Source: an uncultured Bacilli bacterium
Lineage (GTDB): Bacteria; Bacillota_I; Bacilli_A; RF39; UBA660
Assembly (NCBI GenBank): GCA_944332635.1
Contig: CALVKI010000068.1
Coordinates: forward strand, 1 to 44,128
Direction of reading: 5' to 3'
DNA: 44,128 nt
Part shown: one piece after another, positions 1 through 44,128 of the stretch
How positions within the stretch are numbered: position 1 is the stretch's first letter
Layout of the letters: every line of letters starts with the position of its first letter
Program-made: the position numbers and the translations under genes
Notes under the pieces: model-generated
Seen by the model: the letters and a program-made list of their open reading frames with translations, nothing else
Databases searched by the model: none
What the model was told of the DNA's origin: nothing

Positions 1-1
1 T

Positions 2-157
2 ACTGATGAAGTTGTTGATTCTAATGATAGCGTTGATATTGATAATGAATTTAGTCCTGAACTTAAATTTGAATTAGATGATTCTAAAACTACTTTTGGT
101 TTTGATTCCTTAACTCTTGGATATGGAGTACGGTTTAATATATTTAGTTGGTTATAA
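2..157 (+). CDS. C-terminal tail of an unidentified protein (5' truncated by window edge)
   Basis: An open frame enters from the window edge and ends at TAA 155-157, giving 51 residues. The first half is rich in Asp, Glu and Ser; the last ten residues (YGVRFNIFSW-L) are more hydrophobic. A U-rich hairpin lies about 30 bases downstream, as expected for the end of a transcription unit, which is the main reason to believe the frame is coding. I do not recognise the family, and no start or domain is visible. Confidence 0.4.
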   Translation, partial: TDEVVDSNDSVDIDNEFSPELKFELDDSKTTFGFDSLTLGYGVRFNIFSWL

Positions 158-189
158 TGTTTAAATTGCTATGAGTTGTATATAAATAG

Positions 190-226
190 AAATCTTTCCA
201 TAATAAAAAAGGAGAGATTTTTATTA
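190..226 (+). terminator. Rho-independent terminator after the truncated first gene
   Basis: A ten-pair stem with one G-U pair (arms 190-199 and 211-220) encloses an A-rich loop and is followed by TTATTAT. It lies just downstream of the stop at 157. Confidence 0.55.
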
Positions 227-341
227 TGCATGAAAATTATAAAAATATGTATATTTTTTAAAAGTATTTTTAATATACTAAATTGTATATTCGGAGTAGA
301 TACATTTTTAAGTTTGAATTAAAAATTAAAGTTTATCAGTT

Positions 342-370
342 AATAAAAAAGAAGCAAGTAAGTTTGCTTC
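342..370 (-). terminator. Terminator of the tmcAL-gmk operon
   Basis: GAAGCAA (351-357) and TTGCTTC (364-370) form a seven-pair stem. On the minus strand the stem is followed by a run of six T, about 60 bases after the gmk stop. A + strand reading would lack the T run. Confidence 0.75.
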
Positions 371-389
371 ATATCTCATGGTTAGACCA

Positions 390-415
390 TTTACACAGAA
401 TTTTTTACACTCTCT
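390..415. other. Possible insertion-sequence end remnant (IS256-like)
   Basis: TTTACACAGAA followed by TTTTTTACACTCTC resembles the terminal sequence that follows many IS256-family transposase genes. No transposase or second end is next to it. A partial echo, TCTGTGTAAA, occurs near 42932-42941. The likeness is from memory and may be chance. Confidence 0.22.
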
Positions 416-432
416 AGTATTTATATGTTATT

Positions 433-1119
433 TTAATCAATTTTTTTGGAGATATTTTCATTAGTAAATTCTTTTTCTTCTTCCATTAATAATTCATGAA
501 TTTCTTCTTCTTTTGTATCTACAAATACTTCTTCTATTCTATCAACTCGACATTTTTCGGCTTTAATAATAGCATCTACTTTATCAATAGCTTCTTCTAA
601 AATGTCGTTTACTACAACATAATTGTATTTTGTTACTTCATTTATTTCTTTGTATGCAGTATGAAAACGTTCTAATATTTTTTCTTTAGAATCTGTTCCA
701 CGTTTTTTTAATCTTTTTACCATTGTTTTTAAAGATGGTGGAAGAATAAATATAAAGATGGCTTCTGGAAGCATTTTTTTAATGTTTGCGGCTCCTTCAA
801 TTTCAATTTCTAGAATTACATCTATTCCTTGTTCTAATTTTTGTTTAATTGTTCCTTTTGGAGTTCCATAATAATTTCCTACATAGTTAGTGTATTCGAG
901 GAAAAATCCTTGGTTTATTAATTTTTCAAATTCTTCTTTCGTTACAAAATTATAGGTAATTCCTGGAATATCATTTTCTCTTATTTTTCTACTAGTTGTT
1001 GAAACAGATAGCCACATATTTTTATTCTTTTTTAATAATCCATTAATTACGCTTCCTTTCCCACACCCACTTGGTGCAGATATTACAATTAATTGACCAC
1101 TTTTTTTCTCTTTAATCAT
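433..1119 (-). CDS. gmk: Guanylate kinase
   Basis: Guanylate kinase phosphorylates GMP to GDP with ATP in the cytoplasm. The P-loop APSGCGKGS is at residues 15-23. The GMP-binding segment follows (STTSRKIRENDIPG from about residue 39, then a Tyr-rich stretch including YYGTPK). The start chosen is ATG at 1119, preceded on the minus strand by an AAGGAAAAGG ribosome site; an upstream in-frame start would read through most of the end of tmcAL. The reading frame overlaps the tmcAL stop by eight bases (ATGATTAA), so the two are co-transcribed and probably translationally coupled. The protein is 228 residues, about 20 longer than usual; the excess is a Glu-rich C-terminal tail from about residue 200. 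Identification is firm; the role of the tail is unknown. Confidence 0.96.
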   Translation of the reverse strand: MIKEKKSGQLIVISAPSGCGKGSVINGLLKKNKNMWLSVSTTSRKIRENDIPGITYNFVTKEEFEKLINQGFFLEYTNYVGNYYGTPKGTIKQKLEQGIDVILEIEIEGAANIKKMLPEAIFIFILPPSLKTMVKRLKKRGTDSKEKILERFHTAYKEINEVTKYNYVVVNDILEEAIDKVDAIIKAEKCRVDRIEEVFVDTKEEEIHELLMEEEKEFTNENISKKID

Positions 1120-2278
1120 TTTCCTTTTCCTTTCTATATAGGTTGTATTGATATTCTTTTTTATATTCACTTTCACTATTTATATATGGTAAAACATAAA
1201 TTTTTGTGGTATTTAATTCAAGTTCTAACATTCTGTTTTTTTCTTTGGATATTTTACTTATTATTGGTAATTCTATTTCTTTTTTATGTATATTTAGATA
1301 AGATTTGCCTTTATCATTAAAAGATAGTAAGCGAATATATTCCAAATTTTTATTTTCTTTTGCTTGTGATTTTGTATAATTACATAATATTTGAAGTAGT
1401 GCACGTGATATTTTACTATATGTTTGATGTTTAAATTTTACTTTTTGTATTAGTTCTTCATATGAAGTAGAATGTAATATTTCTTTTTTTAATCTTATTG
1501 CAAGATCTTTATCTACTAAGTGGTATTGGTCTAAATTGCTTTCTGTAATAATTTTATATTTTAAGAAACTAAAATAATCATCTTTTTTATGAATTGTTTC
1601 TTTTGATAATAATTGGTATGTTTTTTGTGGGATCGTTGTTTTTATTTTTTCTAGATTATTTATATTTTCCCGAATAGATGTTGCACTACTAATTGATCCG
1701 TTTATTTTTTTACTATTATAGTTGTTGTTAGTTCTTTTTATAGATTCTGGCTTGATTTTGTAGCCGTATTTTAAAATGGTTTTTATATATGTAATTCCTA
1801 GGATATCATTTGGGGTATCTATTATTTTACCAGTTAAATCTTTTAGTGTAAGTGATAGAGCAGTGGGATAATTATAGCCAAATTTAGAATATATTTTTAC
1901 TAATTTATCAAAATTTTCATTTTCTAGTTGTGCTTTTGCAATGTCTGCAATGTCATTAATATTATTAGATTCACTGCCAAAAATTAATTTTTCTACTTTT
2001 AGTTTTTCTAGAAGTGTAATACCAGCGTAACTGAAATAGTCAGCACTTTGAGTAGCAAAATGATAAGGGATTTCTACTACTAAATCTGCTCCTTCATTAA
2101 TGGCAATTTTTGCTCGATTCCATTTATCAATGATTGCAGGTTCTCCTCGTTGAGTAAAATTTCCACTCATTGCAATAATGATTGTATCATTAGGGTATTT
2201 CTTTTTTATTTGTTGAATTTGATATAAATGTCCGTTATGAAAAGGATTATATTCTGCGATGATTCCAACACTTGCCAT
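1112..2278 (-). CDS. tmcAL: tRNA(Met) cytidine acetate ligase (YlbM/TmcAL)
   Basis: TmcAL uses ATP and acetate to form N4-acetylcytidine at the wobble position of elongator tRNA-Met. The nucleotidyltransferase fold is clear at the N-terminus: GIIAEYNPFHNGH with the HxGH signature at residues 14-17, then SGNFTQRGEPA at about 38-48, both diagnostic of YlbM. Length (388 residues) is normal. The start is ATG 2278 with ribosome site GAGGG on the minus strand and a TATAAT -10 box (minus strand, 2298-2303) just upstream. It is first in a two-gene operon with gmk. Strong family match; no unusual features. Confidence 0.95.
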   Translation of the reverse strand: MASVGIIAEYNPFHNGHLYQIQQIKKKYPNDTIIIAMSGNFTQRGEPAIIDKWNRAKIAINEGADLVVEIPYHFATQSADYFSYAGITLLEKLKVEKLIFGSESNNINDIADIAKAQLENENFDKLVKIYSKFGYNYPTALSLTLKDLTGKIIDTPNDILGITYIKTILKYGYKIKPESIKRTNNNYNSKKINGSISSATSIRENINNLEKIKTTIPQKTYQLLSKETIHKKDDYFSFLKYKIITESNLDQYHLVDKDLAIRLKKEILHSTSYEELIQKVKFKHQTYSKISRALLQILCNYTKSQAKENKNLEYIRLLSFNDKGKSYLNIHKKEIELPIISKISKEKNRMLELELNTTKIYVLPYINSESEYKKEYQYNLYRKEKEND

Positions 2279-2470
2279 TATATCCCTCTTTTCTTGTATT
2301 ATAGTTTAACATGTTTTTATATAAAAGACAATGTTTATCTTGTAATGTGATATATTATACAATTGAAAGAAGAAAACTTATAAAATTAATAGGATTCTTA
2401 TGATGTTATATTTTCATGTTGATTATGATTTTAAAGCATCAAATATATTAGTAAAAAATAATTAACTTTA

Positions 2471-2499
2471 TTTACTTATTTATTGGAATGAGGTATAAT
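2471..2499 (+). promoter_or_regulatory. Sigma-A-type promoter of murG
   Basis: TTTACT (2471-2476) and TATAAT (2494-2499) are separated by 17 bases, giving a leader of about 60 bases before murG. It sits in the divergent gap between tmcAL and murG. Confidence 0.55.
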
Positions 2500-2567
2500 T
2501 TTCTTATCATTTAGGGATATATTTTAATAGTTTTGAATAAAATTTAATAAATTGGGATGTGATGAGG

Positions 2568-3647
2568 ATGAGAGTAATTGTAGCAGCAGGTGGTACTGGA
2601 GGACATATCTATCCTGCATTAGCGATTATAGAGAAGATAAAAAAAGAGGATAAAAATAGTGAAGTTTTATATGTAGGTACTACTAATCGGATGGAAAAAG
2701 ATATTGTACCAGCACGTGGCATTGCTTTTGTTGGCGTTTCTGTTGAGGGATTGAATAGAAAGAATATTTTTTCTAATTTTTCTGTTTTTAGTAAATTTTG
2801 TAAGGCAATAAAAAAATCAAAACAAATTATTGAGGAGTTTAAGCCAGATATTGTTATTGGTGTTGGTGGTTATATTACTGCTCCAGTATTGTATGCAGCA
2901 CATAAAATGCATATTAAAACTATGATACATGAGCAGAATTCAATACCAGGTCTTTCTAATAAATTTTTATCTCGTTTTGTTGATATTATTTGTGTGTCTT
3001 TACCAGGTAGTTTAAGATATTTTCCTAAGAAAAAAACGGTTTATACTGGAAATCCTAGAAGTGAGGAAATCTTATCAATCAAAAAATTGTCTAAAACTAA
3101 ATTTGGTTTTTCTCTTTCTAAAAAGCTAGTTTTAGTTGTTATGGGATCTTTGGGTTCTATTACTATGACAGAAAAATTAAAGAAAACTATTGGTTTTTTT
3201 GAAAATAAAAGTTATCAAGTTTTAGTTATTACTGGTCAAGCATATTTTGATGGTTATAAAGATGTTAAAATTCCTAAGAATGTAGTGTTACTTCCTTTTA
3301 CAGAAGAGTTAATTCAAATTATGAAGGATACTGATTTGATAGTTTCTCGTGCTGGAGCTTCTACTATTTCTGAGATTACAGGAATTGGTCTTCCTTCCAT
3401 TTTGATTCCTTCGCCTTATGTAACTCACAATCATCAATATATGAATGCAAAAGAATTAGAAGATGCTGGTGCTTGTCAAATTTTAGAAGAAAAGGATTTT
3501 GAACCGGAAGTACTGTTAAAAAAAATAGATAACATTTTATCTAATAAAGAGGTATATTTTTCAATGAAAAAGGCAAGTGAATCTTTTGGTGTAAAAGGCT
3601 CACTTACAAAGATATACCAAGAGATAACGAAGTTAGTTGGTGAATAA
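2568..3647 (+). CDS. murG: UDP-GlcNAc--lipid I N-acetylglucosaminyltransferase MurG
   Basis: MurG adds GlcNAc to lipid I to make lipid II on the inner face of the membrane. The protein starts MRVIVAAGGTGGHIYPALAI, with the acceptor-side glycine loop GGTGGH at residues 8-13. The C-terminal donor half has VSRAGASTISEITGIGLPS and a THNHQ segment, which bind UDP-GlcNAc. I place the start at ATG 2568 because the family begins immediately before the glycine loop and GTGATGAGG lies upstream; GTG 2559 and ATG 2562 are alternatives. Length is 359 residues, normal. The stop is one base from the murB ATG. It is the first gene of the murG-murB-ftsQ run. Confidence 0.96.
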   Translation: MRVIVAAGGTGGHIYPALAIIEKIKKEDKNSEVLYVGTTNRMEKDIVPARGIAFVGVSVEGLNRKNIFSNFSVFSKFCKAIKKSKQIIEEFKPDIVIGVGGYITAPVLYAAHKMHIKTMIHEQNSIPGLSNKFLSRFVDIICVSLPGSLRYFPKKKTVYTGNPRSEEILSIKKLSKTKFGFSLSKKLVLVVMGSLGSITMTEKLKKTIGFFENKSYQVLVITGQAYFDGYKDVKIPKNVVLLPFTEELIQIMKDTDLIVSRAGASTISEITGIGLPSILIPSPYVTHNHQYMNAKELEDAGACQILEEKDFEPEVLLKKIDNILSNKEVYFSMKKASESFGVKGSLTKIYQEITKLVGE

Positions 3648-3648
3648 A

Positions 3649-4557
3649 ATGAAACAGGTTATTGAACAATTGGAAAAATTGAATATAGGAAAAGTAGAAC
3701 GTGAAGTATCGCTTGATAGGTATACTACTTATCGAGTTGGTGGGATTGCATCTGCTATGGTTTATCCTAAAAATATTGAAAGTTTAAAAAAAACATTGCA
3801 AGTATTAAAGGATAATAATATTCGGTTTAAAGTCATTGGTTTTGGTTCTAACTTGTTATTTAGCAGCAAGCGATACGAAGGAGTTATCATTCGATTAGAT
3901 GAATTCAATGAACTAGAATTTCTTAATCCTTCTAAATTAAGAGTTGGTGCAGGTTATTCTTTAGTAAAACTTTCTATGCAAGTGGCTAAACGTGGTCTTG
4001 CTGGTTTAGAGTTTGCTAGTGGTATCCCTGGAACTGTTGGTGGCGCTGTATTTATGAATGCTGGTGCATATAAAAGTGATATGGGATATGTTGTGCAGGA
4101 TGTTACTGTTTTGACACCTGATCTTAGAGTGATTAAGCTTGAGAATAAGGAAATGAATTTTCATTACAGAACATCTTTTTTGAAGACTCATCCTGATTAT
4201 ATTTGTTTAGAGGTGATTTTACGTTTAGATAAAGGTGATAAGTCAGCGATTGATGAAGTTATTAAGGATAGACGTAAGAGAAGAATAGAGTCTCAACCCT
4301 TGAATTATCCATCTGCGGGTTCTGTTTTTCGTAATCCAGAAGGAATGTCTGCATGGAAATTAATTAATGATGCAGGGCTTAAAGGTTATTCTATTGGTGG
4401 TGCTAAAGTCAGTGAAAAGCATGCCAACTTTATTATTAATTATAATCATGCTACAGGTGAAGATATTAAAAATTTAATTGAGTATGTACAAAAAAAGGTT
4501 TATGAGGAATGTCAGGTTGAATTAAAAGCAGAACAGGAATTTGTTAATTGGGAGTAA
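3649..4557 (+). CDS. murB: UDP-N-acetylenolpyruvoylglucosamine reductase MurB
   Basis: MurB is an FAD enzyme that reduces UDP-GlcNAc-enolpyruvate to UDP-MurNAc with NADPH. FAD-binding motifs are visible: TTYRVGG at 26-32, GFGSN at 64-68 and GIPGTVGGAVFMNAGAY in the middle. The catalytic Ser lies in the AGSVFRNP segment (about residue 225) and the late Glu near the C-terminus (ELKAEQEF). The compact 302-residue form is the type II enzyme typical of Bacilli. ATG 3649 is chosen because GGTGA of the murG tail serves as the ribosome site; an upstream TTG in frame is less likely. The stop overlaps the ftsQ start (TAATG). Confidence 0.96.
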   Translation: MKQVIEQLEKLNIGKVEREVSLDRYTTYRVGGIASAMVYPKNIESLKKTLQVLKDNNIRFKVIGFGSNLLFSSKRYEGVIIRLDEFNELEFLNPSKLRVGAGYSLVKLSMQVAKRGLAGLEFASGIPGTVGGAVFMNAGAYKSDMGYVVQDVTVLTPDLRVIKLENKEMNFHYRTSFLKTHPDYICLEVILRLDKGDKSAIDEVIKDRRKRRIESQPLNYPSAGSVFRNPEGMSAWKLINDAGLKGYSIGGAKVSEKHANFIINYNHATGEDIKNLIEYVQKKVYEECQVELKAEQEFVNWE

Positions 4558-5252
4558 TGTATGTGGCTAGAAAAATAGTAAAAAAAAGGAAAATTAAATT
4601 GTTACCGTGCTTTATAGTTCTTTTAGTATTAGGAGGACTATCTTTTGTTGTGTATTTTTTCTTAAAATTACCAATTAAAAATTTAATTGTTGAAGGTACT
4701 GTTTATTTGAGTGATGATTATATTTTGGAAGTTGCTGATGTAGATCAATACCCTAGTTTTTGGCTTTCTTCTACAAAAAAAATGAAAAAAAATTTGGAAT
4801 CTTCTCCATATATTTCTGAGGTTGATATAAAAAGGGAATTTTTTCATGTTTTAGTGTTTTCTGTTACAGAAAATGAGCCACTTTTTATTAATAATATTAA
4901 TCAAACAGTTGTTTTTTCAGATGAAGAAGAGGTGAATGTTTTTAATCAAATTGATTTATTTCGGATTCCAAGACTTATTAATTATGTTCCTGATAATAAA
5001 TATAAATCTTTTATAAAGGGAATGACTAATATTAAAAAAGATATTTTGGGTAAAATTTCTGACATTGAATATCAACCCAATGATTATGATAAAGATCGTT
5101 TCTTATTATATATGGATGATGGAAATATGGTTTATTTAACTTTAACTAAATTTAATATGATTAATTATTATAATGATGTTTTAAGTCAATTAGAAAATAA
5201 AAAAGGAATTCTTTATTTAGATAATGGGAATCACTTTCAAATTATGGAATAA
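4557..5252 (+). CDS. ftsQ: Division protein FtsQ/DivIB
   Basis: FtsQ/DivIB is a single-pass divisome scaffold that joins FtsL and FtsB at the septum. Residues 1-14 are very basic, 15-38 form one transmembrane helix, and about 43-112 form a POTRA domain (LPIKNLIVEGTVYLSDDYI, then the SPYISEVDIKREF segment). The protein is 231 residues, shorter than B. subtilis DivIB, with a reduced C-terminal tail. ATG 4557 shares one base with the murB stop; GTG 4563 is a possible alternative. The gene order murB-ftsQ agrees with the assignment. Confidence 0.88.
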   Translation: MYVARKIVKKRKIKLLPCFIVLLVLGGLSFVVYFFLKLPIKNLIVEGTVYLSDDYILEVADVDQYPSFWLSSTKKMKKNLESSPYISEVDIKREFFHVLVFSVTENEPLFINNINQTVVFSDEEEVNVFNQIDLFRIPRLINYVPDNKYKSFIKGMTNIKKDILGKISDIEYQPNDYDKDRFLLYMDDGNMVYLTLTKFNMINYYNDVLSQLENKKGILYLDNGNHFQIME

Positions 5253-5336
5253 ATCGAAATTAAATTATAAAAGGTTAGTGTTGAAATTTATATAGAAATA
5301 AATTGCTTTTGGAGAATAAAAAAAAGAGGGACTGTT

Positions 5337-6653
5337 ATGAAGAATATTAAATATGTTTTAATTTTTATTATTGTGTTGTTTTTTAATTTAGTATGTAGTC
5401 CTGTTAATGTAGATGAAATATGGAATTATGGTTTTAGTGTAAATTTGTATCATGGTTTAGTTCCATATTTAGATTTTAATATGGTACTCACTCCTTTTTA
5501 TCCATTTTTTATGTCTTTATTTTTTTATCTTTTTGGTTCTAGTATGTTAGTGTTTCATGTTGTTAATGCTATTGTTGTAACATTTTGTTTTATTTTGTTG
5601 AATAGGATGTATCATGAAAAAAGTTTTCTTTTCTTTTTATTTTTCTTTTTTCCAGTAAATTTTTCTTTTCCTAATTATAATTTCTTTTTGTTTGTTTTAT
5701 TAGTTATTGTTATTTATATAGAAGAGAATTTTGTTTCAAAATATTTTTGGTCTCATTATTTAGTTGGTTTTTTATTAGGTCTTTTGATACTTACTAAACA
5801 AACTGTTGGATTTTGTTTGCTATTTCCTAGTCTTTACTATATAAAAGAAAAGAAAGTCCTAAGGCAAAGATTTTTTGGCTTTTTGATACCTGTTTTGATT
5901 TTTATTATTTATTTATTACTTACAGGAAGTTTTTATTCCTTTATTAACTTATGTGTTTTAGGACTTTTTGAATTTTCTGGAAATCATAAATTAGATTTTA
6001 TTCTTGCTATAGCAACTATACTGATGTTTGTTGGTACTATTTATTTTATAAAGAAAGATAAACATGATATAGTTGGTTATTATGCTTTATGTTTTTATAG
6101 TTTAGTTATTCCAATTGTTGATGTTTACCATTTTTTTATTTCTTTTTTAGCCTTTTTATTAGTAGTTTGTAAGAACATAAAAAAACAATATGTTTATTAT
6201 GCACCATTTAGTATTATTTGTGTTTTGTTTTTAGCATTCTTGAATGCTTATAATAATAATTTTTCATTTTCTAATTATCCTAATGATATTAACCATTTTG
6301 AATATCGTTATATTAACCCTTCCAATTATAAGTTTACGAAACGTGTCTTAAATTATATGAATAAAAACAAAGATAAAGAAATAATATTTATTAATTCCGA
6401 TGCATATTATTTTAAATTAATTTTAGAGATGGATATTTCTTATTTGGATTTAATTAATCTTGGTAATTTAGGATATCGTGGTAGTGATTATTTGTTAGAT
6501 ACTATAAAAAAATCTAAAGGTTCTTTATTTTTGGTTAATCCACATGAATATGGTGGGTGCCGACAAACAGATCAAGTGGTAATTAAGTATATTTTAACAG
6601 AGGGAAAGAAAATTAAGAGTTTAGGATTGTATGATGTATATATCTTAGACTAA
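5337..6653 (+). CDS. Multi-pass membrane protein, probable GT-C-type glycosyltransferase
   Basis: The first two thirds are about ten hydrophobic segments very rich in Phe and Leu. The first extracellular loop carries VDEIWNYGFSVNLYHG then PYLDFNMVLTPFYP; the Asp26-Glu27 pair right after helix 1 is the layout of GT-C enzymes (PMT/ArnT/GT39 type), which take sugars from polyprenyl-phosphate carriers. LLILTKQTVG after a middle helix is also found in that group. The last 110 residues are soluble and would lie outside the cell. The acceptor cannot be told. It follows ftsQ by 84 bases with its own ribosome site (AGAGGG) and precedes ftsA, a place where a glycosyltransferase is not usual. Fold assignment moderate; substrate unknown. 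Confidence 0.6.
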   Translation: MKNIKYVLIFIIVLFFNLVCSPVNVDEIWNYGFSVNLYHGLVPYLDFNMVLTPFYPFFMSLFFYLFGSSMLVFHVVNAIVVTFCFILLNRMYHEKSFLFFLFFFFPVNFSFPNYNFFLFVLLVIVIYIEENFVSKYFWSHYLVGFLLGLLILTKQTVGFCLLFPSLYYIKEKKVLRQRFFGFLIPVLIFIIYLLLTGSFYSFINLCVLGLFEFSGNHKLDFILAIATILMFVGTIYFIKKDKHDIVGYYALCFYSLVIPIVDVYHFFISFLAFLLVVCKNIKKQYVYYAPFSIICVLFLAFLNAYNNNFSFSNYPNDINHFEYRYINPSNYKFTKRVLNYMNKNKDKEIIFINSDAYYFKLILEMDISYLDLINLGNLGYRGSDYLLDTIKKSKGSLFLVNPHEYGGCRQTDQVVIKYILTEGKKIKSLGLYDVYILD

Positions 6654-6683
6654 AAAACTCTTTTCCTTTTTTTTCTTTTATAG

Positions 6684-6689
6684 TATAAT
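6684..6689 (+). promoter_or_regulatory. Candidate -10 box for ftsA-ftsZ
   Basis: TAGTATAAT lies in the short gap before ftsA. The upstream 17 bases are pyrimidine-rich and give no good -35 box. Confidence 0.4.
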
Positions 6690-6714
6690 TGTTTTTAAGA
6701 TGGGAGATGCTTAC

Positions 6715-7944
6715 ATGAGTCAAGTTTATACGGGTATTGAATTAGGTACAGATAGTATTAAAATTGTTGTATTAGAAAAACATCGAGGTCAATTTCATGT
6801 ATTAGCGTCTGTTCATAGTCCTAGTGATGGCATTTCTAAAGGACAGGTTATTGATATAAAAAAGTGTGTTTGTAGTGTTAGAGTTGCTTTGAAAAAAGTC
6901 AATGATATGTTAGGAATTAAGATTATAAAGGTTATTGCAGTAGTTTCGCCATGTGGATGTTCTTTTAATATTGCTCCTGGGTCTGTTGAAGTCTTAGATA
7001 ATATTAGTGGAGAAGATGTGAATAGAGTTATTAAGGATTCTTTGGTTGGCAGAGTGGGTGAAGAGGAAGAATTAGTTACTGCTATTCCAATAAGTTTTAC
7101 TGTAGATGAACAAGAAAATATTAAAGACCCTAAGGGAATGCGAGCTAATTTTTTGGAAACCAAATTGGTTATTGCCACTGTTCCTAAAGAACCATTATAT
7201 AGGATTTTAGAAGTTTTAAAACTTAGTGGTTTAGAAACTGTTGATATAACTTTTACTTCCACAGGAGATTATTATACGGTTCGTAATGAACATTTACAAA
7301 GAAAAGTTGGGGCTATTATTAATATTGGAGAAGAGTCAACTAATATTTCAGTTTTTAATAAAGGTATTCAAATTAAAAATGCAATTATTCCTATTGGTAG
7401 TCATAATGTTGATCGGGATATTACCTATATTTTTAAGATTAAAGAGGAAGATTCTAGAAAGTTAAAAGAACAATTTGCAGTTAGTATGCAGACATATGCT
7501 GATAATAATGATAAGGTAATAATTTCCATTGGGGATGAGAAAAAAGAGATTTCTCAAGTTGGAATTTCTAAAGTTGTAGAAGCAAGATTAGAAGAAATTT
7601 TAAATTTAGCTAAAAAAGAAATAAAAAACTTAACAAATAGGGAAATACGTTATATAATAGTAACAGGTGGCCTTAGTGAGTTAGCTGGATTTCAGTATTT
7701 AGTAGAATCTGTTTTTGGTGTTTCTGCTAAGGTATGTAATATTAGTACGATGGGACTAAGACACAATCGGTATAGTAGTGTTTTTGGTGCGGTACGGTAT
7801 TTTGATGATAAGATGTCTTTACGGGGAAAGGATGTCAGTATGATATCAGAAAGTGATGTTCAAATGTTGATGTCTCCTGATGATAAGACGGTAAATAGTG
7901 ATAATATTATTAGCAAAGTGTTTGGACATTTTTTTGATAACTAA
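6715..7944 (+). CDS. ftsA: Cell division protein FtsA
   Basis: FtsA is the actin-like protein that ties FtsZ to the membrane and recruits the divisome. The N-terminus YTGIELGTDSIKIVVLE is the phosphate-1 loop; SHS2/1C domain follows (DGISKGQVIDI); GAIINIGEESTNISVF is phosphate 2; IIVTGGLSELAG is the adenosine motif; and the C-terminal ISKVFGHFFDN is a short amphipathic membrane-targeting helix. ATG 6715 is chosen because GGGAG at 6702-6706 is at proper distance, whereas the in-frame ATG 6700 overlaps that site. Protein length is 409 residues. It is 12 bases from ftsZ, so co-transcribed. Confidence 0.94.
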   Translation: MSQVYTGIELGTDSIKIVVLEKHRGQFHVLASVHSPSDGISKGQVIDIKKCVCSVRVALKKVNDMLGIKIIKVIAVVSPCGCSFNIAPGSVEVLDNISGEDVNRVIKDSLVGRVGEEEELVTAIPISFTVDEQENIKDPKGMRANFLETKLVIATVPKEPLYRILEVLKLSGLETVDITFTSTGDYYTVRNEHLQRKVGAIINIGEESTNISVFNKGIQIKNAIIPIGSHNVDRDITYIFKIKEEDSRKLKEQFAVSMQTYADNNDKVIISIGDEKKEISQVGISKVVEARLEEILNLAKKEIKNLTNREIRYIIVTGGLSELAGFQYLVESVFGVSAKVCNISTMGLRHNRYSSVFGAVRYFDDKMSLRGKDVSMISESDVQMLMSPDDKTVNSDNIISKVFGHFFDN

Positions 7945-7956
7945 GGAGGACTAGGT

Positions 7957-9072
7957 ATGATAGGTGGATTAGAATTAGATCAGTTAGCTAAAATCAAGGT
8001 TATTGGTTTAGGTGGCGGTGGTGGAAACGCTGTTAATAGAATGGTAGAGTCAGGAGTAAAAGGTGTTGAGTTTATTGCTGCTAATACCGATTTACAAGTA
8101 TTAAATTCTTCTAAGGCTGATGTTAAAATTCAAATAGGTGCATCTTTAACAGATGGGCTTGGTGCAGGGGCAAAACCTGAAGTTGGTAAAGAAGCGGCTT
8201 TAGAATCTAAAAAGGAAATTGAAGATGCTTTAGCTGGAGCTGATATGGTATTTATTACTTGTGGAATGGGTGGAGGTACTGGTACAGGTGCTGCTCCAAT
8301 TGTAGCTGAAATTGCACAAGGATTGGGTGCTTTGACTGTTGCTATTGTAACAAAGCCATTCTCATTTGAAGGGAAAAGAAGAATGGATAACGCATTAAAG
8401 GGAATTGATGAGTTAAAGAAACATGTTGATACTTTAATTGTTATTCCAAATGATAGATTAAGAGAAATTATTGATAAGACAACTCCAATGTTAGAAGCAT
8501 TTAAGGAAGTTGATAATGTGCTTCGTCGAGGTGTTCAATCTATTTCAGATTTGATTGCTGTTGTAGGTCTTGTTAATTTGGATTTTGCTGATGTTAAAGC
8601 TGTAATGGAGAAGAGTGGACATGCTATTATTGGTATCGGTATTGGTATGGGTGAAGATAGAGCAATTGAAGCTGCTAAACAAGCTGTTTCCTCTCCTCTT
8701 CTTGAAACGCCAATTACTGGAGCAACTGATGCTATTATTAATATTACAGGTGGTGTTAATTTAACATTATTTGAAGCAGAACAAGCAGCGGAAGTTGTTC
8801 GTAATGCTGCTAATACTGATATTAATACTATTTTTGGTTCAGTTATTAATGAGAATTTATCTGATGAAGTTATTGTTACTGTAATAGCTACTGGTTTTGA
8901 TAAAAAAATATCACAAACTGAAGTAAAAGAACCGGTGTTTAGTAATGTTGCACCAACAAGAAGGAGTTCAAGTATTAATGAAAAAGCACCGGAAATGTTA
9001 GATTCTAATGATTCTATTAATGATGATGGTGATTTTGATTTGCCTCCATTTTTGAGAGATAGAAATTATTAA
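7957..9072 (+). CDS. ftsZ: Cell division GTPase FtsZ
   Basis: FtsZ is the tubulin-like GTPase that forms the division ring. Residues 18-24 include [10 protein letters not shown], the tubulin signature [10 protein letters not shown] lies near residue 110, and the T7 loop NLDFADVK near 207 supplies catalytic Asp residues to the next subunit. After a short linker of about 50 residues the protein ends in DLPPFLRDR, the conserved peptide that binds FtsA and other partners. The start has a strong AAGGAGG site. The 371-residue length is typical. A terminator follows immediately, so ftsZ ends the unit. Confidence 0.98.
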
Positions 9073-9100
9073 AAGAGCGAAGTTATAGTCGCTCTTTTTT
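9072..9100 (+). terminator. Terminator after ftsZ
   Basis: AAGAGCGA and TCGCTCTT form an eight-pair GC-containing stem with an eight-base loop, followed by a T run. It starts at the last base of the ftsZ stop. Confidence 0.92.
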
Positions 9101-9515
9101 GTTGATTTACAATAGAAAATGGATAGTTATAAGGTTAGTTAAGAAAGGATTTTTATATACTAATTTAAGTAAAAAATACGTATATTCATCAAAATGCTGT
9201 AGCTATTAAATTATTTAACTAATATTATATCTTGAGAGTAAAAAAATTATTGTGGTTATAAATTTTAATATCAATTACATATAGTCAAAGAAAAAGTTAA
9301 AACAAGAGATTTTTAATTACTATAAGTTATATTTGGTAATTATAATAGTAAATATTGTTTTATTTTGTTGGAAGATGGATAAACTGGTATTTAGTAGAAA
9401 AAATTTCGAGAAGGTGGTAGTAGTTATATGTGGTAAAGAAAGAGTTTGTGAATTTAAAGATAATCGAATGTATATTTTACTAGTTTATGTTGTGCTTGAT
9501 TTGAAAAATTATTGT
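9101..9515. other. Gene-free stretch between ftsZ and the arginase gene
   Basis: About 415 bases of AT-rich sequence between the two facing terminators of convergent genes. An 88-codon frame at 9333-9599 has no ribosome site and runs through the arginase terminator and stop, so I do not accept it. I see no RNA gene or repeat. Confidence 0.6.
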
Positions 9516-9541
9516 ATGAAAAAACTGCTATTACGCAGTTT
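9516..9541 (-). terminator. Terminator of the arginase gene
   Basis: On the minus strand AAACTGC and GCAGTTT pair with a six-base loop and a T run follows. The first arm (9535-9541) overlaps the stop codon of the arginase gene. Confidence 0.88.
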
Positions 9542-10442
9542 AATATTTCTTATTTTCAAATATTCCTTTATTTTCTATAGCTCTTATTATTTGTGCTAGT
9601 AAATTAATGGCTATTTGTTCTGTTTTTCTATTTTCATCTCTAAGTGGGTTAAATTCTACTAAATCATATGAAACAACTTTATCTAAATGTTTCATGATTA
9701 GTTCATTTATTTTCATTGCTTCTTCTTCTGAAATTCCATCAAATACTGGAATGGATACTCCTGGTGCCACTTCAGGATCTATTAAATCTAGGTCATAACT
9801 AATATGTATTCCTTTAGTTTTTTCTCCTGCTATTCTAAAAGCTTCTTCCATAATTGCTTCTATACCTTTTTGTTTAATATCTTCAGTTGTAAATACGGTA
9901 ATCCCAGAATATTTAATATTATCTTTTTCCCAGTCATCAATACTTCTAGCTCCAACCACAACGGTTTTTGAAGGTTGAATAATATTTCCGTCATGAAAAT
10001 ATCTTAATTCTCCATTTTTATATCCTGTAATAGCTGCAAGTGGAAGCCCATGGATGTTTCCAGTAACTGTAGTATCAAAAGTATTATAATCAGTATGAGC
10101 ATCAAGCCATATGATTCCTATGTTTTCGTGTGTTTTAGCACTAGCTAACGCACTAGCGATGGCTACAGAATGATCACCACCAATAGTAATAGGAAAGTAT
10201 CCATCTTTTATTTTTTCTAGGATAGTTTGGTATAATTTTGTATTGAATTTTTCTATTTCATAGTCGTTTTTCCTTAAATCTGATAAATTTCTACTTTTTA
10301 TAATATTTTTATCTTGTACTAAAGAGATATTTTCTCCTTTGTAGAATCCTTTTAAATCGTTCATTAATTGAACTGGTCCTAGATGAGCTCCGTCGATATG
10401 AACTCCTAAGTCACTACCAGCTCCTATAATAAATGTTTTCAT
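9540..10442 (-). CDS. rocF: Arginase (ureohydrolase family)
   Basis: Arginase cleaves arginine to ornithine and urea with a two-manganese centre. All metal motifs are present: GGDHS near residue 90, DAHTDYN near 117, DLDLIDP near 222. GNIHGLPLA after the second motif is the arginase version rather than agmatinase, and VEFNPL near the end is also arginase-like. ATG 10442 is preceded by GAGGGTGA at good distance; a GTG nine bases upstream lies inside that ribosome site. Length is 300 residues. It is a lone minus-strand gene facing ftsZ. Substrate choice among ureohydrolases is good but not certain. Confidence 0.88.
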   Translation of the reverse strand: MKTFIIGAGSDLGVHIDGAHLGPVQLMNDLKGFYKGENISLVQDKNIIKSRNLSDLRKNDYEIEKFNTKLYQTILEKIKDGYFPITIGGDHSVAIASALASAKTHENIGIIWLDAHTDYNTFDTTVTGNIHGLPLAAITGYKNGELRYFHDGNIIQPSKTVVVGARSIDDWEKDNIKYSGITVFTTEDIKQKGIEAIMEEAFRIAGEKTKGIHISYDLDLIDPEVAPGVSIPVFDGISEEEAMKINELIMKHLDKVVSYDLVEFNPLRDENRKTEQIAINLLAQIIRAIENKGIFENKKY

Positions 10443-10520
10443 AAATTTCACCCTCTTACATTTTAGAATAAATACATGAGGATAGCAAGGAAAAGTCTTT
10501 TTTTTTAGTTTTTTTTACTG

Positions 10521-10526
10521 TATAAT
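10521..10526 (+). promoter_or_regulatory. -10 box of murE with a very short leader
   Basis: TATAAT is followed after six bases by GGGTGAT and then ATG 10543. Transcription starting about seven bases after the -10 box would leave a leader of about ten bases. No good -35 box is visible. Confidence 0.5.
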
Positions 10527-10542
10527 GTTTTTGGGTGATAGT

Positions 10543-11991
10543 ATGAAAAAGCTTAGTGAATTATATCCTGGAGTTTTAGAAGATGTAACAATTAAGGCAA
10601 TAAAAATAAATTCAAAGGAGTGTGAAAAAGGAGATCTATTTGTTTGCACAAAGGGTGTTACTGCTGATCGGCATGATTTTATAGATGATGCAATAAAACA
10701 CGGTGCTAGTGCTATTGTTGTTAGTCGTAATGTAGGAAATGTTTTGATTCCTGTTATAAAAGTGCCTGATACAAATCGAGAACTTCCTTATTTGTGTCAA
10801 AAATTTTATGACTATCCAGATCAGAAATTAAAAATTTTGGGGGTTACTGGTACTGATGGTAAAACTTCTACAGCAACTATTATGCAGACGTTAATTGGTA
10901 ACGATATATGTGGGTATATTGGAACTAATGGTAGAAATTGTGCTAAGTTTACTGGAAATAATCCTAATACAACTCCAGATGTTCATTTGCTTTATGCTTA
11001 TTTTAAGGAGTTTCTAGATTGTGGGTGTCAATATGTTGCAATGGAGGCAAGTAGTGAAGCTTTTTTTAGAGGAAGACTTCAAACTTTTCAATTTGATATT
11101 AGTGTTTATACTAATATCACGTCTGAGCATTTGAATATTCATGGAAGTTTTGAGAATTATTTGGAATGTAAAAAACAATTATTTAGACAAACAAAAAAAG
11201 ATGGTTATTGTGTATTAAATATAGATGATCCATATTATGAACAAGTTAAATCTGTTTGTAATGGAAAAATAGTTACTTATGGTATGAATGATAATGCTAC
11301 TTTACAAATAGTAGATTTCAAAGTATATTCTACACATACAATAATTCATTTTAAATATAAAAATGAAGTAGTAGAAGTTGATAGCCCATTGTTAGGCGAT
11401 TTTAATGTTTATAATTTAGCTGCTGGTCTTTTATCTGCTCTTTGTGCTGGTGTTTCAATGGAAAAAGCATTGCTACGTATCAAAAAAATAAAAATTAATG
11501 GTAGACTTGATTTGCTAAATACTAATACACCATATTCTGTAATGGTTGATTATGCTCATACACCTAATGGTATTATGAAGCTTTTAAATTTTGTTCATAC
11601 ATTAGATATTAATCGTAGTATTGTAGTAATCGGTCAGGCGGGAGAAAGGGATTATATTAAGAGGTCACAAGTAGGTGAGGTTGTGGTTAAAAATGCAACA
11701 TATGCAATTTTTACTTATGAAGATCCTAGAAGTGAAGATCCTAAAGATATATGTAATGACATTGTAAAGACTGTAAAAGATAAATATCATAATTATGAAA
11801 TAGTAATTGATAGACGTGAGGCTATTCAAAAAGCGATTAATATGGCGGGAACGAAAGATATGGTTTTAATTCTTGGTAAAGGAAATGAAACATATCAAAA
11901 ATTAAAAAATGAAGTGATTTATTTTAATGATGAGGAGGAAGCTTATCAAGCGGTCCTTAATCGTAAAGAAAAAGAAGGAGTTACTAATTAG
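10543..11991 (+). CDS. murE: UDP-MurNAc-tripeptide synthetase MurE
   Basis: MurE adds the third amino acid (meso-diaminopimelate or L-lysine) to UDP-MurNAc-Ala-Glu. The ATP loop GVTGTDGKTST is near residue 105; TNITSEHLNIHG is the Mur-ligase middle-domain signature; VDYAHTPNG opens the C-terminal domain. The third-residue motif, DNPR in meso-DAP enzymes, reads EDPRSEDP at 393-400; the kept Arg points to meso-DAP, although Asn is replaced by Asp. ATG 10543 follows GGGTGAT; an upstream in-frame ATG at 10525 lies in the -10 box and can be excluded. 482 residues. It is apart from the murG-ftsZ cluster. Confidence 0.93.
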   Translation: MKKLSELYPGVLEDVTIKAIKINSKECEKGDLFVCTKGVTADRHDFIDDAIKHGASAIVVSRNVGNVLIPVIKVPDTNRELPYLCQKFYDYPDQKLKILGVTGTDGKTSTATIMQTLIGNDICGYIGTNGRNCAKFTGNNPNTTPDVHLLYAYFKEFLDCGCQYVAMEASSEAFFRGRLQTFQFDISVYTNITSEHLNIHGSFENYLECKKQLFRQTKKDGYCVLNIDDPYYEQVKSVCNGKIVTYGMNDNATLQIVDFKVYSTHTIIHFKYKNEVVEVDSPLLGDFNVYNLAAGLLSALCAGVSMEKALLRIKKIKINGRLDLLNTNTPYSVMVDYAHTPNGIMKLLNFVHTLDINRSIVVIGQAGERDYIKRSQVGEVVVKNATYAIFTYEDPRSEDPKDICNDIVKTVKDKYHNYEIVIDRREAIQKAINMAGTKDMVLILGKGNETYQKLKNEVIYFNDEEEAYQAVLNRKEKEGVTN

Positions 11992-12001
11992 TGCTCCTTT
12001 T
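11975..12001 (+). terminator. Terminator overlapping the murE stop
   Basis: AAGGAG (11975-11980) pairs with CTCCTT (11994-11999), with an inner CTAATTAG, followed by TT-rich sequence. The stop TAG lies in the loop. Confidence 0.6.
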
Positions 12002-12059
12002 CATTTACTTTTTATCTTTTTTTTGATATATTTTTTATGGATAGCATTGAGTGGTTAAT

Positions 12060-13304
12060 ATGAAAGAGAAAAAAAATATATGGTATTTGTTAAATAAAAA
12101 GGGAGTTATTGTATTAATAATTTTTTGTTTTCTTATTATAGGTATTTTTGGCTTTTTTTTATATTCTTATATTATCGTTCGACCTTATTATTCGAAAGTT
12201 TTACCTAATACTTATTTAGGTAAATATTCAATTTCTGATGTTTCTTTTGATTCATTAAATAGCATTGTTGATAAATATTCTGACAAAATATTAGATGAAA
12301 AAATAACGTTATTGTGTAATAATCGAGAATATAGTTATAGTTATCGTCAGTTAGGTCTTAAAATCGATAAAGAAAAGGTTATTCGTCAAGTTATTCAATA
12401 TCAAAATTCGTTAAGTTTTTTTGAATTGTATGATGATTTAGTTAATAAAGAAAAAAATAGTTTTCATTATTTATTTTCTTATGATGAAGATATTTTGGAG
12501 AAGTTTTTGTATACATTAAAATTGCAAACGGACGTTGTAAAAAAAGATGGATATCTTTCAATTGATGATAATAGAAACTTACGGTATGTTGATGGTATAG
12601 ATGGGTTTTCATTAGATGTTCAAAAATGTTTGTCCATTCTTTTGGAATCTTTCCAAACGATGAATTTTACTATGCCAATTTCTTTAGTTGGAAAGGTTGA
12701 TAAAGCCATTAATAATGAACAATACAAAAGTATAGATACTAAAGTTTCTTCTTTTACTACGACTTTTAATCCATATATTTCTCGTGCTACTAATTTGAAA
12801 GTGGCTTTGGATTATATTGATGGTGCTATTATTATGCCTGGTGAAATTTTTTCATTTTATAAATATGCTGGACCGTATAATAAGAAGGGTTATGTTTTTT
12901 ATTATGAATATGTTGGTAATGGCGTTTGTCAAATTGCTACTACTGTTTATAATGCGGCTTTACTAGGTGGTTTAGAAATAGTTAAAAGGTATCCTCATGC
13001 TGCTAAATCCCCATATGTACCAGGAGGATTAGATGCAACTGTTGCTAGTTACTCGAGTGGTTGGAATGTTGATTTTCAATTTAAAAATACGTATTCTTAT
13101 CCAATTTATGTTTCGGCATATGCTATTGGAGGAGAAGCTCACATTGATTTTTGGTCGAATAAAGATGCTATGGGTGGTAAGACTTATTCTACAGAGTCTG
13201 TTCAAATAGGAAGACGTGGTTATACTACATATTTAAATACTTATCAAAATGGTGTTTGGATTAGTCGTGAAAAGATAGCGACTACTTGGTATTCTAAAGA
13301 TTAG
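12060..13304 (+). CDS. Membrane-anchored VanW-family protein
   Basis: A basic N-terminus and one transmembrane helix (about residues 15-38) precede an extracellular protein. The middle resembles the peptidoglycan-binding-like module often fused to VanW (B. subtilis YoaR type). The VanW domain covers about 230-375: PGEIFSFYKYAGPYNKKGY, GVCQIATTVYNAAL, and the PHAAKSPYVPGGLDATV run are diagnostic, including the single Cys of GVCQ. Biochemical function of VanW is not settled; it occurs next to glycopeptide resistance genes and in many wall loci. ATG 12060 is used; GTG 12051 is part of the ribosome site. 414 residues. Confidence 0.88.
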   Translation: MKEKKNIWYLLNKKGVIVLIIFCFLIIGIFGFFLYSYIIVRPYYSKVLPNTYLGKYSISDVSFDSLNSIVDKYSDKILDEKITLLCNNREYSYSYRQLGLKIDKEKVIRQVIQYQNSLSFFELYDDLVNKEKNSFHYLFSYDEDILEKFLYTLKLQTDVVKKDGYLSIDDNRNLRYVDGIDGFSLDVQKCLSILLESFQTMNFTMPISLVGKVDKAINNEQYKSIDTKVSSFTTTFNPYISRATNLKVALDYIDGAIIMPGEIFSFYKYAGPYNKKGYVFYYEYVGNGVCQIATTVYNAALLGGLEIVKRYPHAAKSPYVPGGLDATVASYSSGWNVDFQFKNTYSYPIYVSAYAIGGEAHIDFWSNKDAMGGKTYSTESVQIGRRGYTTYLNTYQNGVWISREKIATTWYSKD

Positions 13305-13370
13305 TAATTGTTGTATTAGGCAAATGGATTTTATTTATTTTTTATGTTATTATTATGTTTAGGTGATAAT

Positions 13371-13853
13371 ATGATAAAAAAAATTATTAAAGGTTCTTTT
13401 GTTATATTGTGTATGATAATTATTTTTATGTTTTCTATGGATAATTCTGCTGCATCTACAAAAAAGAGTGAAGGAGTTATTATTCAAGCTAGTTCGATTT
13501 TGGGCTTTGATTTGGATGATAAACAACAAAAACTGGTAATTGATTTATTTTTTGTTCCAGTTAGAAAATTGGCACATTTTTTTATTTATTTTGTATTAGG
13601 AATTGCTTTAATTAGTTTTTTACGAGAATTTTCAATTTCTAGTCGTAGATTAATATTGTTAGCTATTTTTTTAGCCTTTTTATATGCCTGCAGTGATGAA
13701 TTTCATCAATTATTTGTTTCAGGGAGAAGTGGACAGTTTAGCGATGTTTTATTAGATACACTTGGTGCTAGCGTAGGAATTGGAATTTATTATTTACTAT
13801 TTAGAAAAAAATTAAAGGAGATAACTTATGAACAAGAAGAGAGAGTTAGCTAA
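13371..13853 (+). CDS. VanZ-family membrane protein
   Basis: A VanZ-type protein of 160 residues with about four transmembrane segments. The motif PVRKLAHFFIYFVLG and the later SDEFHQLFVSGRSGQFSDVLLD with a following glycine-rich helix are the VanZ core. VanZ raises teicoplanin tolerance in enterococci, but most chromosomal members have no known function. The start follows AGGTGATAAT directly, with a TATTAT -10-like box only about 20 bases upstream. The end overlaps the flippase start by 26 bases, so they are coupled. Confidence 0.88.
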   Translation: MIKKIIKGSFVILCMIIIFMFSMDNSAASTKKSEGVIIQASSILGFDLDDKQQKLVIDLFFVPVRKLAHFFIYFVLGIALISFLREFSISSRRLILLAIFLAFLYACSDEFHQLFVSGRSGQFSDVLLDTLGASVGIGIYYLLFRKKLKEITYEQEERVS

Positions 13854-15243
13854 AAATACAATTATTATTTTTGCTGGTAAGGTATGTACTCAGTTAATTT
13901 CATTTCTATTATTACCTTTATATACTAGTTATTTATTAACAGAGGAATATGGTTTTGTTGATTTAATAACGACATATGTTACATTAATTGTTCCTATTAT
14001 TACTATGGAACTTGAAATGAGTGTTTTTCGTTATTTAGTTGATTGTCGTAAAGATAAGAAAGAAACAAAGAGAGTTTTTAGTAATAATTTTATTATTTTA
14101 CTTTTTTCTTTATTAATCTTTATTATTGGATATTTAATTGTTTCATGTTTTTGGAAATTTGATTATCGTTTTCTTATTTTGTTTGATATTGTTATTTGTA
14201 CATTCTCTGGTAACTTTTTGCAGATTGCTAGGGGAGTAGGTAGGACGATTGATTATGCTATTAGTTGTATTATCACAGGCGTTAGTACTATTCTTTTAAA
14301 TATTTTACTGATTGTAGTATTTAGATTGGGAGCTTTTGGAATGATTACTTCAATGGCTATTGCAAATGGATTAGGAGCTTTGTATTTATTTATTCGAATT
14401 AAAATGTGGCAATTTATTGATTTTAAGAAAAAAGATAAAGGATTAATTAAAGAGATGTATAAGTATTCTATTCCTCTTGTTCCTAATGGTATTAGTTGGT
14501 GGATTGTGAATGTATCTGATCGAACAATTATTACGGCAGTTATGGGAGCAGCTGCTAATGGGATTTATGCGGTTAGTAATAAATTTCCAACGATATTATC
14601 TAGTTTATTGGGTATATTTAATTTGTCTTGGAGTGAATCAGCTGCCCTTCATATTAATAGTCCTGATCGTGATCAATTTTTCTCTGATATATCAAATACA
14701 ATTACTAAATTATTTTCTTGTTTAGGTGTAGGTATGATTGCTTGTATGCCTTTTGTATTTCCTTTATTAGTTAATAAAAGTTATGATGCGGCCTTCTATT
14801 ATATTCCAATTCTAGTTTTAGGTGCGGTTTTTAATGTTGTTATTTGTTTATATAGTGCAGTTTATATTGCTAAAAAAATGACGAAACAAGTAGCAGCTAC
14901 ATCTATAATTGGTGCTATTATTAATATTATTATAAATGTTGGTTTAATTCATTTTATTGGCCTTTTTGCTGCATCATTATCTACAGCAATTTCTTATTTG
15001 GTGATGATGGTTTACCGTCATTTTGATTTAAAAAAATATGTTAATATTACTTATGAGAAAGGTCTTTTTATAAAAACTATTTTGATTTTTACTTTTGCTA
15101 TTGTTATTTATTATCAAAGAAATTTATATTTAGATATTTTAAGTCTTGGTATAGTAGTTATTTATTCAATTTGGATGAATAAGCAATTTTTGAAATCTTC
15201 TTTAGAAATGTTGTTATCAAAAATTGGATGGACGAATCGATAA
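13828..15243 (+). CDS. Oligosaccharide flippase (Wzx-type, MOP superfamily)
   Basis: A 471-residue protein with 12-14 transmembrane helices. The start ELAKNTIIIFAGKVCTQLISF followed by LLPLYTSYLLTEEYGFVDL is the classical polysaccharide-exporter N-terminus, and YSIPLVPNGISWWIVNVSD in the middle is the second repeat signature. Such proteins move lipid-linked oligosaccharides across the membrane. Substrate unknown; no glycosyltransferase cluster adjoins it. It begins inside vanZ with its own AAAGGAG site. MurJ-type lipid II flipping is possible, but the motifs fit Wzx better. Confidence 0.88.
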   Translation: MNKKRELAKNTIIIFAGKVCTQLISFLLLPLYTSYLLTEEYGFVDLITTYVTLIVPIITMELEMSVFRYLVDCRKDKKETKRVFSNNFIILLFSLLIFIIGYLIVSCFWKFDYRFLILFDIVICTFSGNFLQIARGVGRTIDYAISCIITGVSTILLNILLIVVFRLGAFGMITSMAIANGLGALYLFIRIKMWQFIDFKKKDKGLIKEMYKYSIPLVPNGISWWIVNVSDRTIITAVMGAAANGIYAVSNKFPTILSSLLGIFNLSWSESAALHINSPDRDQFFSDISNTITKLFSCLGVGMIACMPFVFPLLVNKSYDAAFYYIPILVLGAVFNVVICLYSAVYIAKKMTKQVAATSIIGAIINIIINVGLIHFIGLFAASLSTAISYLVMMVYRHFDLKKYVNITYEKGLFIKTILIFTFAIVIYYQRNLYLDILSLGIVVIYSIWMNKQFLKSSLEMLLSKIGWTNR

Positions 15244-15377
15244 AATAAAAAATTATTTTGTTATAATTGTAAATAGTAATAAAAGTTATTTGTCAATATT
15301 ATTTTGTTAATTTTGTAGTTAAGACAAAAAACTTTATAATTTGACAATAAAAAACATATAATCTATTGGGTGATTAT

Positions 15378-16076
15378 ATGTTTTTTCAATTATTTTCTAT
15401 GTTAAAAGATATTTTTTGTTTTACAGGATCTTATTCTAATGAAGTTTTTCCTGAACCACTTACTTCTAGTGAAGAAGAAAAGTATATTTTAGAAAAAGAG
15501 CGTGGGGATAGAAATGCTCGTAATCAATTAATTGAACATAATTTGAGATTGGTTGCTCATATTGTAAAAAAGTTTGACTCTAAAAATGGTGATGCAGATG
15601 ATTTAATTAGTATTGGTACAATTGGTCTTATTAAAGGAGTTGATAGTTTTTCTCGGGATAAAGGAGTAAAAATTACTACTTATTGTGCTAGATGTATTGA
15701 AAATGAGATACTTATGTATTTTCGTAGTAATAATAAATATAGTAAGGATATTTCTATTAATGAAGCTGTAGGTTTTGATAAAGATGGAAATGAAATTGCT
15801 ATACAGGATGTATTAAAAAGTCCAAAACCAGATTTCGTTGAAGATATTAATATGAAAGATCATATTTTGTTGTTAAAGAAATATATGGGAGTTTTATTGC
15901 CTCGTGAAAGGGAGATATTAATTAGAAGATATGGTCTTTATAATCATGATGAAGAAACTCAAAAAGAAATTGCTAAAAAATTGCATATTTCTAGGAGCTA
16001 TGTTTCTAGAATAGAAAAAAGAGCTCTTACTAAAATTTTAAGAGAATTTATTAAAGATAAGCAATTTGATGCATAA
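15378..16076 (+). CDS. sigK: Sporulation-type RNA polymerase sigma factor SigK
   Basis: This matches mother-cell sigma-K closely: FPEPLTSSEEEKYI, ARNQLIEHNLRLVAHIVKKF (region 2.1), DLISIGTIGLIKGVDSF (2.2-2.3), ARCIENEILMYFR (2.4) and the region 4 helix-turn-helix KEIAKKLHISRSYVSRIEKR. The first 18 residues are hydrophobic (MFFQLFSMLKDIFCFTGS), like the pro-sequence that SpoIVFB removes in B. subtilis; the residues GSYSN match the processing area. The gene is intact, with no recombination-element interruption. ATG 15378 follows GGGTGAT; TTG 15366 is an unlikely alternative. 232 residues. Its own promoter would need a mother-cell factor and I could not identify it. Confidence 0.9.
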   Translation: MFFQLFSMLKDIFCFTGSYSNEVFPEPLTSSEEEKYILEKERGDRNARNQLIEHNLRLVAHIVKKFDSKNGDADDLISIGTIGLIKGVDSFSRDKGVKITTYCARCIENEILMYFRSNNKYSKDISINEAVGFDKDGNEIAIQDVLKSPKPDFVEDINMKDHILLLKKYMGVLLPREREILIRRYGLYNHDEETQKEIAKKLHISRSYVSRIEKRALTKILREFIKDKQFDA

Positions 16077-16084
16077 TAGAAATA

Positions 16085-16113
16085 TAGACATAAGCAGTTA
16101 ATTTTAGTATAAT
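16085..16113 (+). promoter_or_regulatory. Promoter of the polysaccharide deacetylase gene
   Basis: TAGACA (16085-16090), 17-base spacer, TATAAT (16108-16113), about 20 bases before ATG 16135. Confidence 0.65.
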
Positions 16114-16134
16114 TATGGTAGCGAGAGTGATAAT

Positions 16135-17616
16135 ATGGGAAAGAAGAATTTATTAAAGAATTATTGTAAAATCTCTAGTCAAAGAAAAAAATTAAATGCT
16201 TTACAAAAAAAGAGGTTAACTTCTTTTCAAATTAGAAGGATTATTATTTGTGTTTTATTTCTAATTATTGGTATATGTTTATTATTTGCTTATAAGATAG
16301 TTTTTTTTCCTAGAATTCGGTTAGAGGGATCAAGTGTAGTAGTTGTTGATTATAAAGGAAATTATAAAGAGGCTGGATATTTATCTAGTTATCAAGGTAA
16401 AAATATTACTAACTCTGTAAAAGTAAAGGGAAAAGTGAATACAAAAAAAATAGGAGTGTATCCTATTACTTATACAGTTTCTTATCAAGGACATACTGTA
16501 TCTAAAACTAGAATTGTTAAAGTTGTAGATAATAAAAAACCGAAGATAGAGTTTTCTACAAATAAAAATGCATTATATATTTGTCCTAATACTAAAAAAT
16601 ATTTATTTGATGATTATAGAGCTATTGATAATTATGATGGAGATATTACTAATTTAGTGGTTGTTAAAAAAAAGGGTAGTGTTATGAGATATGAAGTTAA
16701 GGATACTTATGGTAATCGTACTGTTGTTGAGAGAAAAATTGTTTATAAAGATACCGAAAATCCTAAATTAACTTTGAATTCTTCACAGACTTTGATGTTA
16801 ATGGTTGGAGATGAGTTTTCCCCATCTACTTATCAAGTTAGTGATAATTGTTCTACAGATGTTAAAGTAAAAGTTACTGGTGTGGTTGATACTAGTAAAG
16901 CTGGAGAATATCAAAAAATTTATGAGGCTACTGATGAGGCTGGAAATGTTACTAAGATTGTACAAACAGTTGTTGTGATGGAACCTGTAAAAAAAGGTGT
17001 AATTTATCTTACTTTTGATGATGGCCCTAGAAGTGGAACTACAGACATTATTTTGAATGTATTAAAAGAAAAAGGCGTAAAAGCAACTTTTTTCGTTACT
17101 AGTGGTGGTCCTGATGATTTAATTAAACGAGCATATGATGAAGGTCATTCCATTGGTCTTCATACTGCGAGTCATGATTATTCTATTGTTTATGCATCTG
17201 CTGATTCTTATTTTAATGATTTACAAATAGTTTCAGATAGAGTTGAAAAAATTACTGGTGAGAAGTCTACGTTGATCCGATTTCCCGGAGGTTCTAGTAA
17301 TACAATAAGTAGGCGTTATTCCTCAGGTATCATGAGTTATTTGACCAAGGAAGTAGTTAATCGTGGATATCGTTATTATGATTGGAATATTGATTCACGT
17401 GATGCTGAAGGTGGAAAATTTAGTGCTGATGAGATTGCTAATTTTGTTATTAATAGTCTTTCTCATGATAGAGTTAATATGGTTTTAATGCATGATATTA
17501 AGGTTGCAACTAAGGATGCTATTGGTAGGATTATTGATTATGGTAAAAGTCATGGTTATACCTTTGAAGCTATTACTCCTTTTACGGATATGGTTATTCA
17601 ACGTGTAAATAATTAG
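16135..17616 (+). CDS. Membrane-anchored polysaccharide deacetylase with Ig-like (DUF5011-type) repeats
   Basis: A basic cytoplasmic N-terminus, one transmembrane helix (about 35-58), then three Ig-like repeats: repeats of the form [GVYPITYTV..], [RAIDNYDGDIT..VKDTYGN] and [YQVSDNCSTDV..ATDEAGN], up to about residue 282. The NodB (CE4) domain follows: TFDDGPRS holds the catalytic base and metal Asp, HTASHDYS gives the metal His pair, and RFPGGSSN and LMHDI complete the site. Substrate is probably N-acetylated peptidoglycan or another wall glycan. It acts outside the cell. Located directly after sigK but with its own sigma-A-like promoter. 493 residues. Confidence 0.9.
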   Translation: MGKKNLLKNYCKISSQRKKLNALQKKRLTSFQIRRIIICVLFLIIGICLLFAYKIVFFPRIRLEGSSVVVVDYKGNYKEAGYLSSYQGKNITNSVKVKGKVNTKKIGVYPITYTVSYQGHTVSKTRIVKVVDNKKPKIEFSTNKNALYICPNTKKYLFDDYRAIDNYDGDITNLVVVKKKGSVMRYEVKDTYGNRTVVERKIVYKDTENPKLTLNSSQTLMLMVGDEFSPSTYQVSDNCSTDVKVKVTGVVDTSKAGEYQKIYEATDEAGNVTKIVQTVVVMEPVKKGVIYLTFDDGPRSGTTDIILNVLKEKGVKATFFVTSGGPDDLIKRAYDEGHSIGLHTASHDYSIVYASADSYFNDLQIVSDRVEKITGEKSTLIRFPGGSSNTISRRYSSGIMSYLTKEVVNRGYRYYDWNIDSRDAEGGKFSADEIANFVINSLSHDRVNMVLMHDIKVATKDAIGRIIDYGKSHGYTFEAITPFTDMVIQRVNN

Positions 17617-17642
17617 ACGAAATGTAAAAATTAGTGTATAAT
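17614..17642 (+). promoter_or_regulatory. Promoter of yqeG-yqeH
   Basis: TAGACG (17614-17619) overlaps the preceding TAG stop; 17 bases later TATAAT (17637-17642). The expected start of transcription leaves a leader of about 11 bases before ATG 17660. Confidence 0.65.
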
Positions 17643-17659
17643 GGTTCATAGGTGATATT

Positions 17660-18178
17660 ATGGGGATTTTTAAACCTACAATGTATCGAAAGAATATTTT
17701 CGAAATAGATTATCAAAAATTAAAGGAGAAAGGCATTCGTTGCCTTGTTTTCGACTTAGATAACACCCTTGGGTTAATTGAACATGAAAAATGTCCTAGA
17801 AATACTAAGAAATTAATTAAAAGTTTGCAAAATGATTTCTTGATATTTATTGCATCAAATAATAATACAAGGCGTATCAAACCATATATGGAAGACTTAG
17901 GTGTTGGTGGAGTTAGTTGGTGTATGAAACCGTCTACTAGAGGATTGAAAAAAATTAAGAGAGAATATCATTTAAAGAAAAAAGAGATGGTAATGATTGG
18001 AGATCAAATTGTTACTGATGTTTTAGCTGGTAAGAGATTTCATATTATGACTATTTTAGTTGATCCTTTAGGAAAGAAGGATTTAAAAATCACCGGACTT
18101 AATAGATTTTGGGAAGATAAAATTGTTCGTAGGTATGAAAAAAGAGGCGAATTTAAGAGAGGTAAGTATTATGACTAG
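17660..18178 (+). CDS. yqeG: YqeG-family HAD-IIIA phosphatase
   Basis: HAD-superfamily phosphatase. FDLDNTL has the nucleophile Asp32 and acid-base Asp34; ASNNN is motif II; KPSTRGLKK supplies the motif III Lys; GDQIVTDVLAG gives the metal-binding Asp residues. This is the YqeG subgroup found next to yqeH throughout Firmicutes; related phosphatidylglycerophosphate phosphatases are known, but the bacterial substrate is unproven. Start follows AGGTGATATT. The stop overlaps the yqeH start by eight bases (ATGACTAG). 172 residues. Confidence 0.9.
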   Translation: MGIFKPTMYRKNIFEIDYQKLKEKGIRCLVFDLDNTLGLIEHEKCPRNTKKLIKSLQNDFLIFIASNNNTRRIKPYMEDLGVGGVSWCMKPSTRGLKKIKREYHLKKKEMVMIGDQIVTDVLAGKRFHIMTILVDPLGKKDLKITGLNRFWEDKIVRRYEKRGEFKRGKYYD

Positions 18179-19181
18179 TGAAAAGAAGTGTATGGGTTGT
18201 GGAGTGTTGTTACAAGATGAAAATATTTTACAGGAAGGTTATACTACTAGTTTAGAAAATGATATTTGTCAAAGATGTTTTAGAATGAAAAATTATGGTG
18301 AATATCAGATGATTGCTAAGTCTAATGAAGAATATTTATCTATTCTTAGAAGTGTTGGTGAAACGAAAGATTTAGTGCTTTATATTACAGATCTATTAAA
18401 TGTTGATAAGGATATAGAAATGGTACGTCGACTAGTACCTAATAAGATGATATTGGTATTAAACAAAAAGGATGCCTTACCAAAGTCTGTTAAAGAGGAA
18501 AAGTTAATTCAATATTTTAAGAATATGAACTTGAATTTTGAGGAAATAATAGTTGTTAGTGTTAATAAAAATTATAATATTGACTATTTATTGAAGCGCA
18601 TTAAATATTATCAAACAAGTAAAAATGTATATGCAATCGGTCATACAAATGCTGGGAAAAGTAGTTTAATTAATAAACTTATTAAAAATTATTCTAATAA
18701 AACTCAGGAGATTACTATGTCTCCACTTCCAAGTACTACATTAAATACCATTACTATAGAGATTAATGATTATTTGACGTTGATTGATACGCCTGGACTT
18801 ATTGATAGTGGTTCTATTTTAAATATTGTTGATACTAGGATGGTAAAAAAAATATCTCCTGTTAAGGAAATAAAACCTAAGACTTATCAAATTCGTAAAA
18901 ACCAATCTATTCTTATTGAAAATTTGGTAAGGGTTGATTATATCGATGGAGTAAAAAATAGTTTTACTTTGTATGTATCAAATGATTTAAAAGTTAAAAG
19001 ACTTCTTAATTCTAGTAATAAGGATGATTTAAGGAATTTGAATAAGACATCATATCAGGTGAAGTATGGTGAAGATTTAGTTGTTTCTGGTCTTGGATTT
19101 ATTAAAATGGTTGATAAATGTCAAATAGATGTTTATATTGATCAAAATGTGGATACTTTTTTAAGAAAAAACTTAATTTAG
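18171..19181 (+). CDS. yqeH: Ribosome-biogenesis GTPase YqeH (circularly permuted)
   Basis: YqeH is a circularly permuted GTPase needed for 30S subunit assembly. A four-Cys zinc finger (C7, C10, C33, C36) is followed by G4 (NKKDALPKS), then G1 (GHTNAGKSSL), then G3 (DTPGL), the permuted order. The C-terminal TRAP-like RNA-binding domain follows. ATG 18171 is used, inside the yqeG tail; a longer frame opening at 18123 has no ribosome site. 336 residues, slightly short. In B. subtilis the next genes are aroE, yhbY, nadD, yqeK and rsfS; here a decayed gene follows instead. Confidence 0.94.
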   Translation: MTSEKKCMGCGVLLQDENILQEGYTTSLENDICQRCFRMKNYGEYQMIAKSNEEYLSILRSVGETKDLVLYITDLLNVDKDIEMVRRLVPNKMILVLNKKDALPKSVKEEKLIQYFKNMNLNFEEIIVVSVNKNYNIDYLLKRIKYYQTSKNVYAIGHTNAGKSSLINKLIKNYSNKTQEITMSPLPSTTLNTITIEINDYLTLIDTPGLIDSGSILNIVDTRMVKKISPVKEIKPKTYQIRKNQSILIENLVRVDYIDGVKNSFTLYVSNDLKVKRLLNSSNKDDLRNLNKTSYQVKYGEDLVVSGLGFIKMVDKCQIDVYIDQNVDTFLRKNLI

Positions 19182-19199
19182 TTAGGTTTTTTCTTTTTT
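19166..19199 (+). terminator. Terminator overlapping the yqeH stop
   Basis: AAAAAACTTAA and TTAGGTTTTTT form an eleven-pair stem with one G-U pair and a five-base loop that contains part of the stop, followed by CTTTTTT. Confidence 0.75.
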
Positions 19200-19228
19200 A
19201 GTAATTAGAATACTAAGTAGGTGATGTT

Positions 19229-19665
19229 ATGAAGTTATTTGATATAGTTTCAGCATTTGGCGATTTTGTTGGAACAAAGAGAGTTTTGACTTGGAATGTT
19301 AAATAAGTAAAGGAATTTATAAAGGAAGGATTTTTAGTTGCAAAGGATTATGCTCTCTATTTTAGACCTCGCTTTTTTTTCGTCTGATAATCGTGTTACA
19401 AATCCTAAAGCATTTGTTGCAGATATTTTTTAAGGATGCAAATTCAATTTTATATAATGTTACAATAGACAGTTAATTAGAGAGGTTTAGATTTGAAGAT
19501 TTTTGGTGGGATTATTATCTTTATTTAGAACAGAAATTATAAAATTCACAGATTGCTTTTTATCATAGTATTGGTTGAGGTTTTGATGATTCTTTTTTTA
19601 TGTTTTTAATAGATGATATTTTAGTTTCTTATGATGTGTTTTATCAGTTTTATGGGGGAAGTTAA
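19229..19665 (+). pseudogene. Decayed gene of unknown family, about 144 codons
   Basis: An intact ribosome site (AGGTGATGTT) and ATG 19229 open a frame that stops after 25 codons (TAA 19304-19306), but coding character continues in the same frame. Removing one T from the T8 run at 19373-19380 and one from the T6 run at 19426-19431 restores a single frame up to TAA 19663-19665. Three further in-frame stops remain (TAA 19474, TAA 19540, TGA 19576). The reconstructed product is about 144 residues, with aromatic-rich segments such as RFEDFWWDYYLYLEQKL and YDVFYQFYGGS. I do not recognise it. It lies alone between yqeH and dnaG. Sequencing error is an unlikely explanation for four stops plus two shifts. 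Confidence 0.7.
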
Positions 19666-19709
19666 GTGATATAAAAATTATAGAAGTAGTGGAAAAAATT
19701 ATAAAAATG

Positions 19710-19718
19710 TGATATAAT
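19710..19718 (+). promoter_or_regulatory. Extended -10 promoter of dnaG-rpoD-trmK
   Basis: TGATATAAT fits the TGnTATAAT extended form; no -35 box is evident. ATG of dnaG is 28 bases downstream. Confidence 0.55.
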
Positions 19719-19745
19719 TAGTAATGTTTTATAGGAGTGGTGTCA

Positions 19746-21488
19746 ATGAATAATGAACTTGCAAACGAAATACGTAGTAAGTGCGATATTGTTGATATCG
19801 TTGGTGAAAGAATTCCTTTAGTTGCTAGAGGGAAAAATTTTTTTGGTGTTTGTCCTTTTCATGATGATTCCAATCCTTCTTTGTGTGTTTCTCGAGAAAA
19901 ACAGATATATACTTGTTTTTCTTGTCATGCTACAGGTAATGTTTTTACTTTTTTAATGAATTATGAACATATGGATTTTAGGGAAACATTGCATTATTTA
20001 GGAGAAAAAGTAGGAATAGATGTTTCTAGTGTTCATATTAAGAAAAAAAATACAATGTTTGATTCATTTTATGATGCTTATCAGTTTTCTTTAAAATATT
20101 TTCAAAATAATTTACAATCTAAATTAGGTAAAGATGCTAGAAATTATTTAGCAACTCGTAAAATTGACGATAGTGTTATTAAAGAATTTGAGATTGGTTT
20201 ATCATTAAATAATAGTAATGATTTGACTAATTTACTGGTTAATAAAAAATATAATTTGGGTGATTTAAATAAGATTGGTTTATCTAGTGATGATAGAGAT
20301 GTTTATATTAATCGTATAATGTTTCCCTTGTATGATTTAACTGGTAAGGTAGTTGGGTTTAGTGGGAGAATTTATCAAAATAATGGTCAAAATAAATATT
20401 TAAACACAAAGGAAACACCGATTTTTAAAAAAGGACAACTTTTATATCATTATCATGTTGCAAGGGAAGAATGTAGACTTAAGAAATCGGTTATTGTCAT
20501 GGAAGGTTTTATGGATGTTATTCGTGCTAGTACGATAGGAGTTCGTAATACAGTTGCTTTGATGGGAACTGCTCTTACTCGTGAACAGTTGGAATTAATT
20601 AAAAGGCTTTCTACTAATGTTATTTTATGTTTAGATGGTGATGATCCTGGCGTTCATGCAACAATAAACATTGGTGATATGCTTTTAGAAGAAGAAATAG
20701 AAGCAAAAGTGTTAGTTCTGCCTAATCCTGATGATCCTGATAGTTTTATTTTAAATCATGGGAAAGAAAGTTTTCTTAATTTGTTGGATAGTGCAATTAC
20801 ATTTAATGATTTTAAACTTCGCAAATTAAAAGAAAAAGTGGATTTTCGTAGTGATGAGGAAACAGCTTTGTATATTAATCAAGTATTACAAGAAACAGTT
20901 AAAGTTCAAGATCCTATTAGAGTAGAAATAATATTAAAAAAACTTGCAAAAGAGTTTGATTTGAGTTATAATACACTGGAAATGCGTTTTCGTGAATTAG
21001 ATAAACCTAAATCAAGAAAAAAAATAACTGCAGTTACATATCAGAAGGCAAAGAAAAAAACAAAGTATGAAAAAGCTATAGAACAGGTTCTTTATTTTAT
21101 GCTTAATAATGATTGGGTTATTAATCAATTTGAGAAGGAAAGAATCATATTTCCTAATGAGGGAAGTCGTTTATTAGCAAGTGAAATAGTTTATTATTAT
21201 ACAACATATGGTCAGATTAATATTCCAGATTTTTATACTTATGTTCAAGATAAAGAAGAAGTTGTAAACTTTCTTAATGATATTTTAGCAAGTGATTATT
21301 TAGAGTCTACTACTAGAGATGAATTGTTTGAATATTTTGGAGTAATTCGAGAATATAGTCGAGCTCAAGAAATTAAGAGACTTACTAATTCATTGTCTAA
21401 AGAAGTTGACCCTATTATACAAGCTGAGATTGCTGATAAGATTCGGAAGTTACGGATAGGAGATAATAAGAATGGTTGGAGAAATTAA
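19746..21488 (+). CDS. dnaG: DNA primase DnaG
   Basis: DnaG makes RNA primers for DNA replication. The N-terminal zinc ribbon is complete: C36, H39, C57, C60. The TOPRIM core includes [11 protein letters not shown] (metal Glu) and LDGDDPG (metal Asp). A C-terminal helicase-binding region makes up the last 150 residues. ATG 19746 follows AGGAGTGG; GTG 19737 and 19740 lie inside that site. 580 residues, normal. The end overlaps rpoD by 17 bases, keeping the classical dnaG-rpoD pair. Confidence 0.97.
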
Positions 21489-22563
21489 AACAATTGAAGA
21501 GAGAAAACAAAAGTTACTAGCGTTGGGGAAAAAGCAGGGGTATATTACTTATGAACAGTTAGCTGATGAATTAAAAGGATTAGATATTGACAGTGATACA
21601 TTAGATGAACTTTATAATGCTTTAATGGAAGCAGAAATTGATATCGTATCTGAGGATGGTGGCGATGATGTAACAGCTGAAGAAATTACTGAAGAAGTGC
21701 CAATAGAAAATTTAACTTTATCTAAGGATGTTAAAATTAATGACCCAGTCCGTATGTATTTAAAAGAAATTGGGCGTATTAATTTGCTTACTAGTGATGA
21801 AGAATTTGAATATGCTAAACGTGCCGAAGAAGGAGATATGGAAGCAAAAAGAATGCTTGCTGAATCTAATTTACGTTTAGTTGTTAGTATAGCGAAGAGA
21901 TATGTAGGGCGAGGTATGTTATTTTTGGATTTAATTCAGGAAGGTAATATGGGACTTATGAAAGCAGTTGACAAATTTGATCCAACTAAAGGATATAAAT
22001 TTTCTACTTATGCAACTTGGTGGATTCGTCAAGCAATTACTCGAGCTATAGCAGATCAAGCTAGAACTATTCGTGTTCCAGTACATATGGTAGAGACTAT
22101 TAATAAACTTGCTCGTGTTCAACGTCAATTAACACAAGATTTAAATAGGGAACCAACAGATGAAGAAATTGCTAAAAAGTTAGGTATTTCTATTGAAAAG
22201 GTTCGTGAAGTATATAAAATTTCTCAAGATCCAGTTTCTTTAGAAACACCAATTGGTGAAGAAGATGATTCTCACTTAGGAGATTTTATTAAAGATGAGA
22301 GAACTATGGGACCTGAAGAATATGCAACTATTGAAATGTTAAAAGAAGAACTTCAAGGTGTTTTGGGTACACTTACTGATCGTGAAGAAAAAGTATTACG
22401 TTTGCGTTTTGGACTTGATGATGGGCAATGTCGTACGCTTGAAGAAGTTGGTCAAATCTTTGGTGTTACACGTGAAAGAATTCGTCAAATTGAAGCAAAA
22501 GCATTGCGTAAGTTAAGACATCCATCTCGTTCTAGAAAATTAAAGGATTTTTTAACTGATTAA
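21472..22563 (+). CDS. rpoD: Primary sigma factor SigA
   Basis: Housekeeping sigma-70. Region 1.1 is present in the Bacilli form (residues 1-75), then [16 protein letters not shown] (1.2), the [38 protein letters not shown] core (2.1-2.2), [17 protein letters not shown] (2.3-2.4), region 3, and region 4 with [20 protein letters not shown]. 363 residues, like B. subtilis SigA. The gene starts inside dnaG and ends with TAATG shared with trmK, so the three genes form one operon. Confidence 0.98.
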
Positions 22564-23228
22564 TGAAACTTAATGATAGATTAAAAAAAATAGGGGATTT
22601 AGTGGAAGCTAATTCCTTTTGTTTAGATGTTGGATGTGACCATGCTTTTTTAGATATTTATTTAGTACAAAAAAATAAAAATATTAAAGCTATAGCGAGT
22701 GATGTGGCGGAGGGACCTCTTAATCATGCAAGAGAAAACATAAGAAAATATCATATGGATGATAAAATAGAATGTCGTTTGGGGAATGGTTTAGATACTT
22801 ATAGTGATGGTATTAATACAATTATTATTTCTGGAATGGGTGGAAGAAATATGATTGGTATTTTTAAAGATCATATGGAAGTATTAAAGAAAGTAGATAC
22901 TATTATTCTTAGTCCAAATAATTATCAAGAGGATGTAAAACGCTTTCTTTGTAAGCATCATTTTTATATTTCTAATGAAGAATTAATAAGAACAGGAAAG
23001 TACATATATCAAATATCAGTATTTTCTAAAGGACATAAAAAGTATTCTAAAAAAGATTACTTTTTTGGCCCTGTACTGTTAGAAAAAAAAGATCAATTAT
23101 TTTATGAATATTATAAGCGTGAACTTGTATCTCGTGAAATATTAATTAAAGTATTACCTAAAAATTATCGATGGAAGAAATTTTTAGTAAAAAGAGAAAT
23201 TAAGCTATTAAAAGAAGAGATAAAGTAA
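22563..23228 (+). CDS. trmK: tRNA (adenine(22)-N1)-methyltransferase TrmK
   Basis: TrmK makes m1A at position 22 of tRNA. SAM motif I is CLDVGCDHAFLDIYL, then AIASDVAEGPLNHA (motif II) and IIISGMGGRNMI, the TrmK-specific motif; LSPNNYQEDVKRFL follows. 221 residues. It begins on the last base of the rpoD stop. In B. subtilis trmK (yqfN) also lies just after sigA, usually followed by the Nif3-like yqfO, which is missing here. Confidence 0.93.
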   Translation: MKLNDRLKKIGDLVEANSFCLDVGCDHAFLDIYLVQKNKNIKAIASDVAEGPLNHARENIRKYHMDDKIECRLGNGLDTYSDGINTIIISGMGGRNMIGIFKDHMEVLKKVDTIILSPNNYQEDVKRFLCKHHFYISNEELIRTGKYIYQISVFSKGHKKYSKKDYFFGPVLLEKKDQLFYEYYKRELVSREILIKVLPKNYRWKKFLVKREIKLLKEEIK

Positions 23229-23246
23229 TATTACTTTTCTTTTTTT
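23222..23246 (+). terminator. Terminator after the dnaG-rpoD-trmK operon
   Basis: AAAGTA-ATAT-TACTTT is a perfect palindrome followed by TCTTTTTTT; it overlaps the trmK stop. Confidence 0.65.
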
Positions 23247-23276
23247 GTGTTATACTTCTTTTTAAGAGGTGTTATG

Positions 23277-24131
23277 ATGAAAGAAAAGTTTTTAGAGTTG
23301 AAGGAGATAAATCCTGATTATTCTTTAGATCAATTACTTTATTATACTTATCAATTTATGGCTTTAAATTTACCTTTTGAACAAGTGAAAAGTAATATTT
23401 TAAGTGAGTTACAAATTGATGAGATGGAATATTATTTAAAGAATGTTGATTTAAAACTTCGTGATTATGTAGAAAAGAAAGTTTTTCCATTATGGGAGTT
23501 AAATGATAAAGGACATGGTCCAATTCATAGAACAGAGGTTATTAGAAGAATATTTGCTTTAAACGAAACCTTTCATTTACAACTTGATTCTAATATGCTT
23601 TTTGTGATTGCTAGTTATCATGATGTTGGTAAATATATTGATCATAAGAGACATCATCTGATAGCTGCAGAAAAGTTTATGAAAGATGAGGGAATAAAAC
23701 AGTTTTTTACTGATGATCAGAAAATTATAATTAAGGAAGCTATAGAGGATCATCGTTCTTCTAAGGAAGATGAACCTAGGAATGTTTATGGTAAATTAAT
23801 TTCTTCTGCAGATAGAAATACGACGATAGAAATGGTTTTTATCCGTAGCTTCTTTGTTGCTAAGGATAGAATGCCGGATATGAAGGTTAATGAATATTTA
23901 GATTATACGGTTAATCGTTTAAGAAATAGATATGGGGAAGAGAATCCAGAAAATATGTTTTTTGAAGATGATATCTATAAAGTGTTTTTAAATGATATGA
24001 GAGATTTATTAACTAGGTCAGATGATTTCAAGAATCTATATTGTGATGTTAACCATATTATTGATCGTGATAAAAATGTAGATTTTTATTCTGGTGTTGT
24101 GAATTATGGTAAAGTTTATCAAAAACTTTAA
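23277..24131 (+). CDS. HD-domain phosphohydrolase
   Basis: The HD metal motif set is intact: GHGPIHRTEVIRR (first His), SYHDVGKYIDH (His-Asp pair), EDHRSS, and SSADRNTTI (late Asp). An N-terminal helical region of about 75 residues precedes it. Such proteins cleave phosphoesters, often of nucleotides; a specific substrate cannot be read from the sequence. Two consecutive ATGs (23274, 23277) are possible starts; the second is better spaced from AGAGGTG. 285 residues. It has its own TATACT box and terminators on both sides, so it is a single-gene unit. Confidence 0.8.
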   Translation: MKEKFLELKEINPDYSLDQLLYYTYQFMALNLPFEQVKSNILSELQIDEMEYYLKNVDLKLRDYVEKKVFPLWELNDKGHGPIHRTEVIRRIFALNETFHLQLDSNMLFVIASYHDVGKYIDHKRHHLIAAEKFMKDEGIKQFFTDDQKIIIKEAIEDHRSSKEDEPRNVYGKLISSADRNTTIEMVFIRSFFVAKDRMPDMKVNEYLDYTVNRLRNRYGEENPENMFFEDDIYKVFLNDMRDLLTRSDDFKNLYCDVNHIIDRDKNVDFYSGVVNYGKVYQKL

Positions 24132-24150
24132 TTCTTATTAGAGTTTTTTT
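24121..24150 (+). terminator. Terminator overlapping the HD-gene stop
   Basis: A twelve-pair stem (24121-24132 with 24137-24148, one G-U pair), loop TCTT, followed by TT. It is AT-rich and therefore weaker than the ftsZ terminator. Confidence 0.6.
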
Positions 24151-24157
24151 ATTTTTA

Positions 24158-24166
24158 TGATATAAT
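24158..24166 (+). promoter_or_regulatory. Extended -10 promoter of the two CDF genes
   Basis: TGATATAAT, TGnTATAAT form, 25 bases before ATG 24192. No convincing -35 box. Confidence 0.5.
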
Positions 24167-24191
24167 TTTTGTTAGAATAGGAGTGTATGGT

Positions 24192-25061
24192 ATGACTAGA
24201 GAATTAAGAGCTTTAGTTTTTAGTATGATTTATAATTTTATCATTTCTATTATTAAACTTTTTGGAGGACTCTTTTTTCATTTAGGAAGTTTATTTGCTG
24301 ATGGGATACATACACTGAGTGATTTTATTACTGATTTGGTTTCTTTTTTGGGTGTTCATCTTTCAAAGAAAAGACCTACTAAAAGTCATCCTTTTGGTTT
24401 TGGAAGAATAGAGTATATTACTAATTTGTTTGTTGGTATGTTACTTGTTATTTTAGGTATTTATGTTATTGTTCAAGGTTTCTCGAGTGAAGCTTTTTTT
24501 CCGGATAATAGTATTTTTTTATTACTTTTGACTGTGTTTTTATTAAAATTAGTTGTTTTAATTTTTTTAATGTTTGCTAATATGAAAATTCGAAGTCAAG
24601 TATTAATTACTTCATTAAGAGAGACTAAAACGGATTTATATTCTACTATTATGGTGTTTGGAGTTGTATTATCTTTAAAATATTCTTATCTTTTTCCTAT
24701 ACTTAAATATGCTGATATAGTGGGTTCTAGTATTATTGGACTTATGATTTTATCTTTGGCTTTTAAGACTATTTCCGAAAATGTGTTATCTTTGCTTGGA
24801 GAAGCAGAAGTAGATTCTAAATTGGTTTCTGATATACGTCAGTTTATTCTTGGTTTTCGCGGTGTTAAGGATACTAAGTTGATGCTTATTAAATATGGTG
24901 ATTATTATCAGATTCATGTAATAGTAGAAGTTGATGAAAAGTTAAGTGTGAGAAGAGTTACTAATTTAGAACGTCGTTTGAAGAAAGCTTTGGTATCTCA
25001 TCGATCTTTTCATGTTAAATATCCAACAATTTATATAACTAATGATTTAGGAAAGGAATAA
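24192..25061 (+). CDS. Cation diffusion facilitator family transporter (paralogue 1)
   Basis: Six transmembrane helices followed by a cytoplasmic domain of about 80 residues, the CDF layout; these proteins export divalent metals in exchange for protons. Helix 2 carries ADGIHTLSD (H40, D44), the usual HxxxD. The helix 5 partner, normally HxxxD, reads E144-T-K-T-D148. The loop HPFGFGRIEY replaces the common HPYGHGRAE, losing a His. These changes imply an altered metal preference, perhaps manganese, iron or another hard cation; that is inference. ATG 24192 follows TAGGAGTG. Four bases before the second paralogue. 289 residues. Confidence 0.85.
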   Translation: MTRELRALVFSMIYNFIISIIKLFGGLFFHLGSLFADGIHTLSDFITDLVSFLGVHLSKKRPTKSHPFGFGRIEYITNLFVGMLLVILGIYVIVQGFSSEAFFPDNSIFLLLLTVFLLKLVVLIFLMFANMKIRSQVLITSLRETKTDLYSTIMVFGVVLSLKYSYLFPILKYADIVGSSIIGLMILSLAFKTISENVLSLLGEAEVDSKLVSDIRQFILGFRGVKDTKLMLIKYGDYYQIHVIVEVDEKLSVRRVTNLERRLKKALVSHRSFHVKYPTIYITNDLGKE

Positions 25062-25065
25062 TTTT

Positions 25066-25929
25066 ATGGGTAAAGAAGCAAGTGTTTTAGTATTTAGTAT
25101 GATTTCTAATTTGATTATTTCTGTATTTAAAATTGTAGGTGGATTGATTTTTCAATTTAGTTCGTTATTGGCTGATGGTCTTCAAACTTTTAGTGATTTT
25201 ATTACTGATATTGTGTCTTTTATAGGTGCAAAGTTTTCTAGGAAACAACCTACTAAAAGTCATCCTTTTGGTTTTGGAAAAGTTGAGTATCTTACTAACT
25301 TGTTTGTAGGAGTGCTTTTGTTACTACTTTCTATTTTTATTGTCGTCAATGGGATGTTTAGTAGTTGGCATATTCCTAATATTTTGGTTTTATGGATTTT
25401 GCTTGTTTGCTTGGTAGTTAAACTGGTTGTTTTGTTTTTTCTTTATTTTGTTGGAGAAAAGATTAACAGTCAGTTGCTTATTACTTCTTTTTCAGAATCT
25501 AAGATGGATTTGTTTTCTTCACTTGGTGTTGTAGTTGCAACTATATTATTACAATTTTCTGATAAAATTCTTATTTTTCGCTATGTAGATTTGATAGTTG
25601 GAATTATTCTTGGTTTATTAGTTTTTAAAACGTCTTTGGAAATTTTAATAGAAAATTCAATGAATTTAATTGGGAAAGTAGAAACAGATTCTAAGTTGAG
25701 TAGGGAGATTGAAGAGTTCCTTTTGAATATCCCTGGGGTTGAAAAAGTGAAACTTTTTTTAATTCGTTATGGTAAATATTATAAATTACAAATGATTGTG
25801 GAGATGGATTCTAGACTTACTTTACGACAAGTTACTAATTTAGAGGAAAAAATAAAAAAGCAATTAGTTTTACATAGAAATTTTCATGTTAAATATCCTA
25901 CTATTTATGTTACTAGTCATTTAGACTAA
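25066..25929 (+). CDS. Cation diffusion facilitator family transporter (paralogue 2)
   Basis: Same length (287 residues) and plan as the preceding gene, with a 31-base identical DNA stretch (24375-24405 and 25249-25279), so the pair arose by tandem duplication. Helix 2 reads ADGLQTFSD: the metal His is Gln40 while Asp44 is kept. Helix 5 reads E144-S-K-M-D148. With neither family His present, this copy may be a structural partner of paralogue 1 or have a different substrate. AAGGA eight to ten bases before ATG 25066 is the ribosome site. CDF proteins work as dimers, so a heterodimer is possible. Confidence 0.83.
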   Translation: MGKEASVLVFSMISNLIISVFKIVGGLIFQFSSLLADGLQTFSDFITDIVSFIGAKFSRKQPTKSHPFGFGKVEYLTNLFVGVLLLLLSIFIVVNGMFSSWHIPNILVLWILLVCLVVKLVVLFFLYFVGEKINSQLLITSFSESKMDLFSSLGVVVATILLQFSDKILIFRYVDLIVGIILGLLVFKTSLEILIENSMNLIGKVETDSKLSREIEEFLLNIPGVEKVKLFLIRYGKYYKLQMIVEMDSRLTLRQVTNLEEKIKKQLVLHRNFHVKYPTIYVTSHLD

Positions 25930-25962
25930 AAAAAACTTCAGAAGTTTTTCTGAAGTTTTTTA
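25928..25962. terminator. Bidirectional terminator between the CDF pair and the PepSY gene
   Basis: AAAAACTTCAG and CTGAAGTTTTT form an eleven-pair stem with T runs on both strands. It serves two convergent units and overlaps both stop codons. Confidence 0.92.
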
Positions 25963-26487
25963 ATCATAAAGTCTGTCTTTGTCATAATTTAGAATTTCAC
26001 CTGATTTAGATATATCAAAATCATATTCATAAGTGTTATCCTTATATTCAATTTCATAGACTGTTATTCCATCATCAATTTCTTCTCTGGCTTTTACTAA
26101 TGTAGTATTACTTTCATTTAGATTGGCATACTTTAAAGCTATTTCTTTTGCCTTTTCTAAAGTTATTTCTGGGGTGTTTTGATTCGCTGGGTTATTTGTT
26201 GTAACAGAAGTAAAATCTGTATAAATTATTTTTCCTTCTTTTGCATCAACTTTTGCTTCGTATTCATTATTGTTGTAATAAAAATCTACTTCATATTGAT
26301 TTTTTTTCATTTCTAAGTCAATATTTTCAAAGTATATGTCTTCTTTTGAAATATTAAGATATTTTGCAAGATTTTCTTTTATGTCCTCTTTATTCATAAA
26401 GGCAGTATTTACATAAATTAAAAATCCTATTACAATAACGATAATAATAGCAGTTAGTCCTATTAAAATTTTGACCAATTTTGGCAT
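25960..26487 (-). CDS. Membrane-anchored PepSY-domain protein
   Basis: One N-terminal transmembrane helix (about 7-28) followed by an outside region with two PepSY-like modules: the first with NLAKYLNISKEDIYFENIDLE and YEVDFYYNNNEYEAKVDAK, the second with TLEKAKEIALKYANL and YEIEYKDNTYEYDFDISK-SGEIL. PepSY domains are thought to restrain proteases or wall enzymes. ATG 26487 is preceded by GAGGTGA; an earlier in-frame ATG has no ribosome site. Second gene of a minus-strand pair, 48 bases after the DUF3792-like gene. 175 residues. Confidence 0.8.
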   Translation of the reverse strand: MPKLVKILIGLTAIIIVIVIGFLIYVNTAFMNKEDIKENLAKYLNISKEDIYFENIDLEMKKNQYEVDFYYNNNEYEAKVDAKEGKIIYTDFTSVTTNNPANQNTPEITLEKAKEIALKYANLNESNTTLVKAREEIDDGITVYEIEYKDNTYEYDFDISKSGEILNYDKDRLYD

Positions 26488-26535
26488 ATTTTTCACCTCA
26501 ACATTATTGTAATATAGAATTTTTTGTTTGTCCAA

Positions 26536-26892
26536 TTATTTCTTATTAATACCAATCATTCCACCTAATATAGCAGTTGTTAGAATTATTAAATCATAAA
26601 GTAGTATTTTTAACTTTAAACTTTCGTTTGTTAGTAAAGTTAGCAATGTGAAGACGATAATTATGAAAGTTCCTAATTTTAATCCTTCTAAGTATCCTTT
26701 TGAGTTGGCTTTTTTTCCTAGAATTATGCCGCTAACTAAAATGTTTCCTAGCAGTATGATTAATTTTAAAGCTTGATAGATATTTGATGATATTAAGTTA
26801 AAATGATATAGTATTGTGATTATTAAAAGTGAGACTGTTATACTTAATATAGTATATAAAAATCTGAATGAATATTTTTTTATTATTTCCAT
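26536..26892 (-). CDS. Small four-helix membrane protein (TIGR04086/DUF3792-like)
   Basis: 118 residues with four hydrophobic helices. The segment LKLIILLGNILVSGIILGKKANSKGYLEGLKLG, with the conserved Gly and Lys-Gly pattern between helices 2 and 3, is typical of the Firmicute YrzE/TIGR04086 group, function unknown. GAGGTG lies eight bases before ATG 26892. Head-to-head with the DUF421 gene across a 73-base gap that must hold both promoters. Confidence 0.7.
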   Translation of the reverse strand: MEIIKKYSFRFLYTILSITVSLLIITILYHFNLISSNIYQALKLIILLGNILVSGIILGKKANSKGYLEGLKLGTFIIIVFTLLTLLTNESLKLKILLYDLIILTTAILGGMIGINKK

Positions 26893-26965
26893 AGTGCACC
26901 TCAATTCATTTTATGTTTTTGTATAAAAGTTATGAATTTGTTTATGCTATTAATAGGTGATAATT

Positions 26966-27610
26966 ATGGTATATTTTACAGTTTTATGGAAAACTTTACT
27001 TTTTTACTTTTTTATCATGATAATTTATAGAATTATGGGAAAAAGAGAAGTTGGAGAATTATCTATAATGGATTTAATTGTTTCTATTTTTATTGCTGAG
27101 CTTGCTGCGATTTCTATTGATAATTATAAAGAGAATGTTTTTATTTCTATTATTCCAATTTTTGTTTTGGTTATTATTCAATTAGTAATTTCTAGAATTT
27201 CTTTAAGAAACACTAAAATTCGTAGTGTTTTAGATGGAAATCCATCTATGATTATTGAAAGGGGGAAAGTAAATTTTAAAGAAATGTTAAAACAGAGATA
27301 TAATTTAGACGATTTATTAGTACAACTACGTAGTAGAGGTATTAAATCTATTGAAGAAGTTGATTATGCTATATTGGAAACTAGTGGTAAACTTTCGGTA
27401 TTTAGAAAAGTGGATGATAAAAATAGAGTATATCCACTACCTATTATCATTGATGGTAAGATTCAGAAAGATGTTTTATATCAGATTGGAAAAGATTCAA
27501 TTTGGTTAATAAATGCTTTACGTCAAGAAAATTATTTATTGGAAGATGTTTTTTATGGATTTTATCAAAAAAATAAATTATTTTTAATAAAAAAAGAGAC
27601 TGTAAAATGA
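26966..27610 (+). CDS. DUF421 (YetF-type) membrane protein
   Basis: Three N-terminal membrane segments, including MGKREVGELSIMDLIVSIFIAE-LAA, the diagnostic DUF421 stretch, then a cytoplasmic domain with LDGNPSMIIERGKVN, LLVQLRSRGIKSIEEVDYAILE-T and the end of the two-lobed YetF domain (INALRQENYLLEDVFYGFY). In B. subtilis, members include YetF, YrbG and YdfS, several linked to spores; the molecular role is unknown. ATG 26966 follows AGGTGATAATT; the upstream in-frame GTG lies inside that site. It ends in TGA. 214 residues. Confidence 0.88.
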   Translation: MVYFTVLWKTLLFYFFIMIIYRIMGKREVGELSIMDLIVSIFIAELAAISIDNYKENVFISIIPIFVLVIIQLVISRISLRNTKIRSVLDGNPSMIIERGKVNFKEMLKQRYNLDDLLVQLRSRGIKSIEEVDYAILETSGKLSVFRKVDDKNRVYPLPIIIDGKIQKDVLYQIGKDSIWLINALRQENYLLEDVFYGFYQKNKLFLIKKETVK

Positions 27611-27654
27611 CATTTTTTTTTCTTATATAATGGTATTTTATTTTTGGTGATGAT

Positions 27655-28827
27655 ATGAAAAAAGAGATTGCCATTATGTTATCCTTTTTAGTTGTTTGTT
27701 TTTTATTTACTTTTTCTTTTCAAGATAAGGCATCAGAAGTAAAAAAAATTGAAGAAAGTCGTGGGATGTTTATCAGTTATATTGAATTGTCTAATTATTT
27801 AAAAGGAAAAGATGAAGATGATGGGCGAGAAGTCATAAAAAAAATGGTATCTAACATTCATGATTTGGGATTTAATATGATTATATTGCAGGTTAGAACT
27901 TTTAGTGATGCGATTTATCCATCCTCTATCTATCCGTGGAGTAGTGTTGTTAGTGGTAAAGAGGGTGATGCTTTGAGTTATGATATTTTAGATGCTTTTT
28001 TAAAGTTTTGTCATAATAAAAAAATGAAATTATTTGCTTGGATTAATCCATATCGTATTCGTGGTGATGAGGATGTTAGTGATTTATCTTCTTTTAATCC
28101 TGCTGTTTCTTATTTGAGTACGGATGTTGTGTATATTTCCGAAGGGGTATATTATAATCCAGCAGCAGAGGAAACAAAGAATCTTATTATTTCTGGAGTA
28201 GAGGAAATTGTTAAAAATTATGATGTTGATGGAATTTTATTTGATGATTATTTTTATCCAACTACAGATTATTCAATTGATTTAAAGCAGTTTACAACTT
28301 ATCAAAAATCACATCCTAATGTTACAATATCTGAGTTTCGATTGATAGAAGTTAGTGATTTGATAAAACGTGTTTATAAGGTTTGTCATCAACATGATGT
28401 TTTATTTGCAGTTTCTCCTGATGCTAATATAGAAAATAATTATCAAATGCATTATGCGGATGTTTGGTTATGGGGAAGTGAGGAAGGATATGTTGATTAT
28501 TTAATGCCACAAATTTATTATGGATTCTACAATCAGACTAAGCCTTTTATTGACGTTTTACAACAGTGGGAAGATTTGTCTACAGAGGTGCTTTTGATGC
28601 CTGTTTTAGCCTTTTATAAAGTTGGAGTAGTTGATAAGTTTGCTAAAGATGGAATGAATGAATGGGTAGAAAATGATGATATTATTATGAGAGAAGTATT
28701 GCTTAGCAGGAATTTAAAGCAGTATCAAGGTTTTTCTTTGTTTCGCTATGATTATTTGTTTAATTCTACCTTGCAAACAAATACTACTATGTTAGAAGTA
28801 GAAAATATGAAAAAAATAATAAAATAG
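27655..28827 (+). CDS. Exported glycosidase of the GHL10/DUF187 family
   Basis: An N-terminal signal or anchor (residues 4-23) precedes a TIM-barrel of the YngK-like family: SNIHDLGFNMIILQVRTFSD, LFAWINPYRIRG, DVDGILFDDYFYPT with the acidic catalytic area, AVSPDANIENNY and DYLMPQIYYGF. Family members act on wall or surface glycans; the substrate is unproven. It probably works outside the cell. GGTGATGAT gives the ribosome site and TATAAT at 27626-27631 the -10 box. 390 residues. Confidence 0.85.
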   Translation: MKKEIAIMLSFLVVCFLFTFSFQDKASEVKKIEESRGMFISYIELSNYLKGKDEDDGREVIKKMVSNIHDLGFNMIILQVRTFSDAIYPSSIYPWSSVVSGKEGDALSYDILDAFLKFCHNKKMKLFAWINPYRIRGDEDVSDLSSFNPAVSYLSTDVVYISEGVYYNPAAEETKNLIISGVEEIVKNYDVDGILFDDYFYPTTDYSIDLKQFTTYQKSHPNVTISEFRLIEVSDLIKRVYKVCHQHDVLFAVSPDANIENNYQMHYADVWLWGSEEGYVDYLMPQIYYGFYNQTKPFIDVLQQWEDLSTEVLLMPVLAFYKVGVVDKFAKDGMNEWVENDDIIMREVLLSRNLKQYQGFSLFRYDYLFNSTLQTNTTMLEVENMKKIIK

Positions 28828-28847
28828 CTTTTTCTTCCATCATTTTA

Positions 28848-28856
28848 TGCTATAAT
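28848..28856 (+). promoter_or_regulatory. Extended -10 promoter of the first pilin gene
   Basis: TGCTATAAT lies 24 bases before the GTG start; TGnTATAAT form. No -35 box matches. Confidence 0.5.
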
Positions 28857-28879
28857 TAGTCTAGGATAGGTGATGAGAT

Positions 28880-29368
28880 GTGAGATTGAATAATAAAGGA
28901 TTTACTTTAGTAGAGTTGCTTGCTGCTATGGTTATTTTGGCAGCTATTATGGCGATTGCTGTTCCTAATATTATTGGTATTTTAAATAATAGTAAGGCAG
29001 ATACTTACGTTGAAGATGCTAAAAAAATGCTTTCATTAGTAGAGTATAAAGTTCGTGCTAATCCTTCTTTAAGACCTAGTACAGGATCTTGTATAATACA
29101 ATTGAAAGATTTAGATAATTCTGAGTTTAAAAATCCACCTAATAATGGTGAATATGATTTTAACAATTCTTTCGTTTTAGTTACTAAACAAGTTGTAGAT
29201 GGTAAAACAAGATATGAATATTTTGTGACTATTATTGAGGATTTGAAAGAAGGAAATCGAGGAATTGAAAATAAGAGTTATACTGATTTATATACTAATG
29301 AACCTTCTGAATTAGTTCAGAATAATCTTAGGAAAAGAGCTAGTGTGTATACTAATTGTACTAGTTGA
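28880..29368 (+). CDS. Type IV pilin-like protein, class III signal (minor candidate)
   Basis: The N-terminus MRLNNKG-FTLVELLAAMVILAA has the prepilin peptidase cleavage site after Gly7, Glu at mature position 5, and the long hydrophobic spine. The rest is a globular head with two cysteines, one after the spine (GSCIIQL) and one near the end (YTNCTS), consistent with a disulfide. The start is GTG 28880; ATG 28878 overlaps but meets TGA at once. GGTGAT is the ribosome site. It ends in TGA. 162 residues, larger than ComGC. No pilus ATPase, platform protein or peptidase gene is in the window. Confidence 0.85.
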   Translation: MRLNNKGFTLVELLAAMVILAAIMAIAVPNIIGILNNSKADTYVEDAKKMLSLVEYKVRANPSLRPSTGSCIIQLKDLDNSEFKNPPNNGEYDFNNSFVLVTKQVVDGKTRYEYFVTIIEDLKEGNRGIENKSYTDLYTNEPSELVQNNLRKRASVYTNCTS

Positions 29369-29402
29369 TAGATGTTACTTTGTCAATTAATTTGTAAATT
29401 TT

Positions 29403-29434
29403 ATATCTTTTGAAAAAAAGATATTGCTTTTTTA
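29403..29434 (+). terminator. Terminator between the two pilin genes
   Basis: ATATCTTTT and AAAAGATAT form a nine-pair stem closed by a GAAA tetraloop, followed by TGCTTTTTT. The T run also forms part of the next promoter. Confidence 0.7.
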
Positions 29435-29452
29435 GAAAATATCTAGTATGAT
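29424..29452 (+). promoter_or_regulatory. Promoter of the second pilin gene
   Basis: TTGCTT (29424-29429), 17-base spacer, TATGAT (29447-29452). Together with the terminator just upstream this separates its expression from that of the first pilin. Confidence 0.6.
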
Positions 29453-29485
29453 TGTTTTGTAAGATAGAAAGAGAGGAAAAAAATT

Positions 29486-30016
29486 ATGAAAAAGATGAAT
29501 TCTAAAGGTTTCACCTTGATCGAGTTATTAGCTGTTATCGTAATCATGGGTATTTTGATGATGGTTGCTATTCCTGCAATGACTCGTTACATTGAAAATT
29601 CAAGAAAGGATACATTCTTAAATACTGGTAAAGAGTATGTTAACGCAGTAAGAAATATGTGGGTTTCTGATAACTTTACTTGTAATAGTGTAGTTTCAAC
29701 TGCAAATCCTGCTGGTACTTACTATGTTGAAATTAAGTCTGCAGATAATACTAATAATTTATTAGAATCTGGTGGTAAATCATCATGGGGTAATCGTGAT
29801 GTTACTGGATATGTAAGAGTTGTATTATCTGAATCTAGTGAAGGAGATGCAACAACTGAATATTATTTACAATTAACTGATGGCGCTGGTCACGGTATTG
29901 TTGATGATGGTTCTGCTGATACACCTGCTGATAAATTAGTTCGTGGTAATATCTTAACTAAAGATGCTGCAGATAAAACTATTCCAGAAGATGCAGTTAC
30001 TTGTGTAGAAGCGTAA
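29486..30016 (+). CDS. Type IV pilin-like protein (candidate major pilin)
   Basis: KKMNSKG-FTLIELLAVIVIMGIL gives a clear class III signal with cleavage after Gly8 and Glu at mature position 5. The head domain is rich in Gly, Asp and Thr and again has two cysteines, FTCNSV after the spine and VTCVEA five residues from the end. 176 residues. Compared with neighbours it uses more C-ending codons (for example AAC, TTC, ATC), has a strong AGAGAGG ribosome site, its own promoter and its own terminator, which suggests high expression and the role of major subunit. Function as pilus, competence or adhesion fibre cannot be told. Confidence 0.88.
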   Translation: MKKMNSKGFTLIELLAVIVIMGILMMVAIPAMTRYIENSRKDTFLNTGKEYVNAVRNMWVSDNFTCNSVVSTANPAGTYYVEIKSADNTNNLLESGGKSSWGNRDVTGYVRVVLSESSEGDATTEYYLQLTDGAGHGIVDDGSADTPADKLVRGNILTKDAADKTIPEDAVTCVEA

Positions 30017-30021
30017 TAATA

Positions 30022-30049
30022 TAAGGACTTCGTAAGAGGTCTTTTTTTT
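30022..30049 (+). terminator. Terminator after the second pilin gene
   Basis: An imperfect GC-containing hairpin (AAGGAC with GTCTTT, plus inner pairs) followed by eight T. Confidence 0.7.
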
Positions 30050-30086
30050 GCTTTTTATTTTTGATATACTAATTTAGGAGGTATAT

Positions 30087-30983
30087 ATGTTATTGTTAGG
30101 TAGTCATGTTGGTTTTAAAAAAGATAGTCAGCTTTTAGGAAGCTTAAAAGAAGCTTTAAGTTATGGAGCTAATACTTTTATGTTTTATACTGGGGCTCCT
30201 CAGAATACCAGTCGTTATCCTATTTTAAACGAGCTTACTTTGGAAGCTATATCTTTAATGAAAGAGAAAGGGTTTGATTATTCTAAAGTAGTTGTTCATG
30301 CTCCTTATATAATTAACCTTGCGAACGATAAAGATTTAGATAAATTTATGTTTTCTGTTCGTTTTTTACAAGAAGAGTTGGAGCGATGTGAGTTATTAGG
30401 GATACATTATTTGGTGCTTCATCCAGGTAGTCATGTAGGACTCGGTATAGATACAGCTATTTTTAATATTTCTAAGGGACTTAATATGATTTTGGGGACT
30501 CATGATGTTACTGTATTACTGGAAACTATGTCTGGTAAAGGTACTGAAATTGGATCTTCCTTAGTAGAAATTAAAAGAATTATAGATTTAGTTGATGACA
30601 AAAATCATATTGGAGTTTGTCTTGATACTTGTCATTTAAATGATGCTGGTTATGATATGAAGGATTTTGATTCTTTCTTAAATCAGTTTGATACTTTAAT
30701 AGGCATTGATAAAATAGGTTGTGTACATATTAATGATAGTAAAAATATTTTAAATTCACATAAAGATCGTCATGAAAATATAGGATTTGGTACCATGGGG
30801 TTTGATATATTAATTTCTATTGTTTATAATGAAAGACTTAAAGATATCCCTAAAATATTGGAGACACCATATGTGGATAAAAAATATGCTCCTTATAGAT
30901 ATGAAATAGAGATGCTTAAGAATAAGAAATTTGATTCTAATCTTATAGAAAAAATAAGAAAGTATGGTAGCGACATACAATAA
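30087..30983 (+). CDS. nfo: Endonuclease IV (AP endonuclease)
   Basis: Zinc-dependent AP endonuclease that cuts DNA 5' to abasic sites. Family signatures are clear: LGSHVGFKK at the start, FMFYTGAPQN, VVHAPYIINLAN, LVLHPGSH, LLETMSGKGTEIG, HIGVCLDTCHLNDAGYD, IGCVHINDSKN and DRHENIGFGTMG. All metal ligands (His, Glu, Asp) appear present. TTAGGAGG is the ribosome site. 298 residues. In B. subtilis nfo is yqfS, next to yqfT; here a yqfT-like gene follows about 0.8 kb on, but on the other strand. Confidence 0.96.
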   Translation: MLLLGSHVGFKKDSQLLGSLKEALSYGANTFMFYTGAPQNTSRYPILNELTLEAISLMKEKGFDYSKVVVHAPYIINLANDKDLDKFMFSVRFLQEELERCELLGIHYLVLHPGSHVGLGIDTAIFNISKGLNMILGTHDVTVLLETMSGKGTEIGSSLVEIKRIIDLVDDKNHIGVCLDTCHLNDAGYDMKDFDSFLNQFDTLIGIDKIGCVHINDSKNILNSHKDRHENIGFGTMGFDILISIVYNERLKDIPKILETPYVDKKYAPYRYEIEMLKNKKFDSNLIEKIRKYGSDIQ

Positions 30984-31734
30984 ATATTTTAAAGAACATA
31001 TGTTATTAATAATTATTTTTCTATTGTAGGAACTAATCAAAATTATTGAAATATAATTTTAATAGATATAATGAGTAAAAAGCTTATCAATAAGGAACTA
31101 AAAATTATGAAAACTGATAATTTAGGGGAAACACAGGAATAAAGTATTATCCAAATAAATGAAAATAGATTATATGGTTATTATGGTGTTAGTGATACCA
31201 TTTTTTGTTATTGGTGGTATCATTTTTTTATGCTTTCTTTTTTTGATACGGATTGTGATTATTGAAACATCAACCAGATCTTTATATTTGCTTTTGTTAT
31301 TTTGTACGGAAATTAGAAACTTTAAGATTAAGTATTTATCTATACTTACAAAGTATCTAGGAACAATTAATTTAATAGAACATTTATATGTTAATGTAAT
31401 GTTTAAAAAATATGATAATAGTTCAAATGCTTGAGAAATACATTTTGTTTTGTGGTTAATAGGAATGGTCTTTGTAATATTGATATTAATAAAATATTGG
31501 CTATATTAAAACAATCGATAAGCTTATTTTCTTTATTTTAATTTATAAGTTCAATTTAAGAAAATATTAATAAAATTATCCTAATAAAAAATGTTATAGT
31601 GTGATTTTTTATATGTGTAATTAAAAGTTAATTAATGATTAATTTATGATTTGAATAATGTTATTTATAAAGTTTATAATTTATTATGAAATAAATGTTG
31701 TTAGAATTTTATTTTTATTTAATTTGAAATTTTA
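30984..31734. other. Gene-free stretch after nfo
   Basis: About 750 bases of AT-rich sequence. The only frame of note, 31159-31434 (91 codons, hydrophobic start), has no ribosome site and contains a terminator-like hairpin. I see no RNA gene, repeat array or recognisable gene remnant. Confidence 0.5.
31193..31229 (+). terminator. Possible terminator in the gap after nfo
   Basis: TGATACCA (31193-31200) and TGGTATCA (31215-31222) form an eight-pair stem with a 14-base loop, followed by seven T. It could stop read-through from nfo, 210 bases upstream. Confidence 0.45.
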
Positions 31735-31767
31735 TATAAAAAAGGATATATTCGTTTTGAATATATC
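31735..31767 (-). terminator. Terminator of the DUF2624-like gene
   Basis: GATATATTC (31745-31753) and GAATATATC (31759-31767) pair perfectly; on the minus strand CC and a T run follow. Confidence 0.75.
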
Positions 31768-31805
31768 GTTTTATTTACAGTTTATAATTGGTTAAATACT
31801 TACGA

Positions 31806-32057
31806 TTATAAATATTTTATTTTATTTTCTTGATAAAGTTTTATTAGTTGTTTATATAGGGTAGGATTTAGTTTGGTTTTTAGTTCTTCTAGACTTTTAT
31901 CATTTCCCTCTAAGATTTCGCTATAATTTTTCATTATAAATTGATATAATATAGTTGTTTCAGACTCATTTAGAAAGATGCCCAATTTTTTTCCATATTC
32001 TTGCATTAAATTTGGAGTAAGATTGGGAATCCAACTTTTTATTAGATTTTTATACAT
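31806..32057 (-). CDS. Small DUF2624-like (YqfT-type) protein
   Basis: An 83-residue helical protein beginning MYKNLIKSWIPNLTPNLMQEY, followed by GKKLGIFLNESETTILYQFI. The pattern (two helices with a Tyr-Gly-Lys turn, then LNxxE) resembles B. subtilis YqfT (DUF2624), and nfo upstream is the yqfS orthologue, which supports the call. Function unknown. TGAGGTGAATT is a good ribosome site and a terminator follows. It is divergent from the PBP gene. Confidence 0.6.
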   Translation of the reverse strand: MYKNLIKSWIPNLTPNLMQEYGKKLGIFLNESETTILYQFIMKNYSEILEGNDKSLEELKTKLNPTLYKQLIKLYQENKIKYL

Positions 32058-32134
32058 AATTCACCTCATTAAAATATATGAAATAACTTTATTAAAAATG
32101 TGGTAGAATATATATTGATGGAAAGAGGGATGAT

Positions 32135-34198
32135 ATGAAAAAGCTTACTTTAAATAAACCTGATAAAAAGCTTAGTTATAATTTAATTGTTTCAAAACGT
32201 TTTTTAGTTTTTTTAGTAGTTCTTCTTTTATTGTTTAGTGTATTAAGTATTAAATTATATACTGTTATGATAGTTGATGCGAAGGATTATAAAAAGTCAT
32301 TAAAGGAACTTTCTTATACTAAAGTTGAAGGTACTAGTGCCCCTAGAGGAAGGATTTATGATAGGAATCATAACATTATTGTGGATAATAAGGCGGTTAA
32401 GAGTATTACTTATAAGAAAGATAAAGATATTTCTGTTGAACGAATGATTGAGCTTGCTTATATAGTTTCACCTCATTTAGATTTGTCATATTCTAGTTTG
32501 ACAGAACGATCTAAAAAAGAATTTTATTTAGCTAAATATCCTGATTTGTGTAATGAAAAGATTACTAAAAAAGAGAAAGATAAAGTAAAAATGGGAAAAC
32601 TTAGTACTACAGATTTGGAGAAATTGAAAATTGAACGAATTACTGATGATGAGTTGTCTATTTTTACTGATACTGATTTAAAAGCGGCTTATTTATATTA
32701 TTTAATGAATAAGGGCTATACTTATGATGAGAAAATAATCAAAGAAGATTCAACAGATGCAGAATATGCATATATTGCTGAGCATAATAGTGAATTGGAT
32801 GGTTTTAACACAGTATTAGATTGGGAGAGAGTTTATCCTTATGGAGATACTTTTCGTAGCGTTTTAGGTACTGTTTCAACTACAACTCAAGGATTGCCTG
32901 CAGAAGAAAAGGATGAATATTTAGCTAAAGGATACTCCTTAAATGATCGTGTTGGTCTTAGCTATATAGAGAAGCAATATGAAGAGTATTTGCGAGGAGA
33001 AAAAGCAGAATATCAAGTTGTCAATTCACATGAATTAAAATTAATTAAAGATGGTAAACGAGGAAATGATATAGTTTTATCTATTGATATAGAATTACAG
33101 CAAGAAGTTGAGAGAATTTTAACTGAGCAGATTATAAAAACGAAGTCTGAACCAAATACTGAATATTATGATCACTCTAGTGTGATTATTCAAGATCCTA
33201 ATACTGGTGAAATTTTGGCGATGTCCTCTAAAAAGTTAGTAGGAGATAACGTAGTTGATAATACGACTAGTGTATTTACACTTCCTATTACCCCAGGATC
33301 CGTTGTGAAAGGAGCATCTATGTTAGTCGCTTATAATACGGGTGCTGTTAAAATTGGTGAATACATGGTTGATGAATGTGTTAAAGTTGCTGGTGCTCCC
33401 GAAAAATGTTCTTCGGTTAATAACCTTGGTACTATTAATGATATTACAGCTTTAGCCAAGAGTAGTAATGTTTATCAGTTTAAGGCAGCAATTAGAGTTA
33501 ATGGACAGGAATATTCTAGAGGGATGAAATTGAATTTTAATCAAAAGGCTTTTGATATGTATCGCGATATGTATCACTCTTTTGGTTTAGGTGTTGAAAC
33601 CGGTATTGATTTACCATCTGAAAGTATTGGTTATGGTGCCAAAGAGGATACTAATTCTGGTAATTTACTTGATTTTGTTATGGGACAGTATGAATCTTAC
33701 ACACCATTGCAATTGTCTCAATATATTACTACTATTGCGAATGATGGTAGTAGACTTGTTCCACATTTATTAAAGGAAGTACATAAATCTACAGAAGATT
33801 CTAGTTTAGGAGAGACTATTTTGACTGTTGAGAAAGAAGTATTAAATACCATTGATACTAAAACAGAATATATGGCTCGTGTTAAGGAGGGCTTTTATGC
33901 TGTTATGCATTCTTCTGGTGGCTATGGTAGAGGATATATTGATGATAAATGGGATGCTTCTGGAAAAACTGGTACTTCACAAAGTTTTGTTGACACAGAT
34001 GGTAATGGTATTATTGATACGGAAACAATTACGTCTTCTTTTGTTGGGTATGCACCAGCAAATAATCCAGTTATGACAATTATGGTTACTTCGCCAAATT
34101 CTTCCCATCCTAATTCTAATACCGATTATGCTAGTTTAGTAACCTTACATATTACTAAAGAAGTGACAAATAAATTTTTCGAATTATATTATAATTAA
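32135..34198 (+). CDS. Class B penicillin-binding protein (transpeptidase)
   Basis: A monofunctional PBP that crosslinks peptidoglycan outside the membrane. One transmembrane helix (about 22-44) is followed by the class B signature GTSAPRGRIYDRNHNIIVDN and a pedestal domain. The transpeptidase domain has the full set: catalytic Ser in SVVK at 389-392, SSN at 443-445, KTG at 611-613. The RGRIYDRNxxxLA-type motif and late ADGSRLxPHL equivalent (NDGSRLVPHLL) fit PBP2/PbpA. Elongation (MrdA/PbpA) is more likely than FtsI because no PASTA repeats are present and the gene lies outside the division cluster. AGAGGGATGAT is the ribosome site. 687 residues. Confidence 0.93.
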   Translation: MKKLTLNKPDKKLSYNLIVSKRFLVFLVVLLLLFSVLSIKLYTVMIVDAKDYKKSLKELSYTKVEGTSAPRGRIYDRNHNIIVDNKAVKSITYKKDKDISVERMIELAYIVSPHLDLSYSSLTERSKKEFYLAKYPDLCNEKITKKEKDKVKMGKLSTTDLEKLKIERITDDELSIFTDTDLKAAYLYYLMNKGYTYDEKIIKEDSTDAEYAYIAEHNSELDGFNTVLDWERVYPYGDTFRSVLGTVSTTTQGLPAEEKDEYLAKGYSLNDRVGLSYIEKQYEEYLRGEKAEYQVVNSHELKLIKDGKRGNDIVLSIDIELQQEVERILTEQIIKTKSEPNTEYYDHSSVIIQDPNTGEILAMSSKKLVGDNVVDNTTSVFTLPITPGSVVKGASMLVAYNTGAVKIGEYMVDECVKVAGAPEKCSSVNNLGTINDITALAKSSNVYQFKAAIRVNGQEYSRGMKLNFNQKAFDMYRDMYHSFGLGVETGIDLPSESIGYGAKEDTNSGNLLDFVMGQYESYTPLQLSQYITTIANDGSRLVPHLLKEVHKSTEDSSLGETILTVEKEVLNTIDTKTEYMARVKEGFYAVMHSSGGYGRGYIDDKWDASGKTGTSQSFVDTDGNGIIDTETITSSFVGYAPANNPVMTIMVTSPNSSHPNSNTDYASLVTLHITKEVTNKFFELYYN

Positions 34199-34368
34199 TA
34201 ATTGAAGTAGGTGGTGTTTTCCTTTTTTAAGCCAATTGATTATGAAAATTCAAAATGCTGTTGAATTGGTTGTTGTTTTCTATAAGTATAAAAGTAGTGC
34301 TTTTTAATGAATTATATATGAGTTCTTTAGAAAAAAAGTAAAAAATATCTAATTATTAAAAAAAACTT

Positions 34369-34396
34369 TTGCAATTTTAGGATTTTTTGATATAAT
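34369..34396 (+). promoter_or_regulatory. Promoter of rpmG (and efp by read-through)
   Basis: TTGCAA (34369-34374), 16-base spacer, TGA-TATAAT (-10 at 34391-34396, extended form). Confidence 0.7.
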
Positions 34397-34424
34397 ACCT
34401 ATAGACGTGTAAGGAGGGATAGAA

Positions 34425-34589
34425 ATGGCTAAAGAAGGAAAAAGACAAATGAAGACTCTTGTTTGTACTGAATGTAAAGAAGAAAACTATAGAAAACCTA
34501 GAAATGTACAAAATACTACAGAACGTCTTGAAATTAGTAAGTATTGTCCTAAATGTAGAAAACATAGAACACATAAGGAAAAGAAATAA
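34425..34589 (+). CDS. rpmG: 50S ribosomal protein L33 (bL33)
   Basis: A 54-residue ribosomal protein of the large subunit. It begins MAKEGKRQMKTLVC and carries two CxxC pairs (C14-C17 and C41-C44), the zinc-binding form of L33 used under zinc sufficiency. The basic end KHRTHKEKK is typical. AAGGAGGG is a near-perfect ribosome site. In B. subtilis one rpmG copy is also found in the pbpA-efp part of the genome. Confidence 0.95.
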   Translation: MAKEGKRQMKTLVCTECKEENYRKPRNVQNTTERLEISKYCPKCRKHRTHKEKK

Positions 34590-34616
34590 AATAAGTTAAC
34601 TACTTATTTTTAATTT
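34589..34616 (+). terminator. Terminator or attenuator between rpmG and efp
   Basis: AAATAAGT and ACTTATTT form an eight-pair stem with loop TAACT, followed by TTTAATTTT. It starts in the rpmG stop. Confidence 0.6.
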
Positions 34617-34636
34617 TATATAGGGAGTTGAGTTTA

Positions 34637-35194
34637 ATGATTAGTACAAATGATTTGAAAAATGGTATTACTATTGAAGTAGAAGGCGCAATTTATGTTG
34701 TTATGGATACACAGCATGTAAAACCTGGTAAGGGTGCTGCTATTGTAAAAGCAAAACTTAAAAATTTAAGAACGGGTGCTATTTTTGAAAAAACTTTTAA
34801 TGCTGGAGTAAAAGTTGCTACTGCTCATATTGATAAACAGTTGATGCAATATTTGTATACGATGAGTGATGTTTATTATTTTATGAATATGGATACTTAT
34901 GAGCAATTAGAGTTGTCTAAAGAAGTTATTGGTGATAATGCTAAATATTTAAAAGAAAACTTAGAAGTTTACATTACTATGTTTGAAGGAGAAGTATTAG
35001 GAATTGATTTACCAGATAAAGTAGAATTAACTATTACCCATACTGAAGCAGCTGTAAAAGGTAATACTACAAACAATGCACTTAAAGATGCAGAAGTTGA
35101 AACTGGGTATATTGTACGCGTTCCTTTATTTATTGAAGAAGGAGAAAAAATTATTGTATCTACTAGTGATGGTAAATATGTTTCAAGAGCGTAA
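34637..35194 (+). CDS. efp: Translation elongation factor P
   Basis: EF-P relieves ribosome stalling at polyproline. Three OB/KOW domains fit in 185 residues. The tip loop HVKPGKGAA places Lys32 at the position modified by 5-aminopentanol in B. subtilis. The end (ETGYIVRVPLFIEEGEKI) is diagnostic. ATG 34637 follows AGGGAGTTGAG; a TTG nine bases upstream is less likely. The stop lies in the loop of the terminator hairpin. About 4 kb downstream are ymfF and ymfH, associated with EF-P modification. Confidence 0.97.
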   Translation: MISTNDLKNGITIEVEGAIYVVMDTQHVKPGKGAAIVKAKLKNLRTGAIFEKTFNAGVKVATAHIDKQLMQYLYTMSDVYYFMNMDTYEQLELSKEVIGDNAKYLKENLEVYITMFEGEVLGIDLPDKVELTITHTEAAVKGNTTNNALKDAEVETGYIVRVPLFIEEGEKIIVSTSDGKYVSRA

Positions 35195-35209
35195 GCTCTT
35201 TTTATTTTT
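35185..35209 (+). terminator. Terminator overlapping the efp stop
   Basis: AAGAGC-GTAA-GCTCTT, with the TAA stop in the tetraloop, followed by TTTATTTTT. Confidence 0.88.
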
Positions 35210-35299
35210 GTCTAATTGTTGTCTTTTTTTTCTTTATTCTATTTTATTTTTTCTTTTTGTAGTATAATTAGATTGTGATAGATGGGAGTATAGATAAGT

Positions 35300-37573
35300 A
35301 TGGCAAAAAAGAAAAAAAAGAAACAAACTAAAAAGAGTTTTGAATATAAATATGAATTAATAGGTCTTGTTTTACTTATTTTATCAGTTTTAGGAATTGG
35401 TAAATTAGGTGTGGCTGGAGAGCTAGTTGCTTCTTTTGCTTTGTTTTTAGTTGGCTCTATTTATATGGTTTTATTGGCTATATTTTTTATTGTTGGTGGA
35501 TATTTACTTATCAAAAGAGAATGGCCAGATTTTTTTTCTACGAAACTTATAGGTCTTTATATTCTTAGTGTTGGATTTTTGGTAATTATGCATCAAGACT
35601 TTGTTTTAGAACATGATGGTAATATGATGCTTATTTTTAGGACTACTATGGATCAATTAGTTGCATCCTTTAATGGAGTTATGAATACTGGTATTTTAGA
35701 AAATTGGTATTCTGTTGGTGGCGGAATTATTGGATGTGTTTTTGCTATTATATTTGATAAATTGTTTTCTTATACGGGTATGCAAATAGTTTCTTGGGTA
35801 TTTGTTATAGTTGGATTTTGTTTGTTTACTGGTTTTTCTATTGTTGATTTTGTACGTGATAAGATTTCAAGACAAAAAGAAAAACTAATACAGGTTAAAG
35901 AACGTAAAATTAGTAAAGAAGAAAAAGAGGAGAAAAAAGCTGTTATTATTAGTAATGGTGATGAGGAGTCTATAGAAAAAGATAATCATATTAAAATTAC
36001 TAGTATTGAGGATTTGAAAAAAGTTCCTATAAAAGAAAATGTTGTGGATGAAAAAGATGATCAAGTTAGTACAGGTGTTATTGTTACTAATCATGAATAT
36101 CAATTACCACCAATTAGTTTATTGAATCAGCCTAAGAAAAAGCAGAAGGAGACAGATGAATCTTCTATTGAAAAGAATATTGAAACTTTAGAGAGAGTTT
36201 TAAAAGATTTTAAAATCGTTGGTAAGGTAGTGGAAGTTCATATTGGACCTACTGTTGCTCAATATGAACTTGAAATCGCTAGTGGTACTAGGGTTAATAA
36301 AATCACTAGTATTAATCGTGAAATTGCTTTAGCTCTTGCTAAAAAGGATGTTAGAATTGAAGCTCCTATTCCTGGTAAGAACACTGTGGGTATTGAGTTT
36401 GCTAATGATGTTGCAACTCCTGTTAGTTTTTATGAAATAATTAGTAGTAAACAGATGATGAATGCTATGGATAAAAAGTTGATGGTTCCACTTGGTAAGA
36501 GTATCATGGGAGATATTGGTGTTTGTGAAATTAATAAAATGCCACATATGTTGATTGCTGGTACTACTGGTAGTGGTAAATCTGTATGTGTTAACGGTAT
36601 TATTTGTTCTATTTTAATGCGAGCAAGACCCGATGAAGTAAAACTTGTTATGGTTGATCCTAAAGTAGTTGAGTTATCTGTTTATAATGGAGTTCCACAT
36701 TTGATGTGTCCTGTTGTTTCTGATCCTAAAAAAGCAGCTGTTGCCTTAGCTAAAATGGTTGCGGAAATGGAGCGGCGGTATGAAACATTTAGTGAGACGC
36801 AAACTAAAAATATAGAGAGTTATAATGCCTATATTGATAAATGGAATGAAGAACATAAGGTAGATGGAGTTAAAAAATCAAGACTTCCATATATTGTTGT
36901 CATTATTGATGAGCTTGCTGATTTGATGATGGTTGCTGCAAAAGAAGTTGAAGATTCTATTCTTAGAATTACACAAAAAGCACGTGCGGCAGGAATTCAT
37001 TTGATAGTTGCAACACAAAGACCTTCCACAGATGTTATTACCGGATTGATTAAAGCTAATATTCCTTCTCGTATTTCATTTGCTGTAGGTTCTGGAATTG
37101 ACTCTCGTACAATTTTAGATCAAACTGGAGCTGAAAAATTACTTGGTAAAGGAGATATGTTATTTTTACCAATTGGTGTTAATTCACCAACTCGTATTCA
37201 GGGTTCCTTTATTACCGATGATGAAATTAAGAGAATTATTGATTTTACTGTAGAACAACAAAAGGCTCAATATGATGAGGCTTTGATGAATTTGGAAACG
37301 ACAGATCATAGTGTAAGTAGTGTTAGTGGTCAAGAGTTTGGTGATGCGGCTAATGATGAAGATCCTTTATATAATGATATTGTTCAGTTTGTTATAGAAA
37401 GTCAAAAAGCTAGTGCATCATTATTGCAAAGACGTTTTAAATTGGGTTATAATCGAGCGGCGAGACTTATTGATTTATTGGAAGAAAGGGGTATTATTGG
37501 TCCAACAAATGGTTCCAAACCTAGAGAAGTTCTTGTACAATTAGATAGCAGTAGTGAAGAAGAGACACAATAG
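35300..37573 (+). CDS. spoIIIE: DNA translocase FtsK/SpoIIIE
   Basis: A membrane-bound ATPase that pumps chromosomal DNA through the closing septum. Four to five transmembrane helices (about 20-185), a charged linker, then the motor: the alpha domain from about 290, Walker A GTTGSGKS near 421, Walker B YIVVIIDELADLM near 535, and ARAAGIHLIVATQRPSTDVITG. The C-terminal gamma winged-helix is present (SASLLQRRFKLGYNRAARLID). 757 residues. A TATAAT box at 35263-35268 and GGGAG at 35284-35288 lie upstream. This is the only FtsK-type gene seen; given sigK it could serve both division and spore formation. Confidence 0.95.
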   Translation: MAKKKKKKQTKKSFEYKYELIGLVLLILSVLGIGKLGVAGELVASFALFLVGSIYMVLLAIFFIVGGYLLIKREWPDFFSTKLIGLYILSVGFLVIMHQDFVLEHDGNMMLIFRTTMDQLVASFNGVMNTGILENWYSVGGGIIGCVFAIIFDKLFSYTGMQIVSWVFVIVGFCLFTGFSIVDFVRDKISRQKEKLIQVKERKISKEEKEEKKAVIISNGDEESIEKDNHIKITSIEDLKKVPIKENVVDEKDDQVSTGVIVTNHEYQLPPISLLNQPKKKQKETDESSIEKNIETLERVLKDFKIVGKVVEVHIGPTVAQYELEIASGTRVNKITSINREIALALAKKDVRIEAPIPGKNTVGIEFANDVATPVSFYEIISSKQMMNAMDKKLMVPLGKSIMGDIGVCEINKMPHMLIAGTTGSGKSVCVNGIICSILMRARPDEVKLVMVDPKVVELSVYNGVPHLMCPVVSDPKKAAVALAKMVAEMERRYETFSETQTKNIESYNAYIDKWNEEHKVDGVKKSRLPYIVVIIDELADLMMVAAKEVEDSILRITQKARAAGIHLIVATQRPSTDVITGLIKANIPSRISFAVGSGIDSRTILDQTGAEKLLGKGDMLFLPIGVNSPTRIQGSFITDDEIKRIIDFTVEQQKAQYDEALMNLETTDHSVSSVSGQEFGDAANDEDPLYNDIVQFVIESQKASASLLQRRFKLGYNRAARLIDLLEERGIIGPTNGSKPREVLVQLDSSSEEETQ

Positions 37574-37621
37574 TCTTTTCTTTTTTTTGTTTTCTTATTA
37601 TAATATTTTTACGAGGTAATT

Positions 37622-38260
37622 ATGAAAAGAATAAAGGTTAGTAAAAAATTTTTAGCTATTTTACTTAGTACAGGAATTATAGTTTCTTTTAGTAGTTGTA
37701 ACACTAGTGATGAGAAAGATATTTCTAATATGAGTGGAGATACTTTTTTAGATTTAGAAACTGGTATAAATAATGGTATCAGTACAAGTGAAGCTTCTTT
37801 GGTTCAAGAACCTTTTGATTATTTTTTTTCTGATTTGGCTGAAGTTAAAGGTATGATTGATGATAATAGAATTGATGAGATAAAAAGTAAGGCTAAGGAT
37901 ATTTTGGTTACTGGTATTGATTTTATTTTTTATGATGAAACAATCTCTGGTGTTAGTTTTGATGAATTAACTGAAACGGGAAAAGAAATTACTATGAATA
38001 ATTTAGCGTATTTAGGTGATATGGTTAATCAGGTTATTCCTGGATGGAAGGATGGGTTGTCAGATAAGTATTATATTGCTAGTGAATTTGTTGACAATAT
38101 ATATTTATTAGGTCTTGATAAAATACGAGAATATTTAGGAGATGAAAATTATGAGGCACTAGCTGATATTAAAAAGAAAATTTATGGTGATGTTCAGGAT
38201 ACTTATGATGATATTAAAGAATATGTCAAGTCATGGTATGAGGATTTTAGAAGTGGATAG
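37622..38260 (+). CDS. Lipoprotein of unknown function
   Basis: A signal peptide with lipobox: basic start MKRIKVSKKF, hydrophobic core, then SFSS-C26, so the mature protein is lipid-anchored at the outer face. After a Ser/Thr-rich linker the 150-residue body is acidic and mostly helical (FDYFFSDLAEVKGMIDD; LADIKKKIYGDVQDTYDDI). I recognise no family. GAGGTAATT is the ribosome site and a TATAAT box at 37599-37604 gives it its own promoter. Lies between spoIIIE and deoD. Confidence 0.75.
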   Translation: MKRIKVSKKFLAILLSTGIIVSFSSCNTSDEKDISNMSGDTFLDLETGINNGISTSEASLVQEPFDYFFSDLAEVKGMIDDNRIDEIKSKAKDILVTGIDFIFYDETISGVSFDELTETGKEITMNNLAYLGDMVNQVIPGWKDGLSDKYYIASEFVDNIYLLGLDKIREYLGDENYEALADIKKKIYGDVQDTYDDIKEYVKSWYEDFRSG

Positions 38261-38297
38261 TAATATTACTTCTTTTGTTTTCATTTTCATATATTCT

Positions 38298-38306
38298 TGA
38301 TATAAT
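38298..38306 (+). promoter_or_regulatory. Extended -10 promoter of deoD-ymfF-ymfH
   Basis: TGATATAAT, 25 bases before ATG 38332. No convincing -35 box. Confidence 0.5.
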
Positions 38307-38331
38307 AAATATTGTAGAAAGAAGGTGTGTT

Positions 38332-39048
38332 ATGGCAACGCCACATATAGAAAGTAAATTAGAAGATATAGCAGAAGTAGTTTTAATGCCTGGTGATCCC
38401 CTTAGGGCAAAATATATTGCAGAAAATTTTTTAGATGATGTAAAACTAATTAATACAATTAGAAATATGTATGGTTATACTGGATATTATAAAGGAAATA
38501 AAGTGACTGTTTTTGCATCTGGTATGGGAATTCCTAGTATTGGGATTTATTCTTATGAGCTTTATAAATTTTATAATGTAAAAAAGATTATTCGAATTGG
38601 TACTTGTGGTTCTTTTCATCCTGATGTTAAAATATTGGATGTCATTTTATCTACTGGTAGTTATTGTAAAAGTTATTTTTCTGTGTTATTAGATAATCAG
38701 GATGTTAATTTTGTTGATGCAAGTTATTTATTAAATGAAAATATTAAAAAAGTTGCGAAGGATACACATATTCCAATTAAAGTTGGTAAAACTATTACTA
38801 GTGATGTGTTTGATTTATATGTTGATAATGAAGATGTATTTAGAGCAAATTTTCCTGGTAATGATTATTTAGCAGTGGAAATGGAAGCTTTTGGGTTGTT
38901 TTATATTGCAAGAAAGTTAGGAAGAGAAGCAAGTTGTTTAATGACTGTGGTTGATTCTTTATATGATAAAAAAAGTCTTTCTAGTGAACAAAGAGAGCAA
39001 TCATTAAATCAAATGATAAGATTAGCTCTTGATGCTGTTATATTATAA
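38332..39048 (+). CDS. deoD: Purine-nucleoside phosphorylase DeoD
   Basis: Cleaves purine (deoxy)nucleosides with phosphate for salvage. MATPHIESKLEDIAEVVL, MPGDPLRAKYIAE (phosphate Arg25), FASGMGIPSIGIYSYEL, RIGTCGS (second phosphate loop), and EMEAFGLFYIA (ribose Glu) are the hexameric DeoD signatures. The catalytic Asp lies in TVVDSLYDKK; many family members have SDH here, so the His is replaced by Ser. ATG 38332 follows GAAGGTG; a longer frame opening at 38275 would run through the promoter. 238 residues. Confidence 0.94.
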   Translation: MATPHIESKLEDIAEVVLMPGDPLRAKYIAENFLDDVKLINTIRNMYGYTGYYKGNKVTVFASGMGIPSIGIYSYELYKFYNVKKIIRIGTCGSFHPDVKILDVILSTGSYCKSYFSVLLDNQDVNFVDASYLLNENIKKVAKDTHIPIKVGKTITSDVFDLYVDNEDVFRANFPGNDYLAVEMEAFGLFYIARKLGREASCLMTVVDSLYDKKSLSSEQREQSLNQMIRLALDAVIL

Positions 39049-39068
39049 TTTTTGAAATGGGGTAAAGT

Positions 39069-40340
39069 ATGGAATATATAAAAAAAGATTTAGGTTCTTA
39101 TAATTTGCATTTGATTAAAACCAATCAATTTAAAACAATTACTGTTCGCATTGCATTTCGTAGTCCTATAGTGAAAGAAGAAATTACTTTGCGTAATGTT
39201 TTATGTGATATGTTTTTACAGTCTAGTAGTATGTATCCAAGTAAAAGAGAGTTAACCATCGAAGCACAAGAGTTGTATGCCGCAGATATTCAAACTAATA
39301 ATTCTAGACTTGGTAATTATAATAATTTAGATATATATTTATCAGTTTTACATGATAAATATACTGAAGAAGGAAATTTTAAAAAGGCACTAAAATTTTT
39401 AAATGAAATAGTTTTTCATCCTGATATTTATGCAAAAAAATTTTCTTCTGAAAAGCTAGAGATTGTTAAAAGTACAATGCGTAGTAATCTTTCTTCTTTA
39501 AAAGAAGATGGATCTAACTATAGTTTACTTCGTTTATTTGAAGTGATGGATAGGTCTAGAGTGTCTTCTTATAGAATGGTTGGATATTTAGAAGATTTAG
39601 ATAAGATTACACCTGAAGCTTTATATCAATATTATCAAAAGGTAATGCGTAGTGATATGGTTGATGTTTTTGTTATTGGTGATATTGATTTTAAAGAGAT
39701 TACAAATATGATTCGTGAGGTAGTTCCTATTAAGACAGTAAAGAGGCAAAAAATTCCTTATTTACTTGCTGATGTTAGGCCTAGGTCTAGGAGAATATTT
39801 GCAAAAGAAAAAGTTGATACTACACAATCTAAATTGGCTATAGGCTGTAGATGTTATGGTCTTTCTTCTTATGAGAGAAATTATGCTCTTACTTTATATA
39901 ATATTATTTTAGGTGGTAGTGGAGATTCTAAATTATTTAAGGAAGTTAGAGAAAAAAATTCATTATGTTATGTAATTAACTCTGTTCCTAATAAACTTGA
40001 TCATTTAGTTTTAATTCGAGCTGGTATTGATAAAGAGAATTACTCTAGAGCATTAGAACTTATTGAAAAGGAATTACAAGATATGCGTAAGGGTATTTTT
40101 AGTGATGAAGATATAAAGATTGCGAAAGAATATTTCTGTACAGCATTGGATGAAGTGTTAGATAGTCCTAATAGAATTTTAGATAATTATTATATGATGG
40201 AGTTACTTGGTACTGATGATTTGGAAGAAAAACGTCGTAAAATTATGGAAGTTAGTAAAGCGGACATTGTTAAAGTGGCTAAAAAGGTTAAGATGGATAC
40301 AGTATTTTTATTAGAGGGTGATAGTCATGAAGAAAATTAA
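39069..40340 (+). CDS. ymfF: M16-family protein YmfF-like, catalytic motif missing
   Basis: An M16 (insulysin/processing-peptidase fold) protein of 423 residues without the zinc motif HxxEH in its first domain; the equivalent area reads CDMFLQSSSMYPSKREL. The second-domain stretch GGSGDSKLFKEVREKNSLCYVI is the conserved M16 partner motif that binds substrate and completes the active site of its partner. It pairs with the next gene. In B. subtilis, YmfF and YmfH are linked genetically to 5-aminopentanol modification of EF-P; the mechanism is unclear. Twenty bases after deoD, with GGGG as ribosome site. Confidence 0.88.
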   Translation: MEYIKKDLGSYNLHLIKTNQFKTITVRIAFRSPIVKEEITLRNVLCDMFLQSSSMYPSKRELTIEAQELYAADIQTNNSRLGNYNNLDIYLSVLHDKYTEEGNFKKALKFLNEIVFHPDIYAKKFSSEKLEIVKSTMRSNLSSLKEDGSNYSLLRLFEVMDRSRVSSYRMVGYLEDLDKITPEALYQYYQKVMRSDMVDVFVIGDIDFKEITNMIREVVPIKTVKRQKIPYLLADVRPRSRRIFAKEKVDTTQSKLAIGCRCYGLSSYERNYALTLYNIILGGSGDSKLFKEVREKNSLCYVINSVPNKLDHLVLIRAGIDKENYSRALELIEKELQDMRKGIFSDEDIKIAKEYFCTALDEVLDSPNRILDNYYMMELLGTDDLEEKRRKIMEVSKADIVKVAKKVKMDTVFLLEGDSHEEN

Positions 40341-41607
40341 TTTAAAAGGACTGGATTTAGTTGCTTATACTGAAACTCTTTCTAATGGATTAGATATTAT
40401 TTTTGTTCCATTTGAAAAAAAATCTAATTATTTTATTAGTTATGCAACAAGATTTGGAAGTGAGATTACTAGTTTTACACCAAGTGGGGAAAAAAGAATC
40501 TATAAAGTACCAGACGGTATTGCACATTTTTTAGAGCATAAAATGTTTGAGCAGGAGTCGGGTGAAGATCCTTTTGCTTATTTTTCTAAAAGTGGTACAG
40601 GCGCTAATGCATCAACATCTTATGATAATACTCAATATATTTGTTATGGTACTAAAAACTTTGAAGATAATTTGAGATACTTATTACAATATGTTAATGC
40701 ACCTTATTATACTGATGAGAATGTTGAGAAAGAAAAGGGTATTATTGCTGAAGAGTTAAAAATGTATGCTGATTTACCTGATGTGCAGTTAGAAACGAGA
40801 TTGCGCCAAAATATATATCATGTTCATCCTAGAAGAGTAGATATTGGTGGTAGTGTTGATGAAATTTATAAAATAACTAAAGAGGATTTGTATTTATGCT
40901 ATAATAATTTTTATAGTCCTAATAATATGTTTATTCTTGTTGTTGGTAAATTTCCTATGGATGAAGCTATGAGTATTATTCATCAAGAATTAGATAGTAA
41001 AGAAAATTTGGAAAAGGCAGAAGTGTTTCTTATTAAAGAAAGGAAGAGTGTTCGTAAAAAACAAGATAGTTTTGTTGGAAATATTCAAGTTCCTAAGATT
41101 GGTGTGGGATTAAAGATTGCTATTTCTGACTTGGGTCAATATGCTGATTTAGAACTTGATTTATATTTAACTATGTTTACTACTATGCTTTTCGGTTCTT
41201 CTTCATTATTTAGAGAGCAGGCTCGTAGTGAAAAGCTTTTAAATAATTTTTATAGTGATTGGGATAATACGGAAGAGTATAAAACATTTTTGATTTTATC
41301 TTCTACTAATCATCCAGATAGTTTAATAGAAGCAATTAAAGAAGAATTTTCTAAGCATGAATTAGATGAAGCGATGTTTAATCGAATGAAAAAAGTATGG
41401 ATTGCTAATGAAGTTAAAATGGCTGATTATATTGATTCAACCGTAAATAATGTTTATGATGATATGATTCGTTATCATAGAGTCATTCCTAATAAAGTCG
41501 AAGTAATTCGTAAAATGAATATAAAAACATTAGAAAAAATTGTATCTAAAATTGATTTTGATAATTTGAGTGTTGTTATTATGAATGCTCAAGAAGAAGT
41601 ATTATAA
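40327..41607 (+). CDS. ymfH: M16-family zinc peptidase YmfH-like, active subunit
   Basis: Zinc peptidase with intact HFLEH (H67, E70, H71) and the downstream third ligand in the EKEKGIIAEELKMY segment. The rest of both M16 half-domains is present, including GSSSLFREQARSEKLL. 427 residues. ATG 40327 follows GAGGGTGATAGT and overlaps the ymfF stop by 14 bases, so the two are coupled and probably form a heterodimer. A terminator begins in its stop codon. Confidence 0.9.
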   Translation: MKKINLKGLDLVAYTETLSNGLDIIFVPFEKKSNYFISYATRFGSEITSFTPSGEKRIYKVPDGIAHFLEHKMFEQESGEDPFAYFSKSGTGANASTSYDNTQYICYGTKNFEDNLRYLLQYVNAPYYTDENVEKEKGIIAEELKMYADLPDVQLETRLRQNIYHVHPRRVDIGGSVDEIYKITKEDLYLCYNNFYSPNNMFILVVGKFPMDEAMSIIHQELDSKENLEKAEVFLIKERKSVRKKQDSFVGNIQVPKIGVGLKIAISDLGQYADLELDLYLTMFTTMLFGSSSLFREQARSEKLLNNFYSDWDNTEEYKTFLILSSTNHPDSLIEAIKEEFSKHELDEAMFNRMKKVWIANEVKMADYIDSTVNNVYDDMIRYHRVIPNKVEVIRKMNIKTLEKIVSKIDFDNLSVVIMNAQEEVL

Positions 41608-41629
41608 CTTGCTTTTTAGCAAGTTTTTA
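41605..41629 (+). terminator. Terminator overlapping the ymfH stop
   Basis: AACTTGC and GCAAGTT pair with loop TTTTTA, then TTTT follows. Confidence 0.88.
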
Positions 41630-41950
41630 ATTACAAATTAAAAAGGGTTATGTATGAGGACCTAAGGAGTATAGTTATATTAAGCTAGTATAGCTTGTGA
41701 TGTTATGAGGACTATCGTAATTTGTTATAATTGAGTTAATCTAATGAAAAAGTTACACATGAAGTTTAAGTAATGATTCATGTGCAATATAGTGTTCAAT
41801 AGGTGATATACTTGTCATAAGTAATAAGTTCTTTTGGATAATTTTTGTTTTCAATTAATATTTTATACGATTTTTTGCTTTTTTTCTATATTGATGATGA
41901 TACATCACTTCTAACTCTACTGTTTGTGTTTGCTTTCTTTTATAATTAGA
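41630..41950. other. Gene-free stretch with short inverted and direct repeats
   Basis: No credible frame. TATGAGGAC occurs twice (near 41653 and 41704). AAGCTA-GTA-TAGCTT (about 41682-41696) and CACATGAA with TTCATGTG (41756-41763, 41777-41784) are inverted repeats without T runs. In one frame the two direct repeats read YEDLRS and YEDYRN between stops, so a decayed gene is possible, as is a structured RNA. Confidence 0.35.
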
Positions 41951-41978
41951 TTGACAATCGTGCTATTAGATGTATAAT
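41951..41978 (+). promoter_or_regulatory. Strong sigma-A promoter of the kinase-like gene
   Basis: Perfect TTGACA (41951-41956) and TATAAT (41973-41978) with a 16-base spacer, the best consensus promoter in the window. The expected transcription start near 41985 lies in the right arm of the inverted repeat. Confidence 0.85.
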
Positions 41979-41992
41979 AGATAGCACGATTG
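41955..41992. promoter_or_regulatory. 12-bp inverted repeat straddling the -10 box (candidate operator)
   Basis: CAATCGTGCTAT (41955-41966) and ATAGCACGATTG (41981-41992) are perfect inverted copies separated by 14 bases that hold the -10 box. The left arm touches the -35 box and the right arm covers the start point. RNA from this promoter would lack the left arm, so a hairpin in its own RNA is unlikely and a protein-binding operator is the simpler reading. Confidence 0.7.
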
Positions 41993-42008
41993 AAATGGGG
42001 AAAAGATA

Positions 42009-42812
42009 ATGAAAGATTTAAAAGTTTTAAAGGATGATTATAGATTATTGGTAACAACTGATGGTAAGTATGTAGTTAAAAAATTTAAGTATTTGGGGAG
42101 AGAAGAAAACAAACAATTATCTGGAAAATTAGAGATAGGAACAAAAATCAAAATTGAAGGATTGGTCACACCTATAGATTTTACTTACAAACATGGTAAA
42201 GTAGATGAAGTCTATTATCCTTTCGCTTCGGGTAGAATTTTTGCTGATTTACTTAGTGAGAGTGGTTTTAATCTTCCTCTTGATGTTATTATCGATTATA
42301 TGGAAAATATAGAGAGAATAGTTAAGTTAGGACATTCTCAGGAACAAAAAATTATTTTTCCAGATTTATTAACGGAGGGGAATATCCTTTATGATAAAGG
42401 AACTGGTAAGGTTAATATAGTTGATTTCGATGGCCTTCAAGTTGGAAATTATAAGAGCGATGTGATTAGTGATTTTATCTTTAATTCTAATACATCTAGT
42501 TTACTTTTAAGTTCTAAGTATTATAGAGATGGTTTATTCACAAAAAATGTAGATTTATTTTCTATTTATGTTTATCTTGTATATTATTCTACAAAGATGA
42601 GGCTGCCTGCTGACCCTCAATTAAAAGAAAACCTTCTTGATCACTTATCTATTGCTGGTATTTTAGGAACGGATGCTGGTCAAAAGATTATGAATTTATT
42701 TAATCCACAACAGGATAATGATTATTTAGGAGATTCATTTAGACAATTAAAAGAAAATTATATTTTGACTGACTCAGTTCCTAAACAACCTAGGCAATAT
42801 GTTAGAAAATAA
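42009..42812 (+). CDS. Protein-kinase-like fold protein
   Basis: A 267-residue soluble protein with kinase-like landmarks. Near the N-terminus LVTTDGKYVVKKFKYLG resembles strands 2-3 with a candidate ATP Lys. Around residues 119-128 DLLTEGNILYD resembles the catalytic loop (Asp, then Asn), but Asn is six residues after Asp rather than five. VNIVDFDGLQVGNYKSD follows, matching the DFG-like metal motif in the DxDxxQ form of bacterial TerY/PP2C-linked kinases. The glycine loop is weak. Protein kinase, small-molecule kinase, or pseudokinase all remain open. GGGGA is the ribosome site. Single gene beside a broken transposase. Confidence 0.6.
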   Translation: MKDLKVLKDDYRLLVTTDGKYVVKKFKYLGREENKQLSGKLEIGTKIKIEGLVTPIDFTYKHGKVDEVYYPFASGRIFADLLSESGFNLPLDVIIDYMENIERIVKLGHSQEQKIIFPDLLTEGNILYDKGTGKVNIVDFDGLQVGNYKSDVISDFIFNSNTSSLLLSSKYYRDGLFTKNVDLFSIYVYLVYYSTKMRLPADPQLKENLLDHLSIAGILGTDAGQKIMNLFNPQQDNDYLGDSFRQLKENYILTDSVPKQPRQYVRK

Positions 42813-43130
42813 AGAACTTACGATGCTATTAATTGAACTTTTCAATAAACTGTCAATAAAAGAGTAGATATAAGAGATTTTAATTAAATTTTGATAGGGT
42901 TTTATATTCAACTGAATTTCTAAATATATCTGTGTAAAATAATAATTCTTCTATGATAAAATTGAGGAAATATATGGAATTTATCAAGTGCCATTTCGAT
43001 ACGAAATAATAAGTTGTGAGAAAAGCAAACTTATATTGTTTTATGTATTGATGTGTATTACTAGGAGAAAATGAAGTGGTAAGGTTTGTTAAATAGTAAA
43101 ATGCAATTAGTTGAAAAATATTATGATTAA
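42813..43130. other. Gene-free stretch between the kinase-like gene and the IS30 remnant
   Basis: AT-rich. A 99-codon minus-strand frame (42880-43179) has no ribosome site and runs through a hairpin, so I reject it. TCTGTGTAAA near 42932-42941 is the reverse complement of part of the motif at 390-400. Confidence 0.45.
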
Positions 43131-43163
43131 AAGAGAAAAAACAACTTTTTCTCTTGTTTTTTT
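43131..43163. terminator. Hairpin between the kinase-like gene and the transposase remnant
   Basis: AAGAGAAAAA and TTTTTCTCTT form a ten-pair stem with loop ACAAC. On the + strand GTTTTTTT follows, making it a plausible terminator for the kinase-like gene. On the minus strand a shorter TTTT follows. Confidence 0.6.
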
Positions 43164-43231
43164 CAAAAATTAAATGCAATTTAAATCATTTATATTTAAT
43201 CAATTGTTTTCTTTTTCTACAAATTATTTAT

Positions 43232-44128
43232 TCAATAATTTGTTAAATTATCAAAAGATATTCCTTTTGGAATTATGTATCTAATAAATTCATGATTTCT
43301 TTCTATCCTACCTTTTTGCCAAGATGAATATGGTTCTGTATAAAATACATTTATTAGTTTTTCTCCAGTTTCATGATTAAATTCGATGTCTTCGGGTTTA
43401 GAAAATTCCCAACCGTTATCAGTTAAGATTACTTCAAACATTATTTTATATAAATTATATCCTATAAGATTTCTAATTTTATTAAATACTTTATAAACTT
43501 CTGAGGATTTATATTTTTTTATAATAAACATTAACATTAATTTAGATTTTCTAAAATATAAAGTCATAATGTATTTATTATCTTTAAACTTTCCTATAAT
43601 AGTATCCATTTCAACAATATTAGTATTTGGATTCTTAAGTATATATTTATTAAAATCTTCTATTTTATGCCCTTTTTTAATAACATTATCTTTTGAAATG
43701 GTTTTAATTTTTTTTTTTATTTCTATGTTTATAACTAAAGAATCTTGCGAGCATTTGATCATTGATACTTGAAAAATAACCTTTATGAACATACTTATAA
43801 AAAGATTGGATAGATTTAGGAAATTCATTTTCAATATTCTTAAATATATGTAATATTGGTTGATTTTTATCTTTTATTTTATTAAAGTAATCATTCTAAT
43901 ATTCAACTTCATCAATTGAGATATCAATACCAATATGAGAATATTTTAATTTATTTTCATAATCTTTTTGAGCTTCCTTAAAGTTATAATAAAATTTTTT
44001 CATATTACAGTGCCCTTTTTTTGAACAATTAACGCAAACAAAAGGATATTTCTTTGTCTTGTCACATATAAGTAAAGAATTATTAGATTTTCTACGATAT
44101 TTAATTTCTCTAGAAATAGTAGAAGATT
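43232..44128 (-). pseudogene. IS30-family transposase, frameshifted and interrupted (runs off window)
   Basis: Reading from the right edge: a helix-turn-helix end (STISREIKYRR), a Cys-rich stretch (CVNCSKKGHC), then a linker with an in-frame amber codon (TAG at 43898-43896). At an A11 run (43708-43718) the frame shifts; removing one A restores the path into the DDE domain. There VEMDTIIGKF holds the first Asp, LTDNGWEF the second, and GRIERNHEFIRYIIPKG the Glu, the IS30 order. The frame ends early at FDNLTNY, where active members continue about 40 residues. The element is therefore dead as it stands. No terminal repeat could be fixed. Confidence 0.82.

Follow-up and report, generated by a model that had tools for sequence, protein, structure and literature searches.

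A perfect inverted repeat framing the -10 box of a consensus promoter ahead of a kinase-fold gene in an uncultured Bacilli bacterium: a candidate operator

It is common for a strong promoter to carry a palindromic site, and the described systems closest to the locus studied here are the operators placed over the sigma-A -10 box, namely those of HrcA/CIRCE, Fur and HTH/XRE autoregulation. The repeat that we analyzed, which lies near the end of a 44,128-nt contig (the whole of this contig, CALVKI010000068.1, is referred to as the window), is like these sites in that a palindrome covers the core of a strong promoter. It differs from the HrcA/CIRCE, Fur and HTH/XRE sites compared in that its arm sequence, its 12-bp arms and its 14-nt spacer are unmatched among them, and in being a single-copy site with no regulator recognized nearby.

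Repressor-controlled sigma-A promoters have consensus -35 and -10 boxes at a spacing of 16-18 nt, and TTGACA-16-TATAAT fits this description. On the plus strand, the -35 box TTGACA (41951-41956, 6/6) is followed after 16 nt by the -10 box TATAAT (41973-41978, 6/6), as claimed by an earlier, sequence-only reading of this DNA; the pair is the sole 12/12 promoter match in the final 3.1 kb of the window, and the 1.45-Mb assembly has 22 such matches in all. The perfect 12-bp inverted repeat announced by the same reading is also present, on the plus strand as well, with a left arm (CAATCGTGCTAT, 41955-41966) that takes in the final two bases of the -35 box, a 14-nt spacer (TAGATGTATAATAG) and a right arm (ATAGCACGATTG, 41981-41992) that spans the predicted transcription start. 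The -10 box had been placed exactly between the arms; it does sit within the spacer, though slightly off centre, as 6 nt separate it from the left arm and 2 nt from the right one. Transcription is predicted, from position only, to start at about 41984-41986, so the left arm would remain untranscribed, no RNA hairpin would form in a transcript from this promoter, and the repeat would act only as DNA, if at all. The -10 box is 30 nt from the start of the kinase-fold gene, and a direct reading of the plus strand places a probable ribosome-binding site, a TGGGGAAAAG / GGGGAAAAG stretch, at 41996-42006 ahead of the ATG. A terminator-like hairpin (41606-41625, plus strand) closes the M16 peptidase gene upstream and separates it from the kinase-fold gene, which therefore seems to form a separate unit.

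We estimated how often such a repeat would arise by chance from 300 first-order shuffles of the window, counting perfect arms of at least 12 bp with loops of 3-25 nt; these statistics refer to the 44-kb window only. The composition-matched shuffles gave 0.27 expected occurrences per 44 kb for arms of at least 12 bp of any composition and 0.007 when the arm also had at least 5 G+C, so that a palindrome of this kind over core promoter elements goes beyond chance. The real window contains four repeats with arms of at least 12 bp, and the promoter repeat alone reaches at least 5 G+C. Pure chance is made unlikely by this quality together with the location of the repeat on 1 of the 22 perfect promoters, although the argument is tempered by the fact that the repeat had been picked for being striking, and by itself it is rare yet not unheard of. 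A second perfect 12-bp repeat with a 14-nt spacer lies inside ftsK (36234-36271); it is AT-rich, with 3 G+C, and is probably background.

Palindromes also accompany other perfect promoters of this genome. The genes for HrcA (Pfam HrcA, 3.5e-28) and for an AAA/Clp-type ATPase each have a perfect promoter with CIRCE, a FUR-family gene has one with the palindrome TGATAATtATTATCA, an HTH_3 gene has one with GTCACTaaaAGTGAC within its own spacer, and the gene of a heavy-metal-binding (HMA) protein has one with TTGAATAgtTATTCAA. Judged by their sequences and by the known habits of these protein families, these palindromes are plausibly functional operators to which regulators bind, and for this genome a palindrome on a strong promoter appears to be normal regulation, which makes an operator the natural reading of the repeat ahead of the kinase-fold gene. 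The CIRCE pattern TTAGCACTC-N9-GAGTGCTAA, searched with up to 3 mismatches, matched 7 places in the genome, and the kinase-gene repeat was not among them. At the hrcA promoter (L035, G000:C38), two CIRCE-like elements lie in tandem, one of them with TTGACA in its spacer, and the half-sites GTGCTAA and TTAGCAC flank the -10 box in reverse order.

The gene itself (42009-42812, plus strand) has an ATG start and an intact ORF that encodes a 267-aa protein. The sequence-only reading had called the product kinase-like, and structure prediction bears this out: the AlphaFold model, built with 18 homologues, has a pLDDT of 93 and a pTM of 0.90, and in searches with Foldseek and VIA-align protein kinases matched residues 1-262 with Z ~17 over 226-242 residues; the top structural matches include CaMKII and PknB, and identity to solved kinases is 12-18%. 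The two-lobed protein-kinase fold thus runs over the full chain of the predicted model. The window protein alone falls below every Pfam and NCBIfam cut-off, while the family profile matches CK2 (4.6e-8) in an alignment that pairs the Asp and Asn of the catalytic loop and the Asp after them. The candidate catalytic residues, placed by profile or visually, are D119, N125 and D139, and the candidate ATP lysine is K24/K25; the His and Arg of HRD, the catalytic-loop Lys and the Gly of DFG are all replaced. Because the positions of the catalytic Lys, Asp and Asn and of the metal-binding Asp are filled, the protein is probably an active kinase, and on its predicted structure it is best assigned to a divergent family with a Hanks-like kinase fold. 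It resembles Hanks-type Ser/Thr kinases (the fold of PknB, CaMKII and CK2) over its full length, but it has a PD motif in place of HRD, one extra residue ahead of the Asn, and DFD instead of DFG. The kinase domains of class III/IV lanthionine synthetases (LanKC/LanL) offer a second comparison, in which LanKC was weakly matched by 8/18 family members (best 4.3e-6), but the window protein was unmatched and is a stand-alone domain without lyase or cyclase parts.

Several other identities for this gene were considered and rejected. Known defence kinases gave weak PADLOC matches (STK_OB, PD-T4-6) in a few homologues only and none for the window protein, and a toxin-antitoxin pair with the kinase as toxin would call for a small partner ORF, of which none with recognizable features adjoins the gene. 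As regards a phage or mobile origin, viral contigs contained no relatives of the window protein.

A profile search placed the kinase-fold family in 73/193 genomes of the same taxonomic family and in 13/16 genomes of the genus. Its distribution is patchy and its copy number reaches seven per genome, six of them in a row; the cluster of seven (L074 5188-12713, G189:C1) is broken by two ORFs of unknown family (9824-10780 and 10781-11842). The neighbours of family members vary between genomes and are, by eye, mostly housekeeping-like, and no constant partner gene was found across the family loci. A search for related loci among genome contigs with the window protein as the query found none. The gene had been taken for an accessory function beside an unstable region, and the comparison with relatives agrees: none of the 14 other genus genomes with an orthologous M16 gene encodes a family member after the M16 pair within the stretch read (one stretch, L144, stops ~0.3 kb beyond the M16 gene), and the content after the M16 gene varies across the genus genomes read. 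This absence and this variability suggest, most simply, that the kinase-fold gene was inserted as an accessory gene into a variable site. In the stretches compared (L133-L146), the conserved M16 peptidase pair is followed in several genomes by an HTH/XRE-type regulator and a membrane-protein-like gene, and in others by large secreted-looking proteins.

Strong promoters recur in this family. When promoters were scored within 90 nt upstream, at least 11/12 positions matched in 7/15 core members (E below 1e-68) and in 2/166 other genes of the same stretches (Fisher p = 2e-7), a comparison in which many control genes are operon-internal, with no promoter of their own expected, and in which the window gene, itself chosen for its promoter, counts among the 7. 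The closest homologue (G040, 45%) scored 8 in this count, as its first ATG falls inside the promoter; ~27 nt ahead of the ATG that aligns with the window start it has TTGACA-16-TATAAT, and scoring it from that ATG would raise the number of strong promoters in the family. From the upstream sequences, strong promoters are a trait of the gene family rather than of the window locus. In another homologue (L019, G174:C1), a perfect 12-bp repeat with T after it reaches into the promoter region and seems to be the terminator of the preceding gene.

The repeat itself was found in one genome only among the genomes searched. Absence of the repeat from related genomes had been named in advance as a refutation, and this check went against the proposal: the promoter of the closest homologue is perfect and stands at a nearly equal distance from the start, but lacks the repeat, as do the upstream regions of all other homologues read. 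The further copies for which a search had also been suggested were likewise absent from the rest of the genome, the genus and the sampled family. In its own assembly, which is 71% complete, there is no second copy, and the search returned the repeat itself and one 3-mismatch match elsewhere in the window. None of the 15 other genus genomes has it with 3 mismatches allowed, and the matches that 7 other family genomes gave at 3 mismatches are isolated, imperfect and no better than chance, in a search whose reversed-pattern control gave matches too. A collection of ~85,000 species did not contain it; short-arm matches were seen in viral contigs, and we give them no weight, since 16 specified bases with variable spacing will match by chance in a large collection. 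The palindrome is thus neither kept in orthologous promoters nor common to a regulon across the homologues, genome, genus and sampled family. A shared regulon was rejected for lack of a second site in the 71% complete genome, and an operator shared across genomes was rejected in view of the empty genus and ~85,000-species searches and the chance-like family matches. Single occurrence in a 71% complete assembly also means that no autoregulated regulator gene offers itself as a candidate.

We consider the repeat most likely to be a lineage-specific DNA operator at which an unlinked repressor blocks polymerase, a reading to which we give a probability of roughly 55%. An unlinked repressor, either dimeric or a dimer of dimers, would bind both arms, occlude the DNA between the end of the -35 box and position ~+8, and so keep RNA polymerase off a promoter that is otherwise fully consensus; it would control a single accessory gene, standing as its own unit, for a small protein with a Hanks-like kinase fold. 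We infer the protein binding, the repression and the kinase activity. The earlier interpretation is partly borne out, in the promoter architecture, the kinase fold, the absence of a recognized regulator alongside and the accessory gene in a variable neighbourhood; a gene normally off and inducible, as that reading pictured it, would be conjecture. In favour of an operator are the expectation of 0.007 such repeats per window and the location on one of the 22 perfect promoters of the assembly, and against it are the single copy in the 71% complete assembly and the lack of any homologue with the repeat. The geometry also counts against it, as the 14-nt spacer and the centre-to-centre distance of 26 bp set the arms ~2.5 helical turns apart, which is unusual for one simple repressor dimer. 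A rival reading is an incidental repeat, a palindrome produced by chance or template switching on a constitutively strong promoter of the family type, which we regard as possible but rather unlikely: the closest homologue does with the same perfect promoter and no repeat, near-consensus promoters are frequent among the core members, the repeat was found nowhere else searched, and one of the same geometry lies within ftsK, but only 0.007 such G+C-rich repeats are expected per window even before framing of the -10 box is required.

Three further explanations appear much less probable than either a lineage-specific operator or an incidental palindrome. A degenerate HrcA (CIRCE) promoter is suggested by the resemblance of TTGACAATCGTGCTA to TTGACAAGTGCTAA of the CIRCE promoters of this genome, several of whose elements have TTGACA in the spacer followed by GTGCTAA-like letters, and by the half-sites on either side of the hrcA -10 box; here, however, the half-sites are reversed (GTGCTAT...ATAGCAC), the 3-mismatch CIRCE search missed the site, and the left arm taken as a right half-site has 7 mismatches when counted by hand, making this origin very improbable. 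We give equally little credit to the repeat acting as a structure, be it a cruciform in the DNA or, in read-through transcripts, a hairpin, rather than as a protein site. The single strand does fold with z = -7.4, but a transcript from this promoter would carry the right arm only, a 12-bp cruciform with a 14-nt loop would be poor, and no T-run follows the repeat, so it is no terminator; an RNA element was rejected, as Rfam gave no match. Repression of the promoter by the kinase-like protein itself is the least credible of all, for while the gene is the sole member of its unit and no other regulator was recognized adjoining it, the model is a kinase fold throughout with no recognized DNA-binding domain, and relatives of the same fold lack the repeat.

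As regulation, a lineage-specific operator would be ordinary, much like the palindromes on other perfect promoters of this genome. The less ordinary part is the patchy kinase-fold family, with up to seven copies and near-consensus promoters in its core members. If highly expressed, a stand-alone kinase-fold protein suggests bulk use, as in stress, defence or a structural/decoy role. More speculatively, and with clear doubt on our part, the genes may form a stand-alone kinase-fold family of low-G+C bacteria, lineage-restricted and sometimes multicopy, kept under unusually strong single-gene promoters, whose individual copies gain operators of their own after insertion, so that an accessory kinase otherwise expressed at a high level comes under a new repressor in each lineage.

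The surroundings of the gene agree with the earlier statement that no regulator is encoded next to it, as no recognizable DNA-binding protein adjoins it, in a contig that ends 1.3 kb downstream. That end is occupied on the minus strand (42880-44126) by an apparently broken IS30-like transposase, made up of an integrase-core-like ORF (43232-43834) that matches rve_3 weakly and an N-terminal part (43896-44126) detached from it; the genome has one relative at another place (G000:C64, 46%).
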